From: Bdellovibrio sp. BCCA
Lineage (GTDB): Bacteria > Bdellovibrionota > Bdellovibrionia > Bdellovibrionales > Bdellovibrionaceae
Assembly: GCF_037996825.1 (NCBI RefSeq)
Contig: NZ_JBBNAC010000001.1
Location: 1,364,001-1,428,000, forward strand
Reading direction: 5' to 3'
Length of the DNA: 64,000 nt
Shown piece by piece: positions 1 to 64,000 of the stretch. The notes under the pieces are model-generated. The model was given only the letters and a program-made list of their open reading frames with translations, was not told the DNA's origin and did not search any database. The first letter of the stretch is position 1. The number at the start of each line of letters is the position of its first letter. The translations under genes and the position numbers were made by a program.

Positions 1-382
1 TATCTTCCCAATTGCGCACAACTTCAGCAGAGTCTGCGACAGCCACGTCACCAAAAACATGGGGATGACGGCGCACAAGTTTTTCGGAGATCGAAGCAAT
101 GACATCATCCATCGTGAAAGCGCCGCGTTCAGAAGCAAGTTGTGCGTGCAGAACAACTTGGAAAAGAACATCTCCGAGTTCTTCTTTCATTTTCGCGTCT
201 TTTTCAGAGCTGGCGGGGTTTTCAAGAACTTCGACGAGCTCATGAGTTTCTTCGATTGCGTATTGAGTCAAGGATTCGTGAGTTTGCTCTTTATCCCAAG
301 GACAACCATCAGGGCCACGAAGGCTGGATACGATCTCGACTAAGGACTCAATTTGACGTAAGTTAGAAGGAATGCGCGCCAT
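1..382 (-). CDS. mazG: MazG nucleoside triphosphate pyrophosphohydrolase (3' end missing)
   Basis: About 127 N-terminal residues are visible before the window edge cuts the gene. MazG hydrolyses (d)NTPs to NMP and pyrophosphate, cleaning the nucleotide pool. The translation shows the family signature GCPWDKEQTH near residue 27, followed by the metal-binding EExxE motif (EETHE) and the later ExxD (ELGD), then the conserved RRHPHVFGD. The ATG at 382 has a GAGG Shine-Dalgarno about six bases upstream. The gene is divergent from pgpH with about 124 bases between them. Confidence 0.9.
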   Translation of the reverse strand, partial: MARIPSNLRQIESLVEIVSSLRGPDGCPWDKEQTHESLTQYAIEETHELVEVLENPASSEKDAKMKEELGDVLFQVVLHAQLASERGAFTMDDVIASISEKLVRRHPHVFGDVAVADSAEVVRNWED

Positions 383-440
383 GAAAAGCCTCGACTTTCT
401 GATGGAATCTCTTCATAGCTAGCACAATTACAGAGTGATT

Positions 441-469
441 TCGACAATTTTCGTAAAACACGTTAGGGT
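441..469 (+). promoter_or_regulatory. Candidate sigma-70 promoter for pgpH-ybeY
   Basis: TCGACA (441-446) and TAGGGT (464-469) are separated by 17 bases. Start of transcription would be near 476, giving a leader of about 30 bases before the pgpH ATG. The -35 matches 5/6 and the -10 only 3/6, so support is moderate. Confidence 0.4.
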
Positions 470-506
470 AGTGTTAATGCCCTTTTAAGGATTACAGACT
501 AAGGAT

Positions 507-2921
507 ATGCAACGAGCAAAGAATTCCAAAAAAGGCGAGAGTCCCGCGACTCGAGTCAGCTATGAAGATCACAGTCTTAAGTTTTTGGACTGGGTGGATT
601 CTATTGGTCTGGAGAAAACTTTCTTCGGCCGCATCGTGCAGATCATGGAAGAAAAGTTCTTCATCCGTCGTGCGGCTTTGATCTTCCTGTATTGCGTCCT
701 GTTGTCCTACACAATCTTCTATCAATTCGATATTCCGTATAACTTCAACGTCGGTGACGTCGCGAAGTTTGATGTGGCTTCACCAATCGGTTTTGAAATG
801 ACCGATGAGGTGACAACAGAGGAGAAGCGTCTCAAATCAGAATACGCCGTGCCTATCGTTTATGACTATGACACGTCCGTTTTTGAAAGAGTGTCGGTAA
901 ATCTTATTCACTCCTTCAGAACGATGCGTGCTTACTACCGCGAAACAAAGTGGCCCACGGCGCCAGCGGCGTATCGTGCAAAAGTAAAAGACTTCTTCCA
1001 ATACAAAAAACAATTTGAAAAAGAATTGGGAGTCGGCGTTTCTGACTTTATGTTTGAATGGCTGATTGATCTTAAGTTCAACCCTCGTATTGAAGCCGTG
1101 ATCATTAGAAACCTTGAAAGCTGGTACGATAAAAGGATCGCGGAAGCGCCAGATCGTTTTATTCCAGCCAACCAACTGAACGTCTTGGCTCGCGTTGTTC
1201 ATAAAAATAACTTAGGTAAAGAATTTCCCATTGCTCGCGAAGAGATTCTAGATCTTCAAGCCCCTGAAAACTTCGAGTTTGACTCTAAAAAAGACCTCAA
1301 TCGTTTCTCTGAATCAGACCAGGCCAACTTACTTTACTTCGCTCGCTCTCTTCTTGTGCCAAACCTCACTTTGAACAAACAAGAAACCGCCTCAAGAAGA
1401 CAAGCTGCTCGCGATGCTGTCATTCCAGTCACAATCACAATCAAAAAGAATCAAACAATCATCACGCAAGGTTCTGTGATCCAGCCATTCCAAATGGCGG
1501 TGATTAAACAGATCGAAAACATCCGTGCTGATAAGCGCAAAGACGTGATGGCTCTTTCGATGGCGTTTATGCTTTCAGTGGCGATCATGGTGTTCTTCTC
1601 GTACTTAAAGCGCTTTACGATGAACAAAGTAAAGATCGACTTTAAAGACGTGACAGTCATGATGTTGATTGCGTTCGGAGTAATCTTCTTCACAAAAATT
1701 TATCTTTTCGTAACAGACGCCGCCTTCGCGTCAAAGATGGGCCACATCCTTCCGCCAGCAGTGTTTTTGTTTGCAGCACCGGTGGCGGCAGGACCGATGC
1801 TTGTTGGTTTGCTCATTACCTACGGCGAAATCGTATGGCTTTTCACGGCGTTCTTATCGGTGTGCTTAGGAATCATGGTGGACTACAACTATCCATTCAT
1901 GTTCGTCACACTTGTCGGCGGTATCGCCGCAGCTCGCGGTGTTTTCAACTGTAAAACGCGTAATGACGTTTACTTCGCTGGTGTGCGCACAGGGCTTATT
2001 AATGCGCTCATGATCGCCTTCATTCTTACAATGACGAAGTTCGATCAAGAGGGCGGAGTAAAAGAAATTCTTCTTTCAATTCCAGCAGGCTTTATCGGCG
2101 GAATCTTTAGTGCACTTGTGGCAATGATGTTCATTCCACTTTTGGAATCCATCTTCAACTACACAACAGACGTAAAACTTTTAGAACTGAGCAACCTCAA
2201 TCATCCGCTTTTAAAAGAAATGATCGTGAAAGCGCCAGGAACTTATCACCACTCTATGATGGTAGGGTCGATGGTGGAAGCAGCGGCCGAGGAAATCGGC
2301 GCAAATCCTTTACTCGGAAAAGTCATGTGCTACTACCACGACATCGGAAAGATGGAGCACGCCAATTATTTTATCGAGAATCAAAAGCCAGGACATAATC
2401 CGCACGATCATATTTCTCCGTTTATGAGTAAGACCTTGCTTGTCGCTCACGTCAAAGACGGTATTGAGATGGGAACGTCTTACAAACTCGGTAAACCGAT
2501 CCTTGATGGCATCATCCAACATCATGGAACAACGTTGATCTCTTACTTCTATAACAAGGCTCTTGATCTAAAAAAAGAAGATGATCCAGAAATTAGCGAC
2601 AACGACTTCCGCTATCCGGGACCGAAGCCACAATTCCGCGAATCTGCTCTGTGCATGTTGGCGGATAGTATCGAAGCCGCTGCTCGCTCTTTGGATGAGC
2701 CAACGCCAACACGTTTGCAAAACATCGTTCGTAATATCATTCAAAGAAAGTTTTCAGACGGACAGTTGGATGAGTGTAATCTGACCCTCAAAGATATTTC
2801 TAAAGTGGAAGCCGCCTTTGTGCGCATTCTTCTTGGTATTTACCATCAACGTATCGATTATCCAAAAAGCGCCGGTGGCGGTTTAGGAGATGTCGGTCAA
2901 GTGACGCCATCGCAAGGGTAG
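507..2921 (+). CDS. pgpH: PgpH-type 7TM-HD membrane phosphodiesterase
   Basis: An 804-residue inner-membrane protein of the 7TMR-HD family. Order of parts: cytoplasmic N-terminus, membrane segment around residues 56-75, a large extracytoplasmic domain (about 80-340), a seven-helix membrane block (about 350-555), then a cytoplasmic HD domain. The metal-binding HD motif is intact, with H581/H582 in TYHHSMM and H611-D612 in YYHDIGK. Characterised members (Listeria PgpH) hydrolyse cyclic di-AMP; that substrate is inferred here. Its stop is two bases before the ybeY start, so the two genes are probably co-translated, an arrangement (HD-7TM next to ybeY) common in bacteria. Confidence 0.88.
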   Translation: MQRAKNSKKGESPATRVSYEDHSLKFLDWVDSIGLEKTFFGRIVQIMEEKFFIRRAALIFLYCVLLSYTIFYQFDIPYNFNVGDVAKFDVASPIGFEMTDEVTTEEKRLKSEYAVPIVYDYDTSVFERVSVNLIHSFRTMRAYYRETKWPTAPAAYRAKVKDFFQYKKQFEKELGVGVSDFMFEWLIDLKFNPRIEAVIIRNLESWYDKRIAEAPDRFIPANQLNVLARVVHKNNLGKEFPIAREEILDLQAPENFEFDSKKDLNRFSESDQANLLYFARSLLVPNLTLNKQETASRRQAARDAVIPVTITIKKNQTIITQGSVIQPFQMAVIKQIENIRADKRKDVMALSMAFMLSVAIMVFFSYLKRFTMNKVKIDFKDVTVMMLIAFGVIFFTKIYLFVTDAAFASKMGHILPPAVFLFAAPVAAGPMLVGLLITYGEIVWLFTAFLSVCLGIMVDYNYPFMFVTLVGGIAAARGVFNCKTRNDVYFAGVRTGLINALMIAFILTMTKFDQEGGVKEILLSIPAGFIGGIFSALVAMMFIPLLESIFNYTTDVKLLELSNLNHPLLKEMIVKAPGTYHHSMMVGSMVEAAAEEIGANPLLGKVMCYYHDIGKMEHANYFIENQKPGHNPHDHISPFMSKTLLVAHVKDGIEMGTSYKLGKPILDGIIQHHGTTLISYFYNKALDLKKEDDPEISDNDFRYPGPKPQFRESALCMLADSIEAAARSLDEPTPTRLQNIVRNIIQRKFSDGQLDECNLTLKDISKVEAAFVRILLGIYHQRIDYPKSAGGGLGDVGQVTPSQG

Positions 2922-2923
2922 AC

Positions 2924-3373
2924 ATGCAAGTTCTGATCGTGAATGAGTCGAAACACGCCGTTCCTCGCAAATTCGTTAATGAATGGATGGAAGACATCAC
3001 AGCGGAACTAAGAAAGCGCAAAGTTCTTAAGATGGCTCAAGCCTCGCGCGAACTCACATTGGTGTTCTTAGATAAAAAGCCCGCACAAAAAATCAATTTT
3101 GAATTTCGTGGCAAAGACTACGCAACAGATGTTCTTAGCTTTGACTCCATGGATCCAAGTTCTTTCGGAGAATTGGTTCTGTGCCCCGAAGTTTTAAAAC
3201 GCCAAGCCAAGGAACATAAACTCACGTATCAGCAAGAGCTGGGTTACATGCTCCTCCACGGAGTTCTGCATCTTTTAGGATACGATCATGAAACAAACGA
3301 GAAAGACGCTCGTGAAATGTTCGGCCTTCAAGACGCTGTCTTTGAGAAGCTTTTGAAAAAAGTTTCTAGATAA
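2924..3373 (+). CDS. ybeY: YbeY endoribonuclease, rRNA maturation factor
   Basis: 149 residues, typical length. YbeY is a single-strand-specific zinc endoribonuclease needed for 16S rRNA 3' maturation and ribosome quality control. The zinc site HGVLHLLGYDH (H112, H116, H122; H-x3-H-x5-H) is intact and the upstream YATDVLSF block is the family's other conserved segment. The start lies two bases after the pgpH stop, so expression is likely coupled to pgpH. Confidence 0.95.
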   Translation: MQVLIVNESKHAVPRKFVNEWMEDITAELRKRKVLKMAQASRELTLVFLDKKPAQKINFEFRGKDYATDVLSFDSMDPSSFGELVLCPEVLKRQAKEHKLTYQQELGYMLLHGVLHLLGYDHETNEKDAREMFGLQDAVFEKLLKKVSR

Positions 3374-3546
3374 ATTTAGCTCCTCATCCTATATATTCGC
3401 TCTCACAGAAAAATCTCGCGGAAAATCCCCGAAAGCGCCCATTTGCGCACCTTGATTTGTTTAAACATTAGGCGATTCACATCTCGGCAATGAGTGCATT
3501 GCGCTCAATCCTCTTTATTTCGCAAATCGTCGAAAAAAGGCCCCTT

Positions 3547-3560
3547 GGCACTGAGATTGT
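3547..3560 (+). promoter_or_regulatory. Possible -24/-12 (sigma-54) element, ambiguous
   Basis: GG at 3547-3548 and GT at 3559-3560 are ten bases apart inside TTGGCACTGAGATTGTA, close to the TGGCAC-N5-TTGC consensus but with GT in place of GC. Start would be near 3572. A sigma-70 -10 reading (TGTAAT, 3558-3563) overlaps the same bases without a good -35. It would serve only the short unit ending at 3637. Confidence 0.25.
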
Positions 3561-3562
3561 AA

Positions 3563-3637
3563 TAGGGAGATTTCGTGTTCTCCCTAGTTGTCGCCTCCGA
3601 GAGCTTTCCCCCTCCCTGTTCTCGGAGGCGTTTTTCT
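3563..3637 (+). ncRNA. Candidate short RNA unit: perfect dyad followed by a strong terminator hairpin
   Basis: Two perfect inverted repeats lie back to back between ybeY and prfB. TAGGGAGA (3563-3570) pairs with TCTCCCTA (3579-3586) across an eight-base loop. CGCCTCCGAGA (3592-3602) pairs with TCTCGGAGGCG (3620-3630) across a 17-base loop rich in C, and a T-run follows. The second hairpin begins over 200 bases after the ybeY stop, so it may end a separate small RNA rather than the ybeY message. The first dyad could equally be a DNA operator, because the predicted starts (about 3570-3572) fall inside it. Confidence 0.35.
3592..3637 (+). terminator. Rho-independent terminator upstream of prfB
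   Basis: An 11-bp perfect GC-rich stem with a 17-base loop (3603-3619, C-rich) is followed by TTTTTCT. It separates pgpH-ybeY from prfB. Confidence 0.85.
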
Positions 3638-3664
3638 TGACAGACGTGTCCTCCCGGATAAACT
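3637..3664 (+). promoter_or_regulatory. prfB promoter, probably giving a leaderless message
   Basis: A perfect TTGACA (3637-3642) overlaps the T-tail of the preceding terminator. After 16 bases comes TAAACT (3659-3664). Start would be at about 3671-3672, which is the A of the prfB ATG. No Shine-Dalgarno is visible in front of that ATG, in keeping with leaderless translation. Confidence 0.5.
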
Positions 3665-3671
3665 CTTTGGC

Positions 3672-4803
3672 ATGTCTATCATTACGGAATCTTCCGAAAT
3701 CAAAAGTAGAATCGCGGCTCTCGAAAGTTTCTCAAAGGAACTTCGGGGGTATCTTTGACCTAGATAAAAAGAAAAAACGTCTGGACGAGCTTGCCATTCA
3801 AGCCGAAAACCCCGCTATTTGGGAAAAACCTGCCGAAATGCAAAAGATTAACAAAGAAAAATCCCTGCTTGAAAGAGCGGTGGGAGAGTTCGATTCTTTT
3901 GCCAATCGTCTGAGCGATGCCGAAGTGCTTTTAGAAATGGCGATGGAAGCGCAGGATGAAAGCAGTTTCACGGAAGTGAAAAACGAAGTCGCTTCTCTTG
4001 AAAAGTACGGACAAGAATTAGAACTAAAACGTGTCTTGAGCGGAGAGCTTGACGCCAACAGCGCGTATCTTTCTATCAATTCAGGCGCCGGTGGAACAGA
4101 GTCTTGCGACTGGGCGCAAATGCTTCTGCGTATGTACACTCGTTACGCGGATAAGCATGGTTATAAAGTTCAAATCGTCGAGATGACCGAGGGTGAGGGT
4201 GCGGGTATTAAATCATGCACGCTTTTGATTGAAGGCCCTTATGCTTACGGATATTTGAAAGCAGAATCAGGAGTGCATCGCTTGGTGCGTATTTCTCCGT
4301 TTGATTCGAACGCTCGGCGCCATACATCTTTTGCATCTGTCTTTGCTTGGGCCGAGGTTGATGACGATATCAATATCGAAGTTCGTCCTGAAGACATTCG
4401 TGTCGAAACATTTAGATCGAGCGGCGCCGGTGGACAGCACGTCAATAAGACGGACTCTGCGGTTCGTATGTATCATATTCCAACGGGCATCGTTGTTTCT
4501 TGCCAAATGGAACGCTCACAAATTCAAAACCGTGAAAAGGCGATGAAGATGTTGAAGGCGCGCCTTTACGAAGTTGAAATCGAAAAACGCAACGCCGAAA
4601 AAGACGCGATGAATTCGCAAAAGAAAGCCAACGAGTGGGGATCGCAAATTCGCTCTTACGTGATGCACCCTTATCAAATGGTGAAAGACCACCGCACGGA
4701 TTATGAAACCAATCAGGTAGATGATGTGATGGATGGAGATCTGGATGGCTTCATTATGGCTTACTTAAAAGAGCAAATTAAAACCGAGGCTCAACCTTCG
4801 TGA
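3672..4803 (+). CDS. prfB: Peptide chain release factor 2 with programmed +1 frameshift
   Basis: RF2 recognises UGA and UAA and releases the finished peptide. Translation from ATG 3672 gives 28 codons ending at an in-frame TGA (3756-3758). The message then has to slip +1 at CTT-TGA-C, as in Escherichia coli, after the SD-like CGGGGG (3744-3749), and continues from GAC 3757 for 348 codons (total about 376). The SPF anticodon-like tripeptide (VRISPFDSN) and the GGQ motif (GAGGQHVNKTDS) are intact. Reading only the downstream frame back to an upstream start would give a wrong N-terminus. The stop overlaps the lolC/E GTG. Confidence 0.95.
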
Positions 4804-6029
4804 ATAAATCATTAGCATGGATCTCATGGCGACTTTTGATCTCCCGAAATACTTTATTCGGGGGCTCAACGCCGTTGTCGCTTTTGGGATTGGTGCTGGG
4901 CGTGGCAGCGTTGGTTGCTTCCATGGCCGTGATGAGTGGTTTTGAATCGACGTTAAAAAAAGCTATGGCCGATGTCTCAGGACATGCACAAGTCATGAAG
5001 CGCTCACGATTTCCTGATGACTGGAAGGAATTGGAAGATCGCATTCGTAAAGCCGAGCCAACATTGGTGTCTGCTTCGCGTTTTGTTTTTATTGAAGCTG
5101 TTCTTGCGCATGAAGGAAAAATTTCCGGAATTCTTATTCAAGGTGTCGACACCGAGCGCGTTAATAAAGTTTTAAATTTTAAAAATCGCGTGGTGAGTGG
5201 ATCAGACGATTTAACTCCACCGAGCGAAGTGCCGCTCGCACTCGTCGGTAAAGGGCTTGCTAATAAAATGGGCCTTAAAGTGGGCGACAAGTTCCGCGTT
5301 GTTGTTCCCGTCGCTGATGCTGTAGACCCGTCAAAGTTCCAACGCCGTGTTGGTCAGTTTCAAGTTCAAGGAATTTTGGATCTTGGAAAATACGAGTGGA
5401 ACGAAAGATTTATTCTTGCGGATCTTAAAGCAGCACAAAATCTAGCGGACATCGGGGATCGTTATTCAGGTCTTTTGCTGCGCTTTGAAGATGTGGACCA
5501 CGCCCGAGATGCGGCATTTAATCTGAGCGGCGTTTTAGGTTCCCCCTATTGGGTGCGCGATTGGCGCGATTCCAATGAAAATCTTTTTGAGGCCGTGCAA
5601 GTCGAGCGTCCGGGTATTTTCTTTGTCGTTCTTGTGATCACGTTGGTCGCAGCTTTTAATATTTCTGCGACATTGTTTGTGAACGTCGTTCGTCGTTATA
5701 AAGATATCGCTATTCTAAAAACTGTCGGTTTTTCCCGTAAGGACATCATCAAGGTTTTTGCGTTCCAAGGTCTATTCTTGGGTGGCATCGGTATTTTCTT
5801 TGGATTTCTTTTAGGATTTATTCTCTGTGGGCTTTTCGCCTTTGCGCAGTCTCGCTTGGGACTTATCGCTGGAGAAGTCTATCGTCTGGATTCGATCGAA
5901 TTAAATATTCGTCTTGTCGATTCCGTCGCTATTTGTATTGCAACGATGTTGATTTGTTTTATCGCGACTTTGGCTCCCGCTCGCCGTGGCGGAAGACTCA
6001 GTCCTGTTGAGGGGCTTCGCAATGAGTGA
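4800..6029 (+). CDS. LolC/LolE-family lipoprotein-releasing permease
   Basis: 409 residues. It forms the inner-membrane part of the LolCDE ABC exporter, which extracts outer-membrane lipoproteins for transfer to LolA. One membrane segment sits near residues 20-42, a large periplasmic MacB_PCD-like domain follows, and three C-terminal FtsX-type segments lie at about 275-300, 320-350 and 375-397. Only one permease gene is present, so the complex may be a homodimer, as with LolF in some bacteria. The GTG start overlaps the prfB stop (GTGA), and the 3' end overlaps lolD. Confidence 0.88.
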   Translation: MNKSLAWISWRLLISRNTLFGGSTPLSLLGLVLGVAALVASMAVMSGFESTLKKAMADVSGHAQVMKRSRFPDDWKELEDRIRKAEPTLVSASRFVFIEAVLAHEGKISGILIQGVDTERVNKVLNFKNRVVSGSDDLTPPSEVPLALVGKGLANKMGLKVGDKFRVVVPVADAVDPSKFQRRVGQFQVQGILDLGKYEWNERFILADLKAAQNLADIGDRYSGLLLRFEDVDHARDAAFNLSGVLGSPYWVRDWRDSNENLFEAVQVERPGIFFVVLVITLVAAFNISATLFVNVVRRYKDIAILKTVGFSRKDIIKVFAFQGLFLGGIGIFFGFLLGFILCGLFAFAQSRLGLIAGEVYRLDSIELNIRLVDSVAICIATMLICFIATLAPARRGGRLSPVEGLRNE

Positions 6030-6705
6030 TAGCAATGTTTTTCTTAAAGCCGTTGATATTCATAAATCTTACGCACAGGGTTCAGGCGAACTTGAAATCC
6101 TTCGCGGTGTGAGTCTTGAAATCAAAGAAGGGGAAGCGCTCGCGATTCTCGGAGCTTCGGGCGCAGGAAAGAGCACATTGCTACAGATCATGGGAACTCT
6201 GGATCGCCCTAATCGCGGCGAACTTTATTGTGAAGGTCGTGATCTTTTAGCGATGGGTGACGAAGAGCTTTCCCGTTTTAGGAATTCCGAAATGGGTTTT
6301 GTATTTCAGTTCCATCACTTGTTAGGTGAATTTTCAGCTTTGGAAAACGTGATGATCCCTTGCCGCGTGGCGGGGGAGTCCATCAAGGTCGCGCGCGAAA
6401 AAGCCATGCATCTTTTAAATTTTATGGGACTTGCCGAACGCGCTGAACACTTTCCAAGTCAGCTCTCAGGCGGGGAGCTTCAGCGTGTCGCTATTGCCAG
6501 AGCTCTTGTTCGTCATCCGAAAATTCTTTTCGCCGATGAGCCTACAGGAAACTTGGATTCCACAACGAGTGGAAAGATTCAGGAACTCTTTTTCCGTCTG
6601 AAAGAAGATATGAAGTTAGCACTCGTCATCGTCACGCATGATCTGACATTCGCAACGCGATTTCCTAAAGTCTATCGAATGAAAGACGGTCAGTGGCAGT
6701 CATAA
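6022..6705 (+). CDS. lolD: LolD lipoprotein-releasing ABC ATPase
   Basis: 227 residues from ATG 6022, which overlaps the end of the permease gene. A longer reading back to 5986 is only an extension into that gene. It shows Walker A GASGAGKST, the signature LSGGELQRVAIARAL and Walker B FADEPTGNLDS. It powers lipoprotein extraction together with the permease directly upstream; the overlap implies coupled translation. A GAGGGG-like ribosome site precedes the ATG. Confidence 0.93.
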   Translation: MSDSNVFLKAVDIHKSYAQGSGELEILRGVSLEIKEGEALAILGASGAGKSTLLQIMGTLDRPNRGELYCEGRDLLAMGDEELSRFRNSEMGFVFQFHHLLGEFSALENVMIPCRVAGESIKVAREKAMHLLNFMGLAERAEHFPSQLSGGELQRVAIARALVRHPKILFADEPTGNLDSTTSGKIQELFFRLKEDMKLALVIVTHDLTFATRFPKVYRMKDGQWQS

Positions 6706-6770
6706 TAAAAACTGCTTGAGACATATTTGTGAGTCTAAAATTGTTGTAATTTTTCAAAATCATTTTGCGT

Positions 6771-6785
6771 TTACCACTGCGGTAA
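6771..6785. repeat. Nested inverted repeats in the lolD-lipoprotein gap
   Basis: TTACC-actgc-GGTAA (6771-6785) sits within a wider pair, ATTGTTG (6740-6746) and CAACAAT (6791-6797). This accounts for part of the 258-base gap. No T-run follows, so it could be an operator or a weak RNA structure rather than a terminator. Confidence 0.3.
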
Positions 6786-6896
6786 TTGTGCAACAATAAT
6801 TGTGGCTTGCCGTCCACGTTGCTTCCACATGAGATGTTCGATGTGCGCTTTCGATTCAGTAATCCTAGGATAAACTCGCAATCAAAAATTTAACTC

Positions 6897-6922
6897 TTTA
6901 GTTTTTTTAAACCCGCCGATAA
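6897..6922 (+). promoter_or_regulatory. FliA (sigma-28)-like promoter
   Basis: GCCGATAA (6915-6922) is identical to the enterobacterial sigma-28 -10 box. TTTAGTTT (6897-6904) matches 6/8 of the -35 TAAAGTTT, with a ten-base spacer (consensus 11). Start would be near 6930. A dyad, GGTACT-t-AGTACC (6933-6945), and the ribosome site AGAGAGGGAG then lead to the lipoprotein ATG. The octamer alone is expected about twice by chance in this window, so the intergenic position and the -35 carry the case. Confidence 0.5.
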
Positions 6923-6963
6923 AGCCACGTCCGGTACTTAGTACCATTAAAGAGAGGGAGTTT

Positions 6964-8772
6964 ATGAGAAACGCAAAACGGATTTTACAAATATGTCTTG
7001 TTCCCACCTTGGGATTAAGTCTGTCAGCGTGTACAGGAAGTGGTGGCGGAGCAAGTTTAGATACATTGGATGTGTCAGGAGTTCTCAGTCTTGGTAATAG
7101 CACTCAAGGTTTAGAAAAAGTGCAAAGCTTTGCAGAGAAGGAAGATTCAGTCTCTGCCATGAGTGTGAACTTAGCGCTATATAAAGTGACCTGCGCCACG
7201 ACCACGCCCCCGATTCAAAGTGCGTCGGCGAGCGTAGGTAACGACGGCTCATTCACTGTGAGTATTCCAGGTGCGAAAGGTCAACCTTTGAGTTGTTTCC
7301 TTGTGGATTCCAACGGCGATAAAGCTGCAGACTTTATTATCGCGGATTCGTCGAAAAAAGATCTGAACGGAAACTCAGAGACGTCATCGACAGCGGCGTT
7401 TAAAGAGCATGCAAATTTAGGAACAATCAACTTTGACCCGAATGCAGGTGAAGTGACAGTTCCAAAAAGTAATATCGCAAGTGTTGTGGAAGAAAAGAAA
7501 GCTGCGGCAGCAAGTGTGTTTGATCCTTCGGGGGCATGGACGATTGGCTCCGTGGATTTTACATTGCCTCGGGGTGTGAAATCGCCGTGCCCGAGTAATG
7601 ATAACGATTGTCATGGTCCCCGCGCCAACCAGGCGATTTATTTAAAACTTTGGAAAGGTGTTGTGACAGCGGACAGTTCTGACATCTTTGGATTGCAAGT
7701 GTGGGAAGGTGCAAACTCCTTTGCAACTTGCGGTTCTAAAATCGGTTTAACGGCGGACATGAAAACAGCGTTGGGTGTGAACTTTAGCGCAAACGGCGCG
7801 GCTGATGCGGAGTTTTCTTTCTCAACATCAGTTCCAAATTTCCTTGATCAGATCACAAATCAAACAAGCACTGTGACTTTGACGGATGGTTGGAAGATGA
7901 GCACGGCGACTCTTCAACGTGACATCACAACAGGTTGCGGTCCTCGCGATATCACAATCGGTGGCGTGATGTACTCAAACGCTTGGGTGTGTGGTGCGGA
8001 CGGTTCCAATAACTATCAAGTGAGCTTGGGTGGTGGTTGTGTGGACTCGACAGGTAAGTCTGTGGAAGTGAATGATTGGTCTGGATTCACTGGCAATGCT
8101 TGTTCGATGTCTGTTGATAGCAACCACATTCGCACGAACACTTGCAATGGCAACGTGACAATCAGTGGACAATCTAAGGCTGTGACTTGCACAAATAAAT
8201 GGGTTGTGACGGATTCAAACGACGTTCTTAGAGCTGACAACGTGAACTTTGATTGGAACGCATTTAACACTGCAAATGGAATTTCTTCGAACAACGGTCA
8301 AACAACGTGTGCTTCGATTGCCAATGGCGGCAGTTCTGAGTCTTTGAAAATGGCGCAACTTCAGTGTTACGCCGATTACTACTGGCGTTCAGGTATGGAG
8401 CGCACAGAAAATGCCTGCCTTCCTCGCGTAGATATGGATTGGTCGGCAACGAACTCTGCAAACTTTGCGCACGTGGATAAAATCCGTCCGCAAGGTTTGG
8501 TGTTCTTTGAAAAATACGCGCCGTTTCCAGATGGCAGTGGTGGTTCTTTGATGACTCGTCAAGAACACTACGAGGGTGTGAGTGTGGATGGAACTAGTTG
8601 GGTGAACTGCCGCGTGATTGATGTCGGTGGTTTGACGATCAAGAAAGTCAGCGACACAAAACTTCTCGCGACTTACCAGTCTTCGCTTATCACAACAAGC
8701 ACATCGAAACCTGCATGCTTAGCGAAGTTCAACGGCACTCGTGAGTCTTACGTTTTCTATCTCAATAAATAA
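6964..8772 (+). CDS. Large exported lipoprotein of unknown function
   Basis: 602 residues beginning with a lipoprotein signal peptide; the lipobox LSAC has its cysteine at residue 23, followed by a Gly/Ser-rich tether. I recognise no domain. The C-terminal half is rich in Cys, Asn, Ser and Thr (for example CSMS, CNGN, CTNK, CYADYYW), suggesting an extracytoplasmic beta-rich fold with disulfides. A strong ribosome site and its own FliA-like promoter lie upstream and tandem hairpins lie downstream, so it is probably a monocistronic, well-expressed gene, possibly of the motile attack phase. Confidence 0.75.
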   Translation: MRNAKRILQICLVPTLGLSLSACTGSGGGASLDTLDVSGVLSLGNSTQGLEKVQSFAEKEDSVSAMSVNLALYKVTCATTTPPIQSASASVGNDGSFTVSIPGAKGQPLSCFLVDSNGDKAADFIIADSSKKDLNGNSETSSTAAFKEHANLGTINFDPNAGEVTVPKSNIASVVEEKKAAAASVFDPSGAWTIGSVDFTLPRGVKSPCPSNDNDCHGPRANQAIYLKLWKGVVTADSSDIFGLQVWEGANSFATCGSKIGLTADMKTALGVNFSANGAADAEFSFSTSVPNFLDQITNQTSTVTLTDGWKMSTATLQRDITTGCGPRDITIGGVMYSNAWVCGADGSNNYQVSLGGGCVDSTGKSVEVNDWSGFTGNACSMSVDSNHIRTNTCNGNVTISGQSKAVTCTNKWVVTDSNDVLRADNVNFDWNAFNTANGISSNNGQTTCASIANGGSSESLKMAQLQCYADYYWRSGMERTENACLPRVDMDWSATNSANFAHVDKIRPQGLVFFEKYAPFPDGSGGSLMTRQEHYEGVSVDGTSWVNCRVIDVGGLTIKKVSDTKLLATYQSSLITTSTSKPACLAKFNGTRESYVFYLNK

Positions 8773-8782
8773 TGAATTCTAC

Positions 8783-8858
8783 ACGGCGCACCCTTTTGGG
8801 GTACGCCGTACCTATTTGAAACGCGACGCGCAGCGACCCCTCGCAGCGCGTCTTCTTT
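8783..8858 (+). terminator. Tandem terminator hairpins
   Basis: First hairpin: 8783-8793 with 8799-8809, 10 of 11 pairs. Second: 8825-8836 with 8841-8852, 11 of 12 pairs, loop CCCC, then TTCTTT. They close the lipoprotein gene and isolate bamA. Confidence 0.65.
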
Positions 8859-8883
8859 GACACGACCTTAGTCTTAAGTTACG

Positions 8884-8970
8884 ATTCCCCAATCAAATTG
8901 TAAGTATTGAAAAATCTTATTGATTTTAAAAAACTGATTGTCAGAACGACTGTCAAAACTGTTGGGGAAT
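8884..8970. repeat. Inverted repeat pair flanking the bamA leader
   Basis: ATTCCCCAA (8884-8892) is the exact reverse complement of TTGGGGAAT (8962-8970). The right arm contains the GGGGA that acts as the ribosome site for bamA. If transcription starts upstream of 8884 the site could be masked by pairing; the true start is unknown. Confidence 0.3.
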
Positions 8971-8977
8971 TGAAACT

Positions 8978-11368
8978 TTGAGTAAGCTTCTTTGTGCATT
9001 GTTAATCACTTCGTTAACTTCGACGGTTTGGGCGGCTCCAGCCAAAAAGAAAACCAACAAGAAAACTTCTTCTGTGCAAGTGGCGGCGGCTCCGGCTGTT
9101 TCTGGTTTGACGATTAAAAACATCGAAGTTTCCGGCAATCGTAAAATTGAAAAAGATGCGATTCTTACAAAGATCGTTTCAAAAGTGGGCGAGTCTTATT
9201 CTGCGCAACACATTCGCGAAGACGTTGAGGCGTTGTTTAAGCTTGGTTTCTTTAACGACATCGAAGTCGATCGTCAGGTGAGTGGCAAAGATGTCACTCT
9301 GACTTACAAAGTTTTGGAAAAACCTTCGATTGTCGAAATCACTTACGAAGGTAATAGTGAAGTTAAATCCGACGACATCGCGGATGCTACGGGAATTAAA
9401 GCCTACCAACTTCTCAATATGGCAAAAGTAAAAGAAGCCGTTGAAAAAGTTCAAAAGCTTTACGAGGACAAAGGTTTCTTCCTTGCGAAGGTGGAAGCTG
9501 AAGTCCAAATCATGAAAAAAGACGAAACAGTTCGTTTGGTGTTTAAAGTTCGTGAGAACGACAAAGTGAAAGTGAAAAAAATCACTTTCCTTGGTAACAA
9601 ACACTTAGGCGATAGCCAGTTAAAAGCAAAAATGCTCACGCAAGAGGGCGGTTTCTTCTCAGGACTTTCTGGTTCTGGTCAGTACAAGCAAGAAATGTTT
9701 GAGCGTGACGTGCAAATCTTGCGCTTCCTTTACTGGAACCAAGGATACGTGCAAGCCAAAGTCGATCGTCCGCAAGTGACGGTGACTCCAGATAAGAAAA
9801 ACATCTACATCACTATTCGCATCGAGGAGGGTGAGCAGTACGATGTCGGTGATGTTGATTTCGCTGGCGACATCTTGTTCCCAAAACAAGAACTTTATGA
9901 AGCGATCAAAATCGATGACAACGGTGTTTTTGCATACGATGTCTTGCAAAAAGATATCAGCGAGTTGACGGCGAAATACGGTGACTTGGGTTATGCCTAT
10001 GCCAACGTGATTCCACGCACGGCTTTCAACGCCAAAGAACGCAAAGTGAATTTGATCTTTGAGTTCGACAAAGGTTCCAAAGTTTACTTCGGTAAGATCA
10101 ACATGGTTGGAAACTCCAAGACGCGTGACAAAGTCATCCGTCGTGAGTTGAAAATCCATGAGGGTGAGCTTTACAACGAAACTCGTCGTCGTCAGTCTTT
10201 GGAAAACATCCAACGTCTTGGTTTCTTCGATGAAGTGAATTTTAAAACTTCAATTGATCCTGAACGCACGGAAGTCATGAATGTTGATATCTCCGTGAAA
10301 GAAAGAAACACAGGGCAGATTCAATTGGGTGCGGGTTACGGAACATCGCAAGGTTTCACTTTGCAAGGTTCAGTCAATCAAGCCAACTTCTTGGGTAAAG
10401 GACAAAACTTAGGTGCATCTTTGAACTTAAGTAATACAGGAAGTTACTACAGTCTTTCTTTCACTGAACCCTATTTCAACGACACTCTCTGGTCCGTGGG
10501 TGGAAGTATTTATCAAAGTGCTAACACGGGTCGCGTAGACTTCGATGAAAATCACAAAGGTGGAACCATCAGCTTAGGTCATCCTGTGGCTGAGTTCACT
10601 CGTGGCTACTTGAAATACCGATATGACGACACAGAACTTTCAACGAAAACAGATTCTGATGGCGTTGTGACCGATCCAGACTTGTTCCCTTTGAAGTCCG
10701 CTTCAGGCATCACTAGCTCTTTGACCGCAACGCTTGAGTACGACACTCGTAACGACCGCCAAATGCCGAGCAAAGGTATTTACACAATGGGTGCGTTTGA
10801 GTACGCGGGTCTAGGTGGAGATCTGAAATATACTCGCGGAAATGCCTCATTCCGTTATTACAAAAATATCTTCTGGGACGTAGTGTGGAGAAATAACATC
10901 ACTTACGCACGTATCGATTCTTTGGAAGGTCAAGATGTTCCATTCAGTGAATTGTACTTGCTCGGAGGCCCTTATTCTCTAAGGGGTTACCGCTCTTACC
11001 GCGTTGGTAGAATGAAGCTTTCTAACAAAATTAAGCAGAAGATTATCACTGATAATCCGGGCATTAGTGACGAAGAAGCCACAAAACGCGCGATGCGTTT
11101 TTACGGTGGTACTCAGCAGGCAATGTACCAGACTGAATTACAGTTCCCTTTGGTAAAAGAAGCTGGCATCATGGGAGCTGGATTCTTTGATATCGGTGCG
11201 GCAGATGACGTTCTTGAAGATAAGAACTTCTTTGCTGACGTGGGGTTCGGAATTCGTTGGTACTCTCCGATTGGGGTCTTGCGCTTTGAATGGGGCTTCC
11301 CATTAAACCGCGATCCTCTGTACCAGGACGCAACAGTGTTTGAGTTCTCAATCGGTCCTAGTTTTTAG
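8978..11368 (+). CDS. bamA: BamA outer-membrane protein assembly factor
   Basis: 796 residues. BamA inserts beta-barrel proteins into the outer membrane. It has a signal peptide (cleavage near residue 19-20, VWA-A), a Lys-rich spacer, five POTRA-type repeats over about residues 43-445, then a 16-strand barrel. The loop-6 signature appears as LRGYRSY, and the protein ends in a terminal Phe (FSIGPSF), the usual beta-signal. The start is TTG 8978, preceded by TGGGGA. It is followed by skp, as in many proteobacteria. Confidence 0.95.
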   Translation: MSKLLCALLITSLTSTVWAAPAKKKTNKKTSSVQVAAAPAVSGLTIKNIEVSGNRKIEKDAILTKIVSKVGESYSAQHIREDVEALFKLGFFNDIEVDRQVSGKDVTLTYKVLEKPSIVEITYEGNSEVKSDDIADATGIKAYQLLNMAKVKEAVEKVQKLYEDKGFFLAKVEAEVQIMKKDETVRLVFKVRENDKVKVKKITFLGNKHLGDSQLKAKMLTQEGGFFSGLSGSGQYKQEMFERDVQILRFLYWNQGYVQAKVDRPQVTVTPDKKNIYITIRIEEGEQYDVGDVDFAGDILFPKQELYEAIKIDDNGVFAYDVLQKDISELTAKYGDLGYAYANVIPRTAFNAKERKVNLIFEFDKGSKVYFGKINMVGNSKTRDKVIRRELKIHEGELYNETRRRQSLENIQRLGFFDEVNFKTSIDPERTEVMNVDISVKERNTGQIQLGAGYGTSQGFTLQGSVNQANFLGKGQNLGASLNLSNTGSYYSLSFTEPYFNDTLWSVGGSIYQSANTGRVDFDENHKGGTISLGHPVAEFTRGYLKYRYDDTELSTKTDSDGVVTDPDLFPLKSASGITSSLTATLEYDTRNDRQMPSKGIYTMGAFEYAGLGGDLKYTRGNASFRYYKNIFWDVVWRNNITYARIDSLEGQDVPFSELYLLGGPYSLRGYRSYRVGRMKLSNKIKQKIITDNPGISDEEATKRAMRFYGGTQQAMYQTELQFPLVKEAGIMGAGFFDIGAADDVLEDKNFFADVGFGIRWYSPIGVLRFEWGFPLNRDPLYQDATVFEFSIGPSF

Positions 11369-11397
11369 TTTAAAAATCTTTAAGGAGGATTTTAAGA

Positions 11398-11898
11398 ATG
11401 AAGAAAATGTTGATCGCGATGAGCATGCTTCTGGCAGCTTCTTTCGCACACGCAGAAGCTAAGGTTGGCTACGTAGACATGCAAAAAGCTATTCAATCAA
11501 CTTCAGCTGGTAAAAAAGCAAAAGGTGAATTGGAAACTGAGTTCAACAAAAAGAAAAAAGAACTCGAGAAAAAAGAAGCTGACTTGAAAAAAATGGGCGA
11601 AGACTTGGAAAAGAAAAAGTCTGTTCTTTCTGAAGAAGCTCTTGGTAAAAAACAAGCTGAGTTCCAAGAAGAAATGCTTAAATACCGTGACGTCGTAGGT
11701 AAGAGCCAAATCGAAATCCAAAAGAAAGAGCGCGAATTGACGGCTCCGATCTTGGAAAAGATGAAAAAAGTGATCGCAAAACTTGCGAAAGACAAAGGCT
11801 ACACAATGGTGATCGAAAATTCTCAAATGGTGCTTTATGCAACTCCAGATGCGGATTTAACTCAAGAAGTGATCACGGCCTACGAAAAAGAAAAGTAG
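11398..11898 (+). CDS. skp: Skp/OmpH periplasmic chaperone
   Basis: 166 residues: signal peptide (MKKMLIAMS... to AHA), then a long Lys/Glu-rich coiled-coil arm (about residues 35-110) and a C-terminal segment with the OmpH-type KGYTMVIEN. Skp trimers hold unfolded outer-membrane proteins on the way to BamA, whose gene is immediately upstream. A strong AAGGAGG site precedes the ATG and a terminator follows. Confidence 0.92.
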   Translation: MKKMLIAMSMLLAASFAHAEAKVGYVDMQKAIQSTSAGKKAKGELETEFNKKKKELEKKEADLKKMGEDLEKKKSVLSEEALGKKQAEFQEEMLKYRDVVGKSQIEIQKKERELTAPILEKMKKVIAKLAKDKGYTMVIENSQMVLYATPDADLTQEVITAYEKEK

Positions 11899-11908
11899 TA
11901 ATGAAATC

Positions 11909-11935
11909 AAAAGGGCCTCAAAAAGGCCCTTTTTT
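11909..11935 (+). terminator. Rho-independent terminator after skp
   Basis: AGGGCCT (11912-11918) and AGGCCCT (11924-11930) form the core stem, extended by A/T pairs, with a run of T after it. It separates bamA-skp from the lpxA operon. Confidence 0.85.
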
Positions 11936-11979
11936 AGTTGGGTGTTCTTAAAAACGAAAAACACTCTGTTAGGTAAAAA

Positions 11980-12804
11980 ATGGCAAATTATAAAATTCAT
12001 CCAAGCAGTGTTATCTCTCCAGAAGTAGAAATCGCCGATGACGTTGAAATCGGTCCTTACTGCTTGATCCAAGGTAAAGTTAGAATCGGTAAAGGTACTT
12101 ACGTAGAAGGGCACGTCACTTTGGGATCTCGTCATGGGATTTTAGAGATCGGCGCAAACAATCATTTCTGCCCGGGCGCTGCGATCGGTGGAGCTCCCCA
12201 AGATATTTCCTACAAAGGTGAGCCGACAAGTTTGATTATTGGAAACAACAACACATTCCGTGAATTTACGACAGTGAATCTTGCGACGAGCAAGGGTGAT
12301 AAAAAAACTGAAATCGGTGATAACTGCTACTTCATGGCTTACACGCACGTAGGACATGATTGCAAACTTGGTAACAACGTTATTATGGCGAATAATACTC
12401 ATTTGGGTGGTCACTGTGAAATCGCAGACGGCGTTTTCATCGGCGGTATGTCCGCTTTGAATCAGTTCACTAAAGTTGGTAAAATGGCGTTCATCGCGGG
12501 CAGCAGTATCGTGAACAAAGATGTTCTGCCGTTCTGCCGCGCTCAAGGAACTTACGCGACGATTCGTGCAACAAATAAAATCGGTCTTGCTCGCAAAGGC
12601 TTTGATCGCGCTGAAATTTCAAATGTGCATAAAGCTATCCGTATCATCATCATGGGTTCTCACACGGTTGAAGAGGGTATCGAGCGTATTAAACAAGAAT
12701 GCGCTATGAGTCCTAACATCGAATACTTTATCAACTTCATCAGAAGCTCAAAACGCGGTATTGCAGTAGATAGAAGTCCTAAAGGATGGCAAGACGATGA
12801 GTAA
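11980..12804 (+). CDS. lpxA: LpxA UDP-GlcNAc (or GlcNAc3N) acyltransferase
   Basis: 274 residues of left-handed beta-helix hexapeptide repeats with a helical C-terminus. LpxA starts lipid A synthesis by transferring a 3-hydroxyacyl chain to UDP-GlcNAc. The catalytic region reads THVGHDC (H123, H126), equivalent to E. coli H122/H125, and GGHCEI carries the later histidine. The gene heads a run of overlapping lipid A genes. The next gene, a possible GnnA, raises the chance that the substrate is the 3-amino sugar nucleotide. Confidence 0.93.
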   Translation: MANYKIHPSSVISPEVEIADDVEIGPYCLIQGKVRIGKGTYVEGHVTLGSRHGILEIGANNHFCPGAAIGGAPQDISYKGEPTSLIIGNNNTFREFTTVNLATSKGDKKTEIGDNCYFMAYTHVGHDCKLGNNVIMANNTHLGGHCEIADGVFIGGMSALNQFTKVGKMAFIAGSSIVNKDVLPFCRAQGTYATIRATNKIGLARKGFDRAEISNVHKAIRIIIMGSHTVEEGIERIKQECAMSPNIEYFINFIRSSKRGIAVDRSPKGWQDDE

Positions 12805-13723
12805 GAAATTACGTGGCGCCGTTGTTGGCGTCGGATACCTGGGTAACTTCCATGCTCAAAAATATAAAAACAACCCACATGTTGAACTTGTGGGCGTTTG
12901 CGATCATTTCCCTGCACAAGCTGATAAAATTGCAGCCGAATTGGGTGTGAAGAGCTTTCACCGTCCCGCCGATCTTATCGGCAACGTGGATTTAGTAACG
13001 ATTGCAGCAAGCACATTGAGCCACTTTGAGTTGGCAAAAATGTTTTTGCAAAATGGCGTTCACGTGAATGTAGAAAAGCCTATCACAGCAACAGTGCCTC
13101 AAGCTGAAGAGCTGGTGGCTTTGGCTGAAAAAAATAATTTGAAACTGGCAGTGGGACATATCGAAAGATTCAACCCTTCTGTGAATGAGTTAAAAAAACA
13201 TCTTAAAAACCCTCGCACGATTGAACTTGTTCGCATGGCGCCTTACAAAGCGCGCGGCGCGGATGTCAGCGTTCTGCACGACTTGATGATCCACGATATG
13301 GATCTTCTTTTCTGGCTGACGGGCAGTGAAATCGAAAGCATGGTGTGTTCAGGAACAAAACTTGTTTCTAAAGAACTTGATACAGCTTCTGTGTCTTTCA
13401 AAATGAAAAATGGAACTCATGGTATTATCAATGTCAGCCGTGTTTCTCCGACGACGCAAAGATCTATCCGTGTGGCTCAAGACGATTGTACTTTGTTTGC
13501 GCAAACAGGAACTCACGAACTTGAAAAAGTGGAAGTGGGACCTGGTGGTGACGAGCTTGTGAAAGTCACAAAGTGGACGGTAGAAAAAGCAGATGCTCTG
13601 CAAAGAGAAACGGACGCTTTCATCGACTGCATCTTAAATGATAAAAAACCTGTGGTCACAGGACTTGATGGTTTGAAAGCTTTGAAAGCTATCGAAGACA
13701 TTCAAAGAATGATCGAGGGTTGA
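12797..13723 (+). CDS. Gfo/Idh/MocA oxidoreductase, possible GnnA (UDP-GlcNAc 3-dehydrogenase)
   Basis: 308 residues. N-terminal Rossmann NAD(P)-binding motif GVGYLGNFHA (about residues 11-20), the family EKPIT motif near residue 95, and a C-terminal alpha/beta substrate domain. It overlaps lpxA by eight bases and ends one base before the lpxB GTG, so it belongs to the lipid A operon. In Acidithiobacillus ferrooxidans, gnnA (with the aminotransferase gene gnnB) lies between lpxA and lpxB and makes the GlcN3N sugar. Bdellovibrio bacteriovorus lipid A is reported to contain 2,3-diamino sugar. No gnnB partner is in this window, so GnnA remains an inference. Confidence 0.7.
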   Translation: MSKKLRGAVVGVGYLGNFHAQKYKNNPHVELVGVCDHFPAQADKIAAELGVKSFHRPADLIGNVDLVTIAASTLSHFELAKMFLQNGVHVNVEKPITATVPQAEELVALAEKNNLKLAVGHIERFNPSVNELKKHLKNPRTIELVRMAPYKARGADVSVLHDLMIHDMDLLFWLTGSEIESMVCSGTKLVSKELDTASVSFKMKNGTHGIINVSRVSPTTQRSIRVAQDDCTLFAQTGTHELEKVEVGPGGDELVKVTKWTVEKADALQRETDAFIDCILNDKKPVVTGLDGLKALKAIEDIQRMIEG

Positions 13724-13724
13724 T

Positions 13725-14876
13725 GTGGATCAAGTCTTGATTGTTGCGGCGGAAGCCTCCAGTGTCACTTATGCGCAAAGAATTCTTGAGACCTGGAAAA
13801 AGCAGGGAAGAAACATCCATGCTTTCGGCGTCGGCAGTCAGGATATGGAAAACATCGGCTTTGAACGCCTGGGCAAATCCGAAGAGATGGCTGTTGTGGG
13901 TGCGGCTGAAATCATCGCTCAGTACAGTCATTTGAAAGGTGTTTTTGACAGCCTCGTCGCTGAAGCTGAAAAACGCCGTCCTAAAGTGGCGATCGTGATG
14001 GATTATCCAGAGTTCAACTTGATGCTTTCCAAAAAGCTTCACGCTTTGGGTATTCCGGTTGTTTATTATATTTCTCCGCAAGTCTGGGCGTGGCGCAAAG
14101 GCCGCGTAAAGACGATTAAAAAATACTGCAAAAAAGTTTTCGTTCTTTTTCCATTCGAGGTTCCTTTCTATGAAGAGCATGGAGTTCCGTGCGAATTCGT
14201 GGGACATCCTCTTTTAGATGAATTGGATGATCGTTTATTGACTGACCCGGGTTATTTAAAAACTCATCGCAATCAGTGCGGCATTCGTGACGACGAAATC
14301 GTTTTGGGTCTGATGCCGGGAAGTCGTCGTTTGGAATTAAAGCAGCACTTCCAAATTCAGTTGGATACGGCTCGCATTCTTTCTAAAAAATATCCAAACC
14401 TGAAAGTTGTAATTTTGACGGCGCCGACGTTTACGAAAGAAAAAATGTTGGAATATCTTGAGGACTTCCGTCTTCCTTATATTTTGCTGAAAGACGAACC
14501 TTTTCGCATGATCCACTTGGTGGACATGATGCTCGTGGCTTCAGGAACGGCGACTTTGCAAGTCGGTATTTTGAAAAAGCCGATGGTCATCATGTACAAG
14601 ATGAAGTGGCTCACCGGAGTTTTTGCAAAACTCTTTGTCCGTGGGACAAAATATTTCGGTCTTGTGAATTTGATTCTTGGAAAAGAGGCCGTGCCAGAAA
14701 GATTCCAGTCAGACGTGAATCCGGAACTTTTGGCTTCGCTCTTGGAAAAATACATTGTTGATCCTCAATACAAAGCTCAAGTCGTATCTGATTTGACTCA
14801 GCTTCGTCAGTATCTAGGCGATAAGGGAGCAACTCAACGTGTGGTGAAAGCCCTCGACGAGTTTTTCACGAAATGA
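13725..14876 (+). CDS. lpxB: LpxB lipid-A-disaccharide synthase
   Basis: 383 residues, GTG start directly after the previous stop. It joins lipid X and UDP-diacyl-glucosamine to form the tetra-acyl disaccharide. Conserved blocks include AAEASS near the N-terminus, YYISPQVWAWRKGR, FVGHPLLDE and LMPGSRRLE. Its end overlaps the lpxK ATG (ATGA). Confidence 0.95.
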   Translation: MDQVLIVAAEASSVTYAQRILETWKKQGRNIHAFGVGSQDMENIGFERLGKSEEMAVVGAAEIIAQYSHLKGVFDSLVAEAEKRRPKVAIVMDYPEFNLMLSKKLHALGIPVVYYISPQVWAWRKGRVKTIKKYCKKVFVLFPFEVPFYEEHGVPCEFVGHPLLDELDDRLLTDPGYLKTHRNQCGIRDDEIVLGLMPGSRRLELKQHFQIQLDTARILSKKYPNLKVVILTAPTFTKEKMLEYLEDFRLPYILLKDEPFRMIHLVDMMLVASGTATLQVGILKKPMVIMYKMKWLTGVFAKLFVRGTKYFGLVNLILGKEAVPERFQSDVNPELLASLLEKYIVDPQYKAQVVSDLTQLRQYLGDKGATQRVVKALDEFFTK

Positions 14877-15892
14877 AGTTTTACCTAAGACCTTTTTCAT
14901 TCCTTTATGATTCTATCGTCGGAGTTAAAAACTCTTTGTACGATAGGGGAGTGATTGGGGCTTATAAGGCTCCGGTGCCTGTTGTGAGTATCGGAAACTT
15001 GACGGTAGGTGGAACGGGAAAAACACCGATCACAGATTTCTGTTTAAAAAATCTTGTCGCTCAGGGAAAAAAAGTGGCGGTGATCAGTCGCTCTTACCGT
15101 GCGGATGCAGAGTCTCCGGTTTTAGTGGACGTCGATCATCCTTTTGCGGCTCGCTACTTCGGTGATGAGCCGGTGTTGCTTGCTCAAGCGAATCCCGATG
15201 TCTCTGTTTTTGTGGGGCCTAGCAAATGGCAAACAGCCGAGTATGCCGTTTCTCAAGATCAATTTGACGTTTTATTGGTCGATGATGGTTTTCAGCACCG
15301 CAAGCTTGCTCGTGATTTAAACATTGTGATTTTAGATGCCACTGAAAGTCTTGATAATTACGCCGTGGTTCCAGAGGGCCGCGCTCGCGAATCGTGGGCC
15401 GGTGTGCAAAGAGCCGATGTCTTGATTTTGACAAAATGCAATTTGGCGAAGGACGATGATCTTAAAGCTTTGGAAGAAAGACTTCCGAAGAATAAAGAAA
15501 TTTTGTACTTCGGCTATGAGATCCGTCATTTCAGAAATGGCAAATCGGCAGAAATCAAATCTTGTGCTGAAATGCAGGGGCAAGAGTTGTTTTTGGTTTC
15601 CGCGATTGCTCGTCCCGATGTATTTGAAAAAATGATGCGTGAGTTGGGAGAAGTCTCGAAAAAAAGCATTCACTACCGTGACCATCATCAGTACACCGAT
15701 CACGACGGCAAACATATTGAAGAGGAATTCCGCAAGTCTCAGGCGAAGTATTTGGTTTCTACGGAAAAAGACTCTGTAAAGCTTCGTCATATTTTATCAA
15801 ACCCGTCTCAACTCTGGAGTGCTTCCTTGGAAGTGGCCGAGCTTGGCAAGAAGGGACGTCTTAGTGAAATTATTGGTCAAGTTCTTCGTTAA
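14873..15892 (+). CDS. lpxK: LpxK tetraacyldisaccharide 4'-kinase
   Basis: 339 residues. It phosphorylates the 4' position of the lipid A precursor. The P-loop lies in GNLTVGGTGKTP and the catalytic region in VDDGFQHRKL. The start overlaps lpxB, and its 3' end overlaps the following acyltransferase gene. A kinase is notable because B. bacteriovorus lipid A is reported to carry mannose in place of phosphate, which would require later phosphate removal. Confidence 0.93.
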   Translation: MKFYLRPFSFLYDSIVGVKNSLYDRGVIGAYKAPVPVVSIGNLTVGGTGKTPITDFCLKNLVAQGKKVAVISRSYRADAESPVLVDVDHPFAARYFGDEPVLLAQANPDVSVFVGPSKWQTAEYAVSQDQFDVLLVDDGFQHRKLARDLNIVILDATESLDNYAVVPEGRARESWAGVQRADVLILTKCNLAKDDDLKALEERLPKNKEILYFGYEIRHFRNGKSAEIKSCAEMQGQELFLVSAIARPDVFEKMMRELGEVSKKSIHYRDHHQYTDHDGKHIEEEFRKSQAKYLVSTEKDSVKLRHILSNPSQLWSASLEVAELGKKGRLSEIIGQVLR

Positions 15893-16745
15893 AATCATGG
15901 TGTTTTTTAGCTCCTTGTTTCCACGCACCTGGCTTCGTAAGTCCGGAGCGTGGGTTGGATTTTTATGGTTCGATGTCATGGGCTTTCGAAAAAAAATCGT
16001 GATGAACAATCTCGATATCGCTTTCCCAGAGTGGAGCGAAGAACAAAAATACAAAGTGGGTCGAGAGTCCGTTTATCAACTGGGATACAACTTTGCGGAA
16101 TTCTTTTTTATTCCGTCAGTGACTCCGAAGTGGGCTGAGAAAAACGTCGTCTTTGAAGGTTGGGAAAACGTTGAGAAAGCGCGTGCGCTTGGCAAAGGAA
16201 TGTTTTTCTTAAGTCTGCATTTAGGAAACGGTGATCTCGCGGCCAATACGATTGCACAAAAAGGCCAAGAGCTTTTTATTATCACGAAACGTTTTAAGAC
16301 TCAGTGGTTCAATGATTTGTGGTTTTCCGTGAGGGGAGCCAAAGGTGTGCAGTACATCGATGCGCATGGACCGAACAACGCTTTTGAAATTTTAAAGGCG
16401 CTTAAAAAAAACGCCGCTTTGGTGTTTGTGCTTGACCAGTACATGGGAAAACCTTACGGGATTGCGACCACGTTTTTTGGAAAACGAACGGGAACGGCCT
16501 ATGGTCTAGCTCTGTTCGCACAAAAAACAAAATCACCGGTGCTTCCAATTTACACGTATGAAGGAAATGATAAAAAACTTCATGTGGTGATTGAACCAGC
16601 TATGGACACTTTGAAGCACGTGACTGATGATAAAGATCAGACCATTTTGAACTTAACCCAATCCTTCAACGATAAGCTTGAAGAGATTGTGCGTAAGCAC
16701 CCGGAACAATGGATGTGGGTGCATCGTCGGTGGAAGGACTTTTAG
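15864..16745 (+). CDS. LpxL/HtrB-type lipid A acyltransferase
   Basis: 293 residues from GTG 15864, chosen because AAGGGA lies seven bases upstream; the next in-frame ATG (15897) has no ribosome site. One N-terminal membrane segment anchors it. The acyltransferase H-x4-D motif is HLGNGD (H119, D124). Such enzymes add secondary acyl chains to lipid A. It overlaps lpxK by 29 bases and abuts the DUF3108 lipoprotein gene. Confidence 0.88.
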   Translation: MKLLVKFFVKIMVFFSSLFPRTWLRKSGAWVGFLWFDVMGFRKKIVMNNLDIAFPEWSEEQKYKVGRESVYQLGYNFAEFFFIPSVTPKWAEKNVVFEGWENVEKARALGKGMFFLSLHLGNGDLAANTIAQKGQELFIITKRFKTQWFNDLWFSVRGAKGVQYIDAHGPNNAFEILKALKKNAALVFVLDQYMGKPYGIATTFFGKRTGTAYGLALFAQKTKSPVLPIYTYEGNDKKLHVVIEPAMDTLKHVTDDKDQTILNLTQSFNDKLEEIVRKHPEQWMWVHRRWKDF

Positions 16746-17842
16746 TGAAACGCTCGACTCTTCTTGGCACTTTCTTCTTTGCAGTATTTTTGGTGTCTTG
16801 TTCGACATCATTTCTTAAATATGAAAAAGCAGATCAGCTCAAAAAGAATGAAGAGTTCGAAGAAGCCGTCAAAATCGTAAAACCTTCGGAGCCTGCAGAA
16901 GGAACAGCAGGGACAACACCGGCACCAGCAGAAACTCCAACTCCTGCGGTCACAGCAAAAGAAGCTGCAAAATCTGTCGGTAAAAAAACTGAAAAGAGCG
17001 CCAAACCTGTAGCGAAAACTCCCGTTAAAACAGCAAAGAAAACCAAAGGCAAAGCGGAACAAAAAGCCGCGCCTGAGGTGACTCGCCGCCAACCAGACAT
17101 TGAAGACGAGGCGGGCTTTGAAGGACGTCGTCCGGTTGTTGATCCTTTCCGTGTTGGTGAAGAAGTCGTTCATGACGTTCATTATTTTAAAGTTTCTGCC
17201 GGAGAATTGCGTTTAAAAGTCGAACCTTTTTCGATGGTGAACAATCGCAAGTCTTACACGTTTGCGATTGAAATCAGAACAAGCTCGTTATTTTCAACAT
17301 TCTACAGTGTTGAAGACCGTGTTGAGACCTTTGTTGATTATGAAGATCTGGTGCCACGTGTTTTCCAATTGCACGTGAAGGAATCCGGCCAGTTGCGCGA
17401 AGCGAAGATGCTTTTTGATGTTGAAAAGAACACGGCGACTTTCTGGGAAAAGAAGGTTACAAAGGATCACGGCGAAGAAGAAAAGAAGCAGCAGTGGGAA
17501 ATCTTGCCTTACACGCAAAACGTTTATAGCGCCGCTTTCTACATGAGAAATTTCCAGTGGGAACCAGGCAAAGAAATTGCGTTCCGAGTTGGCAACGATA
17601 ACGAAAATTTGGTGTTTTCCGGAAAGGCTCTTCGCCGCGAAATTCTCGATACAAAACTTGGCCCCATGAAAGCCATTGTTATTCAGCCAAATATTGTTCT
17701 AAAAGGAAAGTTCAAGCCTATCGGTGACAATTTTATCTGGTTGTCAGATGACGATCGCAGATACATTTTGCGAATTGAATCGAAAATTAAAATCGGAACA
17801 CTCGTTTCAGAAGTCGTTTCGATCAATCCTGGCAAACAGTAA
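16745..17842 (+). CDS. DUF3108 lipoprotein
   Basis: 365 residues from GTG 16745, which overlaps the previous stop. Signal peptide with lipobox VSCS places it as a lipoprotein. Residues about 35-130 are a Lys/Ala/Pro/Thr-rich low-complexity linker, long enough to span the periplasm or peptidoglycan. The DUF3108 beta-rich domain follows from about 145 (FRVGEEVVHDVHYFKVSAG). Function unknown. Position at the end of the lpx operon suggests an envelope role. Confidence 0.82.
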   Translation: MKRSTLLGTFFFAVFLVSCSTSFLKYEKADQLKKNEEFEEAVKIVKPSEPAEGTAGTTPAPAETPTPAVTAKEAAKSVGKKTEKSAKPVAKTPVKTAKKTKGKAEQKAAPEVTRRQPDIEDEAGFEGRRPVVDPFRVGEEVVHDVHYFKVSAGELRLKVEPFSMVNNRKSYTFAIEIRTSSLFSTFYSVEDRVETFVDYEDLVPRVFQLHVKESGQLREAKMLFDVEKNTATFWEKKVTKDHGEEEKKQQWEILPYTQNVYSAAFYMRNFQWEPGKEIAFRVGNDNENLVFSGKALRREILDTKLGPMKAIVIQPNIVLKGKFKPIGDNFIWLSDDDRRYILRIESKIKIGTLVSEVVSINPGKQ

Positions 17843-17862
17843 ATCTCACCCAAATGGAGGAG

Positions 17863-17888
17863 GTCAAAGAGGGTAGTTTTTCTTTGAC
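17863..17888. repeat. Perfect dyad upstream of the LuxR-type regulator
   Basis: GTCAAAGA (17863-17870) and TCTTTGAC (17881-17888) flank a ten-base spacer. No T-run follows the right arm, so an operator is as likely as a weak terminator. It lies about 30 bases before the regulator ATG. Confidence 0.35.
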
Positions 17889-17920
17889 TAAAAATCCTCT
17901 GACCGTGAGAATTTCTCATC

Positions 17921-18538
17921 ATGAGTAGTGAACATCGAGTTGGTATTTTTATTGTAGACGATCACGCAATCACCCGGGCCGCGCTGAGAGCTGAAATCGA
18001 AAAGTTTTCTGACAAGTTTTATGTGGTAGGCGAAGCAGGAAATGAAACCTCTGCTCTTACGCAAATTACGGACTTGAAACCCGACATGGTTTTTTTAGAT
18101 CATTCTTTAAAATCGTCTGATGGTTTGCGCATTCTTGAATATTTAAAGACTACTTCCACCAAAGTATTTGTTTTCACTCAAGTGACGGATCCGCATATTT
18201 TGCACTTCTATTGGAAGAACGGTGTTGTCGCTCTTGTGAGCAAGGCGCTGGAGTTGAGCGACTTGCAGGCGGCTTTGCACACGGTCAGTGCGGGCAAAAG
18301 ATATCTTTCCCCCAATTTTGTGAACATCATTGAAGCCAACTATAAAAGTCTCTTAACGGCGCGAGAGATTGAAGTGATACGCCTTATTTCAAGTGGACGC
18401 TCCAATAAAGAAGTCGCAGACGTTCTAGGATGCACAGACCACACGATTAAAACCCACAAGGCCAATATCATGGAGAAATTGGGTTTTAGTAGCACGGTGG
18501 AAGTCAGCGTGTGGGCTACTAAGAACGGATTGATTTAA
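17921..18538 (+). CDS. NarL/FixJ-type response regulator, orphan
   Basis: 205 residues: receiver domain (acidic DD at 13-14, phospho-acceptor D60 in MVFLDHS) and a C-terminal LuxR-type helix-turn-helix (LTAREIEVIRLISSGRSNKE through TIKTHKANIMEKLG). No histidine kinase gene adjoins it; the next gene is convergent. Targets cannot be inferred from the sequence. Confidence 0.9.
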   Translation: MSSEHRVGIFIVDDHAITRAALRAEIEKFSDKFYVVGEAGNETSALTQITDLKPDMVFLDHSLKSSDGLRILEYLKTTSTKVFVFTQVTDPHILHFYWKNGVVALVSKALELSDLQAALHTVSAGKRYLSPNFVNIIEANYKSLLTAREIEVIRLISSGRSNKEVADVLGCTDHTIKTHKANIMEKLGFSSTVEVSVWATKNGLI

Positions 18539-18540
18539 GT

Positions 18541-19674
18541 TTAACGATTTCTTTTTGCGTCGTTGGCGAGGCGTTCGGCGGCGAGGGTTTCGATTTCTTT
18601 TGCGAGCAATAGATTTTGCGAGAGCACGCGGTAAAAATCATTTTGATGAATTTCTAAAAGAACCGAGTTTTGCTGTGTTGTGACCGTGGCTGTTCTTTGT
18701 CCGCCACTCATCAAAAGCGAAATCTCTCCGAAGGCGGAACCTTGTCCAAGCACGTTGATATTTCTTCCGCGTTGACTGATAACCACATTTCCTTGGATCA
18801 GGATATAACAAGTGTTGCCTGGTTGGCCTTCTTGAAAAAGCATTTGATGGGCCGGTGCTTGGCAAAGTCTTCCTGTGAAAATCAAACTGTCTAAGCTGTC
18901 CGTAGGAAGATCTTTAAAAAACGGGGAGGATTGCAGAGCTTGCAGAACCCAAAAGCGGTGCTGAAGGCTTTGTGCTTTTTCAGATTTAATTAACTGATCA
19001 AACTCCGGCAAATGTTGAATGCGCAGAACTTCTGAAGGCAGTGTCGTGATCACATCTGCGGAGCGCGGCTGATTTAATAAAAATCCACGCTCACCAAAAA
19101 TAGATCCGCTTCCTAAAACAGAAACCATCTGGCGGCGTCTGGCATCGAGCACTCGGTAAATCGCAGCTTGCCCTTGTAAGATAATATACAGATCGCGATC
19201 CATCATTCCTGATTGTGTTAAACGCATTTGTGCAGGAACTTGAAAGCGTTCCGCCTTTTGCAAAAGGTAATTTGCAAGCTGCGGCTCTAAAGAACGAAAG
19301 AAGGGGAGATCACGCGGAAGAACTTTTGTTCCGTGCTGAATTTTTTTATCAAAGGCCGAGTTTTGATATTTGATTTCTTGCGCTTCTGCTTTATTAAAGT
19401 ATTCGCGGAAAGAGGGATTTACTAAAAGACCTTCGCTCACTAAAAACTGCAAAAGACCATAAAGCTCGCGAAAGCTGACCAGCCATCCTTGTCCCAGGAA
19501 AAACTTCACAAGGCCTTCAATGCTTCCGGAATTGCGAAGTACATCCAGATAAGAATATTGAAGAGAGCTCAAACGAAAACTTTTTCGAGTTTCCAAAACG
19601 GTCAAAGTTCCCCCATCACCTTGGGGGCTCAGTTGAAATCCTTGAAGCTGGACCTTTTCACTTTCGATCTTCAT
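18541..19674 (-). CDS. Protein with two cyclic-nucleotide-binding domains
   Basis: 377 residues from ATG 19674; a TTG at 19698 is an alternative start. An N-terminal region of about 100 residues (PilZ/PatA-like helical look, unassigned) is followed by two cNMP-binding (Crp-type) folds. The first includes GERGFLLNQPRSADV and the second GEISLLMSGGQRTATV, both matching the phosphate-binding cassette. There is no HTH, kinase or channel domain, so it may act by protein contact. A sigma-28-like element lies just upstream. Confidence 0.8.
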   Translation of the reverse strand: MKIESEKVQLQGFQLSPQGDGGTLTVLETRKSFRLSSLQYSYLDVLRNSGSIEGLVKFFLGQGWLVSFRELYGLLQFLVSEGLLVNPSFREYFNKAEAQEIKYQNSAFDKKIQHGTKVLPRDLPFFRSLEPQLANYLLQKAERFQVPAQMRLTQSGMMDRDLYIILQGQAAIYRVLDARRRQMVSVLGSGSIFGERGFLLNQPRSADVITTLPSEVLRIQHLPEFDQLIKSEKAQSLQHRFWVLQALQSSPFFKDLPTDSLDSLIFTGRLCQAPAHQMLFQEGQPGNTCYILIQGNVVISQRGRNINVLGQGSAFGEISLLMSGGQRTATVTTQQNSVLLEIHQNDFYRVLSQNLLLAKEIETLAAERLANDAKRNR

Positions 19675-19682
19675 CCGAAGAC

Positions 19683-19709
19683 TTATCGGAAAAAACAAGC
19701 TTAAGCTTA
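19683..19709 (-). promoter_or_regulatory. Weak FliA-like promoter before the double cNMP gene
   Basis: Read on the minus strand, TAAGCTTA is followed after 11 bases by TCCGATAA (7/8 to GCCGATAA). The -10 ends eight bases before ATG 19674, so the message would be nearly leaderless. The -35 matches only 5/8. Confidence 0.25.
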
Positions 19710-19776
19710 CCGAACCAAGGTCGGGAAAGAGGAACTTAGACTCAGGAAAAGTAAGGGTTTGTCATACAATAGCCCT

Positions 19777-20958
19777 ATGGCCATTACCGACTGCAGACAT
19801 TTCTCAGGTTACAAACCTTGCAACAAGGGTGAAAAGTGTGACTCCTCCTGCGCAAGCAGGGATGTGCCGATCTTGTCTGTATTGATCGTGCATCTGGGCG
19901 CTCTCGGAGCTGTTGTTCGCAGCACCAGTTTGCTGAAGGCGATTAAAAGAAAATATCCAGGATCCATGGTGACATGGGTGACAGATGCACCAGCTCATCA
20001 TCTTCTAAAAAATCATCCTGCAATTGACCGTGTGTTGACGACTTCTGAAGCGGACATGCTTCAGTTAGGAGCGTTGGAATTTGAAGTGGCCTTAGTCATT
20101 GATAAATCTCTTAAAGCCATAGGCGTTTTAAAAAGAACAACCGTGGATCAAGTTTTTGGTTTTACCGCAAATCCCCACAATGGCGCCATAGTGCCAGCCA
20201 CTTCTGCAGCAGAAGAGCTGTGGGAACTGGGGCTTAACAATCACAAAAAATTTTTTGAGAATGAAAAACCTGAAACACAGTTGATGATTGAAGCGTTAGA
20301 ACTTGGCGATTATCAGCGTGATGATTACTGGTTGCCTCTGACAGAGAGCGAAGCTCGTGAGGCGACCCTGCGCCATTACCAGTGGCTGAGCGAAAGAAAT
20401 AAAGAAATCATTATCGGTCTTAATACGGGTTGCAGTCCCGTGATCCCTTATAAGAAACTCACCGTGGATTATCACCGCATGATGATTGAAAGAATCCTCA
20501 AAGATTTTCCCAAGGCAGAGATTGTGCTCTTAGGAGGCCCTGAAGACACGGACCGCAATGCCTTGATAGCACAAGGTTTGCCCGTTATTTCATCACAGAC
20601 AGAGTCGGGATTGCGAGACGGACTCATCAGTGTGGCGGCGTGTGATGCCGTGGTAACGGGAGACAGTCTCGGTATGCACATGGCGATCTCGCAAAAAAAA
20701 CAAGTGATCGCGTGGTTTGGTCCGACGTGCGCTCACGAAATTGATCTTTACGACAGGGGTTTTAAGATTCTCACAAAGAGTCCGTGCAGCCCTTGCTGGA
20801 AGAGGACTTGTGAAAAAAACATTATGTGTTACGATCAGGTCTCGTTAGAGGAAATCGTTCATGCCCTTGAATCTTGTTGTGCAAACAGCCTTTCTGGGAG
20901 ACCTACTGCTCTCCATTCCACTTCTGAAGAAGTGCCGGGAACTTTGGCCTCAACATAA
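19777..20958 (+). CDS. GT9-family heptosyltransferase with N-terminal cysteine cluster
   Basis: 393 residues from ATG 19777. GT9 enzymes add heptose to the LPS core. The fold starts at VLIVHLGALGAVVRSTSLL and has the sugar-nucleotide segment VLLGGPEDTDRNA and VTGDSLGMHMA. Two cysteine groups stand out: C6, C15, C21, C25 before the fold, and CSPCWKRTC...C near the end, which together could hold a metal. No Shine-Dalgarno precedes the ATG, and TACAAT lies six bases before it. The last 30 or so residues overlap the next gene by 98 bases and do not look like the family. Confidence 0.82.
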   Translation: MAITDCRHFSGYKPCNKGEKCDSSCASRDVPILSVLIVHLGALGAVVRSTSLLKAIKRKYPGSMVTWVTDAPAHHLLKNHPAIDRVLTTSEADMLQLGALEFEVALVIDKSLKAIGVLKRTTVDQVFGFTANPHNGAIVPATSAAEELWELGLNNHKKFFENEKPETQLMIEALELGDYQRDDYWLPLTESEAREATLRHYQWLSERNKEIIIGLNTGCSPVIPYKKLTVDYHRMMIERILKDFPKAEIVLLGGPEDTDRNALIAQGLPVISSQTESGLRDGLISVAACDAVVTGDSLGMHMAISQKKQVIAWFGPTCAHEIDLYDRGFKILTKSPCSPCWKRTCEKNIMCYDQVSLEEIVHALESCCANSLSGRPTALHSTSEEVPGTLAST

Positions 20959-21952
20959 GCTCGCATTAGTCTGCCGCAAAGGTCTGGGTGATTTTTTTCT
21001 TAAAACTCATCTGGTCGATCAAGTTTTTGAAATCGAAAAAGGCAAATCCGAAACGTACGCTCAAATCCTAGAGCATCTTCGTTACGTGGAAGTTGATAAT
21101 TTAATTTCTCCACATCAATCTTTGCGCACGGCTTTTTTCTGTGCGCAGGTAAAGGCCAAACACAAAATCAGTTTCCAAAAAGCGTGGAATTTTTTAGTTT
21201 TCTCTAAAAGAACTCAGCGCAATGTACAATTGCCGGATGCAATGAGGCAGTTAAGTCTTCTAGCGCCTGAAGATGCAAATTTGGCCAGTGATCTTGCTCA
21301 GTACGTGACGGATGCGAAACCCTATACTCCGGATGCACAAGGTAAACTGCAGGCGCCACCTAAGTGGGCGTCCATGAGTCTTCGTCATCAAGTTTTAGAG
21401 CAAGAAGATATTTACAGATCTCTTCAGCAAAAATTTGATCTTAAAGCCTTTGAAGAGGGGAGAGCCGTCTTGCTTTTCCCTGGCAGCGTATGGGCCACTA
21501 AGCGTTGGACCGAAGAGGGATTTATTCGCACAGGTAAAGCTCTGCAAGCCAAAGGTTTTCAAATCTATGTGATGGGCGGACCTGGCGAAGAAGCTTTAGC
21601 TGAAAAGGTGGCTTCAGAAATCCCAGGGTCACAATCTCTTGCTGGAAAAACAAAGATCATTGAATCAGCGCAGTTGATTGCAAGAGCGGCTTTATTGATT
21701 GGCAACGACAGTGCCTCAACGCACTTAGCGGCTGTTTGCGAAACTCCGCTGATCGCTGTATTCGGTCCAACAATTCTAGAATTTGGTTATCGTCCGTGGT
21801 CGGCAGAAAGTTATGTCGTGCAAAGAGAAGGCCTTAAATGCCGTCCTTGCGGCAAGCACGGCCATAAAGTGTGTCCCATTAAAACTCACGAATGCATGAA
21901 GAGTATTTCTGCTGAAGAGGTTCTTCGCACCGCTGGATTTATTCTTAAATAA
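20861..21952 (+). CDS. GT9-family heptosyltransferase (WaaF-like)
   Basis: 363 residues. The start ATG 20861 is supported because the protein begins with the typical GT9 first strand (LVVQTAFLGDLLLSIPLL). The C-terminal domain carries LLIGNDSASTHLAAVC and the terminal CRPCGKHGHKVC typical of heptosyltransferase II. It overlaps the upstream GT9 gene by 98 bases in another frame, so the two are probably co-translated and act in sequence on the LPS inner core. Confidence 0.85.
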   Translation: MPLNLVVQTAFLGDLLLSIPLLKKCRELWPQHKLALVCRKGLGDFFLKTHLVDQVFEIEKGKSETYAQILEHLRYVEVDNLISPHQSLRTAFFCAQVKAKHKISFQKAWNFLVFSKRTQRNVQLPDAMRQLSLLAPEDANLASDLAQYVTDAKPYTPDAQGKLQAPPKWASMSLRHQVLEQEDIYRSLQQKFDLKAFEEGRAVLLFPGSVWATKRWTEEGFIRTGKALQAKGFQIYVMGGPGEEALAEKVASEIPGSQSLAGKTKIIESAQLIARAALLIGNDSASTHLAAVCETPLIAVFGPTILEFGYRPWSAESYVVQREGLKCRPCGKHGHKVCPIKTHECMKSISAEEVLRTAGFILK

Positions 21953-21953
21953 C

Positions 21954-22646
21954 TTAATATTCGTAATCGATCAGAGTGCGAAAGTAAGCAGGCACGGGAG
22001 CCTTAATGCTGAGGCGCTTTTTAGAGTGTGGATGCGTAAATTCAAGTTTCGCGGAATGCAGCCTTAAATCTTTAAAGTTAGTAGAAGACTTTCCGTATTT
22101 AGGATCTCCAACAAGGGGATGACCTTCACCCGCAAAATGAACACGGATCTGATTCTTTTTGCCAGTCACTAAGTTCACTTTCACCAGACTGAACTTATCA
22201 GTCTCTTTTAAAACCTCATATTCAGTGATCGCCAATTTTCCGTCATCGGAAGTTTTGCTGGAATGAACAACATAGTCTTCATCTTCCGTCAGATAGCTTT
22301 GAATAGTGCCAGATTTTTTCGCCATATGACCGTGAATGATCGCGTAATAAGTTTTCTTAGTCTCTTTCCAGTTGTTCTTTAAATATTGCTGAACCTCTTC
22401 GGTCTTAGCAAAAATTAAAACTCCGGAAGTCGCTTGGTCAAGACGGTGAACCACGTAAACGCATTTTGTAGAGCGAGGATTGCCTTTACGAATGTACTGA
22501 TTCAAAACTCCATGAACGGTAAAATCCCTTTCCCACTTCGCCGCGACCGTGAGCATACCCGGAGCTTTGTTTCCCACAATGACATCTAAATCCTCGTGGA
22601 GAATTTCAAAGCCTTTGGGTTGATATTTCTTAGGGATCTTTTTCAT
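21954..22646 (-). CDS. RluA-family pseudouridine synthase
   Basis: 230 residues, no S4 domain. The catalytic motif HRLDQATSGVLIF contains the nucleophilic Asp. Such enzymes isomerise specific uridines in rRNA or tRNA; the exact site cannot be told from sequence. Its Shine-Dalgarno (TAAGGACTTC) directly follows the terminator of the NtrC-type gene, so it may be read by leakage or from its own promoter. Confidence 0.88.
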   Translation of the reverse strand: MKKIPKKYQPKGFEILHEDLDVIVGNKAPGMLTVAAKWERDFTVHGVLNQYIRKGNPRSTKCVYVVHRLDQATSGVLIFAKTEEVQQYLKNNWKETKKTYYAIIHGHMAKKSGTIQSYLTEDEDYVVHSSKTSDDGKLAITEYEVLKETDKFSLVKVNLVTGKKNQIRVHFAGEGHPLVGDPKYGKSSTNFKDLRLHSAKLEFTHPHSKKRLSIKAPVPAYFRTLIDYEY

Positions 22647-22655
22647 GAAGTCCTT

Positions 22656-22682
22656 AAAACAAAGCGAGGACTATTCCTCGCT
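22656..22682 (-). terminator. Terminator containing the stop codon of the NtrC-type gene
   Basis: On the minus strand AGCGAGGA (22682-22675 complement) pairs with TCCTCGCT (22670-22663 complement). The loop ATAG holds the TAG stop and a TTGTTTT tail follows. The stem therefore encodes the last residues of the regulator. Confidence 0.7.
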
Positions 22683-24083
22683 AGTGAATTCCTTCACGTT
22701 GATTCCGTACTTACGGATTTTACGCAGAAGTGTGTTCTTAGGAATATTGGCCTGAGCCACAGTCTGATTGATGCGTCCGTTGTTGGCTTTTAAAGCACTG
22801 ATGATAAATTCCTTTTCCATTTCTTCTTTGAAAGCATCAAAATCCAAAGGCCCCGAATAACCCACGTTCGCCGTTTTATCGCCGCTCTCTTTCGGCGCAA
22901 GCTTAATAGACTCAGGCAAAGAATCCGCCGTGATAGAGTGAGTGTTCTCAACAATAAACGCGCGCTCAATCACGTTTTCAAGTTCACGAATATTTCCCGG
23001 CCAGCGATAGGATTTTAAAAGATCCAGCGCTTCCGGAGTCACACCGTTAATCACGCGGCCGTGTTGTTTTGCAAACTTCTTAATAAAGTTTTGAATCAAA
23101 GGCTCGATATCGTCATAGCGCTCACGAAGAGGTGGCAAGAAGATCGGCATCACATTCAGACGATAGAATAAATCTTCGCGGAAAGTTCCTTCTTCCATCA
23201 TTTTTTCTAAATTGCGATTTGTCGCTGCGATAATGCGTGTTGTGGTTTTCACTTCACGAGTCCCGCCGACAGGAGTGAATTTTCTTTCTTGAAGCACACG
23301 AAGAAGTTTCACTTGCATATCCGGACGAAGCTCACCGATTTCATCAAGGAACAAGGTTCCGTTGTTCGCCATTTGGAACTTACCGATTTTCCTTTCAACA
23401 GCACCTGTGAAAGCCCCTTTTTCATGACCGAAAAGTTCACTTTCCATTAAGTTTTCTGGAATCGCTCCGCAGTTGATAGCCACAAAGCTTCCTGATTTAC
23501 GGGGGGAGTTAAAGTGGATGGCACGAGCTACGAGTTCTTTCCCTGTTCCGTTTTCACCGCGAACCAGAACTGTCGTATCGACTTTGCAAAGACGATAGAT
23601 CAGATTAAAGACCTCTTTCATTTTTGAGGAGCCACCGACAAATTCACTTTCGATGTCATCATCAAAAACCGGATTTGAAAGAGCTAGGCTTGACACCAAA
23701 TCACGCGCTTCCAAGCTCTTGCGAACAATTTCTGCAAGCAATTGAGGATTGACCGGTTTTTCGACGTAATCGTAAGCGCCTTCTTTGATCGCCAGAACGG
23801 CGTCGTGTAAGTTTGAGTGCGCTGTCATCAACACCACAAAAGTACGAGGGTCATGTTCCTTGATCGCCGTCAAGGCTTCAAGACCATTCATCTCTGGCAT
23901 TTTAACATCCATTAAGACCAGATCCCATTGCTGTTGTTTTACTTTCTCTAAAGCTTCTTTTCCTGTGGAAGCTTCGTCGATTGTAAAATCAATTTCAGGC
24001 ATTGTTGATTTCAGAATAGAAATCACTGAACGGCGCAGTTCAGCTTCATCATCTACAATCAGTGTGTGGAGTTTGTTCATCAT
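22671..24083 (-). CDS. NtrC-family sigma-54 response regulator (pairs with CHASE2 kinase)
   Basis: 470 residues: receiver (DD at 11-12, D59 in LVLMDVKMP), AAA+ domain with Walker A GENGTGKE and the sigma-54 contact loop GAFTGA, then a Fis-type HTH at the C-terminus ([20 protein letters not shown]). It activates sigma-54 promoters when phosphorylated. The start overlaps the 3' end of the kinase gene by four bases, so the two form one operon and almost certainly one two-component system. Targets are not evident. Confidence 0.93.
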
Positions 24084-25960
24084 GCAAGCACCTCAGTTTC
24101 AGTTTCCGTATCGTATTCAGTATCCAGCGGCAAAGTGAAAGACACAGTGGTTCCGTGTCCCACCGTACTTTCCATTTTCACTTTTCCGCCATGCAGTTCG
24201 ATAAAATATTTAACGAGATAAAGTCCTAATCCCGTTCCTTTAGTTCTTAAATCCTGGTCGCTTCCGCGAGTGAATTTGCCCCAGACCTTTTCCATGTCTT
24301 CGGGCTTAATGCCTTCTCCAGTGTCTTTTACAATGACGTGCACTAGATCATCAGACTCGTGCGAGATCACCTCAATGCGGCCCCCGGCCGGAGTGTACTT
24401 CACGGCATTTTCGATGAGGTTGATCACAACCTCTTTGATCAAAGTCGTATCAAACTCCAAAGAAAACATGGGTTCTAAAGAAGTATGAATCGCGATATTC
24501 TTTTCACGCGCTAAAGGACGAAGTGATTGCAGAGCTTCCTCGATCACTTCATTGATGTCACCGACGTCCGTGTTGATTTTAAAATCGCGAGACTCAACAC
24601 GAAGGACTTTCAAGATGGATTGAATATAGCGATTCAGTTCATCACCGTAAAGACGCAAAGACCGAAGATCTTGATTAAGTTCTGAGTCTTGATGCTGTGT
24701 CATCAGGCGATCGACAATAGCCTGAATCTTGGCAATCGGTGTTTTTAAGTCATGGGAAATAAGACTGACGAAGTTGTTTTTCAACTGTTCAAGCTCTTGC
24801 AGGTATTGTTGCTCTTGTTGCAAGCGGAAGTTTTTCTTTTCAATCTTTGTGGCTTGATAGCCGATAAAGATAATCCACGAAGCCCCTAAAAGTACAAACG
24901 GCGAAAAGGCCGGAGACCAGAAATAAAAACTATCAAACACCCACGCCGACAAGGCCGCGAGCAAGGTCCCGATCCAAAGAATAAAGAACAACGCCACGGA
25001 TTGCGGATAAGTCGTGATTAAGAAAACCGCAATAAGCATCAAGACAAAAAATCCTGAAGCATACCACCAAAAAGAAAGTCTCTTGATCCACTTGTTTCCT
25101 AAAACCGTATCTGTCGCGTGCGCCAAAATTTCCGTGCGCGATAAAGTTCCTACGGGAGTCATGTAAGTCGGGGAAGAAGATGTCTCAGCTCCAATGAGAA
25201 CAATTTTATCTGAAAATGCATTGCTGGGAACTTCGTCGTACATGATTTCGCTTAAAGTGTACTGAGTGAAAACTCGGCTAGAGCCGCGGTAGTTGATCGG
25301 AAGCCCCGCTTGTTGGGTAGGAAATTTCTTGTGAGTGATCATCTCCACAAGATGAGGCATGTCTGATCTTTGCGGGAATACACGACGAACAACGCCATCC
25401 TCGTCGCGGCGGACTTCATTGTTTCCAAGATTTGTATGATCGCGATTTGAAAAGACCGGCGTTAATACACGCTCTAAACTGTTCGTCGTTGAAGCCCAAA
25501 CAACACGTGAATCTAAAAATAGTTTTTGTTCTTCAGGAGACAATCGCACGGTTCCGACGTTGTCGCCAAAGTACAACGTCACGCCGACGGAACGAGGATT
25601 TTGTCTTAGAATGCGCAAAAGAAGTTCAGACCAGATTTGTTTGTTCCAGAAGAAGCTGTCCGTGATGTCAGTGACTTCGCTCATGTTGTCTAAAAAATTA
25701 GTGCGAGATTCATAAATCGCGGCGAAGTCAGATTGGCGAATGGTGATCAGGACGATTTGCGAGGAAGCCTTTTGATCTCCGCGCAGTTGAAATCTTTGGT
25801 CGTAAGCATTGATCTCGTCATTGGAAAGGGCCAGGCATCCAATCGCCCAACACAGAATACAGCGGAGCCAGAACCCTCGACGACGGGAGAAGAAACGAAG
25901 CAGGACTTCGAGACGGAATTTGAGGTGTTCTAAAGAGGCTTTTTGCACGCGTTGCAACAT
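24080..25960 (-). CDS. CHASE2-domain sensor histidine kinase
   Basis: 626 residues. An N-terminal membrane segment is followed by an extracytoplasmic CHASE2 domain (about residues 50-280; signature DKIVLIGAETSSSPTYMTPVG), three membrane segments (about 295-375), a coiled coil, a HisKA domain with SLISHDLKTP, and an HATPase domain (NLIENAVKYTPAGG, GTGLGLYLVK). The stimulus of CHASE2 domains is unknown. It is the first gene of the pair with the NtrC-type regulator. Confidence 0.92.
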   Translation of the reverse strand: MLQRVQKASLEHLKFRLEVLLRFFSRRRGFWLRCILCWAIGCLALSNDEINAYDQRFQLRGDQKASSQIVLITIRQSDFAAIYESRTNFLDNMSEVTDITDSFFWNKQIWSELLLRILRQNPRSVGVTLYFGDNVGTVRLSPEEQKLFLDSRVVWASTTNSLERVLTPVFSNRDHTNLGNNEVRRDEDGVVRRVFPQRSDMPHLVEMITHKKFPTQQAGLPINYRGSSRVFTQYTLSEIMYDEVPSNAFSDKIVLIGAETSSSPTYMTPVGTLSRTEILAHATDTVLGNKWIKRLSFWWYASGFFVLMLIAVFLITTYPQSVALFFILWIGTLLAALSAWVFDSFYFWSPAFSPFVLLGASWIIFIGYQATKIEKKNFRLQQEQQYLQELEQLKNNFVSLISHDLKTPIAKIQAIVDRLMTQHQDSELNQDLRSLRLYGDELNRYIQSILKVLRVESRDFKINTDVGDINEVIEEALQSLRPLAREKNIAIHTSLEPMFSLEFDTTLIKEVVINLIENAVKYTPAGGRIEVISHESDDLVHVIVKDTGEGIKPEDMEKVWGKFTRGSDQDLRTKGTGLGLYLVKYFIELHGGKVKMESTVGHGTTVSFTLPLDTEYDTETETEVLA

Positions 25961-26032
25961 AGCAAATTTATTAAAAAATTCAACTATTAAAAGGGCTTAC
26001 AGACGAGCTTGGAACAGGGTATATTGAAAAAT

Positions 26033-26980
26033 ATGCATGTTTATCAAGGCGTTCATCAGCTCAGCTCTCCTCTAGAATCCTCTGTTGTCACTATAGGGAA
26101 CTTTGACGGCGTTCACTTAGGGCATCAGCAGCTTATCGAGAATGTGACTCGCGAAGCTCAGTACTTCGGGGTGCCGTCGGTGGTTTATACATTTCATCCG
26201 CATCCAGTGAAAGTTCTTCATCCTGAGAGAGCCACGTATCGCCTTTTTGATCTGAAAGATCAGCAGGAACAGTTTGCAGCCAGAGGCATTGAATACGTGA
26301 TCATCGAAGAATTCACGAAAGAATTTTCTCAGGTTTCTCCGCAAGATTTTTTGGATCGCTATATTGTTTCACGTTTGCATCCAAAAACTTTGGTCGTAGG
26401 GCATGACTTTTCATTCGGAGCTGACCGCGCGGGAAATATTCCGTTCTTAGAAAAATACTGCGCTGAAAAAGGCATTCGTCTGATTATCATTCCGCCGTTT
26501 CAGTACGAGGGTGCTGTTGTTTCCTCAACGCGCATCCGTGAAGAACTTAAAAACGGACACGTTGAAAAAGCCAACGAACTTTTAGGTCGCACGTACTACA
26601 TGCGCGGTCATGTGGAAAAAGGTTTTCAGCGCGGTCGTACGATTGGCGTTCCGACGGCAAATATTCATCCTGATGTGGAATTCATTCCGCGCAAGGGTGT
26701 GTATTGTACGCTGACAAAATTCGGTGGACACATGCATCCATCCATCACCAATATTGGTGTGAATCCCACGTTCCAAGAGAATGGCAAAGGTCCCATCAAA
26801 ATTGAAACACATCTGTTTGATTTTGATGCGCATCTTTACGGTTTGGAAGTGGAGGTGTACTTGTTGCATTTTATTCGCGACGAAAAGAAATTCTCCGGCA
26901 TTGATGAATTAAAAGCCCAAATCCAAAACGACATCTCTGAAACGCGCAGGTATTTCCGTGAGCACCCACAAAATAGTTGA
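26033..26980 (+). CDS. ribF: RibF bifunctional riboflavin kinase/FAD synthetase
   Basis: 315 residues from ATG 26033 (TTG starts at 26009 and 26024 are possible). It converts riboflavin to FMN and FAD. The N-terminal FAD synthetase domain has GNFDGVHLGHQ and SSTRIREEL; the C-terminal kinase domain has GRTIGVPTANI and the terminal KFSGIDELKAQI. The gene is divergent from the CHASE2 kinase and overlaps the next gene by 23 bases. Confidence 0.95.
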   Translation: MHVYQGVHQLSSPLESSVVTIGNFDGVHLGHQQLIENVTREAQYFGVPSVVYTFHPHPVKVLHPERATYRLFDLKDQQEQFAARGIEYVIIEEFTKEFSQVSPQDFLDRYIVSRLHPKTLVVGHDFSFGADRAGNIPFLEKYCAEKGIRLIIIPPFQYEGAVVSSTRIREELKNGHVEKANELLGRTYYMRGHVEKGFQRGRTIGVPTANIHPDVEFIPRKGVYCTLTKFGGHMHPSITNIGVNPTFQENGKGPIKIETHLFDFDAHLYGLEVEVYLLHFIRDEKKFSGIDELKAQIQNDISETRRYFREHPQNS

Positions 26981-27785
26981 GTTCCGTCCCGAAGGAATGG
27001 GGCACTTTGTGAGGTATTTAAAGTTCCTGTCTGAGAAAAAAGGCTGGGGCTGGGAATTTGAAGTTCATCCTGAATTTTCAAGAGACCTCATGCAAGGGGC
27101 AATGGCCGTGAAGGTCGCGCCTTCATTATCTCCCAATATTCTCCCGCAATTGCAAGTGTTGCCAACTTTGGTGCGCACTCTTGAGTGCACGGATTCTTTT
27201 TTTGCAGAAAACGGAACTTGGTATCCACGTCTTTTATTACATGAAGCTCTTCGCTTGGTTTTTGTTGAGGAGTCGAATGATTTAGACATTCGCGCGCCCG
27301 CGTTTGTGATCGGCGATAATGAAGAAGCCCGAACGGCTTCTTCAGCTTTAGCGGAGATGGGCATCGCGGATATTTACATGGTGGGATCAGGGCGCAAGAT
27401 GCAACGTCAGAAGGATATTCTTTCGCGCTCGCAGTTGGGAATTCGTTTTCATGTTCTTCCTGCTGAAGAACTTACGCTGCAAGCGGTGAGTGCGGGAATT
27501 GTCGTCAATACTGTGGATCTTTCTTCTCAGAAATCCCTTTTGACGGATCTTTCTTATTTCAACTTTATGAGTCCAGCGGGGTATGCGTTGGATTTAAATA
27601 TTCTTCCGGAACATAATCTTCTTTTAGAAGAAGCCGTGAAGGCGGATTTGCGCGTTCTTCATCCGATCTTAGTCGCTTCTGTGTACACGAAGCTGTGGTT
27701 GGATCGTCTCGAAGTGGGAAGTGAACTTTCGCACGAAGAGATTACCGAAAGTTGGAGAGAGTTTTTAAAACAAAATTCCACTTAG
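26958..27785 (+). CDS. Degenerate shikimate-dehydrogenase (AroE)-like protein
   Basis: 275 residues from GTG 26958. The order of blocks resembles AroE: a short N-terminal region, a segment in the place of the IGAVNT/NTD motifs (LECTDSFFAENGTWYP), then a Rossmann-type unit AFVIGDNEEARTASSALAEMGIADIYMVG and a C-terminal LDLNILPEHNLLLEEA like the DxxYxPxxTxLL motif. The catalytic Lys and Asp positions are not conserved, so it is probably not a working dehydrogenase. It is translationally coupled to ribF. Role unknown. Confidence 0.5.
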   Translation: MSTHKIVEFRPEGMGHFVRYLKFLSEKKGWGWEFEVHPEFSRDLMQGAMAVKVAPSLSPNILPQLQVLPTLVRTLECTDSFFAENGTWYPRLLLHEALRLVFVEESNDLDIRAPAFVIGDNEEARTASSALAEMGIADIYMVGSGRKMQRQKDILSRSQLGIRFHVLPAEELTLQAVSAGIVVNTVDLSSQKSLLTDLSYFNFMSPAGYALDLNILPEHNLLLEEAVKADLRVLHPILVASVYTKLWLDRLEVGSELSHEEITESWREFLKQNST

Positions 27786-27857
27786 ATTTTGGTCGGGAAA
27801 ATTATCTTCTGTCGAGTGAAAGAAAACTATTCTTAGGCCTAGTTACAAAAAATGGCA

Positions 27858-27881
27858 CCCTAGAGTAAAGTGAGTCTAGGG
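27858..27881 (+). promoter_or_regulatory. Leader hairpin overlapping the pilB ribosome site
   Basis: CCCTAGA (27858-27864) pairs perfectly with TCTAGGG (27875-27881) over a ten-base loop. The Shine-Dalgarno AGGGAG (27878-27883) sits on the right arm, seven bases before the ATG, so folding would block initiation. Confidence 0.45.
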
Positions 27882-27889
27882 AGACATTA

Positions 27890-29593
27890 ATGTCGTCACT
27901 CAAAATAGGTGAAATATTAGTTAAGCAAGGTTTGCTAAAACCTGACCAATTTGCTTTGGCTGTTGAAGAACAAAAAAAGACAGGTCAAAAGCTGACGTCT
28001 GCAATTATCCAACTTGGATTTCTTAAGGAAAACCAAATTCTTCGCGCGCTTGAAAAACATTTTGCGGTTCCGGGTGTCGAAGTAAATACATTTGAAATCG
28101 ATCAAACTGTGATTGCGCTGATTCCTAAAGATGTCTGCGAAAAAAACACGCTGATCCCTTTGCAAAAAGCGGGAACCACGTTGGTGGTCGCGTTCGCGGA
28201 CCCCTCTAATATTATAGTCAAAGAAGATTTGCGTTTCATCACTCGTTGCCGTATTCAAGCCGTTGTTGGAACGGAGAGTGCGATTGCTTCCGGTATTGAA
28301 AAATACTACGGCGGAAGTATCAGCATGAAGAACCTGAACAGCATGAATGCGGATGCACTGGATGAAGAGTTCAGTGTGAACAGTCCTACGGCAGAGATCA
28401 TCGATCAGGACGGCATGACTGATGATGCGCCGATTGTGAAATTCGTGAACTCCATTTTAGGGGACGCGATCCGCAAAAAAGTTTCTGATATTCACTTTGA
28501 ACCTTATGAAAAAAAATACCGCGTACGTTTCCGTATCGACGGTAACTTGGTCGAAGCCACGGCTCCTCCGGCGGGAACGGGTGCGGCGATTGCTTCACGT
28601 ATCAAGATCATGTCCAAACTGGATATCGCGGAGAAACGCCGTCCCCAAGACGGTCGTTTGAAAGTTCGTACGTCCAAAGGGAAAGAGATGGATTTCCGCG
28701 TGAGCGTTCTGCCAACTCTTTGGGGTGAGAAAGTCGTTCTACGTCTTTTGGATAAATCGAATTTGCAGCTGGACATGACAAAGCTCGGATTTGAAGAAGA
28801 CGATTTGAAACTCTTCAAATCGCAAATCAATCTTCCGCAAGGAATGGTTTTGATCACGGGACCGACGGGCTCCGGTAAAACGAATACAATTTATTCAGCT
28901 CTTTCGGATTTGAATCAACCGGATGTGAATATTTCCACGGCGGAAGATCCTGTCGAGTTTAACTTAGAGGGGATCAATCAGGTGCAGATGAATCCTGATA
29001 TTGATTTAACCTTCGCGAGTGCTTTGAAATCTTTCCTTCGTCAAGACCCTGACATCGTATTGGTGGGGGAGATTCGTGACTTGGAAACAGCAGAGATCGC
29101 CTTTAAAGCGGCTTCAACAGGTCACTTGGTTGTAAGTACTCTACACACGAACGACGCACCAAGTACGGTGATTCGTTTGACCGAAATGGGAGTGGCTCCG
29201 TACATCATCACGTCAACCGTGAACTTGATCGTTGCGCAACGTCTGGTCGGTAAAGTGTGTGAATCTTGCAAAGCTCCAATTGAAGTGCCAGCACAAACCT
29301 TGATCAATCTGGGGGTGGCACAAAATGATATTCATGAGTACAAACTTTTCCACGGGAAGGGTTGTGCTAACTGCAATAACACAGGAATTAAAGGTCGTAC
29401 GGCGATCTTTGAACTTATGCACATGACGGAGAAAATGAAAGAGGCCATCCTCAAGGGAGCTTCAACAGGACAGCTTCGTTATCTCGCGCGCGAACAAGGG
29501 ATGAGAACTTTGCGCCGTAGTGCTTTGTTAAAATTAAAACGTGGTCAGACAACCATTGAAGAAGTACTCAATGCATCAGTGAAGGACACATAA
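27890..29593 (+). CDS. pilB: PilB type IV pilus extension ATPase
   Basis: 567 residues. Hexameric motor that drives pilus assembly. N-terminal T2SSE_N domain (about residues 1-150), then an ATPase core with Walker A GPTGSGKT (324-331), Walker B with VGEIRDLETA, the His box STLHT, and a tetracysteine metal site (CESC...CANC). Every catalytic element is present, unlike in the next gene. The stop shares a base with the pilT-like start. Confidence 0.93.
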   Translation: MSSLKIGEILVKQGLLKPDQFALAVEEQKKTGQKLTSAIIQLGFLKENQILRALEKHFAVPGVEVNTFEIDQTVIALIPKDVCEKNTLIPLQKAGTTLVVAFADPSNIIVKEDLRFITRCRIQAVVGTESAIASGIEKYYGGSISMKNLNSMNADALDEEFSVNSPTAEIIDQDGMTDDAPIVKFVNSILGDAIRKKVSDIHFEPYEKKYRVRFRIDGNLVEATAPPAGTGAAIASRIKIMSKLDIAEKRRPQDGRLKVRTSKGKEMDFRVSVLPTLWGEKVVLRLLDKSNLQLDMTKLGFEEDDLKLFKSQINLPQGMVLITGPTGSGKTNTIYSALSDLNQPDVNISTAEDPVEFNLEGINQVQMNPDIDLTFASALKSFLRQDPDIVLVGEIRDLETAEIAFKAASTGHLVVSTLHTNDAPSTVIRLTEMGVAPYIITSTVNLIVAQRLVGKVCESCKAPIEVPAQTLINLGVAQNDIHEYKLFHGKGCANCNNTGIKGRTAIFELMHMTEKMKEAILKGASTGQLRYLAREQGMRTLRRSALLKLKRGQTTIEEVLNASVKDT

Positions 29594-30636
29594 TGAGTTT
29601 GACGGAACTTCTTTTGCAGGCAAAAGCGAAAAAGGCGGAAGAATTTTTATTTGTCGTGGGAAGTGAGCCTCGCGTGCGTCTGCCTTCGGGATGGACGAGT
29701 TTAAGAACGTCTCCGGCTCTGGTGACAGAGTGGAATCTTTTGCAGCAAAGCTTGCTGAGCAATCAGCAAAAAGCGGTGCTTGAAACAACAGGTGTTGTGC
29801 AAGGGGAAGCGTCTTTTGAAAGTGTTCGTATTGGATTTTCTTTTTTTCAGCAAGACACCACGATGAAAGCGATTTTGGATATGGATCTGGATGGCGGACG
29901 CCAAGAGATTCAACTTCCTCCGTCGCTTTTGGAAACATGCCTTCGCATGAAGGGGTTGGTTTTACTCTCAGGTCCCGGTGAAGCGGGGCAAGTTTGGGCA
30001 TTGCACAGAATTTTACAAAAACTCAGCGAAGAAAAATCTTTTGTCGGTGTTGTGTTTTCGCGCAAAGCTTTCCCGCAAGTGCGTGAAGCAAAGGCTTGTT
30101 ACCTGTATCACAATGGTGAATTCGCTCGTGCGGAAGAAAAAGGAAGTCTTCTGGCGGGTGTCGACATGGTGGTCTTTGACGGTTACTCTGACGAAGAATC
30201 TTTTGAAGAAGCTTTGGCTTTGGCAGAAAGAGGAACTTTCGTTGTTTATTCAATGAAAGCTCCTTCCATCACGAATGCTCTTCGCCGTTGTCTGTCTGTA
30301 TTGGGTGAAAAATACGGCGAGCATGGGGCGCCTCGTTTGGCGGAAGTTTTAAGCATGGCTTCTGGACAATATGCGGTTGCAGGTTTATCCGGAGAAAAAG
30401 TTTTTGCTCATGAAGTTTTGTTAATGAAACCTCAAGTGAGAAACATGATTGAAGAAGAAGATGTGAAAGGCCTAGAGAATCTGATGACGAACTCGCCAGA
30501 GAACTCCGGCATTCTGACTTTGAATCAGTCTTTGTTACAGCATTTGATCCGTCGCCGCGTGGATCTAAAAACAGCATTTGAAGTTTCTAGAGATCCAGAC
30601 AACCTTGATCAACTTCTTAAGAAGGTAGGTATCTAA
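29593..30636 (+). CDS. PilT-like protein with destroyed ATPase site
   Basis: 347 residues, same length and order as PilT retraction ATPases. The C-terminal portion aligns well (AHEVLLMKPQVRNMI; AHEIMIGTPAIRNLI in Pseudomonas PilT). The nucleotide site is gone: the P-loop reads GPGEAGQV (127-134) with Gln in place of Lys and Val in place of Ser/Thr; the Walker B Glu is replaced by Gly197 in VFDGYSD; and the His box GTLHT has become YSMKA. The frame is open and flanked by pilB and pilC with one- or two-base junctions, so it is expressed rather than decaying. It may be a structural or regulatory partner of PilB/PilC. Confidence 0.8.
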   Translation: MSLTELLLQAKAKKAEEFLFVVGSEPRVRLPSGWTSLRTSPALVTEWNLLQQSLLSNQQKAVLETTGVVQGEASFESVRIGFSFFQQDTTMKAILDMDLDGGRQEIQLPPSLLETCLRMKGLVLLSGPGEAGQVWALHRILQKLSEEKSFVGVVFSRKAFPQVREAKACYLYHNGEFARAEEKGSLLAGVDMVVFDGYSDEESFEEALALAERGTFVVYSMKAPSITNALRRCLSVLGEKYGEHGAPRLAEVLSMASGQYAVAGLSGEKVFAHEVLLMKPQVRNMIEEEDVKGLENLMTNSPENSGILTLNQSLLQHLIRRRVDLKTAFEVSRDPDNLDQLLKKVGI

Positions 30637-30637
30637 G

Positions 30638-31855
30638 ATGGCTAAATTCCAATACCAAGCCAAAAACTCCGGGGGCCAAATGGTTCAAGGAGAAATCGAA
30701 GCCGCTTCCCAACAAGAGGCCATCATTCGTCTTAGAGCGCAACAACTTCTTCCCGTACGTGTTGTGCAATTCGGAGCTGCTCGCGCTTCTGCCGGAAAAA
30801 ATGCCAGCATCTTTGCTGCTCGTGTGAAGGGTAAAGATTTGCAAATTTTCACTCGTCAGTTTGCAACATTGATCAATGCCGGTATTCCTGTTGTGGACTC
30901 TTTAAAAATTCTTTCCGAAGGTCTTCGTCCGGGACTGCTCAAAGAGGCCTCTGCGCAGGTAAAAACTTCGATTGAAGGGGGACGTCGTTTGGCGGACTCC
31001 ATGGCGCAGGTTCCAAATGTTTTTGATAAATTATACGTGAATATGATTCAAGCCGGTGAGGAAGCCGGTATCCTTGATGGTATCTTGCAACGTCTTGCAA
31101 GCTACATGGAGAAATCAGAAAAACTCAAAGCACAAGTTAAAGGTGCCTTGGTTTATCCAATGGTCATCATCGTGGTTGCGATGATCGTTATCGCGGGTAT
31201 TCTGGTTTTCATTATTCCTAAATTCATGGAGTTCTTTGCCTCTTCCGGTAAAGAGCCACCGATGCTCACGCAAATGGTGGTGAACTTAAGTAACTCCATG
31301 ATTCACAGATGGTATATTTATCTCGTTGTCCTTGTGGTGGGACCTTTTGCTTTCATGCAATGGATTAAGACCGACGACGGTAAAAATACTTTCGATCGCT
31401 TCTTGATGAAAGCGCCTGTATTTGGCGAAGTGATTCAAAAGTCCGCGATTGCGCGTTTGACAAGAACCCTTTCAACACTTTTAGGTTCCGGCGTGGGCTT
31501 GATTGAAGCCATTGAGATTTCGGCAAAAACCGCAGGCAATATCGTGATTGAGCAGTCTCTTCTAAGATGTAAAGATTCTGTGACTCAAGGTCGTACCTTT
31601 GCCGCTCCTTTGGGTAAGGAAAAAGCATTCCCAGAGATGGTTGTACAAATGATTTCCATCGGTGAGCAGTCAGGTACGCTCGATGTGATGCTTGGAAAAA
31701 TCGCCGACTTCTATGAAGACGAAGTTGAAACTGCGGTGAAAGCCATGACGTCACTTTTAGAACCTCTTTTGATGGTGGTTCTCGGTGGTATTATCGCCGT
31801 TCTCGTAATCGCGATGTATCTTCCGATCTTCAATATGGCGGATGTGGTTCAATAG
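30638..31855 (+). CDS. pilC: PilC type IV pilus platform protein
   Basis: 405 residues, typical length. Two T2SSF repeats with three membrane segments (near 170-195, 220-240 and 375-400). Signature blocks are FTRQFATLINAGIPVVDSL, ARLTRTLSTLLGSGV and the terminal MYLPIFNMADVV. It is the inner-membrane platform on which PilB acts. The start is one base after the previous stop. Confidence 0.93.
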   Translation: MAKFQYQAKNSGGQMVQGEIEAASQQEAIIRLRAQQLLPVRVVQFGAARASAGKNASIFAARVKGKDLQIFTRQFATLINAGIPVVDSLKILSEGLRPGLLKEASAQVKTSIEGGRRLADSMAQVPNVFDKLYVNMIQAGEEAGILDGILQRLASYMEKSEKLKAQVKGALVYPMVIIVVAMIVIAGILVFIIPKFMEFFASSGKEPPMLTQMVVNLSNSMIHRWYIYLVVLVVGPFAFMQWIKTDDGKNTFDRFLMKAPVFGEVIQKSAIARLTRTLSTLLGSGVGLIEAIEISAKTAGNIVIEQSLLRCKDSVTQGRTFAAPLGKEKAFPEMVVQMISIGEQSGTLDVMLGKIADFYEDEVETAVKAMTSLLEPLLMVVLGGIIAVLVIAMYLPIFNMADVVQ

Positions 31856-33433
31856 ATGCGTCTGAGTCTGGCGTTTCAGAACAATAAAAATCAAGGGCTG
31901 ATGGTGGAGTTTGCACGCATCAGCCTCTTTGCATTGATCCTCGCGATCAGTGTGATTTCCAGTATTGTTCAAGAGGGATTCATCAATTGGTCTATCTTGG
32001 GACCTTTTTACGGAATCCTGACGGTCGCTTTTGCTTTGCACCTGATTTGGTTTTCTTTTTGGAATGAACTTTTAAAACGTCCCGTTTTATTTTTCTTAGG
32101 TTTTGTTTTTGATTCCTTGTTTATTTCTCTTTTGATTTATTACTCAGGGATCAATCAGTCTCTTTTCTTGTTCTTACATTTGGTGAACATTCTTTTGGCG
32201 GGGATCGCCTGCCGTGGTGTAGGAGCTGTAACGCTGGCTCTTTTCACTAGTATTTTCTTCTCTGTGGCGGCTTTGTTCTCGCCGGAGATGAAAGCGCTTA
32301 ATTTCTTTTTTTTATTGGCGCTTAATAACATTGCCTTCTTTTCTGTGGCAGGGCTTGCAGGTTATTTAAGTGAACAGTTACAAAGTGTCGGTAGCGAATT
32401 AAAAAAGACCGGTTTGAGTCTGCGTTCTGCGCAAGAGCTTAATGAGGTTTTGATCGAAAATATTCCTACAGGAATGGTGTCTTTCACGGAAGCGGGCGAA
32501 GTCGTTAAAGCCAACTCTTCTGCTGTTGAGATTTTAGGATTTTCTGATTTTACTAAATTGAATTGGTTTGCGCTTTTTCCGGAAGTGCAAAAGTCGGAAG
32601 GTCTCTTTAAGGGCGACGTTAAATACACGGATCATAAAGACAACAGTTCAAAAATTTTGGGAATGACAGTTTCAAAAATCTACAGCCCTGAACTGCAGGC
32701 GCATCTGTCGATTGCTCTTTTTGATGATTTGACAAAAATTCGTCAACTGGAATTTAGTGCCCGTCAGAATGAAAAATTAGCAGCCGTGGGTGGTTTGGCG
32801 GCGGGGATTGCTCATGAGATTCGTAATCCATTAGCGGGAATCAGCGGTAGTATTGAAATGCTCACACAAACGGTGAGCAATGAAGACGATAGAAAGCTCA
32901 TGAAAATCGTTCTTCGTGAAATTGACCGATTGAATAATTTGATCACGGAATTTTTGGATTATGCTCGCCCGGAAACTCCTCCGACAGATCCCGTGGATTT
33001 ATCTTCTTTGTTTAATGAGATTTTGGATTCCATGCGCCTTAACAAGCAAGTGCGTGAAGATGTCGAGCAAGTGCGCGAGTATACGGAGGGTTTAAAAATC
33101 CTCGGCCGTCGCGATAAATTGAAACAAGCGTTTTTAAATATCATTATCAATTCATACCAGGCCATGAACGATTCTCAGAAACCGATGATCGCGGTGAAAG
33201 CTCTTGTGACTGAAAAAGAAGTGCAAGTGCGTATTCGCGACGCAGGTTCAGGGATGAGTGAAGCGACGAAGAAGAAAATGTTTGAACCTTTCCACACGAC
33301 GAAACCAAAAGGCACGGGCCTTGGTCTAGCTGTGACTCATAAAATTTTGGAAGGGCATGGAGCACAAGTCTTTGTCGAGAGCGAAGTGGGCGTAGGGACT
33401 GAGTTTATTTTGACTTTTCCAAGAGCAAACTGA
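31856..33433 (+). CDS. pilS: PilS-type membrane histidine kinase
   Basis: 525 residues, starting immediately after the pilC stop. Six hydrophobic segments (about residues 15-175), a PAS domain (about 195-300), HisKA with AAGIAHEIRNPLAGI, and HATPase with AFLNIIINSYQAM and GTGLGLAVTHKI. In Pseudomonas, PilS senses PilA in the membrane and controls PilR. No pilA lies in this window. Confidence 0.9.
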   Translation: MRLSLAFQNNKNQGLMVEFARISLFALILAISVISSIVQEGFINWSILGPFYGILTVAFALHLIWFSFWNELLKRPVLFFLGFVFDSLFISLLIYYSGINQSLFLFLHLVNILLAGIACRGVGAVTLALFTSIFFSVAALFSPEMKALNFFFLLALNNIAFFSVAGLAGYLSEQLQSVGSELKKTGLSLRSAQELNEVLIENIPTGMVSFTEAGEVVKANSSAVEILGFSDFTKLNWFALFPEVQKSEGLFKGDVKYTDHKDNSSKILGMTVSKIYSPELQAHLSIALFDDLTKIRQLEFSARQNEKLAAVGGLAAGIAHEIRNPLAGISGSIEMLTQTVSNEDDRKLMKIVLREIDRLNNLITEFLDYARPETPPTDPVDLSSLFNEILDSMRLNKQVREDVEQVREYTEGLKILGRRDKLKQAFLNIIINSYQAMNDSQKPMIAVKALVTEKEVQVRIRDAGSGMSEATKKKMFEPFHTTKPKGTGLGLAVTHKILEGHGAQVFVESEVGVGTEFILTFPRAN

Positions 33434-33472
33434 GAGAATAGTGTTTAATACACAGGACGTGGGAGCGTATAA

Positions 33473-34879
33473 ATGAAGTCGAGAATTCTTGTTGTCGATG
33501 ACGAAGAATCAATTCGCGAGTTTTTGGAGATCATGCTCAAGAAAGAAGGGTATGAAGTCACTTTGGCTGAGGACGGCCAAAAGGCGAAAGACCTCCTTAC
33601 TAAAAAAACTTTCGACATGATCATTTCCGATTTGCAAATGCCTCATGTGACAGGGATTGAACTTTTAAAACACGTAAAAGAATCTTACCCAGACACAGTG
33701 TTCATGCTGATCACCGCTTTCGGTACAACGGAAACGGCTGTGGAAGCGATGAAGATGGGTGCTTATGACTATTTGACAAAACCGTTTAAGATCGACGAAG
33801 TTCGTTTGAACATTCACAACGCTCTTCGCTCTCGCAATCTTGAAGTCGAAAATAGATCTCTTAAAAAAGAACTCGTTAAAGAATACTCTTTCCAAAACAT
33901 GGTGGGAAATTCTCCTGCGATGCACGCCATCTACGACATGGTGAAAAGAGTTTCCCAAACTCCAACAAATGTTTTGATCACGGGAGAGTCGGGAACAGGT
34001 AAAGAGGTTGTAGCAAAAGCGATTCACTACAACGGTCCGTTGAAAGACCGTCCGTTTGTGACAGTGAACTGCGGTGCCATTCCTGAGAATTTGATGGAAT
34101 CAGAAATGTTCGGTCACAAAAAAGGTTCCTTCACGGGTGCTGTGGCTGATAAAGCGGGTCTATTCGAAGTGGCTGATGGCGGAACCTTGTTCCTCGATGA
34201 GGTCGGTGAGTTGCCGCTGACGATCCAAGTAAAATTACTTCGTGCGATTCAAGAGCGTGTGATCCGCAGAGTGGGTGCGACAGATGACATGAAAGTCGAT
34301 GTTCGTATCATCGCTGCAACAAACAGAAATCTTGAAGAGATGGTGCAAAAAGGCGGCTTCCGTCAAGATTTGTTCTATCGTTTGAATGTTATCAATATTA
34401 AAACTCCGGGTCTTCGTGATCGTCGTGATGATATTCCTTTGCTCGCTGGTCACTTCCTTAAGAAGTACAACGAGCGCTTGGGAAAAAACATCGGCGCAAT
34501 CAGCACAGAGGCGATGGAAATCCTTAAAAAGTACGACTACCCAGGTAACGTGCGTGAGCTTGAAAACTTAATCGAGCGCACTGTGGCTCTTGAAGGTGGC
34601 GCGACAATCTTGCCTGAGTCTTTGCCTCCAATGGTAAATACGTCTTCAGGTCGCAAGATGGCTTCATCGAATGAAATCGAAATCGGTGATGATGGTGTTG
34701 ATCTTGATAAGGTGATGGGACAAATCGAAAAAGAATTGCTCATCAAAGCCATTCACGCTGCCGGTGGTGTTAAGAAGAGAGCTGCCAAGCTTCTTCATAT
34801 TTCTTTCCGATCTATGCGTTATCGCATCGAAAAATACAACTTAGGTGTTGTGGGTGATGACGAACTTGATGATGAATAA
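33473..34879 (+). CDS. pilR: PilR-type sigma-54 response regulator
   Basis: 468 residues: receiver (D53 in IISDLQMP), AAA+ domain with GESGTGKE, contact loop GSFTGA (Ser variant of GAFTGA), and a C-terminal Fis-type HTH (KRAAKLLHISFRSMRYRI). It activates pilin transcription in other species. It follows pilS by 39 bases and ends at a terminator. Confidence 0.92.
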   Translation: MKSRILVVDDEESIREFLEIMLKKEGYEVTLAEDGQKAKDLLTKKTFDMIISDLQMPHVTGIELLKHVKESYPDTVFMLITAFGTTETAVEAMKMGAYDYLTKPFKIDEVRLNIHNALRSRNLEVENRSLKKELVKEYSFQNMVGNSPAMHAIYDMVKRVSQTPTNVLITGESGTGKEVVAKAIHYNGPLKDRPFVTVNCGAIPENLMESEMFGHKKGSFTGAVADKAGLFEVADGGTLFLDEVGELPLTIQVKLLRAIQERVIRRVGATDDMKVDVRIIAATNRNLEEMVQKGGFRQDLFYRLNVINIKTPGLRDRRDDIPLLAGHFLKKYNERLGKNIGAISTEAMEILKKYDYPGNVRELENLIERTVALEGGATILPESLPPMVNTSSGRKMASSNEIEIGDDGVDLDKVMGQIEKELLIKAIHAAGGVKKRAAKLLHISFRSMRYRIEKYNLGVVGDDELDDE

Positions 34880-34907
34880 TTCTTAAAGAGAAACATTAAT
34901 TCTTGTG

Positions 34908-34936
34908 AAAGGGAGCGTTAGCTCCCTTTTCTTTTT
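34908..34936 (+). terminator. Terminator of the pil cluster
   Basis: AAAGGGAGC (34908-34916) pairs with GCTCCCTTT (34921-34929) around a GTTA loop, followed by TCTTTTT. Confidence 0.85.
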
Positions 34937-34960
34937 GCGAAGTTTCGCTATCCTAACAAC

Positions 34961-35716
34961 ATGAGCGTAAAAAAAGTCTTAATCCCTCTTCCCGGCACTG
35001 ACTTTGACCCCACCGAATCCGCGGTGCCTTGGCGCATTCTTACCAAAGCGGGTGTGCAGGTTGTATTCGCCACTCCTGACGGAAAAGCCGCTTCTTGTGA
35101 TCCGCGCATGATTTCGGGAAAAGGTTTGGGACTGCTGGCACCCGTTCTTGTGGCTGATAAAAATGGCCAAGCCGCTTATCGCAGTATGATTGCGAGTGCG
35201 GAGTTCGTAAATCCTATTTCTTGGGACCATATCAAAGCCGAAGATTATGACGGTGTTCTTCTTCCGGGCGGCCACGCGCCAGGAATGAAAGAGTATTTGG
35301 AATCTAAAACGTTGCAGTCGGTGATTGTGGATTTTTTTGAAATGCACAAACTTGTCGGAGCCATCTGTCACGGCGTTGTCTTGGTTTCTCGCAGTGTTGG
35401 AAAGAATGGTCAAAGTGTTTTATGGGGAAGAGTGACGACAGCGCTTTTAAAATCCCAGGAGCTGTTAGCGTGGTCGCTGACTTGTTTGTGGCTTAAAGAT
35501 TATTACCGCACGTATCCGCAAACGGTGGAAGATGAAGTGACAGCCAGTCTTCGTACGCCAGGAGATTTTCAGACGGGCCCTGTGGCTTTGTTGCGCGATA
35601 GTGCCGAGAAGTTAAACCGAGGTTTCGTCGTGGAGGATCGAAATTATCTTTCTGCACGATGGCCCGGCGATGCACATCTCTTTGCGACGAAGTATTTGCA
35701 GAAGCTTCTGACCTAA
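34961..35716 (+). CDS. DJ-1/PfpI-family protein
   Basis: 251 residues. The glutamine-amidotransferase-like fold has the nucleophile elbow AICHG (C136, H137) and the LLPGGHAPG loop. Relatives include Hsp31-type glyoxalases/chaperones and proteases; activity here is not determined. No signal peptide, so cytoplasmic. It lies alone between the pil terminator and a ferritin-like gene. Confidence 0.82.
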   Translation: MSVKKVLIPLPGTDFDPTESAVPWRILTKAGVQVVFATPDGKAASCDPRMISGKGLGLLAPVLVADKNGQAAYRSMIASAEFVNPISWDHIKAEDYDGVLLPGGHAPGMKEYLESKTLQSVIVDFFEMHKLVGAICHGVVLVSRSVGKNGQSVLWGRVTTALLKSQELLAWSLTCLWLKDYYRTYPQTVEDEVTASLRTPGDFQTGPVALLRDSAEKLNRGFVVEDRNYLSARWPGDAHLFATKYLQKLLT

Positions 35717-35788
35717 GGCGAGTTTCGGGTATTTTCAGCTTGAGAGCTTCGTCAGCAGATGTTTTGCTTAGATCTGTCTGGAGGCTCG

Positions 35789-36217
35789 ATGTCGACAAAA
35801 GAAAATAAAAAGGTTGTTTCTCTTCTTAATGAAATCATCGAAATGGAAATTTCAGGTGTAGTTCGTTATCTGCACTATGCTTTGATGATCAAAGGTCCTA
35901 ATCGTATTCCTATCGTGAAGTGGTTTCATGAACAAGCCAACGAAGGTTATCAACATGCATCTTTGATTGGTGAAAAGATCACAGCGTTGGGTGGACATCC
36001 TTCTTTGAAGGTGACTCCAGTTCCTGAAACCAAAACACACAAAGTTTTGGACATTCTTAAAGAAAGCTTGGATTTCGAAGAAGCGGCTTTGAAAAAATAC
36101 AAAGAAGTGTTGAAGCATTGTGAAGACGATGTGGCTTTGGAAGAAATGATTCGCGGTATGATCCGTTTGGAAACAGAGCATATCGAAGAAGTCGTTAAGA
36201 TGCTCGACACAAACTAA
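35789..36217 (+). CDS. Bacterioferritin/ferritin-like protein
   Basis: 142 residues from ATG 35789, which has GGAGG five bases upstream. Four-helix bundle with likely di-iron ligands E20, E52/H56, E97-E98 region and E128-x-x-H131. The helix-2 spacing is E-x3-H, not the usual E-x-x-H of bacterioferritin, and no heme methionine is obvious. It may store or oxidise iron. A strong terminator follows. Confidence 0.8.
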   Translation: MSTKENKKVVSLLNEIIEMEISGVVRYLHYALMIKGPNRIPIVKWFHEQANEGYQHASLIGEKITALGGHPSLKVTPVPETKTHKVLDILKESLDFEEAALKKYKEVLKHCEDDVALEEMIRGMIRLETEHIEEVVKMLDTN

Positions 36218-36249
36218 GATCAAAGATCTCTATATATTGTATTTCAAAG

Positions 36250-36277
36250 GCGGATGCTTAAAACATCCGCTTTTTTT
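36250..36277 (+). terminator. Rho-independent terminator after the ferritin-like gene
   Basis: GCGGATG (36250-36256) pairs with CATCCGC (36264-36270) over a seven-base loop, followed by seven T. Confidence 0.88.
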
Positions 36278-36414
36278 GTGTCCTACGCGGGCGGTCTTAA
36301 CAATTCCCAAACAGGGTCCTGACATAAGCTTAGCGGAATCACAACGTGATATTCGCTCTGGAATCTTCTAAATTTCGCGCCATCTGAAATGGCTCAGAAA
36401 AAAAGGAGAGTTCC

Positions 36415-37236
36415 ATGAAATATTCCGTTTTAGCGGTGGCTTTGCTGATTTCTTCAGCATCATTCGCTCAATCTAAACATTTGTTCTCTGGCTCTGACAC
36501 TCTTGGTGGTGTGATGACAGATGCTATTATCGCAGCTGGTCTTGATCAATCCATCGGTTATGTTGGTGGTGGCTCTAGCGTTGGTGAAAAAGCATTGGTT
36601 AACGGCGAAATCGGTATCGCTCCAATGTCACGTCCGATGAAACCTGAAGCTATTGCGCAAGCGCAAGCAGCCGGTGTGACTCCTGTTGAACACGTGATTG
36701 CTTTGGATGGCGTTTCTGTTTTCGTTAACGGTACAAACGGCACTCCAGGTTTGGATTTGAACACGTTGGCTCGCATTTTCTCTTGCGAAATCACTTCTTG
36801 GGCGCAAATCCCAGGTTCTGGTAAATCAGGTGCGATCAATGCTTTCCGCCGTGATGACTTGTCTGGAACAACAGACACTTTTAAAACTTTGGTGGGCGTT
36901 AAAAAATTCGGAGCTTGCGTAACAATCGTTCATGAAACGGCTGATATCGCTGAAAAAACGGCAACGGATGCAGATGCTATCGGTTACGCAGGTTTGAGCG
37001 GTAAGAACGAACACAACCGTGAATTGGCGATCTCTGCTACGGGAACTGCTTATGTAGCTCCAACTGCGGGAACAATCCGCAACGGAACTTACCCACTTTC
37101 TCGTAAGTTGTTCGTTTATGAAGCTTCTGGTGCACGCACTCCAAACAAAGCGGAAGCGCAACTTCTTGAACAACTTTTGGATCGTTCTTTCCTTGATCCT
37201 ATCGTTCAAGATCACGATTTCGTCACTCTTGATTAA
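36415..37236 (+). CDS. PstS-like periplasmic oxyanion-binding protein
   Basis: 273 residues: signal peptide (MKYSVLAVALLISSASFA), then a PstS-type substrate-binding fold with FSGSDTLGGV, GGGSSVGEKALVNGEIGIAPMSRPM and the anion-contact RDDLSGTTDTF. Phosphate is the usual ligand. No pstCAB genes are near. It is followed after 12 bases by the tetraheme lipoprotein gene, implying a shared operon. A GGAGA site precedes the ATG. Confidence 0.82.
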   Translation: MKYSVLAVALLISSASFAQSKHLFSGSDTLGGVMTDAIIAAGLDQSIGYVGGGSSVGEKALVNGEIGIAPMSRPMKPEAIAQAQAAGVTPVEHVIALDGVSVFVNGTNGTPGLDLNTLARIFSCEITSWAQIPGSGKSGAINAFRRDDLSGTTDTFKTLVGVKKFGACVTIVHETADIAEKTATDADAIGYAGLSGKNEHNRELAISATGTAYVAPTAGTIRNGTYPLSRKLFVYEASGARTPNKAEAQLLEQLLDRSFLDPIVQDHDFVTLD

Positions 37237-37248
37237 TAAGGTGTTTAA

Positions 37249-39840
37249 GTGAAGCGACTCACACTTCTGCTTATATCATTGTTCACGCTTGCTTCCTGCG
37301 GAGGAAAATACACTCCCGGGGAGCAAGACCCTTTAAGAGCAATGCAATGCCCGAATACCGATAAGACGTACAGTTACGACGAAATCGAGTATGAAGGCGG
37401 AAAAGGCACGGGCCTCGTTAGTTTCAGCGACCTCCGCGATGGAATTAATTCGGCCTGCATGAGTTGCCATCAGGCTCCCGCACAAAGCGGGGGCTTTTCG
37501 TACATTGATTCCTATCGTGGTGAAGTCAGAACCATCGCAGGGAAAACACAATTCTATCCGGGATTTGTGGAAATCGCGGATAAAGTCACAGAATATATTT
37601 TCCACGCAGATCCCGATAAACGCATGCCTCCGACGGATCGCCGTCAAAAAAATCCAGAGGCTTTCATCAGTCTTGGAAAAAAGATTCAAGCTTGGGTTGC
37701 CGCAGGAAAACCTGATGGCAGTTTTTCTTTAGATCCTAATGCTCTGCCTGAAGCTCCACGTAAACCTCGCTTCCGAGGCAGTCAAAGTGGAAACTGCACG
37801 CCGAATTCAGAAATCATCGGCTTTGATTATTGGAAAGACCGTGAGTTTGCGAGCATGGAAAAGTTGCCGCAAAACTTAGCGGACACGGATTTATTTTCTT
37901 TAGATGCTTATGAGCTCGCGAAAAAAGGAACGGTGGCTTACACCGTGGAATATCCTTTGTGGGCCGACAACAACGGCAAAGGCCGTTGGCTTCATCTTCC
38001 TATGAAACTGGAAGGTTTAAAACTTGTTCGTCAAAAGGCAAAGTACATCGAAGGACAAGAAAACTTCTTTGATATGCCGGAGAACACGCGCCTTTATAAA
38101 TTCTTTTATAAAAAAATTAAAATGGCCAACGGAAAAACTCGCTACAAGCGTATCGAGACACGCATTATTGTTGTGCGCAAACCTTGGCAAAAAAGTCTTT
38201 TTGGCACTTACAAGTGGGACGACTCGGAACAAACAGCGACTCTTGTCGAAACTCCCTATCGTGACGGAACTCCATTTAAAGACACGGTCTTTACTGTGAC
38301 GGTGGATGAAGTCGCAAAAAAAGTGCGTAACTATGCAATTCCAGGAAGTCAGCGCTGTATTGATTGTCATATGGGTTCGCAAGGTCAAAACTTCGTGATT
38401 GGATTTTCCCCTCTGCAACTTCATCGCAGAAACATTGGAGAAGCCGGACGGGAAGAGCCTGTGCAGTATTCTGATCTTACACAAGTGGAGCGTTTAAGAA
38501 GTTACGGATTTATTGAAAATGCACCTGTCGAACGAGAATGGCCGATCTTGGAAAAAACTGGAACAAGTGTCGCGCGCAATGTCTATGAAACGCGTGCCGC
38601 GGGTTATATGGTTGGTAACTGTGCCCACTGTCACAACCCGAATGGTCTTGCGTTCACAAAAGAAAATGGCATTACGCTAAACCTCACGGCAGGATCTGTT
38701 TTCTCTTTCAATACGAAAACTCGTTCAACACAGATTCCATCGCGTTTGATCGTTCACCAAAACGGCGATTTGGATCAAAGCCATATTTGGAGAAAAGTGG
38801 CGGATTCTTCTCAACAGTTGGGTTTAACAAGCCAGATGCCGATGAATACTCCAGGCGGACCTGACTGTGGCATTTTGCGCATCATGGGTAAATGGGTGCG
38901 CAGCTTTGAAAGCGAACAAGCCGCGGAGCTTTGGGAACCCACTTGCAAAAAAGAAAATGATTTTAAATGGATCGATCAGGATTTCACGGTCTCAACAAGT
39001 GATGTGTTTGTGCCAAGAAGATCGGATTGGAATGATCCGGTTTCAGGAATGCCAGTGAAGTTCCGCAGTCTTGAGTTAACGCCCGAGTTAGAAAAGGCCA
39101 TCACGCAGGAAATTCCTGTGGGTTACTGGAATAAAAAAGAGATTTGCAGTTTTCCCGATAAAAATCTTCCTAAAGAAGAACAGCGTCCTTGGATGATGAA
39201 GGGAACTCAACCGAAACGTCCGTTTGGTGAAGTTTATTATTCAACACCAGGGTCGTGGTACTTCCGCACGTCTTGTATGAAATGCCACGGGCCGAATGCT
39301 GATGGAAACTCCTCACTGGCTCGCGGAATTATGCAGTGGTCAGGCGGAAGTGTGCGTGTTGCCGATCTTGCTAACGGCATGTTCGGTAAGCACGGGGAAA
39401 ACTTAAAAACATTTGATAGTGGTGGAAAAAACTATGCGCCTCAGTATTTATTCTGGATGGCCATGGAGGGAACTCGGGTGCAATTCCCTCCGGAGCTTTC
39501 AAGCTTCGTTGGAAAACACGGCGGTCAGATGCTCAATCAAATGCGTGAGAAATGTTTAAACCAAATTTCTACGGCCAAGACATCATCGCCTGTATTTATG
39601 GATCACGAGATCTTTAATAAAGTCTGTTTTGTGAACAACTTGCATCCAGGGCATCCGGATTTGGCGTTTAATCCAAACACCAATAAACCACTCTATCCGG
39701 AAAAAGTGGAAGCGTGGTTGGATCGCGCGGCCTTTAATATTGGTTATGCGATTTTCTATTATTTAAAAGATATGTCTCAAGGTGTTGTTCGACCTAGCAA
39801 CGACCAATGTGAAGTTCTTTATCCTAAGAAGGAGCAATAG
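37249..39840 (+). CDS. Four-heme c-type cytochrome lipoprotein
   Basis: 863 residues from GTG 37249. Lipoprotein signal peptide (LASC). Four CxxCH heme sites: CMSCH 70-74, CIDCH 370-374, CAHCH 458-462, CMKCH 676-680. The middle part (YPLWADNNGK... ETRIIVVRKPW) resembles the SO_2930 family of diheme cytochromes, and the first and last parts look like separate cytochrome domains. It is probably anchored to the outer membrane as an electron carrier or oxidase. It sits within a run of exported redox genes. Confidence 0.82.
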   Translation: MKRLTLLLISLFTLASCGGKYTPGEQDPLRAMQCPNTDKTYSYDEIEYEGGKGTGLVSFSDLRDGINSACMSCHQAPAQSGGFSYIDSYRGEVRTIAGKTQFYPGFVEIADKVTEYIFHADPDKRMPPTDRRQKNPEAFISLGKKIQAWVAAGKPDGSFSLDPNALPEAPRKPRFRGSQSGNCTPNSEIIGFDYWKDREFASMEKLPQNLADTDLFSLDAYELAKKGTVAYTVEYPLWADNNGKGRWLHLPMKLEGLKLVRQKAKYIEGQENFFDMPENTRLYKFFYKKIKMANGKTRYKRIETRIIVVRKPWQKSLFGTYKWDDSEQTATLVETPYRDGTPFKDTVFTVTVDEVAKKVRNYAIPGSQRCIDCHMGSQGQNFVIGFSPLQLHRRNIGEAGREEPVQYSDLTQVERLRSYGFIENAPVEREWPILEKTGTSVARNVYETRAAGYMVGNCAHCHNPNGLAFTKENGITLNLTAGSVFSFNTKTRSTQIPSRLIVHQNGDLDQSHIWRKVADSSQQLGLTSQMPMNTPGGPDCGILRIMGKWVRSFESEQAAELWEPTCKKENDFKWIDQDFTVSTSDVFVPRRSDWNDPVSGMPVKFRSLELTPELEKAITQEIPVGYWNKKEICSFPDKNLPKEEQRPWMMKGTQPKRPFGEVYYSTPGSWYFRTSCMKCHGPNADGNSSLARGIMQWSGGSVRVADLANGMFGKHGENLKTFDSGGKNYAPQYLFWMAMEGTRVQFPPELSSFVGKHGGQMLNQMREKCLNQISTAKTSSPVFMDHEIFNKVCFVNNLHPGHPDLAFNPNTNKPLYPEKVEAWLDRAAFNIGYAIFYYLKDMSQGVVRPSNDQCEVLYPKKEQ

Positions 39841-39842
39841 TT

Positions 39843-40418
39843 ATGAAATACGTTTTATTTGTTTTATTTTTTATGTGCTCTCCCGGTTTTGCGGCGACGT
39901 CTTTTAAGATGACGAAGGAAAGCGGCACGACAAATTTCTTAGCGATTGGAAATCCCAGCGCGATCCGTATTGACGGAAAAGGCGAAGGACCTGAAGGAAC
40001 TTTGTTGGCGCAAGAAAAGGGCGAAAACTGGATTGTCTCGGGCGACCTTCGTGTGAACCTTAAAAACACGGATACCGGTATTGCTCTTCGCGATCGTCAT
40101 ATGAAAGAAAAATATCTTGAAGTCGGTAAATTCGAAAATGCGACTTTAACAGTCAACGATCTGACGGTTCCAAAAAATGCGGTGACTAAAGAATCAGAAA
40201 CAAAGTTGCCGTTTACTGGAACTTTAGATCTGCATGGAATCAAGAAGCCTGTGCAAGGCGAGTTTGTTGTGAAGTCTTCGAAAGAAGGCCTCAAAATGAC
40301 GGCGAGCTTTCAATTAAAACTTTCTGATTTTGGTATCGTGATTCCTTCTTTTGCGGGCATCACGGTGGCTGACCAGGTTGAAGTGAACACGGCTTCTACA
40401 GTCGAGAGGCTGCAATGA
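39843..40418 (+). CDS. YceI-family periplasmic protein
   Basis: 191 residues: signal peptide (to GFA), then the YceI lipocalin-like barrel (VSGDLRVNLKNTDTGIALRDRHM; LPFTGTLDLHGIKKPV). YceI proteins bind isoprenoid quinones or other lipids. It begins two bases after the tetraheme gene and ends overlapping the diheme gene, so it is part of the same operon and might supply or shield a lipid electron carrier. Confidence 0.88.
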   Translation: MKYVLFVLFFMCSPGFAATSFKMTKESGTTNFLAIGNPSAIRIDGKGEGPEGTLLAQEKGENWIVSGDLRVNLKNTDTGIALRDRHMKEKYLEVGKFENATLTVNDLTVPKNAVTKESETKLPFTGTLDLHGIKKPVQGEFVVKSSKEGLKMTASFQLKLSDFGIVIPSFAGITVADQVEVNTASTVERLQ

Positions 40419-41059
40419 AAATAAATCTGCTTTTTGCAGTGCTTGTGGCGACGGCTCTTGGGGCTTGCAACTACAATCACGTCAAAAAAGAAAATGCGGC
40501 AATGGGTGGAGGTCTTGGTAAACAGGAAGCCATGATTGCTGCCAGCCTTGATTACCAAAGCTTGAATATGGCAGTGATTGGACCAGAGTGTCTTCGCTGT
40601 CATTCAACTCCGGGGGGTGTTCAGGGAGGTTTGAATCTTGAAACCTATCAACAAGTGCGCGCAAATCTAAGCCGCATTTATTATCGCTCGATCGAAAAAA
40701 GAGACATGCCGTCAGGTGGTTTGGGCGCAGCTCAATATGATTTGCTTAAAGCCTGGATTGAAGCCGGAGGACCTGAGCGCAACACAGGTCGCGGTAACGC
40801 CCGGCCGATCAAAGGACCTATCAACTGGCCTGTGATTAAAAACCAAGTTTTAAAATCAAGCTGTCTTGATTGTCATCGTGGTGCCAACGCGGATGCAGGG
40901 CTTGATTTTGAATCACTGGATGTTGTGAGAAAAAACATCGGACGTATTTTTGATTCGGCCATTGTGAAGCAAACCATGCCACTAGAACCTTATGGAGCTT
41001 TGACGGAAGCTGAAAAACAAGCCCTGATGAAGTGGATTTCGCAAGGAATGCCAGAGTGA
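40415..41059 (+). CDS. Diheme c-type cytochrome lipoprotein
   Basis: 214 residues. Lipobox LGAC (Cys18). Two heme sites, CLRCH (59-63) and CLDCH (150-154), lie in two similar halves, each with a following MP motif (RDMPSGG, QTMPLEP) that could supply the axial Met. It overlaps both neighbours by a few bases. Confidence 0.85.
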   Translation: MKINLLFAVLVATALGACNYNHVKKENAAMGGGLGKQEAMIAASLDYQSLNMAVIGPECLRCHSTPGGVQGGLNLETYQQVRANLSRIYYRSIEKRDMPSGGLGAAQYDLLKAWIEAGGPERNTGRGNARPIKGPINWPVIKNQVLKSSCLDCHRGANADAGLDFESLDVVRKNIGRIFDSAIVKQTMPLEPYGALTEAEKQALMKWISQGMPE

Positions 41060-42180
41060 AGTATTTTTTCGTTCTTGTTCTGTTTTTATTTGCTAATAAA
41101 TCTTTCGCTTACCCTGAAATGATTCGACACGGTTACGTGAACTGCATGGCCTGTCACACGACTCATCAAGGCGGAGACATGCTCTCAAAATATGGCCGGG
41201 AGCTGGGGAAAGAGCTGTTCTCCCGCAACGATTCTATTTTTAAAGCTCCTAATGCTGAGAAAAATTATTGGGAAATTGAGACGCCCGAATGGTTGCGTGT
41301 CGGTGCGAACGTTCGTCTTTTACAAACCATGACGGAAAATTCAGTGGCTTCCAAGGGCCGCTTTATGTTTATGCAAGTGGATATCGATACGCTTTTTAAG
41401 GTGAGCGATAAAACAATTGTGTATGTCTCTGTCGGTCGCTATGAACCGTCAAAGTCTGATGCTGAGTGGAGAGATTTTATCTATATGCCAAGAGCGTGGG
41501 CTCAGTATTCCGAAAACTGGCGCGGCGGAGCTGAAGCCGCTTCTTTGCGCGCAGGACGTTTTTATCCTGTGTACGGTTTGAATATCGCTGAGCACACTTA
41601 TGTGACCCGTCGTTATTTAGATTTTAATCCGGGACAAGAAAGAGTTTCAGCGGAACTTGCGTGGAGCAATGAAAACTACCAGGTCGTTGCAACGGGTCTT
41701 GCCCAGCGCGCTCGCTTTGACAAATACGACGATGAAAAAGGTTACGTTCTGCAAGTTTCCAAGGTATTTGGAAAAACAGCGCGTGCCGGTGTGAATATCT
41801 ATCGTAGTAAACTCTCACAACAAGGTGGAGATCAGGATAAAGCGTTCGAAGGTATTTTCGCTTTGATTGGCTGGACTCCGGAAATATCAATACTGTTTCA
41901 AGCTGATAAGATTTATTATCCCGACGGAAAAACAGGATTCGTTGATTTCTTAAAATTGGGTTATGAGTACACTCAAGGTGTGCAACTTTTCCTGACTCAA
42001 GAATATTACAACGCAGATACTGAGAAGACAGATCCCCATTTGGAGTCTTACGGTATTGGTGTTCAGTATTTCCCATTTCCTAATTTTGATTTCTTTGCCA
42101 CGTACAAAAAAACAAAAGACTCGTCACAGCTTGATGAATATCAAAATGTGGTTTGGTTGATTGCACATATTTATTTGTAG
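41056..42180 (+). CDS. Outer-membrane beta-barrel with N-terminal heme site
   Basis: 374 residues from GTG 41056 (GTGA overlap with the diheme stop). Signal peptide to SFA, then GYVNCMACHTTHQGG with a heme site at C30-H34, then alternating beta strands to the end (WLIAHIYL). A mono-heme domain fused to a porin-like barrel is reminiscent in principle of porin-cytochrome conduits, but I do not recognise the family. Its position between two cytochrome genes and a porin supports a role in moving electrons or substrate across the outer membrane. Confidence 0.7.
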   Translation: MKYFFVLVLFLFANKSFAYPEMIRHGYVNCMACHTTHQGGDMLSKYGRELGKELFSRNDSIFKAPNAEKNYWEIETPEWLRVGANVRLLQTMTENSVASKGRFMFMQVDIDTLFKVSDKTIVYVSVGRYEPSKSDAEWRDFIYMPRAWAQYSENWRGGAEAASLRAGRFYPVYGLNIAEHTYVTRRYLDFNPGQERVSAELAWSNENYQVVATGLAQRARFDKYDDEKGYVLQVSKVFGKTARAGVNIYRSKLSQQGGDQDKAFEGIFALIGWTPEISILFQADKIYYPDGKTGFVDFLKLGYEYTQGVQLFLTQEYYNADTEKTDPHLESYGIGVQYFPFPNFDFFATYKKTKDSSQLDEYQNVVWLIAHIYL

Positions 42181-42188
42181 GAGTTTTT

Positions 42189-43421
42189 ATGAAGTTCGGT
42201 CTTGTATTATTCATTCTTATCGTAACGTGTTTTGCAAAAGAGCAAACTACCGTTGTGACACCTTCTGAGACTAAAGCTGCAAGTGAAATGACGATGCCAA
42301 AAGAGGAAGCGACGCCAACTCCGGCGCCTGCACCACCACCAGCTGTGGCAACCACCGTCGCTGATGTCATTCCAAAAAAAGAAACTCCAAAAGAAGAGCC
42401 CTTTCAATTTTTTGGTGACTTCCGTTATCGCCAGCAGATGGAAACACAAGCTCCAAAACAACAGCGAAGCATTCAGCGTATTCAAGCGCGTTTTGGATTA
42501 ACCAGTCAGCTTCATGAAGATTTAAAAGTGACTTTGCGTTTGATGACGGGAAGTTCTGCGAATAGCGGAAATCAAACTTTGGGCGACGAAAAATCCCCCG
42601 GGATGCCTCGCCGTAATTTTGGCTTGGATCAAGCGTTCTTTGACTACAGGCCCCTCTCAGTTTTAAATATTTACGGCGGCAAGATGCCACAGCCACTGAC
42701 GTTTGCGGGGAAAAACCAAATGCTTTTGGATCGTGACATCACGTTGGAGGGTTTAGGTCTTAAATACAATCAGCCGTTAAACGATGAATGGAGTTTCTTC
42801 ACTCAGGGAGGAATGTTCTGGGTGCGTGAAAACTACGACTCCCAATTCGGTGAAGAACAGACGGATAATTTTTTAAATGCGATTCAAATCGGAGCGCAGT
42901 GGAAGAAACAAGATTGGACCGTTCTTTTGGGCGTGGGTTCATTCTCATATACAGATCTTAAGGACAATCCTCCGGCGAATATCACATCGGGCGCAACAGG
43001 CAACGGCAATACGCTGGATATCAATGGCAACTATCCGACAAACTTTGACATCGAACAGGCGTTTATCGAAGTCAAAAAGAAACTCGGCTCTTGGGATCTT
43101 TCAGCGTTTTATGAAACTCTTAAAAACAAAGATACAGATACACTTAATAAGGCCCACGCTTATGGTCTGATTGCCGTTTACAAGGCTTGGAGTCTGACGT
43201 GGACTCAAGAGGAAGTGCAAAAGGATGCCGTGCTGGGTGTTTTCACAGACTCTGATTTTGGTGGAGGTGTGACTTCCACGCGTGGTCAGGTGTGGAGTCT
43301 CGCATATAAAATCACAAAGAAAGTGCAAGTGCAGTACACAGTGTTTAAGAATGAAAATTCAATCGACACCATTCCGATGAACTATGACCGCACTCACATA
43401 GATCTTTTAATGACGTTCTAA
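42189..43421 (+). CDS. Putative outer-membrane porin
   Basis: 410 residues from ATG 42189 (TAGGAG upstream). Signal peptide (to CFA), then a Pro/Ala/Thr/Glu linker (about residues 20-60) and a beta-rich barrel with many amphipathic strands ending in HIDLLMTF. It resembles the broad 'putative porin' group. It is the last gene of the redox operon and ends one base from a convergent gene. Confidence 0.72.
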   Translation: MKFGLVLFILIVTCFAKEQTTVVTPSETKAASEMTMPKEEATPTPAPAPPPAVATTVADVIPKKETPKEEPFQFFGDFRYRQQMETQAPKQQRSIQRIQARFGLTSQLHEDLKVTLRLMTGSSANSGNQTLGDEKSPGMPRRNFGLDQAFFDYRPLSVLNIYGGKMPQPLTFAGKNQMLLDRDITLEGLGLKYNQPLNDEWSFFTQGGMFWVRENYDSQFGEEQTDNFLNAIQIGAQWKKQDWTVLLGVGSFSYTDLKDNPPANITSGATGNGNTLDINGNYPTNFDIEQAFIEVKKKLGSWDLSAFYETLKNKDTDTLNKAHAYGLIAVYKAWSLTWTQEEVQKDAVLGVFTDSDFGGGVTSTRGQVWSLAYKITKKVQVQYTVFKNENSIDTIPMNYDRTHIDLLMTF

Positions 43422-43422
43422 C

Positions 43423-43806
43423 TTATTTGCAAACCAGGGTGTGGATGATATCGCTGGCGTAAGCGTAAAGCATATCTTCCTCGCCTTGGAACTCAGGGCG
43501 TCCCATCATCAAAGACACGACAAGTTCTTGCGAAATGCGACGAGCTTTGCTGAAGTCATCCACCGTTTTGTTTTCAATGACAATGATCGACTTTTCTTTT
43601 CCAGATATTTTGAAAACACCTTCTTTAGGATCTTTGAGATCTTGATACCTATGAAGGTTAATATCTTCTAAAGTCACCTGTGTGTCAGAACCCGTTTGTT
43701 CGACAACAAGCTGGTGAGTTTGCGTGGTTCCTACGCAGCGACTGACCGGCGCCGCAAAAGCGGGAAGAGTAAAAAGAAATGCTAATGATGTGATGACGAT
43801 TTTCAT
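43423..43806 (-). CDS. Small exported protein of unknown function
   Basis: 127 residues: signal peptide (MKIVITSLAFLFTLPAFA), then a short beta-rich domain with two cysteines (C24 and the penultimate C126) likely to form a disulfide. A strong AGGAGG site precedes the ATG. No family recognised. It is divergent from the HerA-like gene. Confidence 0.7.
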   Translation of the reverse strand: MKIVITSLAFLFTLPAFAAPVSRCVGTTQTHQLVVEQTGSDTQVTLEDINLHRYQDLKDPKEGVFKISGKEKSIIVIENKTVDDFSKARRISQELVVSLMMGRPEFQGEEDMLYAYASDIIHTLVCK

Positions 43807-43968
43807 GATGACCTCCTAAAAAGGGAAGTCTTAGCTTTGAGTTTTAAAAAAGACCAATTATCAATTCTTCATTTCGCCTTATTAACAAATTTCTATCTAA
43901 AATATGTATTCCTCCAAGGCGTTTTGACTTCAAACCCTGTTTTTGCTCGGATCTGACAAGGAGGATCT

Positions 43969-45411
43969 ATGGTGTCCGCTCAAATTCTTGTCGGAAAAGG
44001 GGATGTGCCATGTCTTTTGGAGGCCCGCTACGCCAATCGACATGGACTTATCGCAGGAGCTACGGGCACCGGAAAGACGGTCACTTTGCAAGTACTTGCA
44101 GAGGGCTTTTCAGATTTAGGAATTCCTGTTTTTCTGGCGGATGTAAAAGGTGATCTGGCAGGTCTTTCCCAAGCTGGAAAAAACGATCCGAAACTTATCG
44201 AGCGGGCACAGTCCTTAGGAAAAGAGGGTTTTCAGTTCCGCGCTTATCCGGTTATTTTTTGGGATGTCTTTTCAGAGAAAGGGCACTCGGTGCGTTCAAC
44301 CATTTCAGAGATGGGCCCCTTGTTGTTGGCGCGTTTGATGGATCTGAATGACATACAAACCGGAGTTCTCAATTTAATCTTTAAATATGCCGATGATAAC
44401 GGGCTTCTGCTTTTGGACATGAAAGATCTAAAAGCTCTGGTAAGTTTTGCCTCAGAAAACACGGAAATTTTTGGTAAAGACTACGGAACCGTAAGCAAAC
44501 AGAGCTTAGGAATCATCCAAAGAGAACTGTTAAGTCTTGAAGAGCAAGGAGCTGACAAGTTTTTTGGTGAACCGACGTTGAAGTTAACAGATTTTATGCA
44601 AACAACACTGGAAGGGCGCGGACACGTTAATATTTTGGCGGCAGAAAAACTTTTTGCCAATCCCAAACTCTATGCGACCTTTTTATTGTGGCTGCTCTCC
44701 GAATTATTCGAGACGCTGCCTGAAACGGGTGATGCTCCTTTGCCTAAGATGGTTTTCTTTTTTGATGAAGCCCATTTGTTGTTTAACGATGCTTCAAAAG
44801 CTGTTTTAGAAAAAGTGGAACAAGTCGTCCGCCTTATCCGCTCCAAAGGAGTGGGCGTTTATTTTATTACACAGAATCCTCTGGATGTGCCCGAAAAAAT
44901 TTTAAGTCAGTTGGGAAATCGGGTGCAGCATGCTCTTCGGGCGTTTACTCCCAAGGATCAAAAATCCGTGAAAGCTGCTGCTGAAACGTTTCGTGCCAAA
45001 CCCGGTTTGGATGTGGCGACGGTCATCACAGAGTTGGCTGTCGGGGAGGCCTTGGTCTCAATGCTTGACGAGGGCGGCGTGCCTTCTCCAGTAGAGCGCG
45101 CAAAAATTTGTCCTCCGCAGTCACGCATGGGAACGATCACGATGGAGGAGCGCCAGGCGGTGATGAGTCGTTCTCCATTTAAGGATCAATACACACAAGC
45201 TGTGGACCGTGAGTCGGCGTATGAAAAACTGCAAGCCCGAACGCAAGAGAAAGTCGCAGAGCCTGACTCAAAGAAAAGGTCTGGCAAAGAACCCGACAGT
45301 GTTTGGGAGATAGCTGCAAAAAGTGCCGTTCGTGCTGCCAGTTCAAAAGTGGGCCGTGAAATTGGTCAGTCGTTATTGCGGGGAATCTTGGGTTCTTTAA
45401 GTAAAAAGTAA
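43969..45411 (+). CDS. HerA/YjgR-like ATPase (DUF853)
   Basis: 480 residues. Walker A GATGTGKT (30-37), a VKGDLAGLS segment typical of DUF853, and a Walker B FFFDEAHLLF. The family is related to the HerA/FtsK translocases, but its cellular role is unknown. The start has AAGGAGG seven bases upstream. The C-terminal 60 residues are charged and probably disordered. Confidence 0.88.
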   Translation: MVSAQILVGKGDVPCLLEARYANRHGLIAGATGTGKTVTLQVLAEGFSDLGIPVFLADVKGDLAGLSQAGKNDPKLIERAQSLGKEGFQFRAYPVIFWDVFSEKGHSVRSTISEMGPLLLARLMDLNDIQTGVLNLIFKYADDNGLLLLDMKDLKALVSFASENTEIFGKDYGTVSKQSLGIIQRELLSLEEQGADKFFGEPTLKLTDFMQTTLEGRGHVNILAAEKLFANPKLYATFLLWLLSELFETLPETGDAPLPKMVFFFDEAHLLFNDASKAVLEKVEQVVRLIRSKGVGVYFITQNPLDVPEKILSQLGNRVQHALRAFTPKDQKSVKAAAETFRAKPGLDVATVITELAVGEALVSMLDEGGVPSPVERAKICPPQSRMGTITMEERQAVMSRSPFKDQYTQAVDRESAYEKLQARTQEKVAEPDSKKRSGKEPDSVWEIAAKSAVRAASSKVGREIGQSLLRGILGSLSKK

Positions 45412-45439
45412 AGGGCTTGTCGGTCCTTAGAGGCAAAAG

Positions 45440-45467
45440 TTGACCCTTTAGTATCATTGGTTAGAAT
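45440..45467 (+). promoter_or_regulatory. Sigma-70 promoter for the small exported protein
   Basis: TTGACC (45440-45445) and TAGAAT (45462-45467), each 5/6 to consensus, with a 16-base spacer. Start is near 45474, giving a 20-base leader with TAGGAG. Confidence 0.55.
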
Positions 45468-45495
45468 CATCTTAATTGTTTTTTAGGAGATTTTT

Positions 45496-45852
45496 ATGCG
45501 CGTTCAGTTTGTTGTTATCGCTCTGGGATTTCTTTTCTCTTTAACAGGAAATGCGGCTCAAAGATCCTTCACGGTTTTTTCTTCAAAACAAATCACTCCC
45601 AAAGTGGAGAGATTCTACGGACAAGATGGCAATGCTTTTGCGACGATGTTTTGCAATCCCGAATCACCGCAGGTAATGATCGTCGACAGTCGCTTGACGG
45701 ACTTAGATGGAAAAACATTTTTGTTCGGCTCTTTGCAAGCGTGTGAAAAAGGTCGTGCGGATGCGCGCAACTCTTTAAACAAATGTCTTGTTGAACTTGT
45801 CATTGATACGACAACTCAAGCGGCTGTTGTGAAAGTGAGCCGTTGTAAATAG
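45496..45852 (+). CDS. Small exported protein of unknown function
   Basis: 118 residues: signal peptide (to GNA), then a compact domain with four cysteines (C53, C83, C96 and C117), probably two disulfides. No family recognised. It has its own predicted promoter. Confidence 0.7.
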   Translation: MRVQFVVIALGFLFSLTGNAAQRSFTVFSSKQITPKVERFYGQDGNAFATMFCNPESPQVMIVDSRLTDLDGKTFLFGSLQACEKGRADARNSLNKCLVELVIDTTTQAAVVKVSRCK

Positions 45853-45940
45853 CTCACTTTAACGCAGCGTTTCGATGCGCGGCCCAACGCGTTGACGGAA
45901 GTTCCAACCAGAGAGAGTTTCAATATCTTGGAGGCTCCAG

Positions 45941-47266
45941 TTGGTTTCAAATGAACTTGTTAAACGTCGTCGTATTTTGTTAGTAACCGCTCTTTGCTGT
46001 TTGGTTTCGGTAGCGAGCATGATTGTCGCGAAAATCCTGTTGATGGGCATCGCACTTTTCACAAACCTTTTTTATTTCCAAAAATTTTCTATCGAATATT
46101 CTTCGCCTGCGGATAATCACCTGGGAATTTGGGCGATCTTCATTCCGGCGATTGGCGGGGTGATTGTTGGTATTATGGCGAAGTTCGGCTCGCCCGGCAT
46201 TCGTGGTCACGGCATTCCTGAAGCGATGGAAAACATTCTGCAAAAAGAGAGCAGAATCCCACGTCGAATGACATTCTTAAAACCTATTTCGTCAGCAATT
46301 GCGATTGGCTCTGGGGGACCTTTCGGTGCCGAAGGACCGATCATCGCAACAGGTGGTGCTTTAGGTTCTTGGTTGGGACAAATTGTTCCGGTGAGCAGTT
46401 ATGAGCGCAAAGTTATTTTGGCAGCAGGAGCGGCGTCGGGAATGACCGCTATTTTCGGAACACCATTTTCAGCGGTGTTGTTGGCGATTGAACTTTTGCT
46501 TTTTGAATACAGAGCAAAATCATTTATCCCCGTAGCACTTGCAACTGTCGTGGCGTCCACTTTGCGCGCGACAGTGATGGGTGGAGAAGCTTTCTTTACG
46601 ATGCCTCCGATTCACTCTCCAGATTTGATCAGCTTGTTTATCTATCTCGCCTTCGGTGCGTTGATGGGAGTTCTTGCCGTTGGAGTTACGAAGTCGGTTT
46701 ACTGGATCGAAGACATGTTTGAGAAACTTCCTATTCATTGGATGTGGTGGCCTGTGATTGGCGGTCTGGTTGTGGGCTTGGTCGGACTTATCGAGCCTCG
46801 CGCCTTGGGGGTCGGATATGACAACATCACAATGAGTCTTGCAGGTAAGCTGAGTGTTGGCGCGGCTGTCAGTATTTTTGTTTGGAAGTTTCTTGCATGG
46901 TCGGTTGCCTTGGGAAGTGGAACTTCTGGAGGAACGCTAGCACCGCTTTTGACTTTAGGATCTGCCTTTGGATTTTTAGTGGGAACGGGGCTTGCGTTTT
47001 ATTTCCCAGAACTTCACACAGATGTTTCAACAATGGCTTTGATCGGAATGGCAGCACTTTTTGCCGGTTCTTCGCGGGCGCTTCTTGCATCCGTACTGTT
47101 TGCGCTTGAAGGCACGCAACAGCCCGTGGGAATGGTTCCGCTTTTAGGTTGCTGCTCCATCGCGTATTTGGTTTCCTCCGTCTTGATGAAAAACACGATC
47201 ATGACTGAAAAGATCGCCCGCCGTGGCGTCTCTGTTCCGCATGAGTATTATTCGAATCCGGGATAA
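45941..47266 (+). CDS. ClC-type chloride channel/transporter
   Basis: 441 residues from TTG 45941 with GGAGG six bases upstream. About ten membrane helices. The ClC selectivity motifs are recognisable though altered: RGHGIPEAM (usual GSGIP), GGPFGAEGP (usual GREGP) and GTSGGTLAPLL (usual GGxFxP). No C-terminal CBS domains. Whether it is a channel or a Cl-/H+ exchanger cannot be told from this reading. Confidence 0.87.
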   Translation: MVSNELVKRRRILLVTALCCLVSVASMIVAKILLMGIALFTNLFYFQKFSIEYSSPADNHLGIWAIFIPAIGGVIVGIMAKFGSPGIRGHGIPEAMENILQKESRIPRRMTFLKPISSAIAIGSGGPFGAEGPIIATGGALGSWLGQIVPVSSYERKVILAAGAASGMTAIFGTPFSAVLLAIELLLFEYRAKSFIPVALATVVASTLRATVMGGEAFFTMPPIHSPDLISLFIYLAFGALMGVLAVGVTKSVYWIEDMFEKLPIHWMWWPVIGGLVVGLVGLIEPRALGVGYDNITMSLAGKLSVGAAVSIFVWKFLAWSVALGSGTSGGTLAPLLTLGSAFGFLVGTGLAFYFPELHTDVSTMALIGMAALFAGSSRALLASVLFALEGTQQPVGMVPLLGCCSIAYLVSSVLMKNTIMTEKIARRGVSVPHEYYSNPG

Positions 47267-47282
47267 AAAGGGAAAGATGGCT

Positions 47283-47813
47283 TCACTGCCACCGTGGAAG
47301 TGAAAAATCTGCTTTCTTCAATCTGAATAAATCAGTTTCAACATCGAGAAGAAGTATCCTACGGTCGAATTTCATGCCCAATTTTTCCAGAATTTTTTTC
47401 GAGGCTGCATTGTCTGGAGTCACCGTTGCGGTGATTTCGGATAAATTCAGCTTTTGAAAAGCATGGTCACAAAGCGCTTTGGCAATTTCCAATCCATAAC
47501 CTTTGCCCCAAGCGGTTTCACGAAGGCGGTAAGTGATGTCTACCAAGTTCTCGTTGTTATATTGCCAGGGTGTTAAACCGCCTATGCCAATCAAAGAGCC
47601 CGTGCTCTTTTCCCAGACACCCCATTTTCCTAGACGAGTTTCATTATACAGTTGGATAGAAGTGCGAATCCAATTTAGAGCAGATGCATGGTCGGTCTGA
47701 CGGTAAATAGTAATAAGATGAAGATTGAAGCCGTTGTCTTGAGTTAGATTGAAAAAATCCTGAGTTTGGCTTTCAAGCCAAGGCTTTATTTCCAGACGTT
47801 CCGTTTCAATCAT
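47283..47813 (-). CDS. GNAT acetyltransferase, RimJ/RimL type
   Basis: 176 residues from ATG 47813. Conserved ETERLEIKPW at the start and the acetyl-CoA loop RETAWGKGYG followed by VTPDNAASKKILEKLG. A longer reading reaching back over the tRNA gene (adding MVRVHVGPPKGSN) is an artefact. The ribosome site AAGGATC immediately follows the CCA end of tRNA-Arg, so the gene appears to be read through from the tRNA. Confidence 0.85.
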   Translation of the reverse strand: MIETERLEIKPWLESQTQDFFNLTQDNGFNLHLITIYRQTDHASALNWIRTSIQLYNETRLGKWGVWEKSTGSLIGIGGLTPWQYNNENLVDITYRLRETAWGKGYGLEIAKALCDHAFQKLNLSEITATVTPDNAASKKILEKLGMKFDRRILLLDVETDLFRLKKADFSLPRWQ

Positions 47814-47825
47814 ATTCGATCCTTT

Positions 47826-47901
47826 TGGTGGCCCCACGTGGACTCGAACCACGATCGACGGTTTAGGAAACCATTGCTCTATCCTGTTGAGCTATGGGGT
47901 C
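47826..47901 (-). tRNA. tRNA-Arg (anticodon CCT)
   Basis: A 76-base cloverleaf on the minus strand with encoded CCA. D-arm GCTC/GAGC, anticodon arm ATGGT-TTCCTAA-ACCGT (anticodon CCT, reads AGG), T-arm CGTGG-TTCGAGT-CCACG. The acceptor stem GACCCCA/TGGGGCC has a mismatch, A2 opposite C71; the expected base would be G2. Confidence 0.92.
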
Positions 47902-48010
47902 GCTGTTAAGTATAAATATATATGAGGTAAAATAAGGCACGCAAGCCATGGAGCTCCAGAAGGCACAAGTTTTAATGCCGTATTTTTGGAATCGTGGTAA
48001 AAAGATTTCT

Positions 48011-48775
48011 ATGCGGACGATCTCTAAAATCCTTTTAATCATTCTAATAGGGCCTTCAATGCTTTACGCAAACGAAAAGGCTCTTATCATCAGCGGCTTT
48101 GATGATGTTTTACGTCAGGCTGAAAATACGGGATTGGTTAAATCTGCTGTTAAAATTTTAGAAAAAGACAAAACCTTTGCAGGAATGCCGGAGTTGTATT
48201 CGGTGATTTCAAAACAGGAAACCGCACCGCATTTTTATGTGGTCAGTGCGATTTCGTCGTGGTTTGAAAAACGCATTTCCGATTTTCTAAGGGCTTCCGG
48301 TTATCCTGAAAATCACCGTTATTTACGAAACTGGCTCACAGAGTGGTCGATTGAAGATTTTAAAATCTCGCGCATTGAAAAAATCGTGGAAGATCATCCG
48401 CAAAGAAAATTTATTGTGATCTTTGATAACTCAGAGCCAAGCGTCCAGATGGCGACAGCCCTTCACGAAAAATTTGGCGATAAAATCCAGGCGATCTATC
48501 TGCGTGAGGTGGTTAAAAAAGAAACCCCATCATCAGCCATTTCGTTCTTCACCGCTTTTGATATCGCGATGAATGAATTCGCGTCCGGTCGCATGACAAC
48601 AGAAGAAGTGCAAGCTGTAGGGCAGGCGATTCTCAAAGAACCCCATGCAGAGCAAATAATTCCCTCTTATGCTCTTTGCCCGTCAGAAATGAGATGCAAT
48701 GGAGTCAGCGCAGAACTTGCTTCGCTCTGCCAAGACGTCCAAAAACATTTACAGTCCGTTTGCGCGCAACACTAA
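48011..48775 (+). CDS. Exported App1-like (DUF2183) protein lacking the nucleophile
   Basis: 254 residues from ATG 48011 (an in-frame ATG at 47948 is possible), with a signal peptide (MRTISKILLIILIGPSMLYA). The middle and C-terminal parts match DUF2183/App1 phosphatidate phosphatases (RIEKIVEDHPQRKFIVIFDNSEP; IYLREV). The HAD catalytic motif, normally DxDDT, is ISGFDDV (G29 in place of the nucleophilic Asp, V33 in place of Thr). D139 remains. It may bind rather than hydrolyse a phospholipid. Confidence 0.65.
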   Translation: MRTISKILLIILIGPSMLYANEKALIISGFDDVLRQAENTGLVKSAVKILEKDKTFAGMPELYSVISKQETAPHFYVVSAISSWFEKRISDFLRASGYPENHRYLRNWLTEWSIEDFKISRIEKIVEDHPQRKFIVIFDNSEPSVQMATALHEKFGDKIQAIYLREVVKKETPSSAISFFTAFDIAMNEFASGRMTTEEVQAVGQAILKEPHAEQIIPSYALCPSEMRCNGVSAELASLCQDVQKHLQSVCAQH

Positions 48776-48879
48776 GTGCATCCGCGAATCAGATAAAGAA
48801 TCAGCAAAATAGGAATCGGAACTCCTATCAGCCATAATAAAATCCAACCGATTTTTCCGGATTGATTTTTGTTCGCCAT
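48772..48879 (-). CDS. 35-residue single-pass membrane protein
   Basis: ATG at 48879 is preceded by a very strong AAGGAGGGG site. The protein has a polar N-terminus (MANKNQSGK), one hydrophobic segment rich in Ile, Leu and Trp with a PIP turn, and ends IRGCT. Its stop overlaps the stop of the convergent App1-like gene. Short proteins of this style are frequent in proteobacteria and unassigned. Confidence 0.6.
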   Translation of the reverse strand: MANKNQSGKIGWILLWLIGVPIPILLILYLIRGCT

Positions 48880-48975
48880 AAGCCCCTCCTTGGTCTTACG
48901 AAAACTTCAAAATCTTTTTTTATTTTATAATAAGTCGGGTAAATAAGAAGCCATCCATGTGATGGCTTCTAACAT

Positions 48976-51033
48976 TTATAAACTCTTTTGCAGAGGGGAC
49001 TGAAGCACAGGCCACGTGCTTTTAAGAACAGCTGGACGGCCTTGGAACACAAGAATACCGAAAGTTCCATAGTGAGTTAAGCGGCCAGCCCACTCGACGG
49101 GATTGTTATCTTTGCTCCAGCGAACCCACACGAGGGGTTGCGCTGGATTGTTCTTTAGTCTTGTGACTAAAACCGTGCTTGTGTTTTCAAGCAAGAACTC
49201 TTGACCGTCAATCGTCATCTTCTTGTCAGTCAGTGAGAACTTTTGATCCAAAAGCTGCGCTTTCATAAAACTCGCAAAAGCATCTTTATCGCCGACGAAA
49301 ACCAAAGCTCCTTCCAAAGCGATCTGTAAAGAGTCCGTTACTGCGGTGAGGGTGCTTTTACCTTCGGCAGATTGAGCCCAAGTTTGCGCGAATTTTTCCG
49401 CATCGGCGTTTTCTTTATCAAAATAAAAATTCACAGAAGCGCTACCAAGAACGGAGGATAATGTGGCAGGACGTTCTTCTAAATAAAGATCGCGGAAGAT
49501 ATGAAAATCAGGATCGACAGAAATATGCACGGGCTTTGAGCGGCTGATCAATGAGAACACACCAGACTTGTCGGTGAGGCGAGCAAGCTGACGAACTTCC
49601 TCTCCAGATTCTAACTTCCAAACTACGGGAATAGACAAGTCGTACATTTCAGCTTGTTTTTGAGAAAGCAGGTAAGTGGTACTATAAGAACCGTCCAGCC
49701 ATCTCATTACTTTCGCGTCTGTCAGTTCAACTTTGGGAGCGCCAGTGCGATCAAGCCATTGCGTGAAGAAGCCTTGCAGATCTTGGTTCGTGATTTTTTC
49801 GAAACTTTTTTGAACCTCATTAAAAGAAACGCGTTGAAACAGATTCTCAGTATAAAAATCTTGAAGAGCTTTCTTGAAAAGATCTTTTCCGAATTTAAAC
49901 TCTAACATGTGAAAGATCATCATGGACTTGCTATAGCCCACAGCTTGAGAGCTGGAATTATGACGGCCTTTAAACTGGCGTACCGGAAAATCTTTCCCGG
50001 CATTTGCAGAAACAAAATCACCGTAATTGATCAAAGCATTCATGCGATAGCCGCGTTCGTTGCCGACTTTTTCCTGTTGCCAATAATCCGCCATGTACGT
50101 CGTTAAGCCTTCACTCCAGTTGCCTTTTTCATAATCAACGTAAACGCTATTACCCCACCAGTTGTGCAAAACCTCATGTGGCAAAGAAGAATTTAAAATG
50201 AACGGCAAGCGGATAACCGTAGGCCCCAGCAAAGTAAAGCTAGGCATTCCGTAACCTGTTTCCCAGAAGTTTTCTACGACAGTGAAACTGGAATACGGAT
50301 AAGGTGAAATGGTGTTGCTATAGTGCTCAAGATATTCAGGAACCAGAGATAAAAAAGTCTGAGCTAAAGAAGGATCGGCTTTGCGTAAAAGAACTTGGAT
50401 TTTCTTTCCGGCAACGTCAGCTTCGTAACTTTGAAAGGGGCCCGCAACCAGATAGATCTCTTCTTGCGGATAGATTTCAACAAAGCGAGATGTGCGGATG
50501 GCATTAGCAACTTGAGTGCTGGCGATTTGGCCTTGTACTAAAGAACGCCAGTCCGCCGGAGTTTGCACAGTCACATCAAAACTTTTCTGTGTGTCTAAGA
50601 AAAACGGATACCAGTAAGTGCTCCCAAAGAGAGTCGCTCCTTCAGGGGCAATCAAACCATTACTATTGTCGTTCACAACAGCATCGTAAATCACGCCGTA
50701 ATAACTGACCGAAACTTTATTGTCCTGAGTTCCTAGTTGCAAACCGTACTCAGAATAGGGTTCACTTGCAGTCCCTGCATGCAAAAGAGTCAAAGAATCG
50801 TCAGCACTCGTTATGGAAATGCGCAGATCTTTGTGTAGCAGAAAGCTTAGTTTGCGAGGAGAATCTTTCGGAAAAGTGAGTGTGTCCTCCGCTTTCATCA
50901 TCTTCAATCCTGGATAAATCTCCACCTGCATTTTGTGATGCAAAGGAGCGGAATGAGACTGCATGGAGACAAGCAAAATAAAAAGAAGGCCGATCACAAT
51001 CATCAACTTGTGAAGAGCTTGCGCTTTGGTCAT
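48976..51033 (-). CDS. Exported M1-family metallopeptidase
   Basis: 685 residues. N-terminal hydrophobic signal (residues 8-29). Zinc site HEVLHNWWGN (H286, E287, H290) with third ligand E308 in NWSEGLTTY. The M1 substrate motif GAMEN is replaced by GYGMPSF. It probably degrades peptides in the periplasm or outside the cell, which fits a predatory or proteolytic lifestyle. An AGAGGT site precedes the ATG; it lies downstream of the TruC-like gene on the same strand. Confidence 0.85.
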   Translation of the reverse strand: MTKAQALHKLMIVIGLLFILLVSMQSHSAPLHHKMQVEIYPGLKMMKAEDTLTFPKDSPRKLSFLLHKDLRISITSADDSLTLLHAGTASEPYSEYGLQLGTQDNKVSVSYYGVIYDAVVNDNSNGLIAPEGATLFGSTYWYPFFLDTQKSFDVTVQTPADWRSLVQGQIASTQVANAIRTSRFVEIYPQEEIYLVAGPFQSYEADVAGKKIQVLLRKADPSLAQTFLSLVPEYLEHYSNTISPYPYSSFTVVENFWETGYGMPSFTLLGPTVIRLPFILNSSLPHEVLHNWWGNSVYVDYEKGNWSEGLTTYMADYWQQEKVGNERGYRMNALINYGDFVSANAGKDFPVRQFKGRHNSSSQAVGYSKSMMIFHMLEFKFGKDLFKKALQDFYTENLFQRVSFNEVQKSFEKITNQDLQGFFTQWLDRTGAPKVELTDAKVMRWLDGSYSTTYLLSQKQAEMYDLSIPVVWKLESGEEVRQLARLTDKSGVFSLISRSKPVHISVDPDFHIFRDLYLEERPATLSSVLGSASVNFYFDKENADAEKFAQTWAQSAEGKSTLTAVTDSLQIALEGALVFVGDKDAFASFMKAQLLDQKFSLTDKKMTIDGQEFLLENTSTVLVTRLKNNPAQPLVWVRWSKDNNPVEWAGRLTHYGTFGILVFQGRPAVLKSTWPVLQSPLQKSL

Positions 51034-51082
51034 GAATTACCTCTAAAACGAGGACCATTTCTACGCCCGCTCCAGAGGGAGG

Positions 51083-51805
51083 TCAAAGGGTATTCGGTGG
51101 GTTATGTGGAGCTTCTGTGTGATTAAACAAAAGTTGAATTTTCTTCCACTTTTCGCAAGGCGGAGCCTCGATCGAAACCGCCTCGCCACTCCACGGATGA
51201 GTGAACTCTAAGCGTAGAGCTTTAAGGCATAACCCCTCAATTCCTATATGGTTTCTAAAGAATCGATTGTGGTGAGAGTCGCCATGAACGGCGTCACCTA
51301 AAAGAGGGTGAGAGATGCGATTGAAGTGACGGCGGATCTGATGATAGCGACCCGTGTGAGGAGTGACCTCCACCCAGGAGTAGCGAGCTGTAGGAAATTT
51401 TTTCCCGACGGCCACGGGAAACTCCACGGTGCCTAAGCGTTTAAAGCTGGTTCGCGCTTCGACAAGATCCCCGGTGGAATCCAGTTCCAGAGGAATTTCG
51501 ATATCTCCCGCTTCCTCCACATAACCGCGCACAACGGCTTGATATGTTTTGAAAGTGGCGCGTTCGGTAAAGAGCTTACAAAGTTTTCCTGCAGAGGCTG
51601 AAGAAAGAGCAAAAAGAAGAACACCACTGGTGCCTGCATCCAGACGATGCACGGGAAACACGTGTTGTTTCATCATTCGACGGGCATGGTAAAGACATAT
51701 TTTATCTCGCGAAACGCGATGCTGAACATTTTCGTGGGGATGAACGTGAAAGCCGGAAGGTTTGTTCACGGCGATAAAATGTTCATCCTTATACAAAAGC
51801 TCCAC
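51083..51805 (-). CDS. TruC-like RluA-family pseudouridine synthase
   Basis: 240 residues. Catalytic HRLDAGTSGVLLF and the later TGRYHQIRRHFNRISHPLLGD, which is typical of TruC (tRNA Psi65). Lies 13 bases from the L,D-transpeptidase gene and upstream of the M1 peptidase gene. Confidence 0.85.
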   Translation of the reverse strand: MELLYKDEHFIAVNKPSGFHVHPHENVQHRVSRDKICLYHARRMMKQHVFPVHRLDAGTSGVLLFALSSASAGKLCKLFTERATFKTYQAVVRGYVEEAGDIEIPLELDSTGDLVEARTSFKRLGTVEFPVAVGKKFPTARYSWVEVTPHTGRYHQIRRHFNRISHPLLGDAVHGDSHHNRFFRNHIGIEGLCLKALRLEFTHPWSGEAVSIEAPPCEKWKKIQLLFNHTEAPHNPPNTL

Positions 51806-51818
51806 GAAAAATTCCTAA

Positions 51819-52439
51819 CTAGTTTTGTCCCGCCCAAATGTAGTAAACGCTGCCACCTTTAAGCTGTGTCACAAGAGTGTTGATGTATTTCTCTTCCACA
51901 GCGGGGCAGCCCTGACTGCGACCCAAGGGCTTGTATTGTGGATCCACGTACCACGCGCCGTGCACAACGATCGCGCGATCCATGGCTTGGTCATTGGTTT
52001 TTTCCAAACCCACCAAACGCATCGAGCGACCATGCTTACCACTGTATTCCGTGCCGGTCACGTACATACCGATCGAGGACATATTAGAACCTTCCACATT
52101 GGAAAATTTCTTCGCCATGCCTGTGTGGTTCGGATCTGAGCCTTTTCCATGCGCCACCAAATAACGAGTCACAGCACCGGATTTCATATCCACAACGTAC
52201 ATGCGTTTGTTATTGGAAGACTGAGTAAAGTCGATCACCGTAAGGTAATTTTTATTAACGATTTTATTGTAATAAACATCGTAGTACGTCAGAGCTTTTT
52301 CCAAAGCCTTTGTGGGAATTTCTCTTTTTGGGTCGACGTAATCGTATTTAGAAAGATCCGCAAGAGGAGCCGCGTTTTGTGCAAATGCGGGAATGAATAA
52401 GAATAAGCTGGTTATAAAAGAGAGCAAAGACGTTGTCAT
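51819..52439 (-). CDS. Murein L,D-transpeptidase-like exported protein
   Basis: 206 residues from ATG 52439; signal peptide to AFA. The catalytic block IVVHGAWYVD and LGRSQGCPAV contains the His and nucleophilic Cys typical of L,D-transpeptidase-type murein enzymes. It modifies peptidoglycan cross-links. It is divergent from the DsbA-like gene. Confidence 0.85.
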   Translation of the reverse strand: MTTSLLSFITSLFLFIPAFAQNAAPLADLSKYDYVDPKREIPTKALEKALTYYDVYYNKIVNKNYLTVIDFTQSSNNKRMYVVDMKSGAVTRYLVAHGKGSDPNHTGMAKKFSNVEGSNMSSIGMYVTGTEYSGKHGRSMRLVGLEKTNDQAMDRAIVVHGAWYVDPQYKPLGRSQGCPAVEEKYINTLVTQLKGGSVYYIWAGQN

Positions 52440-52544
52440 AGTGGCGACTCCGGAAAATGTTTTTGACTGTTGCAAATCAGATCGGAGTCCCTGAGGAGGA
52501 CTTGACGTCCTTCAGAGTTAAACTAGACTTAAGAGGGAGGCGAA

Positions 52545-53111
52545 ATGCGTTACCGAGCGAACCTGTATAGCGATCTGAATTGTCCATTTTGTTACGCTTT
52601 GGAAGAGCGATTGGTGGCTTTGCATCTCAATTCTCTGGTCGAATGGAGAGGCGTTCAGCATTCCCAAGGTCTCTCGGTGCCTATGGAGATCGCGAATTAT
52701 TCTTTAAGTCGTGCTTTAGAGCGCGAAGTTTTGCAGGTCCGAGAGGTTGCTCCTGAGATTGAAATTTCGTTCCCGCTTGGAAAGCCGAACACACTCCGCG
52801 CGATTCAATACGTGATAGCGGCTCAGAAAAAAGATCCGATGTTGGCTCTTGTTTATCGTCACACTCTTGGACGTGAGTTTTGGGTGAACGGGGAAGATAT
52901 TTCGAATGAAAAATTATTGATCGATTTAGCGCGCGATCTTGGCATGCCGGATTTGCGCGTGGATACGGCGAGTGAGAGTCTTGCTGATGTTTGGCAAAGG
53001 GAGTGGGAACTCTTAGGCACGGGCTCAGTTCCTACTTTGCAAAGAGAAGACGGCGAAGTCGCCGTGGGTCTTATGTCTGTTGAAGACCTTAAAAAGTTCT
53101 TCGACATTTAA
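52545..53111 (+). CDS. DsbA-like thioredoxin-fold protein (FrnE type)
   Basis: 188 residues. Active-site CPFC (C13-C16) at the end of the first strand, a helical insertion, then the cis-Pro loop GTGSVPTLQ. It lacks a signal peptide, so it is cytoplasmic, like FrnE or 2-hydroxychromene-2-carboxylate isomerase relatives. An AGGGAGG site lies before the ATG. It is the first gene of a redox/stress group. Confidence 0.82.
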   Translation: MRYRANLYSDLNCPFCYALEERLVALHLNSLVEWRGVQHSQGLSVPMEIANYSLSRALEREVLQVREVAPEIEISFPLGKPNTLRAIQYVIAAQKKDPMLALVYRHTLGREFWVNGEDISNEKLLIDLARDLGMPDLRVDTASESLADVWQREWELLGTGSVPTLQREDGEVAVGLMSVEDLKKFFDI

Positions 53112-53200
53112 TTGTTGATTCGCAAGTCCCCTCGGAAAATTTGAGTTCCTCCTCTGTGTGCGAGATGCTGGTGGTAGTTTGTTTGCAAGGAGGACTTTTT

Positions 53201-53935
53201 ATGCGCCATAAGAAGATACTTTTTGTTTTAACGAGTGCCAGCCAGCTCGGAAATACTGGTCATAAAACAGGAGCCTATCTTTCAGAAATTACTCATGCCT
53301 ACGATGAGTTCGCGCGATGGAATTTTGACGTCGACGTGATCAGTCCCCTAGGAGGAGAAGTTCCTTTGGACGGCGTGAAAATGGATGATCCAATTAATGC
53401 CACGTGGATGAACGATGAAGAGTTTCTGAGTAAAATCGAAAACACGATGAAGCCCTGGCAAGTGACTGGCAAAGATTATGGCGTGATCTATTTCGCGGGT
53501 GGGCATGGCGCTATGTTTGATTTTCCGGAAAATCTCCAATTGCAAAAACTCACCACGGAAATTTTTGAAAATAACGGTGTCGTCAGTGCCGTCTGTCATG
53601 GCGCTGCGGGTTTGGTAAATGTGCGCTTATCGTCGGGAGCCTATCTTGTCAAAGGCCACGAAGTGGCAAGCTTTACGAATGAGGAAGAAGAAACTGTGGG
53701 CATGGAAAAAGCAGTGCCGTTCTTATTGCAAAGCAAATTGGAAGAGCGGGGCGCGCATCATACGTCGTCACCGCGTTTTTCTCCTCACGTTGTTAAAAGT
53801 GGCCGTTTGGTGACTGGTCAAAATCCCGCCTCGACAACGAATCTTGCAAGGGCCGTGATGGAAGTTTTGGATTTTATCGATGAAGGCAGAAGCGTGCCTG
53901 AACAAAACTGGTGTGAATGGAGGGCTCCACTGTGA
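53201..53935 (+). CDS. DJ-1/PfpI-family protein, Hsp31-like
   Basis: 244 residues from ATG 53201 with a strong AAGGAGG site. Nucleophile elbow AVCHG (C132-H133), the GGHGAMFDFPEN loop and E29 in AYLSE are typical of class I glutamine-amidotransferase-like Hsp31/glyoxalase III proteins. It overlaps the start of the sigma-54 activator gene, so the two are co-expressed. Confidence 0.87.
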   Translation: MRHKKILFVLTSASQLGNTGHKTGAYLSEITHAYDEFARWNFDVDVISPLGGEVPLDGVKMDDPINATWMNDEEFLSKIENTMKPWQVTGKDYGVIYFAGGHGAMFDFPENLQLQKLTTEIFENNGVVSAVCHGAAGLVNVRLSSGAYLVKGHEVASFTNEEEETVGMEKAVPFLLQSKLEERGAHHTSSPRFSPHVVKSGRLVTGQNPASTTNLARAVMEVLDFIDEGRSVPEQNWCEWRAPL

Positions 53936-54885
53936 CGGAGAATCCGCAAATCATTGCACAGAGTCCGCGCTTCCAAGAGGTGCTGAGTGTGGCTCGTCGA
54001 GTCGCCGCAAGCTCTGCCAACGTTCTTATCACAGGAGAAAGCGGAACAGGCAAGGAAGTCGTCGCGCGCATGATTCATGATTTGAGCACGCGAAACCGTG
54101 AGACGTTTGTGCCCATCAACTGTTCTGCAATTCCAGATCAACTCTTGGAGTCGGAACTTTTTGGATATGCCAAAGGAGCGTTCACGGGAGCGACGCTGGC
54201 AAAGCCCGGTCTTTTTGAAGAAGCCAACGGAGGGACTTTGTTTTTAGATGAAGTCGGAGATTTGGATTTGCATTTGCAAGCCAAGCTTTTACGTGTGCTT
54301 CAAGAAAAGAAAGTTAAAAGGGTCGGAGAAAATCACTATCGTTCTTTAAATATTCGCATTCTGGCGGCAACTCACAATGATCTCAGCGAAGACGTGCAAC
54401 ATAAAAAGTTTCGCGAAGATCTATATTTCCGTCTAAATGTAATTCCTATAGAAATTCCGCCCTTGCGGGATCGGGCGGAAGATATTTTGCCTTTGGCCAA
54501 ATATTTTCTAAAAAAATATTCTCTGAAACATCATTCGGCGGAGAAGTCTTTTACCGCAGATGTCAGTTCTTATCTCTTGTCTCATTCCTGGTGGGGAAAC
54601 GTGCGGGAGCTAGAAAACACCATAGAACGAGCCGTGGTTTTAAGTTCGCATTCTGAAATTTCCGTCAAAGATTTAGAGAGTGGACAGCGGCGCAATCCTT
54701 CTTTTGAAAATGCCTTTGATCGACTTTGTCAAAAAGAACGCCGGTTGGTCACTCTCGAAGAGTTGAACCGTCAATATATTGAATATGCTCTTCAGTTCAA
54801 TAAAGGCGCACGCGAAAAGACGGCCCGCGATCTCGGGATAGATCGAAAAACTTTATATCGCAAAACGCATCACCGCCTTCAGTGA
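53932..54885 (+). CDS. Sigma-54 activator without receiver domain
   Basis: 317 residues from GTG 53932, chosen because GGAGG lies seven bases before it; ATG 53917 is possible. The AAA+ domain begins near residue 10, with [14 protein letters not shown] and the [11 protein letters not shown] block, and the C-terminus has a Fis-type HTH ([19 protein letters not shown]). With no sensor domain it may be constitutively active or controlled by a partner. Start overlaps the DJ-1 gene stop (GTGA). Confidence 0.88.
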
Positions 54886-55427
54886 AGCGGTGACGAACCT
54901 GTTGTGGTAGATTCTTGTTCTGCAGTTTTGGTATGGCGCCAGGCTTTTTCTGCGCGTTCAGCTCTGCGAGTTTCACGGCGGGAGCGGCGGAGTTCTCTTT
55001 CGCGCACAAAATCCATGACAAGAGCGGACATCGCTGTTTCTAAAGAAGAGGGCGGTGTTGCTTCATGACGACGATGATGAGGCGCTGTATGATTATGATG
55101 GGGATGACGAGCACCAGGCCACGCGCGTAAGAAGACAATAGCAAAAGTAATAACTGCAATGGCGATAAGGCCAATACCAGCGCTTAGCGTGGCGGTCCAA
55201 GTGACGGCGCCGGTGCGATCGTATTGAGTTGTTCCATTAAGCAGAGCAATAAAAAATCCACCGCAGAAAAGAATCACAGCGCAAAGTCCTGCCAAAGTCA
55301 ACGAAACCACTTTGCGACTTTTGCGGCTGACTTCATCAAAAACTTCTTCGGCGGTTTCACGCAGGCTGCGAGCTTTGGCATTCAGACGACCCACAACAAA
55401 CGAGACAATCATGGCTATCCATTGCAT
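54879..55427 (-). CDS. YqjE-like (phage-holin family) membrane protein
   Basis: 182 residues from ATG 55427 (TAGGAG site). Two membrane segments (near residues 45-68 and 85-108), then a His-rich stretch (HPHHNHTAPHHRRH) and a very charged Arg/Glu helix. The pairing with a YqjD-like gene upstream recalls the E. coli yqjDEK operon. Its 3' end overlaps the sigma-54 activator gene by seven bases, convergently. Confidence 0.65.
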   Translation of the reverse strand: MQWIAMIVSFVVGRLNAKARSLRETAEEVFDEVSRKSRKVVSLTLAGLCAVILFCGGFFIALLNGTTQYDRTGAVTWTATLSAGIGLIAIAVITFAIVFLRAWPGARHPHHNHTAPHHRRHEATPPSSLETAMSALVMDFVRERELRRSRRETRRAERAEKAWRHTKTAEQESTTTGSSPLH

Positions 55428-55482
55428 AGAAAAACTCCTAAGCTGAAGGGGAGGGCTTCGCAGCACCTCCCAGTTTTTGTTT

Positions 55483-55725
55483 TTATTGGTTGCGACGGAT
55501 TAACATGCCAGCAACAAAGCCGACAGTGGCTGCTCCAAGAATTGTGTAATAAGGATGAGCTTTTACAAAATCTTCGGATACATCCATAGCTTCGCGAGCT
55601 TTGTCCTGAACAGCATGGTAGCGATCTTCCCAACCGCTGCTCTGAAGTTCCTGCTTCACGCCTTTTTTGACGTTCTCTTTGATATTGCCAATGCTGTTTT
55701 TGAAATCGTTGGGTGTCGTTTCCAT
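55483..55725 (-). CDS. YqjD/ElaB-like (DUF883) protein
   Basis: 80 residues from ATG 55725 (AGGAG site). A charged helical N-terminal part (NIKENVKKGVKQEL) and a C-terminal hydrophobic segment TILGAATVGFVAGMLIRRN. E. coli YqjD anchors inactive ribosomes at the inner membrane in stationary phase; a similar job is inferred. It is upstream of the YqjE-like gene. Confidence 0.82.
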   Translation of the reverse strand: METTPNDFKNSIGNIKENVKKGVKQELQSSGWEDRYHAVQDKAREAMDVSEDFVKAHPYYTILGAATVGFVAGMLIRRNQ

Positions 55726-55897
55726 GTTCACTCCTTTTTGTGGTTGTTGGTAAGCACTGAATAGAAGAGAGCAGGAAAGATGCCAGGTCTTTCGCGATCT
55801 CAGTGGCAGCGGACGAAGTCCAGAGGGAAATCTGCCCTTTTCGCTCTGGGACACTTGCCCCATTTGACCACGACTTGGTGCTGGGCTAGGATGAGCC

Positions 55898-56422
55898 ATG
55901 AAAAAAGCTTTGGTTCTTTTTGCGCATCCGTTTTCAAAAAAATCTCGAGTCAATCGCACGATCATGGATTCTTTGCGAGGTCTTGATAACGTGCATGTAC
56001 ACGATCTTTACGAAGAGTATCCGTACTTTCATATCAAAGTTGATCGCGAACAAGAGCTGCTCCTGGAACACGATCTTGTAGTGTGGCAGCATCCTTTTTA
56101 TTGGTTCAGCATGCCGCCGTTACTCAAACTTTGGTGTGATGAAGTTTTGCGCCGGGATTTCGCCTATGGCCCGGATGGTTCTCGTTTGCAGGGAAAAGAT
56201 TTTCTTTTGTCTTTGACGACCGGAGGCTTGGCTGATCCGGGCAATTCACAATTAAACATTGAACCTTTTCTTGCACCTTATCAGCAAACCGTCAAAGTGT
56301 GCGGCATGAATTGGCAAACGCCTTTGGTAATGCATTCGACAGGAAACGCGACTCACGAAGAAATTCTTATGCATTCTGAAAAAGTTCGACAAACCTTATT
56401 GATGTACTGTGGGTGTCCTTAA
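55898..56422 (+). CDS. kefF: KefF-like NAD(P)H quinone oxidoreductase
   Basis: 174 residues, flavodoxin-like fold. Start VLFAHPFSKKSRVN (FMN-phosphate loop) and WQHPFYWFSMPPLLKLWCDEVL, both typical of KefF/KefG. Such proteins bind and activate the Kef potassium efflux system. Its stop shares a base with the following kefC start, as expected for the pair. Confidence 0.85.
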   Translation: MKKALVLFAHPFSKKSRVNRTIMDSLRGLDNVHVHDLYEEYPYFHIKVDREQELLLEHDLVVWQHPFYWFSMPPLLKLWCDEVLRRDFAYGPDGSRLQGKDFLLSLTTGGLADPGNSQLNIEPFLAPYQQTVKVCGMNWQTPLVMHSTGNATHEEILMHSEKVRQTLLMYCGCP

Positions 56423-58254
56423 TGGAAGCAAGCGGGCTTTATTATATTCTGATTTTTCTTGTGGCCGCTTTGATTTGCGTGCCGATCTGCAAGCGCCTTG
56501 GTTTTGGTTCTGTTTTGGGATATCTCTTAGCTGGACTTATCATCGGTCCTTTTGGTTTGGGACTCATCAAACGAGTCGAAGACATCATGCACCTTTCCGA
56601 ATTTGGTGTCGTGCTTTTGATGTTCATTATCGGTTTGGAATTAGAACCTAAAAAACTTTGGGAGATGCGCATTTCAATTTTTGGATTGGGCGGATTGCAA
56701 GTTTTGGTGGGCAGTGTGGTGATAGGTTTTGGAGCTTACCTTCTTTTTCCACTCTCAGCTTCGGCATCAGCTTTGATCGGAATGGCCTTCGCACTTTCGT
56801 CAACGGCCATTGGCTTGCAGCTTTTAGGAGAACGCCGATTGATGACGACGACTTCCGGGAGATCTGCCTTTTCCATTTTGCTTTTCCAAGACATCGCTGT
56901 CATCCCAATGATCGCGATCCTGCCTTTGATGGCGACGACAGCGAAGATCACCGAAACTCAAGAGGGAAGCCCGCTGTTGGGAGTTTTGCGTGTCATAGGC
57001 GTTTTGCTTTTAATGGTTATCGGAGGCCGACTTTTACTGCGTCCTCTTTTGCGCTGGGTTGCAGCTCAACACCTGCGGGAAATTTTCACGGCCTTTGCAC
57101 TGTTCTTGGTTGTGGGCATGTCGTTTGTGATGCAGCAACTGGGTGTTTCCATGGCTTTAGGAGCCTTTATGGCGGGTGTCCTATTAGCTGACAGCGAATA
57201 TCGCCACGCTCTAGAGACAGACATCGAACCTTTTAAAGGTTTGCTGATGGGATTGTTTTTTATCTCCGTCGGTATGTCGGTGAATCTTTATAAAGTTTTG
57301 CAAAGCCCCGGAATTTTCATCGGTTTGGTGCTTTTGGTATTTGCTGTAAAGACAATCATTCATGCGATCCTAGGAACCGTTTTTAAAATTCCATCCAAAC
57401 AACTTCCTTTTTTTGCACTTCTTCTTTCGCAAGTCGGGGAGTTTGCATTCGTCTTATTGGGAGCTGCGCAGGGATTCAAAATCCTGGATGTCGATTTGGT
57501 GGGAACTTTGGTAGCGATCGTCGCTTTGTCTATGTTGATGACGCCTTTAGTGGTGCTCTTCTATGACAAAATTTTGCTGCAGTTTCTTAAAAGAAAAGAA
57601 GACATGGAAGACGACAAGATTGAAAACGACAAGATTGAAAACGAAAACAATCCTGTGATCATCGCGGGCTTTGGTCGTTTTGGTCAGATCATCGGTCGCC
57701 TCCTTTATGCCAATCGTATTAAAGCGACGGTTCTTGACCATGAACCCAGTCAAATTGAAATGCTTCGCCGTTTTGGTTTTAAAGTTTATTATGGTGATGC
57801 GACTCGCATGGACCTATTGGAATCAGCGGGCGCTCATCAAGCGCAAATTTTAATCGTCGCCATTGATAACGTGGATGACAGTCTTAAGCTCGTGGATCTA
57901 GCTAAAGAAACATTTCCGCATTTAAAAATTTATGCCCGCGCTCGCAACGTCAATCATATGTATTTGTTGATGGATCGGAAGGTGGAGGTGATCGAGCGTG
58001 AGACATTTGAGTCTTCCTTGCGTATGGGCTCTTCCGTCTTGCGCGCTTTAGGGTGGCCCGCCTACCAAAGCGTTGTGGCTGCGAATATCTTTCGCGATCA
58101 CAACTTGGAAATGATCAAGGACCTGCACCAAAGAAGAGACAATCCGGACGAAATGATCGCGAAAACGAAACAAGCCCGCGATGATCTTGAAAAAATGTTC
58201 CAAAAGGAAAATCATTATCTAGAGCTTTCAGATCAAACTTGGGGCGGCGATTGA
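56422..58254 (+). CDS. kefC: KefC-like glutathione-regulated K+/H+ antiporter
   Basis: 610 residues from ATG 56422. About twelve membrane helices (residues 5-385), then a charged linker and a RCK/TrkA-N Rossmann domain (VIIAGFGRFGQIIGRLLY). Kef systems release K+ and acidify the cell in response to electrophile-glutathione adducts. The linker contains a perfect 15-base tandem duplication. The end overlaps the start of the Ppx/GppA-like gene. Confidence 0.9.
   Translation: MEASGLYYILIFLVAALICVPICKRLGFGSVLGYLLAGLIIGPFGLGLIKRVEDIMHLSEFGVVLLMFIIGLELEPKKLWEMRISIFGLGGLQVLVGSVVIGFGAYLLFPLSASASALIGMAFALSSTAIGLQLLGERRLMTTTSGRSAFSILLFQDIAVIPMIAILPLMATTAKITETQEGSPLLGVLRVIGVLLLMVIGGRLLLRPLLRWVAAQHLREIFTAFALFLVVGMSFVMQQLGVSMALGAFMAGVLLADSEYRHALETDIEPFKGLLMGLFFISVGMSVNLYKVLQSPGIFIGLVLLVFAVKTIIHAILGTVFKIPSKQLPFFALLLSQVGEFAFVLLGAAQGFKILDVDLVGTLVAIVALSMLMTPLVVLFYDKILLQFLKRKEDMEDDKIENDKIENENNPVIIAGFGRFGQIIGRLLYANRIKATVLDHEPSQIEMLRRFGFKVYYGDATRMDLLESAGAHQAQILIVAIDNVDDSLKLVDLAKETFPHLKIYARARNVNHMYLLMDRKVEVIERETFESSLRMGSSVLRALGWPAYQSVVAANIFRDHNLEMIKDLHQRRDNPDEMIAKTKQARDDLEKMFQKENHYLELSDQTWGGD
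57613..57642 (+). repeat. 15-bp perfect tandem duplication in kefC
   Basis: GACAAGATTGAAAAC occurs twice without a gap and encodes DKIEN twice in the linker between membrane and RCK domains. In frame, so it changes linker length only. Confidence 0.95.
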
Positions 58255-59258
58255 TGATGAAATATGTTTTAATACTGAGCGCAATTGTTTTTCTTGGAGA
58301 GGCCAGCTTCGCCGGTAACTGCCAGGAAAAACAGGGTGCTTTGGATTTTGGATCCGGAACAACGAAAGCTTTTGCGGCTCTTGTCGATGTCTGTAAAAAA
58401 CAAATTATTGAAGTGATCTATGAAGAGCGTCTTCCTATTGCTTTGAATGAAGCTTTAGAGAAATCTCCGAACAATGAAATTCCGGTGCCTGTTATTAGCG
58501 AAGCTCTGCCTCGTTATCAGGGCCTTGTCAAAAAAATGAAAGAATTGGAAGTAGGGAAGATTTATGCGGTGGCGACATCCGTTTTTAGAGTCGCTACAAA
58601 TGGCAAAGACATCGCTCAGAAGATTTCTACTGAACTCAAAATTCCCGTCAATATCATTTCTCAAGAGCGGGAAGCGGAGTTGGGTTTTTGGTCGGCTCTA
58701 GCACAAAAAAAGGTTTCTACAAATGATTCCATTGTGGTTTGGGATATCGGCGGAGGCTCCATGCAAATGTATTCCCGAGAACATGGAAAAGTGCATATTT
58801 ATCAGGGAAACCTTGCTTCGGTGACGTTCAAAAATAAAATTCTTGAAGTTTTGCAGTTTAAAAATCCCAAAGAAGTCTCTTCGCCCAATCCTATCGGTCG
58901 CCAGCGAGAAGCCGCTTTGCAGTTGGCAAAAAATCATGCGTATTTAAATGTTCCTACTTTCTTTAAAGAAAAAGCACCTCATGCACGCTGGATTGGTGTG
59001 GGTGGGGTTCTTTCGATGTCTGTGCAAAAACAAACGAAGAAAAACTCCTCTGAATTTGCGATAGAGGAGCTTGATGAAGCTTTAAAGCAACGGGTCTTTT
59101 TGCAGGATTCGCAAATTGAAAGTGACTACCGAGTTTCAGATATTTCAAATCTCGCCTTGGTTTTGGGATATATGCAGGCGCTAAAAATCCCTAAAGTCGA
59201 AACAGCCCAAGCTTCACTTGGACAAGGGCTGATTTACTCGGCTCTTCACGCCAAATAA
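58254..59258 (+). CDS. Exported Ppx/GppA-like phosphatase
   Basis: 334 residues from ATG 58254. Signal peptide (MMKYVLILSAIVFLGEASFA), then a Ppx/GppA fold: phosphate-1 loop LDFGSGTTK (D31), SQEREAE around the catalytic Glu, and phosphate-2 loop WDIGGGSMQMY. The known enzymes hydrolyse polyphosphate or pppGpp in the cytoplasm; export is unusual. Overlaps kefC by one base, so translation is coupled. Confidence 0.8.
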   Translation: MMKYVLILSAIVFLGEASFAGNCQEKQGALDFGSGTTKAFAALVDVCKKQIIEVIYEERLPIALNEALEKSPNNEIPVPVISEALPRYQGLVKKMKELEVGKIYAVATSVFRVATNGKDIAQKISTELKIPVNIISQEREAELGFWSALAQKKVSTNDSIVVWDIGGGSMQMYSREHGKVHIYQGNLASVTFKNKILEVLQFKNPKEVSSPNPIGRQREAALQLAKNHAYLNVPTFFKEKAPHARWIGVGGVLSMSVQKQTKKNSSEFAIEELDEALKQRVFLQDSQIESDYRVSDISNLALVLGYMQALKIPKVETAQASLGQGLIYSALHAK

Positions 59259-59259
59259 T

Positions 59260-60390
59260 TTAAGCGTTTAAAATCGCCGCTGCAGGGGACTGTGTCGGCA
59301 TATCCTTATCAGTTAATACGATGACCTCGCCACCGTGACGGATCACCTCACACGCGATATCGTCTAAGATATCATCGTCTTTAGAGTCTATCTGTTTTTC
59401 GTGAAAAGTGATCTGACTGCTACGGCGATGCAAGTGTCCCCAGATCTCGCTGTTGTTGCGAAGGAATAAAGTTTTTACTTTGCCGTTCAGCGCCGCCCGT
59501 GAAATTTTGATCAGATCATCGATGACTTTTTTCTGACGGTTCAATTCTTCCATTTCCAGAGTCGAAAGATTTTTATGCTTAGTCATATTGTTTTGGATGT
59601 GCAAATTCGCTTGATGAATTAAGGCCTCCATGCGAGGCATACCTTTGCTTGGATCGATTTTACAAAGAACCGGAGCAGGATGCGTGCACACTTCTTTGTA
59701 GGCGGTGAAAAACGTTTCATTGGTAAAAACAAAAAGAGGCAGTGTTTTATAGCCTTGTTCCTTGCTGATCTTCGCTTCAATCCAGCGCAAGAAAAGTTTT
59801 GCGCCGGATTTTTTCTTAAACTGTGTATCTTGAGAACCACGTCCGCGCAGTTGGGATTTTAAATGGGGAATTTGTGCGGTCTCGGACTCATCATGATGTT
59901 TCCAGTGAATGCTATTGCTGTGCTGTCCCTGGTGAAACAAGAAAGTGTGCACTTCCGTGCCGGTCCCACCGTCGCAGTTTAGGAGCAAAGCTTCTTCTGC
60001 AGAGAGAACAAGCGCATGATAGGTATGATCTCCCTGCAAATCTTCAAGCAGAGGTTTGAGGTGAAAAGTTTCCGCCACCACGACTTTGGAAGGCATTTCA
60101 TGATTGGCAATGAAATAGCCGTTCCAATGTTTGTTAACAAAGATCGCAAGACCTTGTTCCCGGGACGACAGGGGTTCCGCGGGATTAAATTTGTAAAGCG
60201 TTTGCAAGAGATTTTCGCGCAGCTCTTCGCGAGGATCAAAAGAAAGGAGATAAGTCGCTCTGCGCACGAGGGCTTCGTATTCAAGTTGAAGAGTTTTTTC
60301 TGGCATGCCGGGAATGTATATCGAAATGCACGGCCCATCCTGGACAGAGGTGAGACGTAAGAGATCATCATGAGTCAGCTTTTCAATCAT
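59260..60390 (-). CDS. Bacterial eRF1-like (baeRF) protein
   Basis: 376 residues. Its layout fits the baeRF proteins: an N-terminal VQDGPCISIYIPG segment, a middle region (LSSREQGLAIFVN; SAEEALLLNCDG), and a C-terminal domain like the eRF1 L7Ae-type part (GKVKTLFLRNNSEIWG; ACEVIRHGGEVIVL). The family is proposed to act in ribosome rescue or hibernation. It is divergent from a second baeRF-like gene with 145 bases between. Confidence 0.7.
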   Translation of the reverse strand: MIEKLTHDDLLRLTSVQDGPCISIYIPGMPEKTLQLEYEALVRRATYLLSFDPREELRENLLQTLYKFNPAEPLSSREQGLAIFVNKHWNGYFIANHEMPSKVVVAETFHLKPLLEDLQGDHTYHALVLSAEEALLLNCDGGTGTEVHTFLFHQGQHSNSIHWKHHDESETAQIPHLKSQLRGRGSQDTQFKKKSGAKLFLRWIEAKISKEQGYKTLPLFVFTNETFFTAYKEVCTHPAPVLCKIDPSKGMPRMEALIHQANLHIQNNMTKHKNLSTLEMEELNRQKKVIDDLIKISRAALNGKVKTLFLRNNSEIWGHLHRRSSQITFHEKQIDSKDDDILDDIACEVIRHGGEVIVLTDKDMPTQSPAAAILNA

Positions 60391-60485
60391 AGTTTCCTCC
60401 GTACACTCAGCTCAGTTTTTTCATGATCTCGTGAAGAACGTTGAAACTCAAAACGTCATTTAACAGTCCAGTGTGAGGGGTCATC

Positions 60486-60514
60486 TTGAGAGAATTGGCA
60501 GAGCTTCGTATCAT
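60486..60514 (+). promoter_or_regulatory. Sigma-70 promoter for the host-attachment/baeRF12-like gene
   Basis: TTGAGA (60486-60491) and TATCAT (60509-60514), each 5/6, with a 17-base spacer. Start near 60521 leaves a short leader containing GCGAGG before ATG 60536. Confidence 0.6.
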
Positions 60515-60535
60515 AGAGGAAAAGCGAGGATGAAC

Positions 60536-60988
60536 ATGAAAACCTGGATAGTTGTAGCATGCAGAACCGAGGCAAAAGTGTTTGAATACGCAAATAAACA
60601 GAGCAGTGACGTGGAATTCGTCACTAAACTGGAGAACCCACGAGGTCGTTTGAAGGCTCAGGAAATCAATGCGGATAAGCCCGGAGTTTTTTCAAGCGTT
60701 ATGTCCCATGGAACTCGCCTTGTGGGACCTCAATCACCTACGGAACGAGTGGCACAGGAGTTCGCCAAAAAGATATCGGACTTTTTGGAGATTTCTCGAC
60801 AGCAGGGTGCTTTTGATGACTTGGTCCTTTTTGCCGACCCTCATTTTTTAGGCCGGTTGAGAAGCGCATTTACTAAAAAACTCCGCCAATGCGTGTCTAA
60901 AGAGATCACTAAAGATCTTGGAGCCGTGACAACGGAAGAGATTAGAATCCGTTTATGGCCGGAACCCTCGGCTTCAGCTCCTCTGTAG
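60536..60988 (+). CDS. Host_attach-family protein (baeRF family 12-like)
   Basis: 150 residues from ATG 60536, preferred over ATG 60530 given the predicted transcript start and GAGG six bases before it. Begins MKTWIVVACRTEAKVFEY like the 'protein required for attachment to host cells' family, now classed among baeRF proteins. The domain continues FADPHFLGRLRSAFTKKL. It is probably a translation or ribosome-stress factor rather than an adhesin. Confidence 0.75.
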   Translation: MKTWIVVACRTEAKVFEYANKQSSDVEFVTKLENPRGRLKAQEINADKPGVFSSVMSHGTRLVGPQSPTERVAQEFAKKISDFLEISRQQGAFDDLVLFADPHFLGRLRSAFTKKLRQCVSKEITKDLGAVTTEEIRIRLWPEPSASAPL

Positions 60989-61011
60989 GATTGAAGTGCG
61001 CATGACGCAAG

Positions 61012-61027
61012 CATACTTTTTAGTATG
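61012..61027. repeat. Dyad upstream of tolC-RND
   Basis: CATACT-TTTT-AGTATG is a perfect palindrome with a four-base centre, 50 bases before the tolC start. It could be a repressor site for the efflux operon or a short terminator for the gene before it. Confidence 0.35.
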
Positions 61028-61077
61028 TTAAAAATCTTTGTTTTGAAAATTCAAAGACCTTGGTAAGAATGTTGATC

Positions 61078-62355
61078 ATGCGTACTAATTTAAAATTGTT
61101 TCTTTTTGTTTTTTCTCTTTTATCCTTACAATCCGCATCCGCTGCCACTTTACAAGAAGCCTTTCAGTCTGCTTTGCAAAAAAATGAGACTGTGGGCTTG
61201 AGTAAAGAACGCCTGGTTCAGTCTCAAGAAAGAGTGTCCCAGGTTCGTGGTGGACTTTATCCTCAGGTGGCGCTCAATGCGACGCACATGATTCAACCGC
61301 GGCCTTCGGATCCGGTGGCGCGGGAATTTTTTCCTGAGAAGCAGACGACGATCAATCTCTCGGCGAACCAAGTATTGTTCCGTGGCCTCCGAGAGTTTGC
61401 AGGTCTTCGCCAACAAAAAGACTTGGTGGCTTCTCAAGAAGAACTTCGCAACCTAACTATGGTGCAGCTCTACCAAGAAGTCGCAACGGCGTACTTAAGT
61501 GTTTTGACTTTGGAAAGAGATCTTAAAAATCTCGATGTTCAAGTGAAACTTTATGAAGACCGTGTCTCTGAATTGCAAACCCGTGCTCGTCGTGGAGAGT
61601 CGAACTCCAATGAGGTTTTAACGGCGCAATCCACAGAGGCGGCGTTGAAGGCCGAAGCTCAGCTCAATCGCGGTCAGCTCCGCATGGCCCGAGAAAATTT
61701 CGCTTTCGTGACGGGCTTGTCTTCCGAAGAAGTTTTAAATGACCCGAATTTGGCGGGAGGTAAAAAACTCGCCCCTTTAGCTGATTATTTGAAACGTGTG
61801 GAAGAACGTTACGATGTGAAAGCGGCTCGTGAACAGTTCAGCGCCATGGAAGAAGAAGTGTCCATTGCCAAGGGAGCGCATTGGCCTTCTTTGGATTTGA
61901 CGGGCAATTATTATTTTAAACGTCCCGAAGGTTTCACAGAAGATTTGAATTGGGATTTGCAGTTCCGTTTCACTCTGCCGATTTTTGAAGGCGGCTCCAC
62001 GCAAAGTAAAGTGCGTGAAGCGGCGTCGAAAAGAATGGAAGCGGATTTAAACTTAAGCCGCATCCGTCGCCAGGCTACTCAGGAAATTTCTTCTTATTAC
62101 GAAACTTTCCAAACAAGACAAAAACAAGTGGAAGCTTTGGAAAAATCCGCAAGCCTTGCGGAGAAGAACTATCAAGTGATGCAAAGAGATTACCGTCGCG
62201 GTCTTTCGCGCAATATCGACGTGCAACAGGCTTTGACGGATTTCCGTACGGCCACACGCAGCTTGGATCAAGCCCGCTTTGCCGTTCAACTTGATTTGAT
62301 TCACTTGCAAATTGCTTCAGCAGAAATCACAGCACCGGCTGTGAAGGAAGAATAG
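61078..62355 (+). CDS. TolC-family outer-membrane efflux protein
   Basis: 425 residues from ATG 61078; signal peptide to SASA. Two repeated long alpha-helical hairpin halves with short beta segments (TINLSANQVLFRG; RFTLPIFEGGSTQSK). It forms the outer-membrane duct of a tripartite pump, with the RND gene two bases downstream. No membrane fusion protein gene lies between them. Confidence 0.88.
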   Translation: MRTNLKLFLFVFSLLSLQSASAATLQEAFQSALQKNETVGLSKERLVQSQERVSQVRGGLYPQVALNATHMIQPRPSDPVAREFFPEKQTTINLSANQVLFRGLREFAGLRQQKDLVASQEELRNLTMVQLYQEVATAYLSVLTLERDLKNLDVQVKLYEDRVSELQTRARRGESNSNEVLTAQSTEAALKAEAQLNRGQLRMARENFAFVTGLSSEEVLNDPNLAGGKKLAPLADYLKRVEERYDVKAAREQFSAMEEEVSIAKGAHWPSLDLTGNYYFKRPEGFTEDLNWDLQFRFTLPIFEGGSTQSKVREAASKRMEADLNLSRIRRQATQEISSYYETFQTRQKQVEALEKSASLAEKNYQVMQRDYRRGLSRNIDVQQALTDFRTATRSLDQARFAVQLDLIHLQIASAEITAPAVKEE

Positions 62356-62357
62356 AA

Positions 62358-64000
62358 ATGACTTTATCCGATTTATCCATCCGTAGACCCGTCTTTGCAT
62401 GGATGCTCATGTTTGGTTTGATCGTCTTTGGTGCGATCAGCTTTATGCGTATGGGGGTGAGCGAACTTCCCGACGTGGATTTCCCAGTGATCGCTTTGTC
62501 AGTTCGTTACGAAGGGGCCGCTCCGGAGGTGATGGAAGCTGACGTGATCGATCCGATTGAGGATGCTCTTATCAGTATTCAAGGCGTTAAAAATATCACT
62601 TCAATTGCGCGTAACAGTTCGGCTGACGTGACGATTGAATTTGATTTGGAACGCAATATCGATGTGGCCTTCCAAGACGTACAAGCCAAGATGTCGCAAA
62701 TTCAAGCGGCCTTGCCTCGCAATATGGACCCTCCGACGGTGATGAAAATCAACCCGGAAGATTTCCCGATCATGTGGTTGTCTCTTTCCAGTTCAACAAT
62801 GCCGATGGAAGAGATGATGATCTTTGTGAAAGATCATATCCGTGACCGTCTTACAACGGTACCTGGTGTTGGTAACTTATGGATGCCAGGTTACTTAGAA
62901 CCTAACTTGCGCGTGTGGGTTCGTAATAAAGACTTAAATAAGTATGCTTTATCCGTGACGGACGTGATCAACACTTTACGTTCTGAGCATGCGGAACCTC
63001 CGGCGGGTCGTTCGGAATACAATAAAACAGAATACTCTTTGCGCACCTTGGGTGAAGCTAAGAAGCTTGAGCAGTTTGATAATATTCTTGTGAACACACG
63101 CGGCGGGGGACCAAACTACAATCCGATTTCTTTAGGAAAAGTGGCGGACTTTAAAGAGGGCATGGTTGATGTCGTGCAGTTTGCCCGTGCAAATGGAAAA
63201 TCAGCGGTCGGTCTGGGTGTTGTTAAACAGCGTGGTTCAAACGCCGTTTCTGTTGCCCATGCAGTAAAAGAGCGTATCGCGGAAATTCAAAAGACATTGC
63301 CTGAAGGAACCCAGATTGTTGTGAACTATGATGGAACGAAGTTCGTGGAAGAATCTGTTCACGAACTTGTTTTGACATTGGTGTTGGCAGCTCTTTTGAC
63401 ATCACTAGTGTGCTGGTTGTTCTTAGGATCTTGGTCGTCGACCTTCAACGTTTTGCTTGCGATCCCGACTTCGGTTTTAGGAAGCTTCATCATTCTTTAT
63501 TTTGCCGGCTTTACGCTGAATATCTTTACGTTGATGGGATTGAGTCTCGCCATCGGTATCGTCGTCGATGATGCCATCATGGTTTTAGAGAATATCATCC
63601 GTCACTTGGAGATGGGGAAAAAGCGTCGTGAAGCGGCTTTAGTCGGTGCTCGTGAGATCACGTTTGCTGCGATGGCAGCTTCGGTTTCACTGGTTGCGAT
63701 CTTCTTGCCGATTGCTTTCATGGAAGGATTGATTGGTCGCTTCTTGTTCCAATTCGGCGTGACGATGAGTGCGGCGGTGATGATCTCATTGCTGGAAGCT
63801 TTGACGTTAACACCGATGCGTGCATCGCAATTCGTAGAATCGGGTCATCGTAAAACTCGCTTGGGCCGAGGATTTGAAGCGGGCTTCGATAAGTTGCGTG
63901 ACGTTTACACAAAATCTTTGAATGTCGCTTTAAGAAATCGCTGGAAGGTCATTATTGCTTCTCTGGTGTTCTTTATCTTGAGCTTCTCGTCTGTCGCTTT
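62358..64000 (+). CDS. RND multidrug efflux transporter, AcrB/MdtB type (3' end missing)
   Basis: About 547 codons visible. First membrane helix after SIRRPVFAWML, porter domain (DPPTVMKIN...), then TM2-TM6 with the proton-relay Asp pair in GIVVDDAIMVLEN. Continues past the window. Co-transcribed with tolC. The missing fusion protein gene could lie downstream. Confidence 0.9.
   Translation, partial: MTLSDLSIRRPVFAWMLMFGLIVFGAISFMRMGVSELPDVDFPVIALSVRYEGAAPEVMEADVIDPIEDALISIQGVKNITSIARNSSADVTIEFDLERNIDVAFQDVQAKMSQIQAALPRNMDPPTVMKINPEDFPIMWLSLSSSTMPMEEMMIFVKDHIRDRLTTVPGVGNLWMPGYLEPNLRVWVRNKDLNKYALSVTDVINTLRSEHAEPPAGRSEYNKTEYSLRTLGEAKKLEQFDNILVNTRGGGPNYNPISLGKVADFKEGMVDVVQFARANGKSAVGLGVVKQRGSNAVSVAHAVKERIAEIQKTLPEGTQIVVNYDGTKFVEESVHELVLTLVLAALLTSLVCWLFLGSWSSTFNVLLAIPTSVLGSFIILYFAGFTLNIFTLMGLSLAIGIVVDDAIMVLENIIRHLEMGKKRREAALVGAREITFAAMAASVSLVAIFLPIAFMEGLIGRFLFQFGVTMSAAVMISLLEALTLTPMRASQFVESGHRKTRLGRGFEAGFDKLRDVYTKSLNVALRNRWKVIIASLVFFILSFSSVA

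Follow-up and report, generated by a model that had tools for sequence, protein, structure and literature searches.

The locus analysed here raises the question of why a PstS-like binding protein should be encoded together with c-type cytochromes and outer-membrane porins, and what such an assembly might do. The window (a 64,000-nt stretch of Bdellovibrio DNA) contains six genes, g1 to g6, all on the + strand between positions 36415 and 43421. An earlier note had described them as same-strand genes separated by gaps of 2-12 bases or overlapping, with export signals on all six and seven CxxCH sites spread over three products; the ORF coordinates and a reading of the protein sequences bear this out. 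The features of the region are as follows.

36246..36274, + strand: hairpin terminating the upstream ferritin gene (11-pair stem, then T run); upstream limit of the operon
36296..36328, + strand: PHO-box-like array of three 11-bp direct repeats; likely PhoB site according to the motif model
36415..37236, + strand: g1, PstS-like periplasmic binding protein, 273 aa; PF12849, 100.5 bits; phosphate-contact motifs
37249..39840, + strand: g2, tetraheme lipoprotein with SO2930-like domain, 863 aa; 4 CxxCH; TIGR03806, 98.1 bits, below cut-off
39843..40418, + strand: g3, exported YceI-family protein, 191 aa, optional member; PF04264, 64.1 bits
40415..41059, + strand: g4, diheme lipoprotein, 214 aa; 2 CxxCH; PSCyt1, 33.7 bits
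41056..42180, + strand: g5, fusion of a monoheme cytochrome with a 16-stranded porin, 374 aa; CxxCH; strand model; Cyc2-like heme segment
42189..43421, + strand: g6, Porin_5 outer-membrane porin, 410 aa; PF16930, 98.3 bits

Intervals are 12 bases between g1 and g2, 2 between g2 and g3 and 8 between g5 and g6, while g3/g4 and g4/g5 overlap by 4 bases each. The start codon of g2 is GTG. That of g5 is the GTG at 41056, overlapping the g4 stop, and that of g6 the ATG at 42189; the starts given in the ORF list (41032 and a TTG at 42153, respectively) are too early. Hydrophobic export leaders on all six products and lipoboxes in g2 (LASC) and g4 (LGAC) were recognized by reading the sequence rather than with a predictor. 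The CxxCH motifs number four in g2, two in g4 and one in g5. Downstream, the operon is bounded by a convergent gene ending at 43423. The ferritin and DJ-1 genes on the upstream side were considered as possible members and rejected, given the intervening terminator and the persistence of the ferritin gene in congeners that lack the operon.

To characterize the promoter, a 20-base PHO-box model was built on 23 canonical pstS promoters of Bdellovibrionota (consensus CCTAATAAAACCCTAACAAT) and scored on operon promoters outside its training set. The top match to this model across the 64-kb window falls at 36307-36326, within the array at 36296-36328, which reads CTTAACAATTC CCAAACAGGGT CCTGACATAAG. 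The array has an 11-bp chain score of 26.0, a value reached in none of 300 shuffles and lost at other periods. No clear signal came from the E. coli PHO consensus, whereas the lineage-specific model gave one. Scores of ten operon promoters (orthologous, and so not fully independent) were 13.3, 5.5, 8.7, 15.6, 18.2, 24.3, 14.6, 19.7, 8.7 and 18.8. Thus seven of the ten score 13 or more, against 5 of 412 other upstream regions, from which known pst and pho promoters had been removed, and none of 81 regions upstream of the related core module described below. Operon promoters rank above other upstream regions with p about 1e-7; for the core module the corresponding value is p=0.97. The PHO box is therefore specific to the PstS-bearing form, core modules without PstS lacking the signal. 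One operon site, that of genome G035, is weak (5.5). The pstS-derived model is validated by the phoU-phoB-phoR promoter of G035, which was likewise kept out of training and scores 23.4; the same type of box occurs at pstS and phoU-phoB-phoR promoters. An exact tandem pattern has three matches in the 4.0-Mb genome, two of them being the overlapping repeats at the operon promoter and the third lying just beyond the end of a LysR-type gene; by count there is no genome-wide enrichment of this pattern, reversed-pattern controls likewise giving three. Elsewhere in the window, a pair of overlapping PHO-like sites, scoring 9.3 and 9.2, lies on the minus strand at 459-489, ahead of a MazG-like ORF (2-382). 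Altogether, the operon looks Pho-regulated, with the motif pointing to PhoB as the regulator.

The first gene product, g1, matches PF12849 (PBP_like_2) with 100.5 bits (cut-off 27, E=1.8e-28) and TIGR02136 with 140.5 bits; as the latter value is below the cut-off of 206.6, we call g1 PstS-like rather than a certified PstS. Alignment with 4pqj/4omb indicates that g1 keeps the GSDTL, GSS, MSR and SGT phosphate-contact motifs, and its closest solved relatives are phosphate-binding proteins. It is a second copy: all five operon genomes tested carry a canonical PstS besides the operon PstS. The canonical pst genes of the source genome are found away from the operon, pstS being followed by three genes of pstCAB size and place.

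Whether the six genes belong together was addressed in a survey confined to Bdellovibrionota. Among 369 genomes searched, g2 orthologs above 1000 bits were found in ten besides the source genome, and the operon carriers belong to three families; Bdellovibrio sp. qaytius, a named complete genome, has the operon. Wherever the contig allows it to be read, the order PstS, tetraheme protein, (YceI), diheme protein, barrel, porin is kept in all ten, and PstS heads the cytochrome block in every operon with a readable start. The six-gene set is thus a real unit and not a chance assembly. Separation of the genes in relatives, which the earlier note had named as the finding that would undo its reading, did not occur: congeners lack the entire block. 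No g2 was found in 23 congeners searched, and in several, G006 among them, nothing stands between the ferritin gene and the gene that here lies downstream of the operon. Conserved order and empty site together indicate that the block was gained or lost in one piece. In pairwise comparisons g1, g2, g4 and g6 diverge in step with one another (Mantel r 0.83-0.94); g5 follows its partners more loosely (Mantel r 0.45-0.58) and may have been exchanged in G198 and G200. YceI is missing from five sister operons (G029, G195, G198, G200 and G211), two of which (G029 and G195) have an extra porin gene ahead of PstS. The g3 protein, a clear YceI by sequence (PF04264, 64.1 bits, cut-off 23.7, E=2.5e-17), is hence an optional member, and the lipid or quinone partner once proposed on its account is not essential.

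Both lipoproteins carry heme motifs. The four CxxCH of g2 are invariant in 11 orthologs. The match of g2 to TIGR03806 (SO2930; 98.1 bits, E=5.4e-28) does not reach the cut-off of 313.3 and reflects one shared domain; this central domain is found too in SO2930-like proteins of genomes without the operon, and on plasmids g2 finds only weak SO2930-like matches. The protein has a large, strongly conserved domain of unassigned function (mean column identity 65%), but no catalytic domain of a known kind, molybdopterin and copper types included; its structure model is poor (pLDDT 49). The family match of g4 is to PSCyt1/cytochrome (33.7 bits), and in most orthologs MP is conserved after each heme. 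Overall, a conserved Met lies close to no fewer than four of the seven hemes (MPP and MPM in g2, MP in g4). These Met residues suggest high potentials, with which electron uptake fits better than reduction of ferric minerals.

The g5 protein has no family match in Pfam or NCBIfam. Its heme motif, CMACH, occupies residues 30-34, the three heme residues being invariant in 20 relatives. In the structure model (mean pLDDT 80) exactly 16 strands follow the N-terminal heme segment, itself modelled with low confidence; fold searches place OprO (Z 23.7) and OprP (Z 23.5) among the best matches, tied with general porins. This layout, a single CxxCH beside the signal peptide followed by a 16-stranded barrel, is that of Cyc2, the fused monoheme cytochrome-porin of iron oxidizers, 16-stranded and based on OprO/OprP templates (PMC8406198). 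When the g5 family was compared by hhalign with Cyc2-like sequences (plasmid sequences fetched by the published Cyc2 motif), 44 columns covering the heme segment only were aligned with 95.5% probability; control comparisons with other CxxCH families, a porin family and a reversed profile gave 0.5-17%. On this evidence the heme segment of g5 is specifically Cyc2-like, and the family consensus has LTxYGR past the heme, as another point of likeness. In contrast, the barrel sequences have no detectable similarity. The Cyc2 motif AXPXFAR[Q/K][T/Y] is not present ahead of the g5 heme, where A-Y-P-E-M-I-R-H-G has A, P and R at equal spacing and the remainder different; PXL is likewise absent past the heme, where CHTTHQGGDML has an L without a preceding P. 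Since the defining motif is lacking, g5 was ruled out as a member of Cyc2. What had been described as a heme barrel is better termed a Cyc2-like fused cytochrome-porin.

The porin encoded by g6 matches Porin_5 (PF16930, 98.3 bits, E=5.2e-28) and, in the window, gives no match to PF07396 (Porin_O_P). The last gene is a PF07396 member in three divergent sister operons (L085, L087 and L088; G074, G075 and G302). Membership of Porin_O_P is in itself no proof of a phosphate substrate, as ExtI of Geobacter, an OprO/OprP-family porin beside cytochromes, is reported to be unresponsive to phosphate (PMC5877670). In G074 the porin gene, and with it the operon, is followed by a gene whose secreted product has a SidE-type phosphodiesterase domain (L088 1682-2599).

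Part of the operon exists independently. A trio made of diheme lipoprotein, YceI and CxxCH barrel is widespread: a barrel relative is present in 162 of 241 genomes and, among 86 barrel loci (some counted twice from different fetches), the same gene run holds YceI in 71 and the diheme protein in 67. The six-gene operon is this older core module joined by PstS, the tetraheme protein and the porin. Copies of the module adjoin genes for a copper-type P-ATPase, an RND pump, and DUF6488-like or ankyrin-cupredoxin proteins (L047, L051, L105, L113, L115, L120, L121, L122, L124 and L129), neighbours that suggest that some copies may function in copper handling. A protein of about 600 residues (L039 3690-5498) recurs beside the core module, 18 further loci having relatives of it; the only member scanned, that of L038, had no Pfam match. 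In Bdellovibrio sp. qaytius (CP025734), a run of genes on one strand, coxB-coxA-coxC-coxD-ctaB-YceI-CxxCH barrel (L108 2764-9143), ties the barrel family to a terminal oxidase, much as cyc2 belongs to the rus operon (PMC10654088). Nearly all congeners have a second family of CxxCH barrels, a divergent one (G000:C1:2434018-2435127; L175 5995-7161), adjoining YceI and CxxCH proteins encoded on the opposite strand.

How does this set compare with known systems? Like phosphate uptake of the PstSCAB/OprP type, it has a PstS-type binding protein, an anion porin and a PHO box; unlike it, the operon has no ABC permease, pstSCAB being separate on the chromosome. To our knowledge, known examples of such uptake include no outer-membrane cytochromes. 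An electron conduit in the outer membrane recalls the Mtr and Pcc systems. Mtr-type conduits consist of a separate 26-stranded porin and a decaheme cytochrome, and Pcc has 8- and 12-heme cytochromes, whereas here a 16-stranded fused barrel is combined with tetraheme and diheme lipoproteins. The ext cluster of Geobacter shares the association of an OprO/OprP-family porin (ExtI) with c-type cytochromes but is described without PstS or a fused cytochrome-porin (PMC5877670). Cyc2 differs further in its setting, g5 being encoded alongside PstS and multiheme lipoproteins in a Pho-type operon. Open papers on Bdellovibrio Pho control and electron transfer and on Pho-controlled cytochromes yielded no described system with this gene set, in agreement with the earlier note, whose proposals of electron and substrate passage at the outer membrane and of an anion partner are likewise supported; PHO box, PstS motifs and the OprO/OprP-family porins of the sister operons allow the anion to be named as phosphate.

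On balance, we lean towards a Pho-regulon operon for phosphate scavenging at the outer membrane that brings along an electron conduit of its own. In cells starved of phosphate, PhoB would bind the repeats at 36296-36328 and switch on the six genes, as the motif suggests. Judging from their families, the last-gene porin would admit phosphate and the PstS paralog capture it in the periplasm, for import by the chromosomal PstCAB. Heme motifs, lipoboxes and the 16-strand model suggest that g2, g4 and g5 may conduct electrons across the outer membrane; YceI would be an optional accessory inherited with the older core module. The built-in conduit may act on iron-bound phosphate. A tentative proposal is that it frees phosphate by a redox change of iron, for collection by the porin and binding protein of the same operon: electrons might reduce or oxidize the iron, or some other metal, that holds phosphate at the surface, so that release takes place beside the porin. 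Reduction would be the direction that yields phosphate, and it has a precedent in secreted reductants, which are produced under phosphorus stress and can liberate phosphate held by iron (McRose and Newman 2021, as cited in PMC12852198). Counting against the reductive version are the high potentials suggested by the Met residues near the hemes, which rather favour Fe2+ oxidation; against the Pho-operon explanation as a whole count the weak G035 site and the lack of an inner-membrane partner among the operon genes.

In one alternative, a Cyc2-like oxidation of iron(II), electrons from dissolved Fe2+ would enter via g5 and reach a terminal oxidase via the lipoproteins, PstS and the porin being present because the ferric iron formed takes phosphate out of the medium. 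The heme segment of g5 (95.5% against 0.5-17% in controls), its 16 strands, Met close to several hemes and the qaytius barrel relative that closes the cox operon, recalling rus (PMC10654088), would all suit this scheme; it is nevertheless unlikely, for the defining Cyc2 motif is missing, control appears to be by phosphate rather than by iron or energy, and the operon includes neither an oxidase nor a rusticyanin-like carrier.

Phosphate control would also be consistent with a phosphorus substrate being oxidized at the outer membrane. Here g2, with its strongly conserved large domain of unassigned function, would be the enzyme acting on reduced phosphorus or another oxyanion (phosphite, arsenite, selenite), and the other hemes the electron exit. 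We give this little credence, because g2 has no known catalytic domain and its central domain recurs in SO2930-like proteins where the operon is absent. That the diheme-YceI-barrel core is widespread without a PHO box might even mean that the operon serves general electron exchange at the outer membrane, unrelated to phosphate, PstS and the PHO-like site being incidental; such a coincidence is very improbable when PstS comes first in every cytochrome block with a readable start, the PHO box is confined to the PstS-bearing form and three operons have an OprO/OprP-family porin.

In conclusion, an operon predicted to respond to phosphate starvation and to encode an electron conduit of the outer membrane suggests an undescribed, electron-driven form of phosphate acquisition; we know of no protein conduit dedicated to freeing iron-bound phosphate. 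The class of fused cytochrome-porins is widened from Cyc2 to a phylum-wide family, which matters where Cyc2-like genes serve as markers of iron oxidation. If the proposal is true, outer-membrane electron transfer would serve nutrient acquisition, beyond respiration, and would do so in predatory bacteria, a group in which nobody searches for it.
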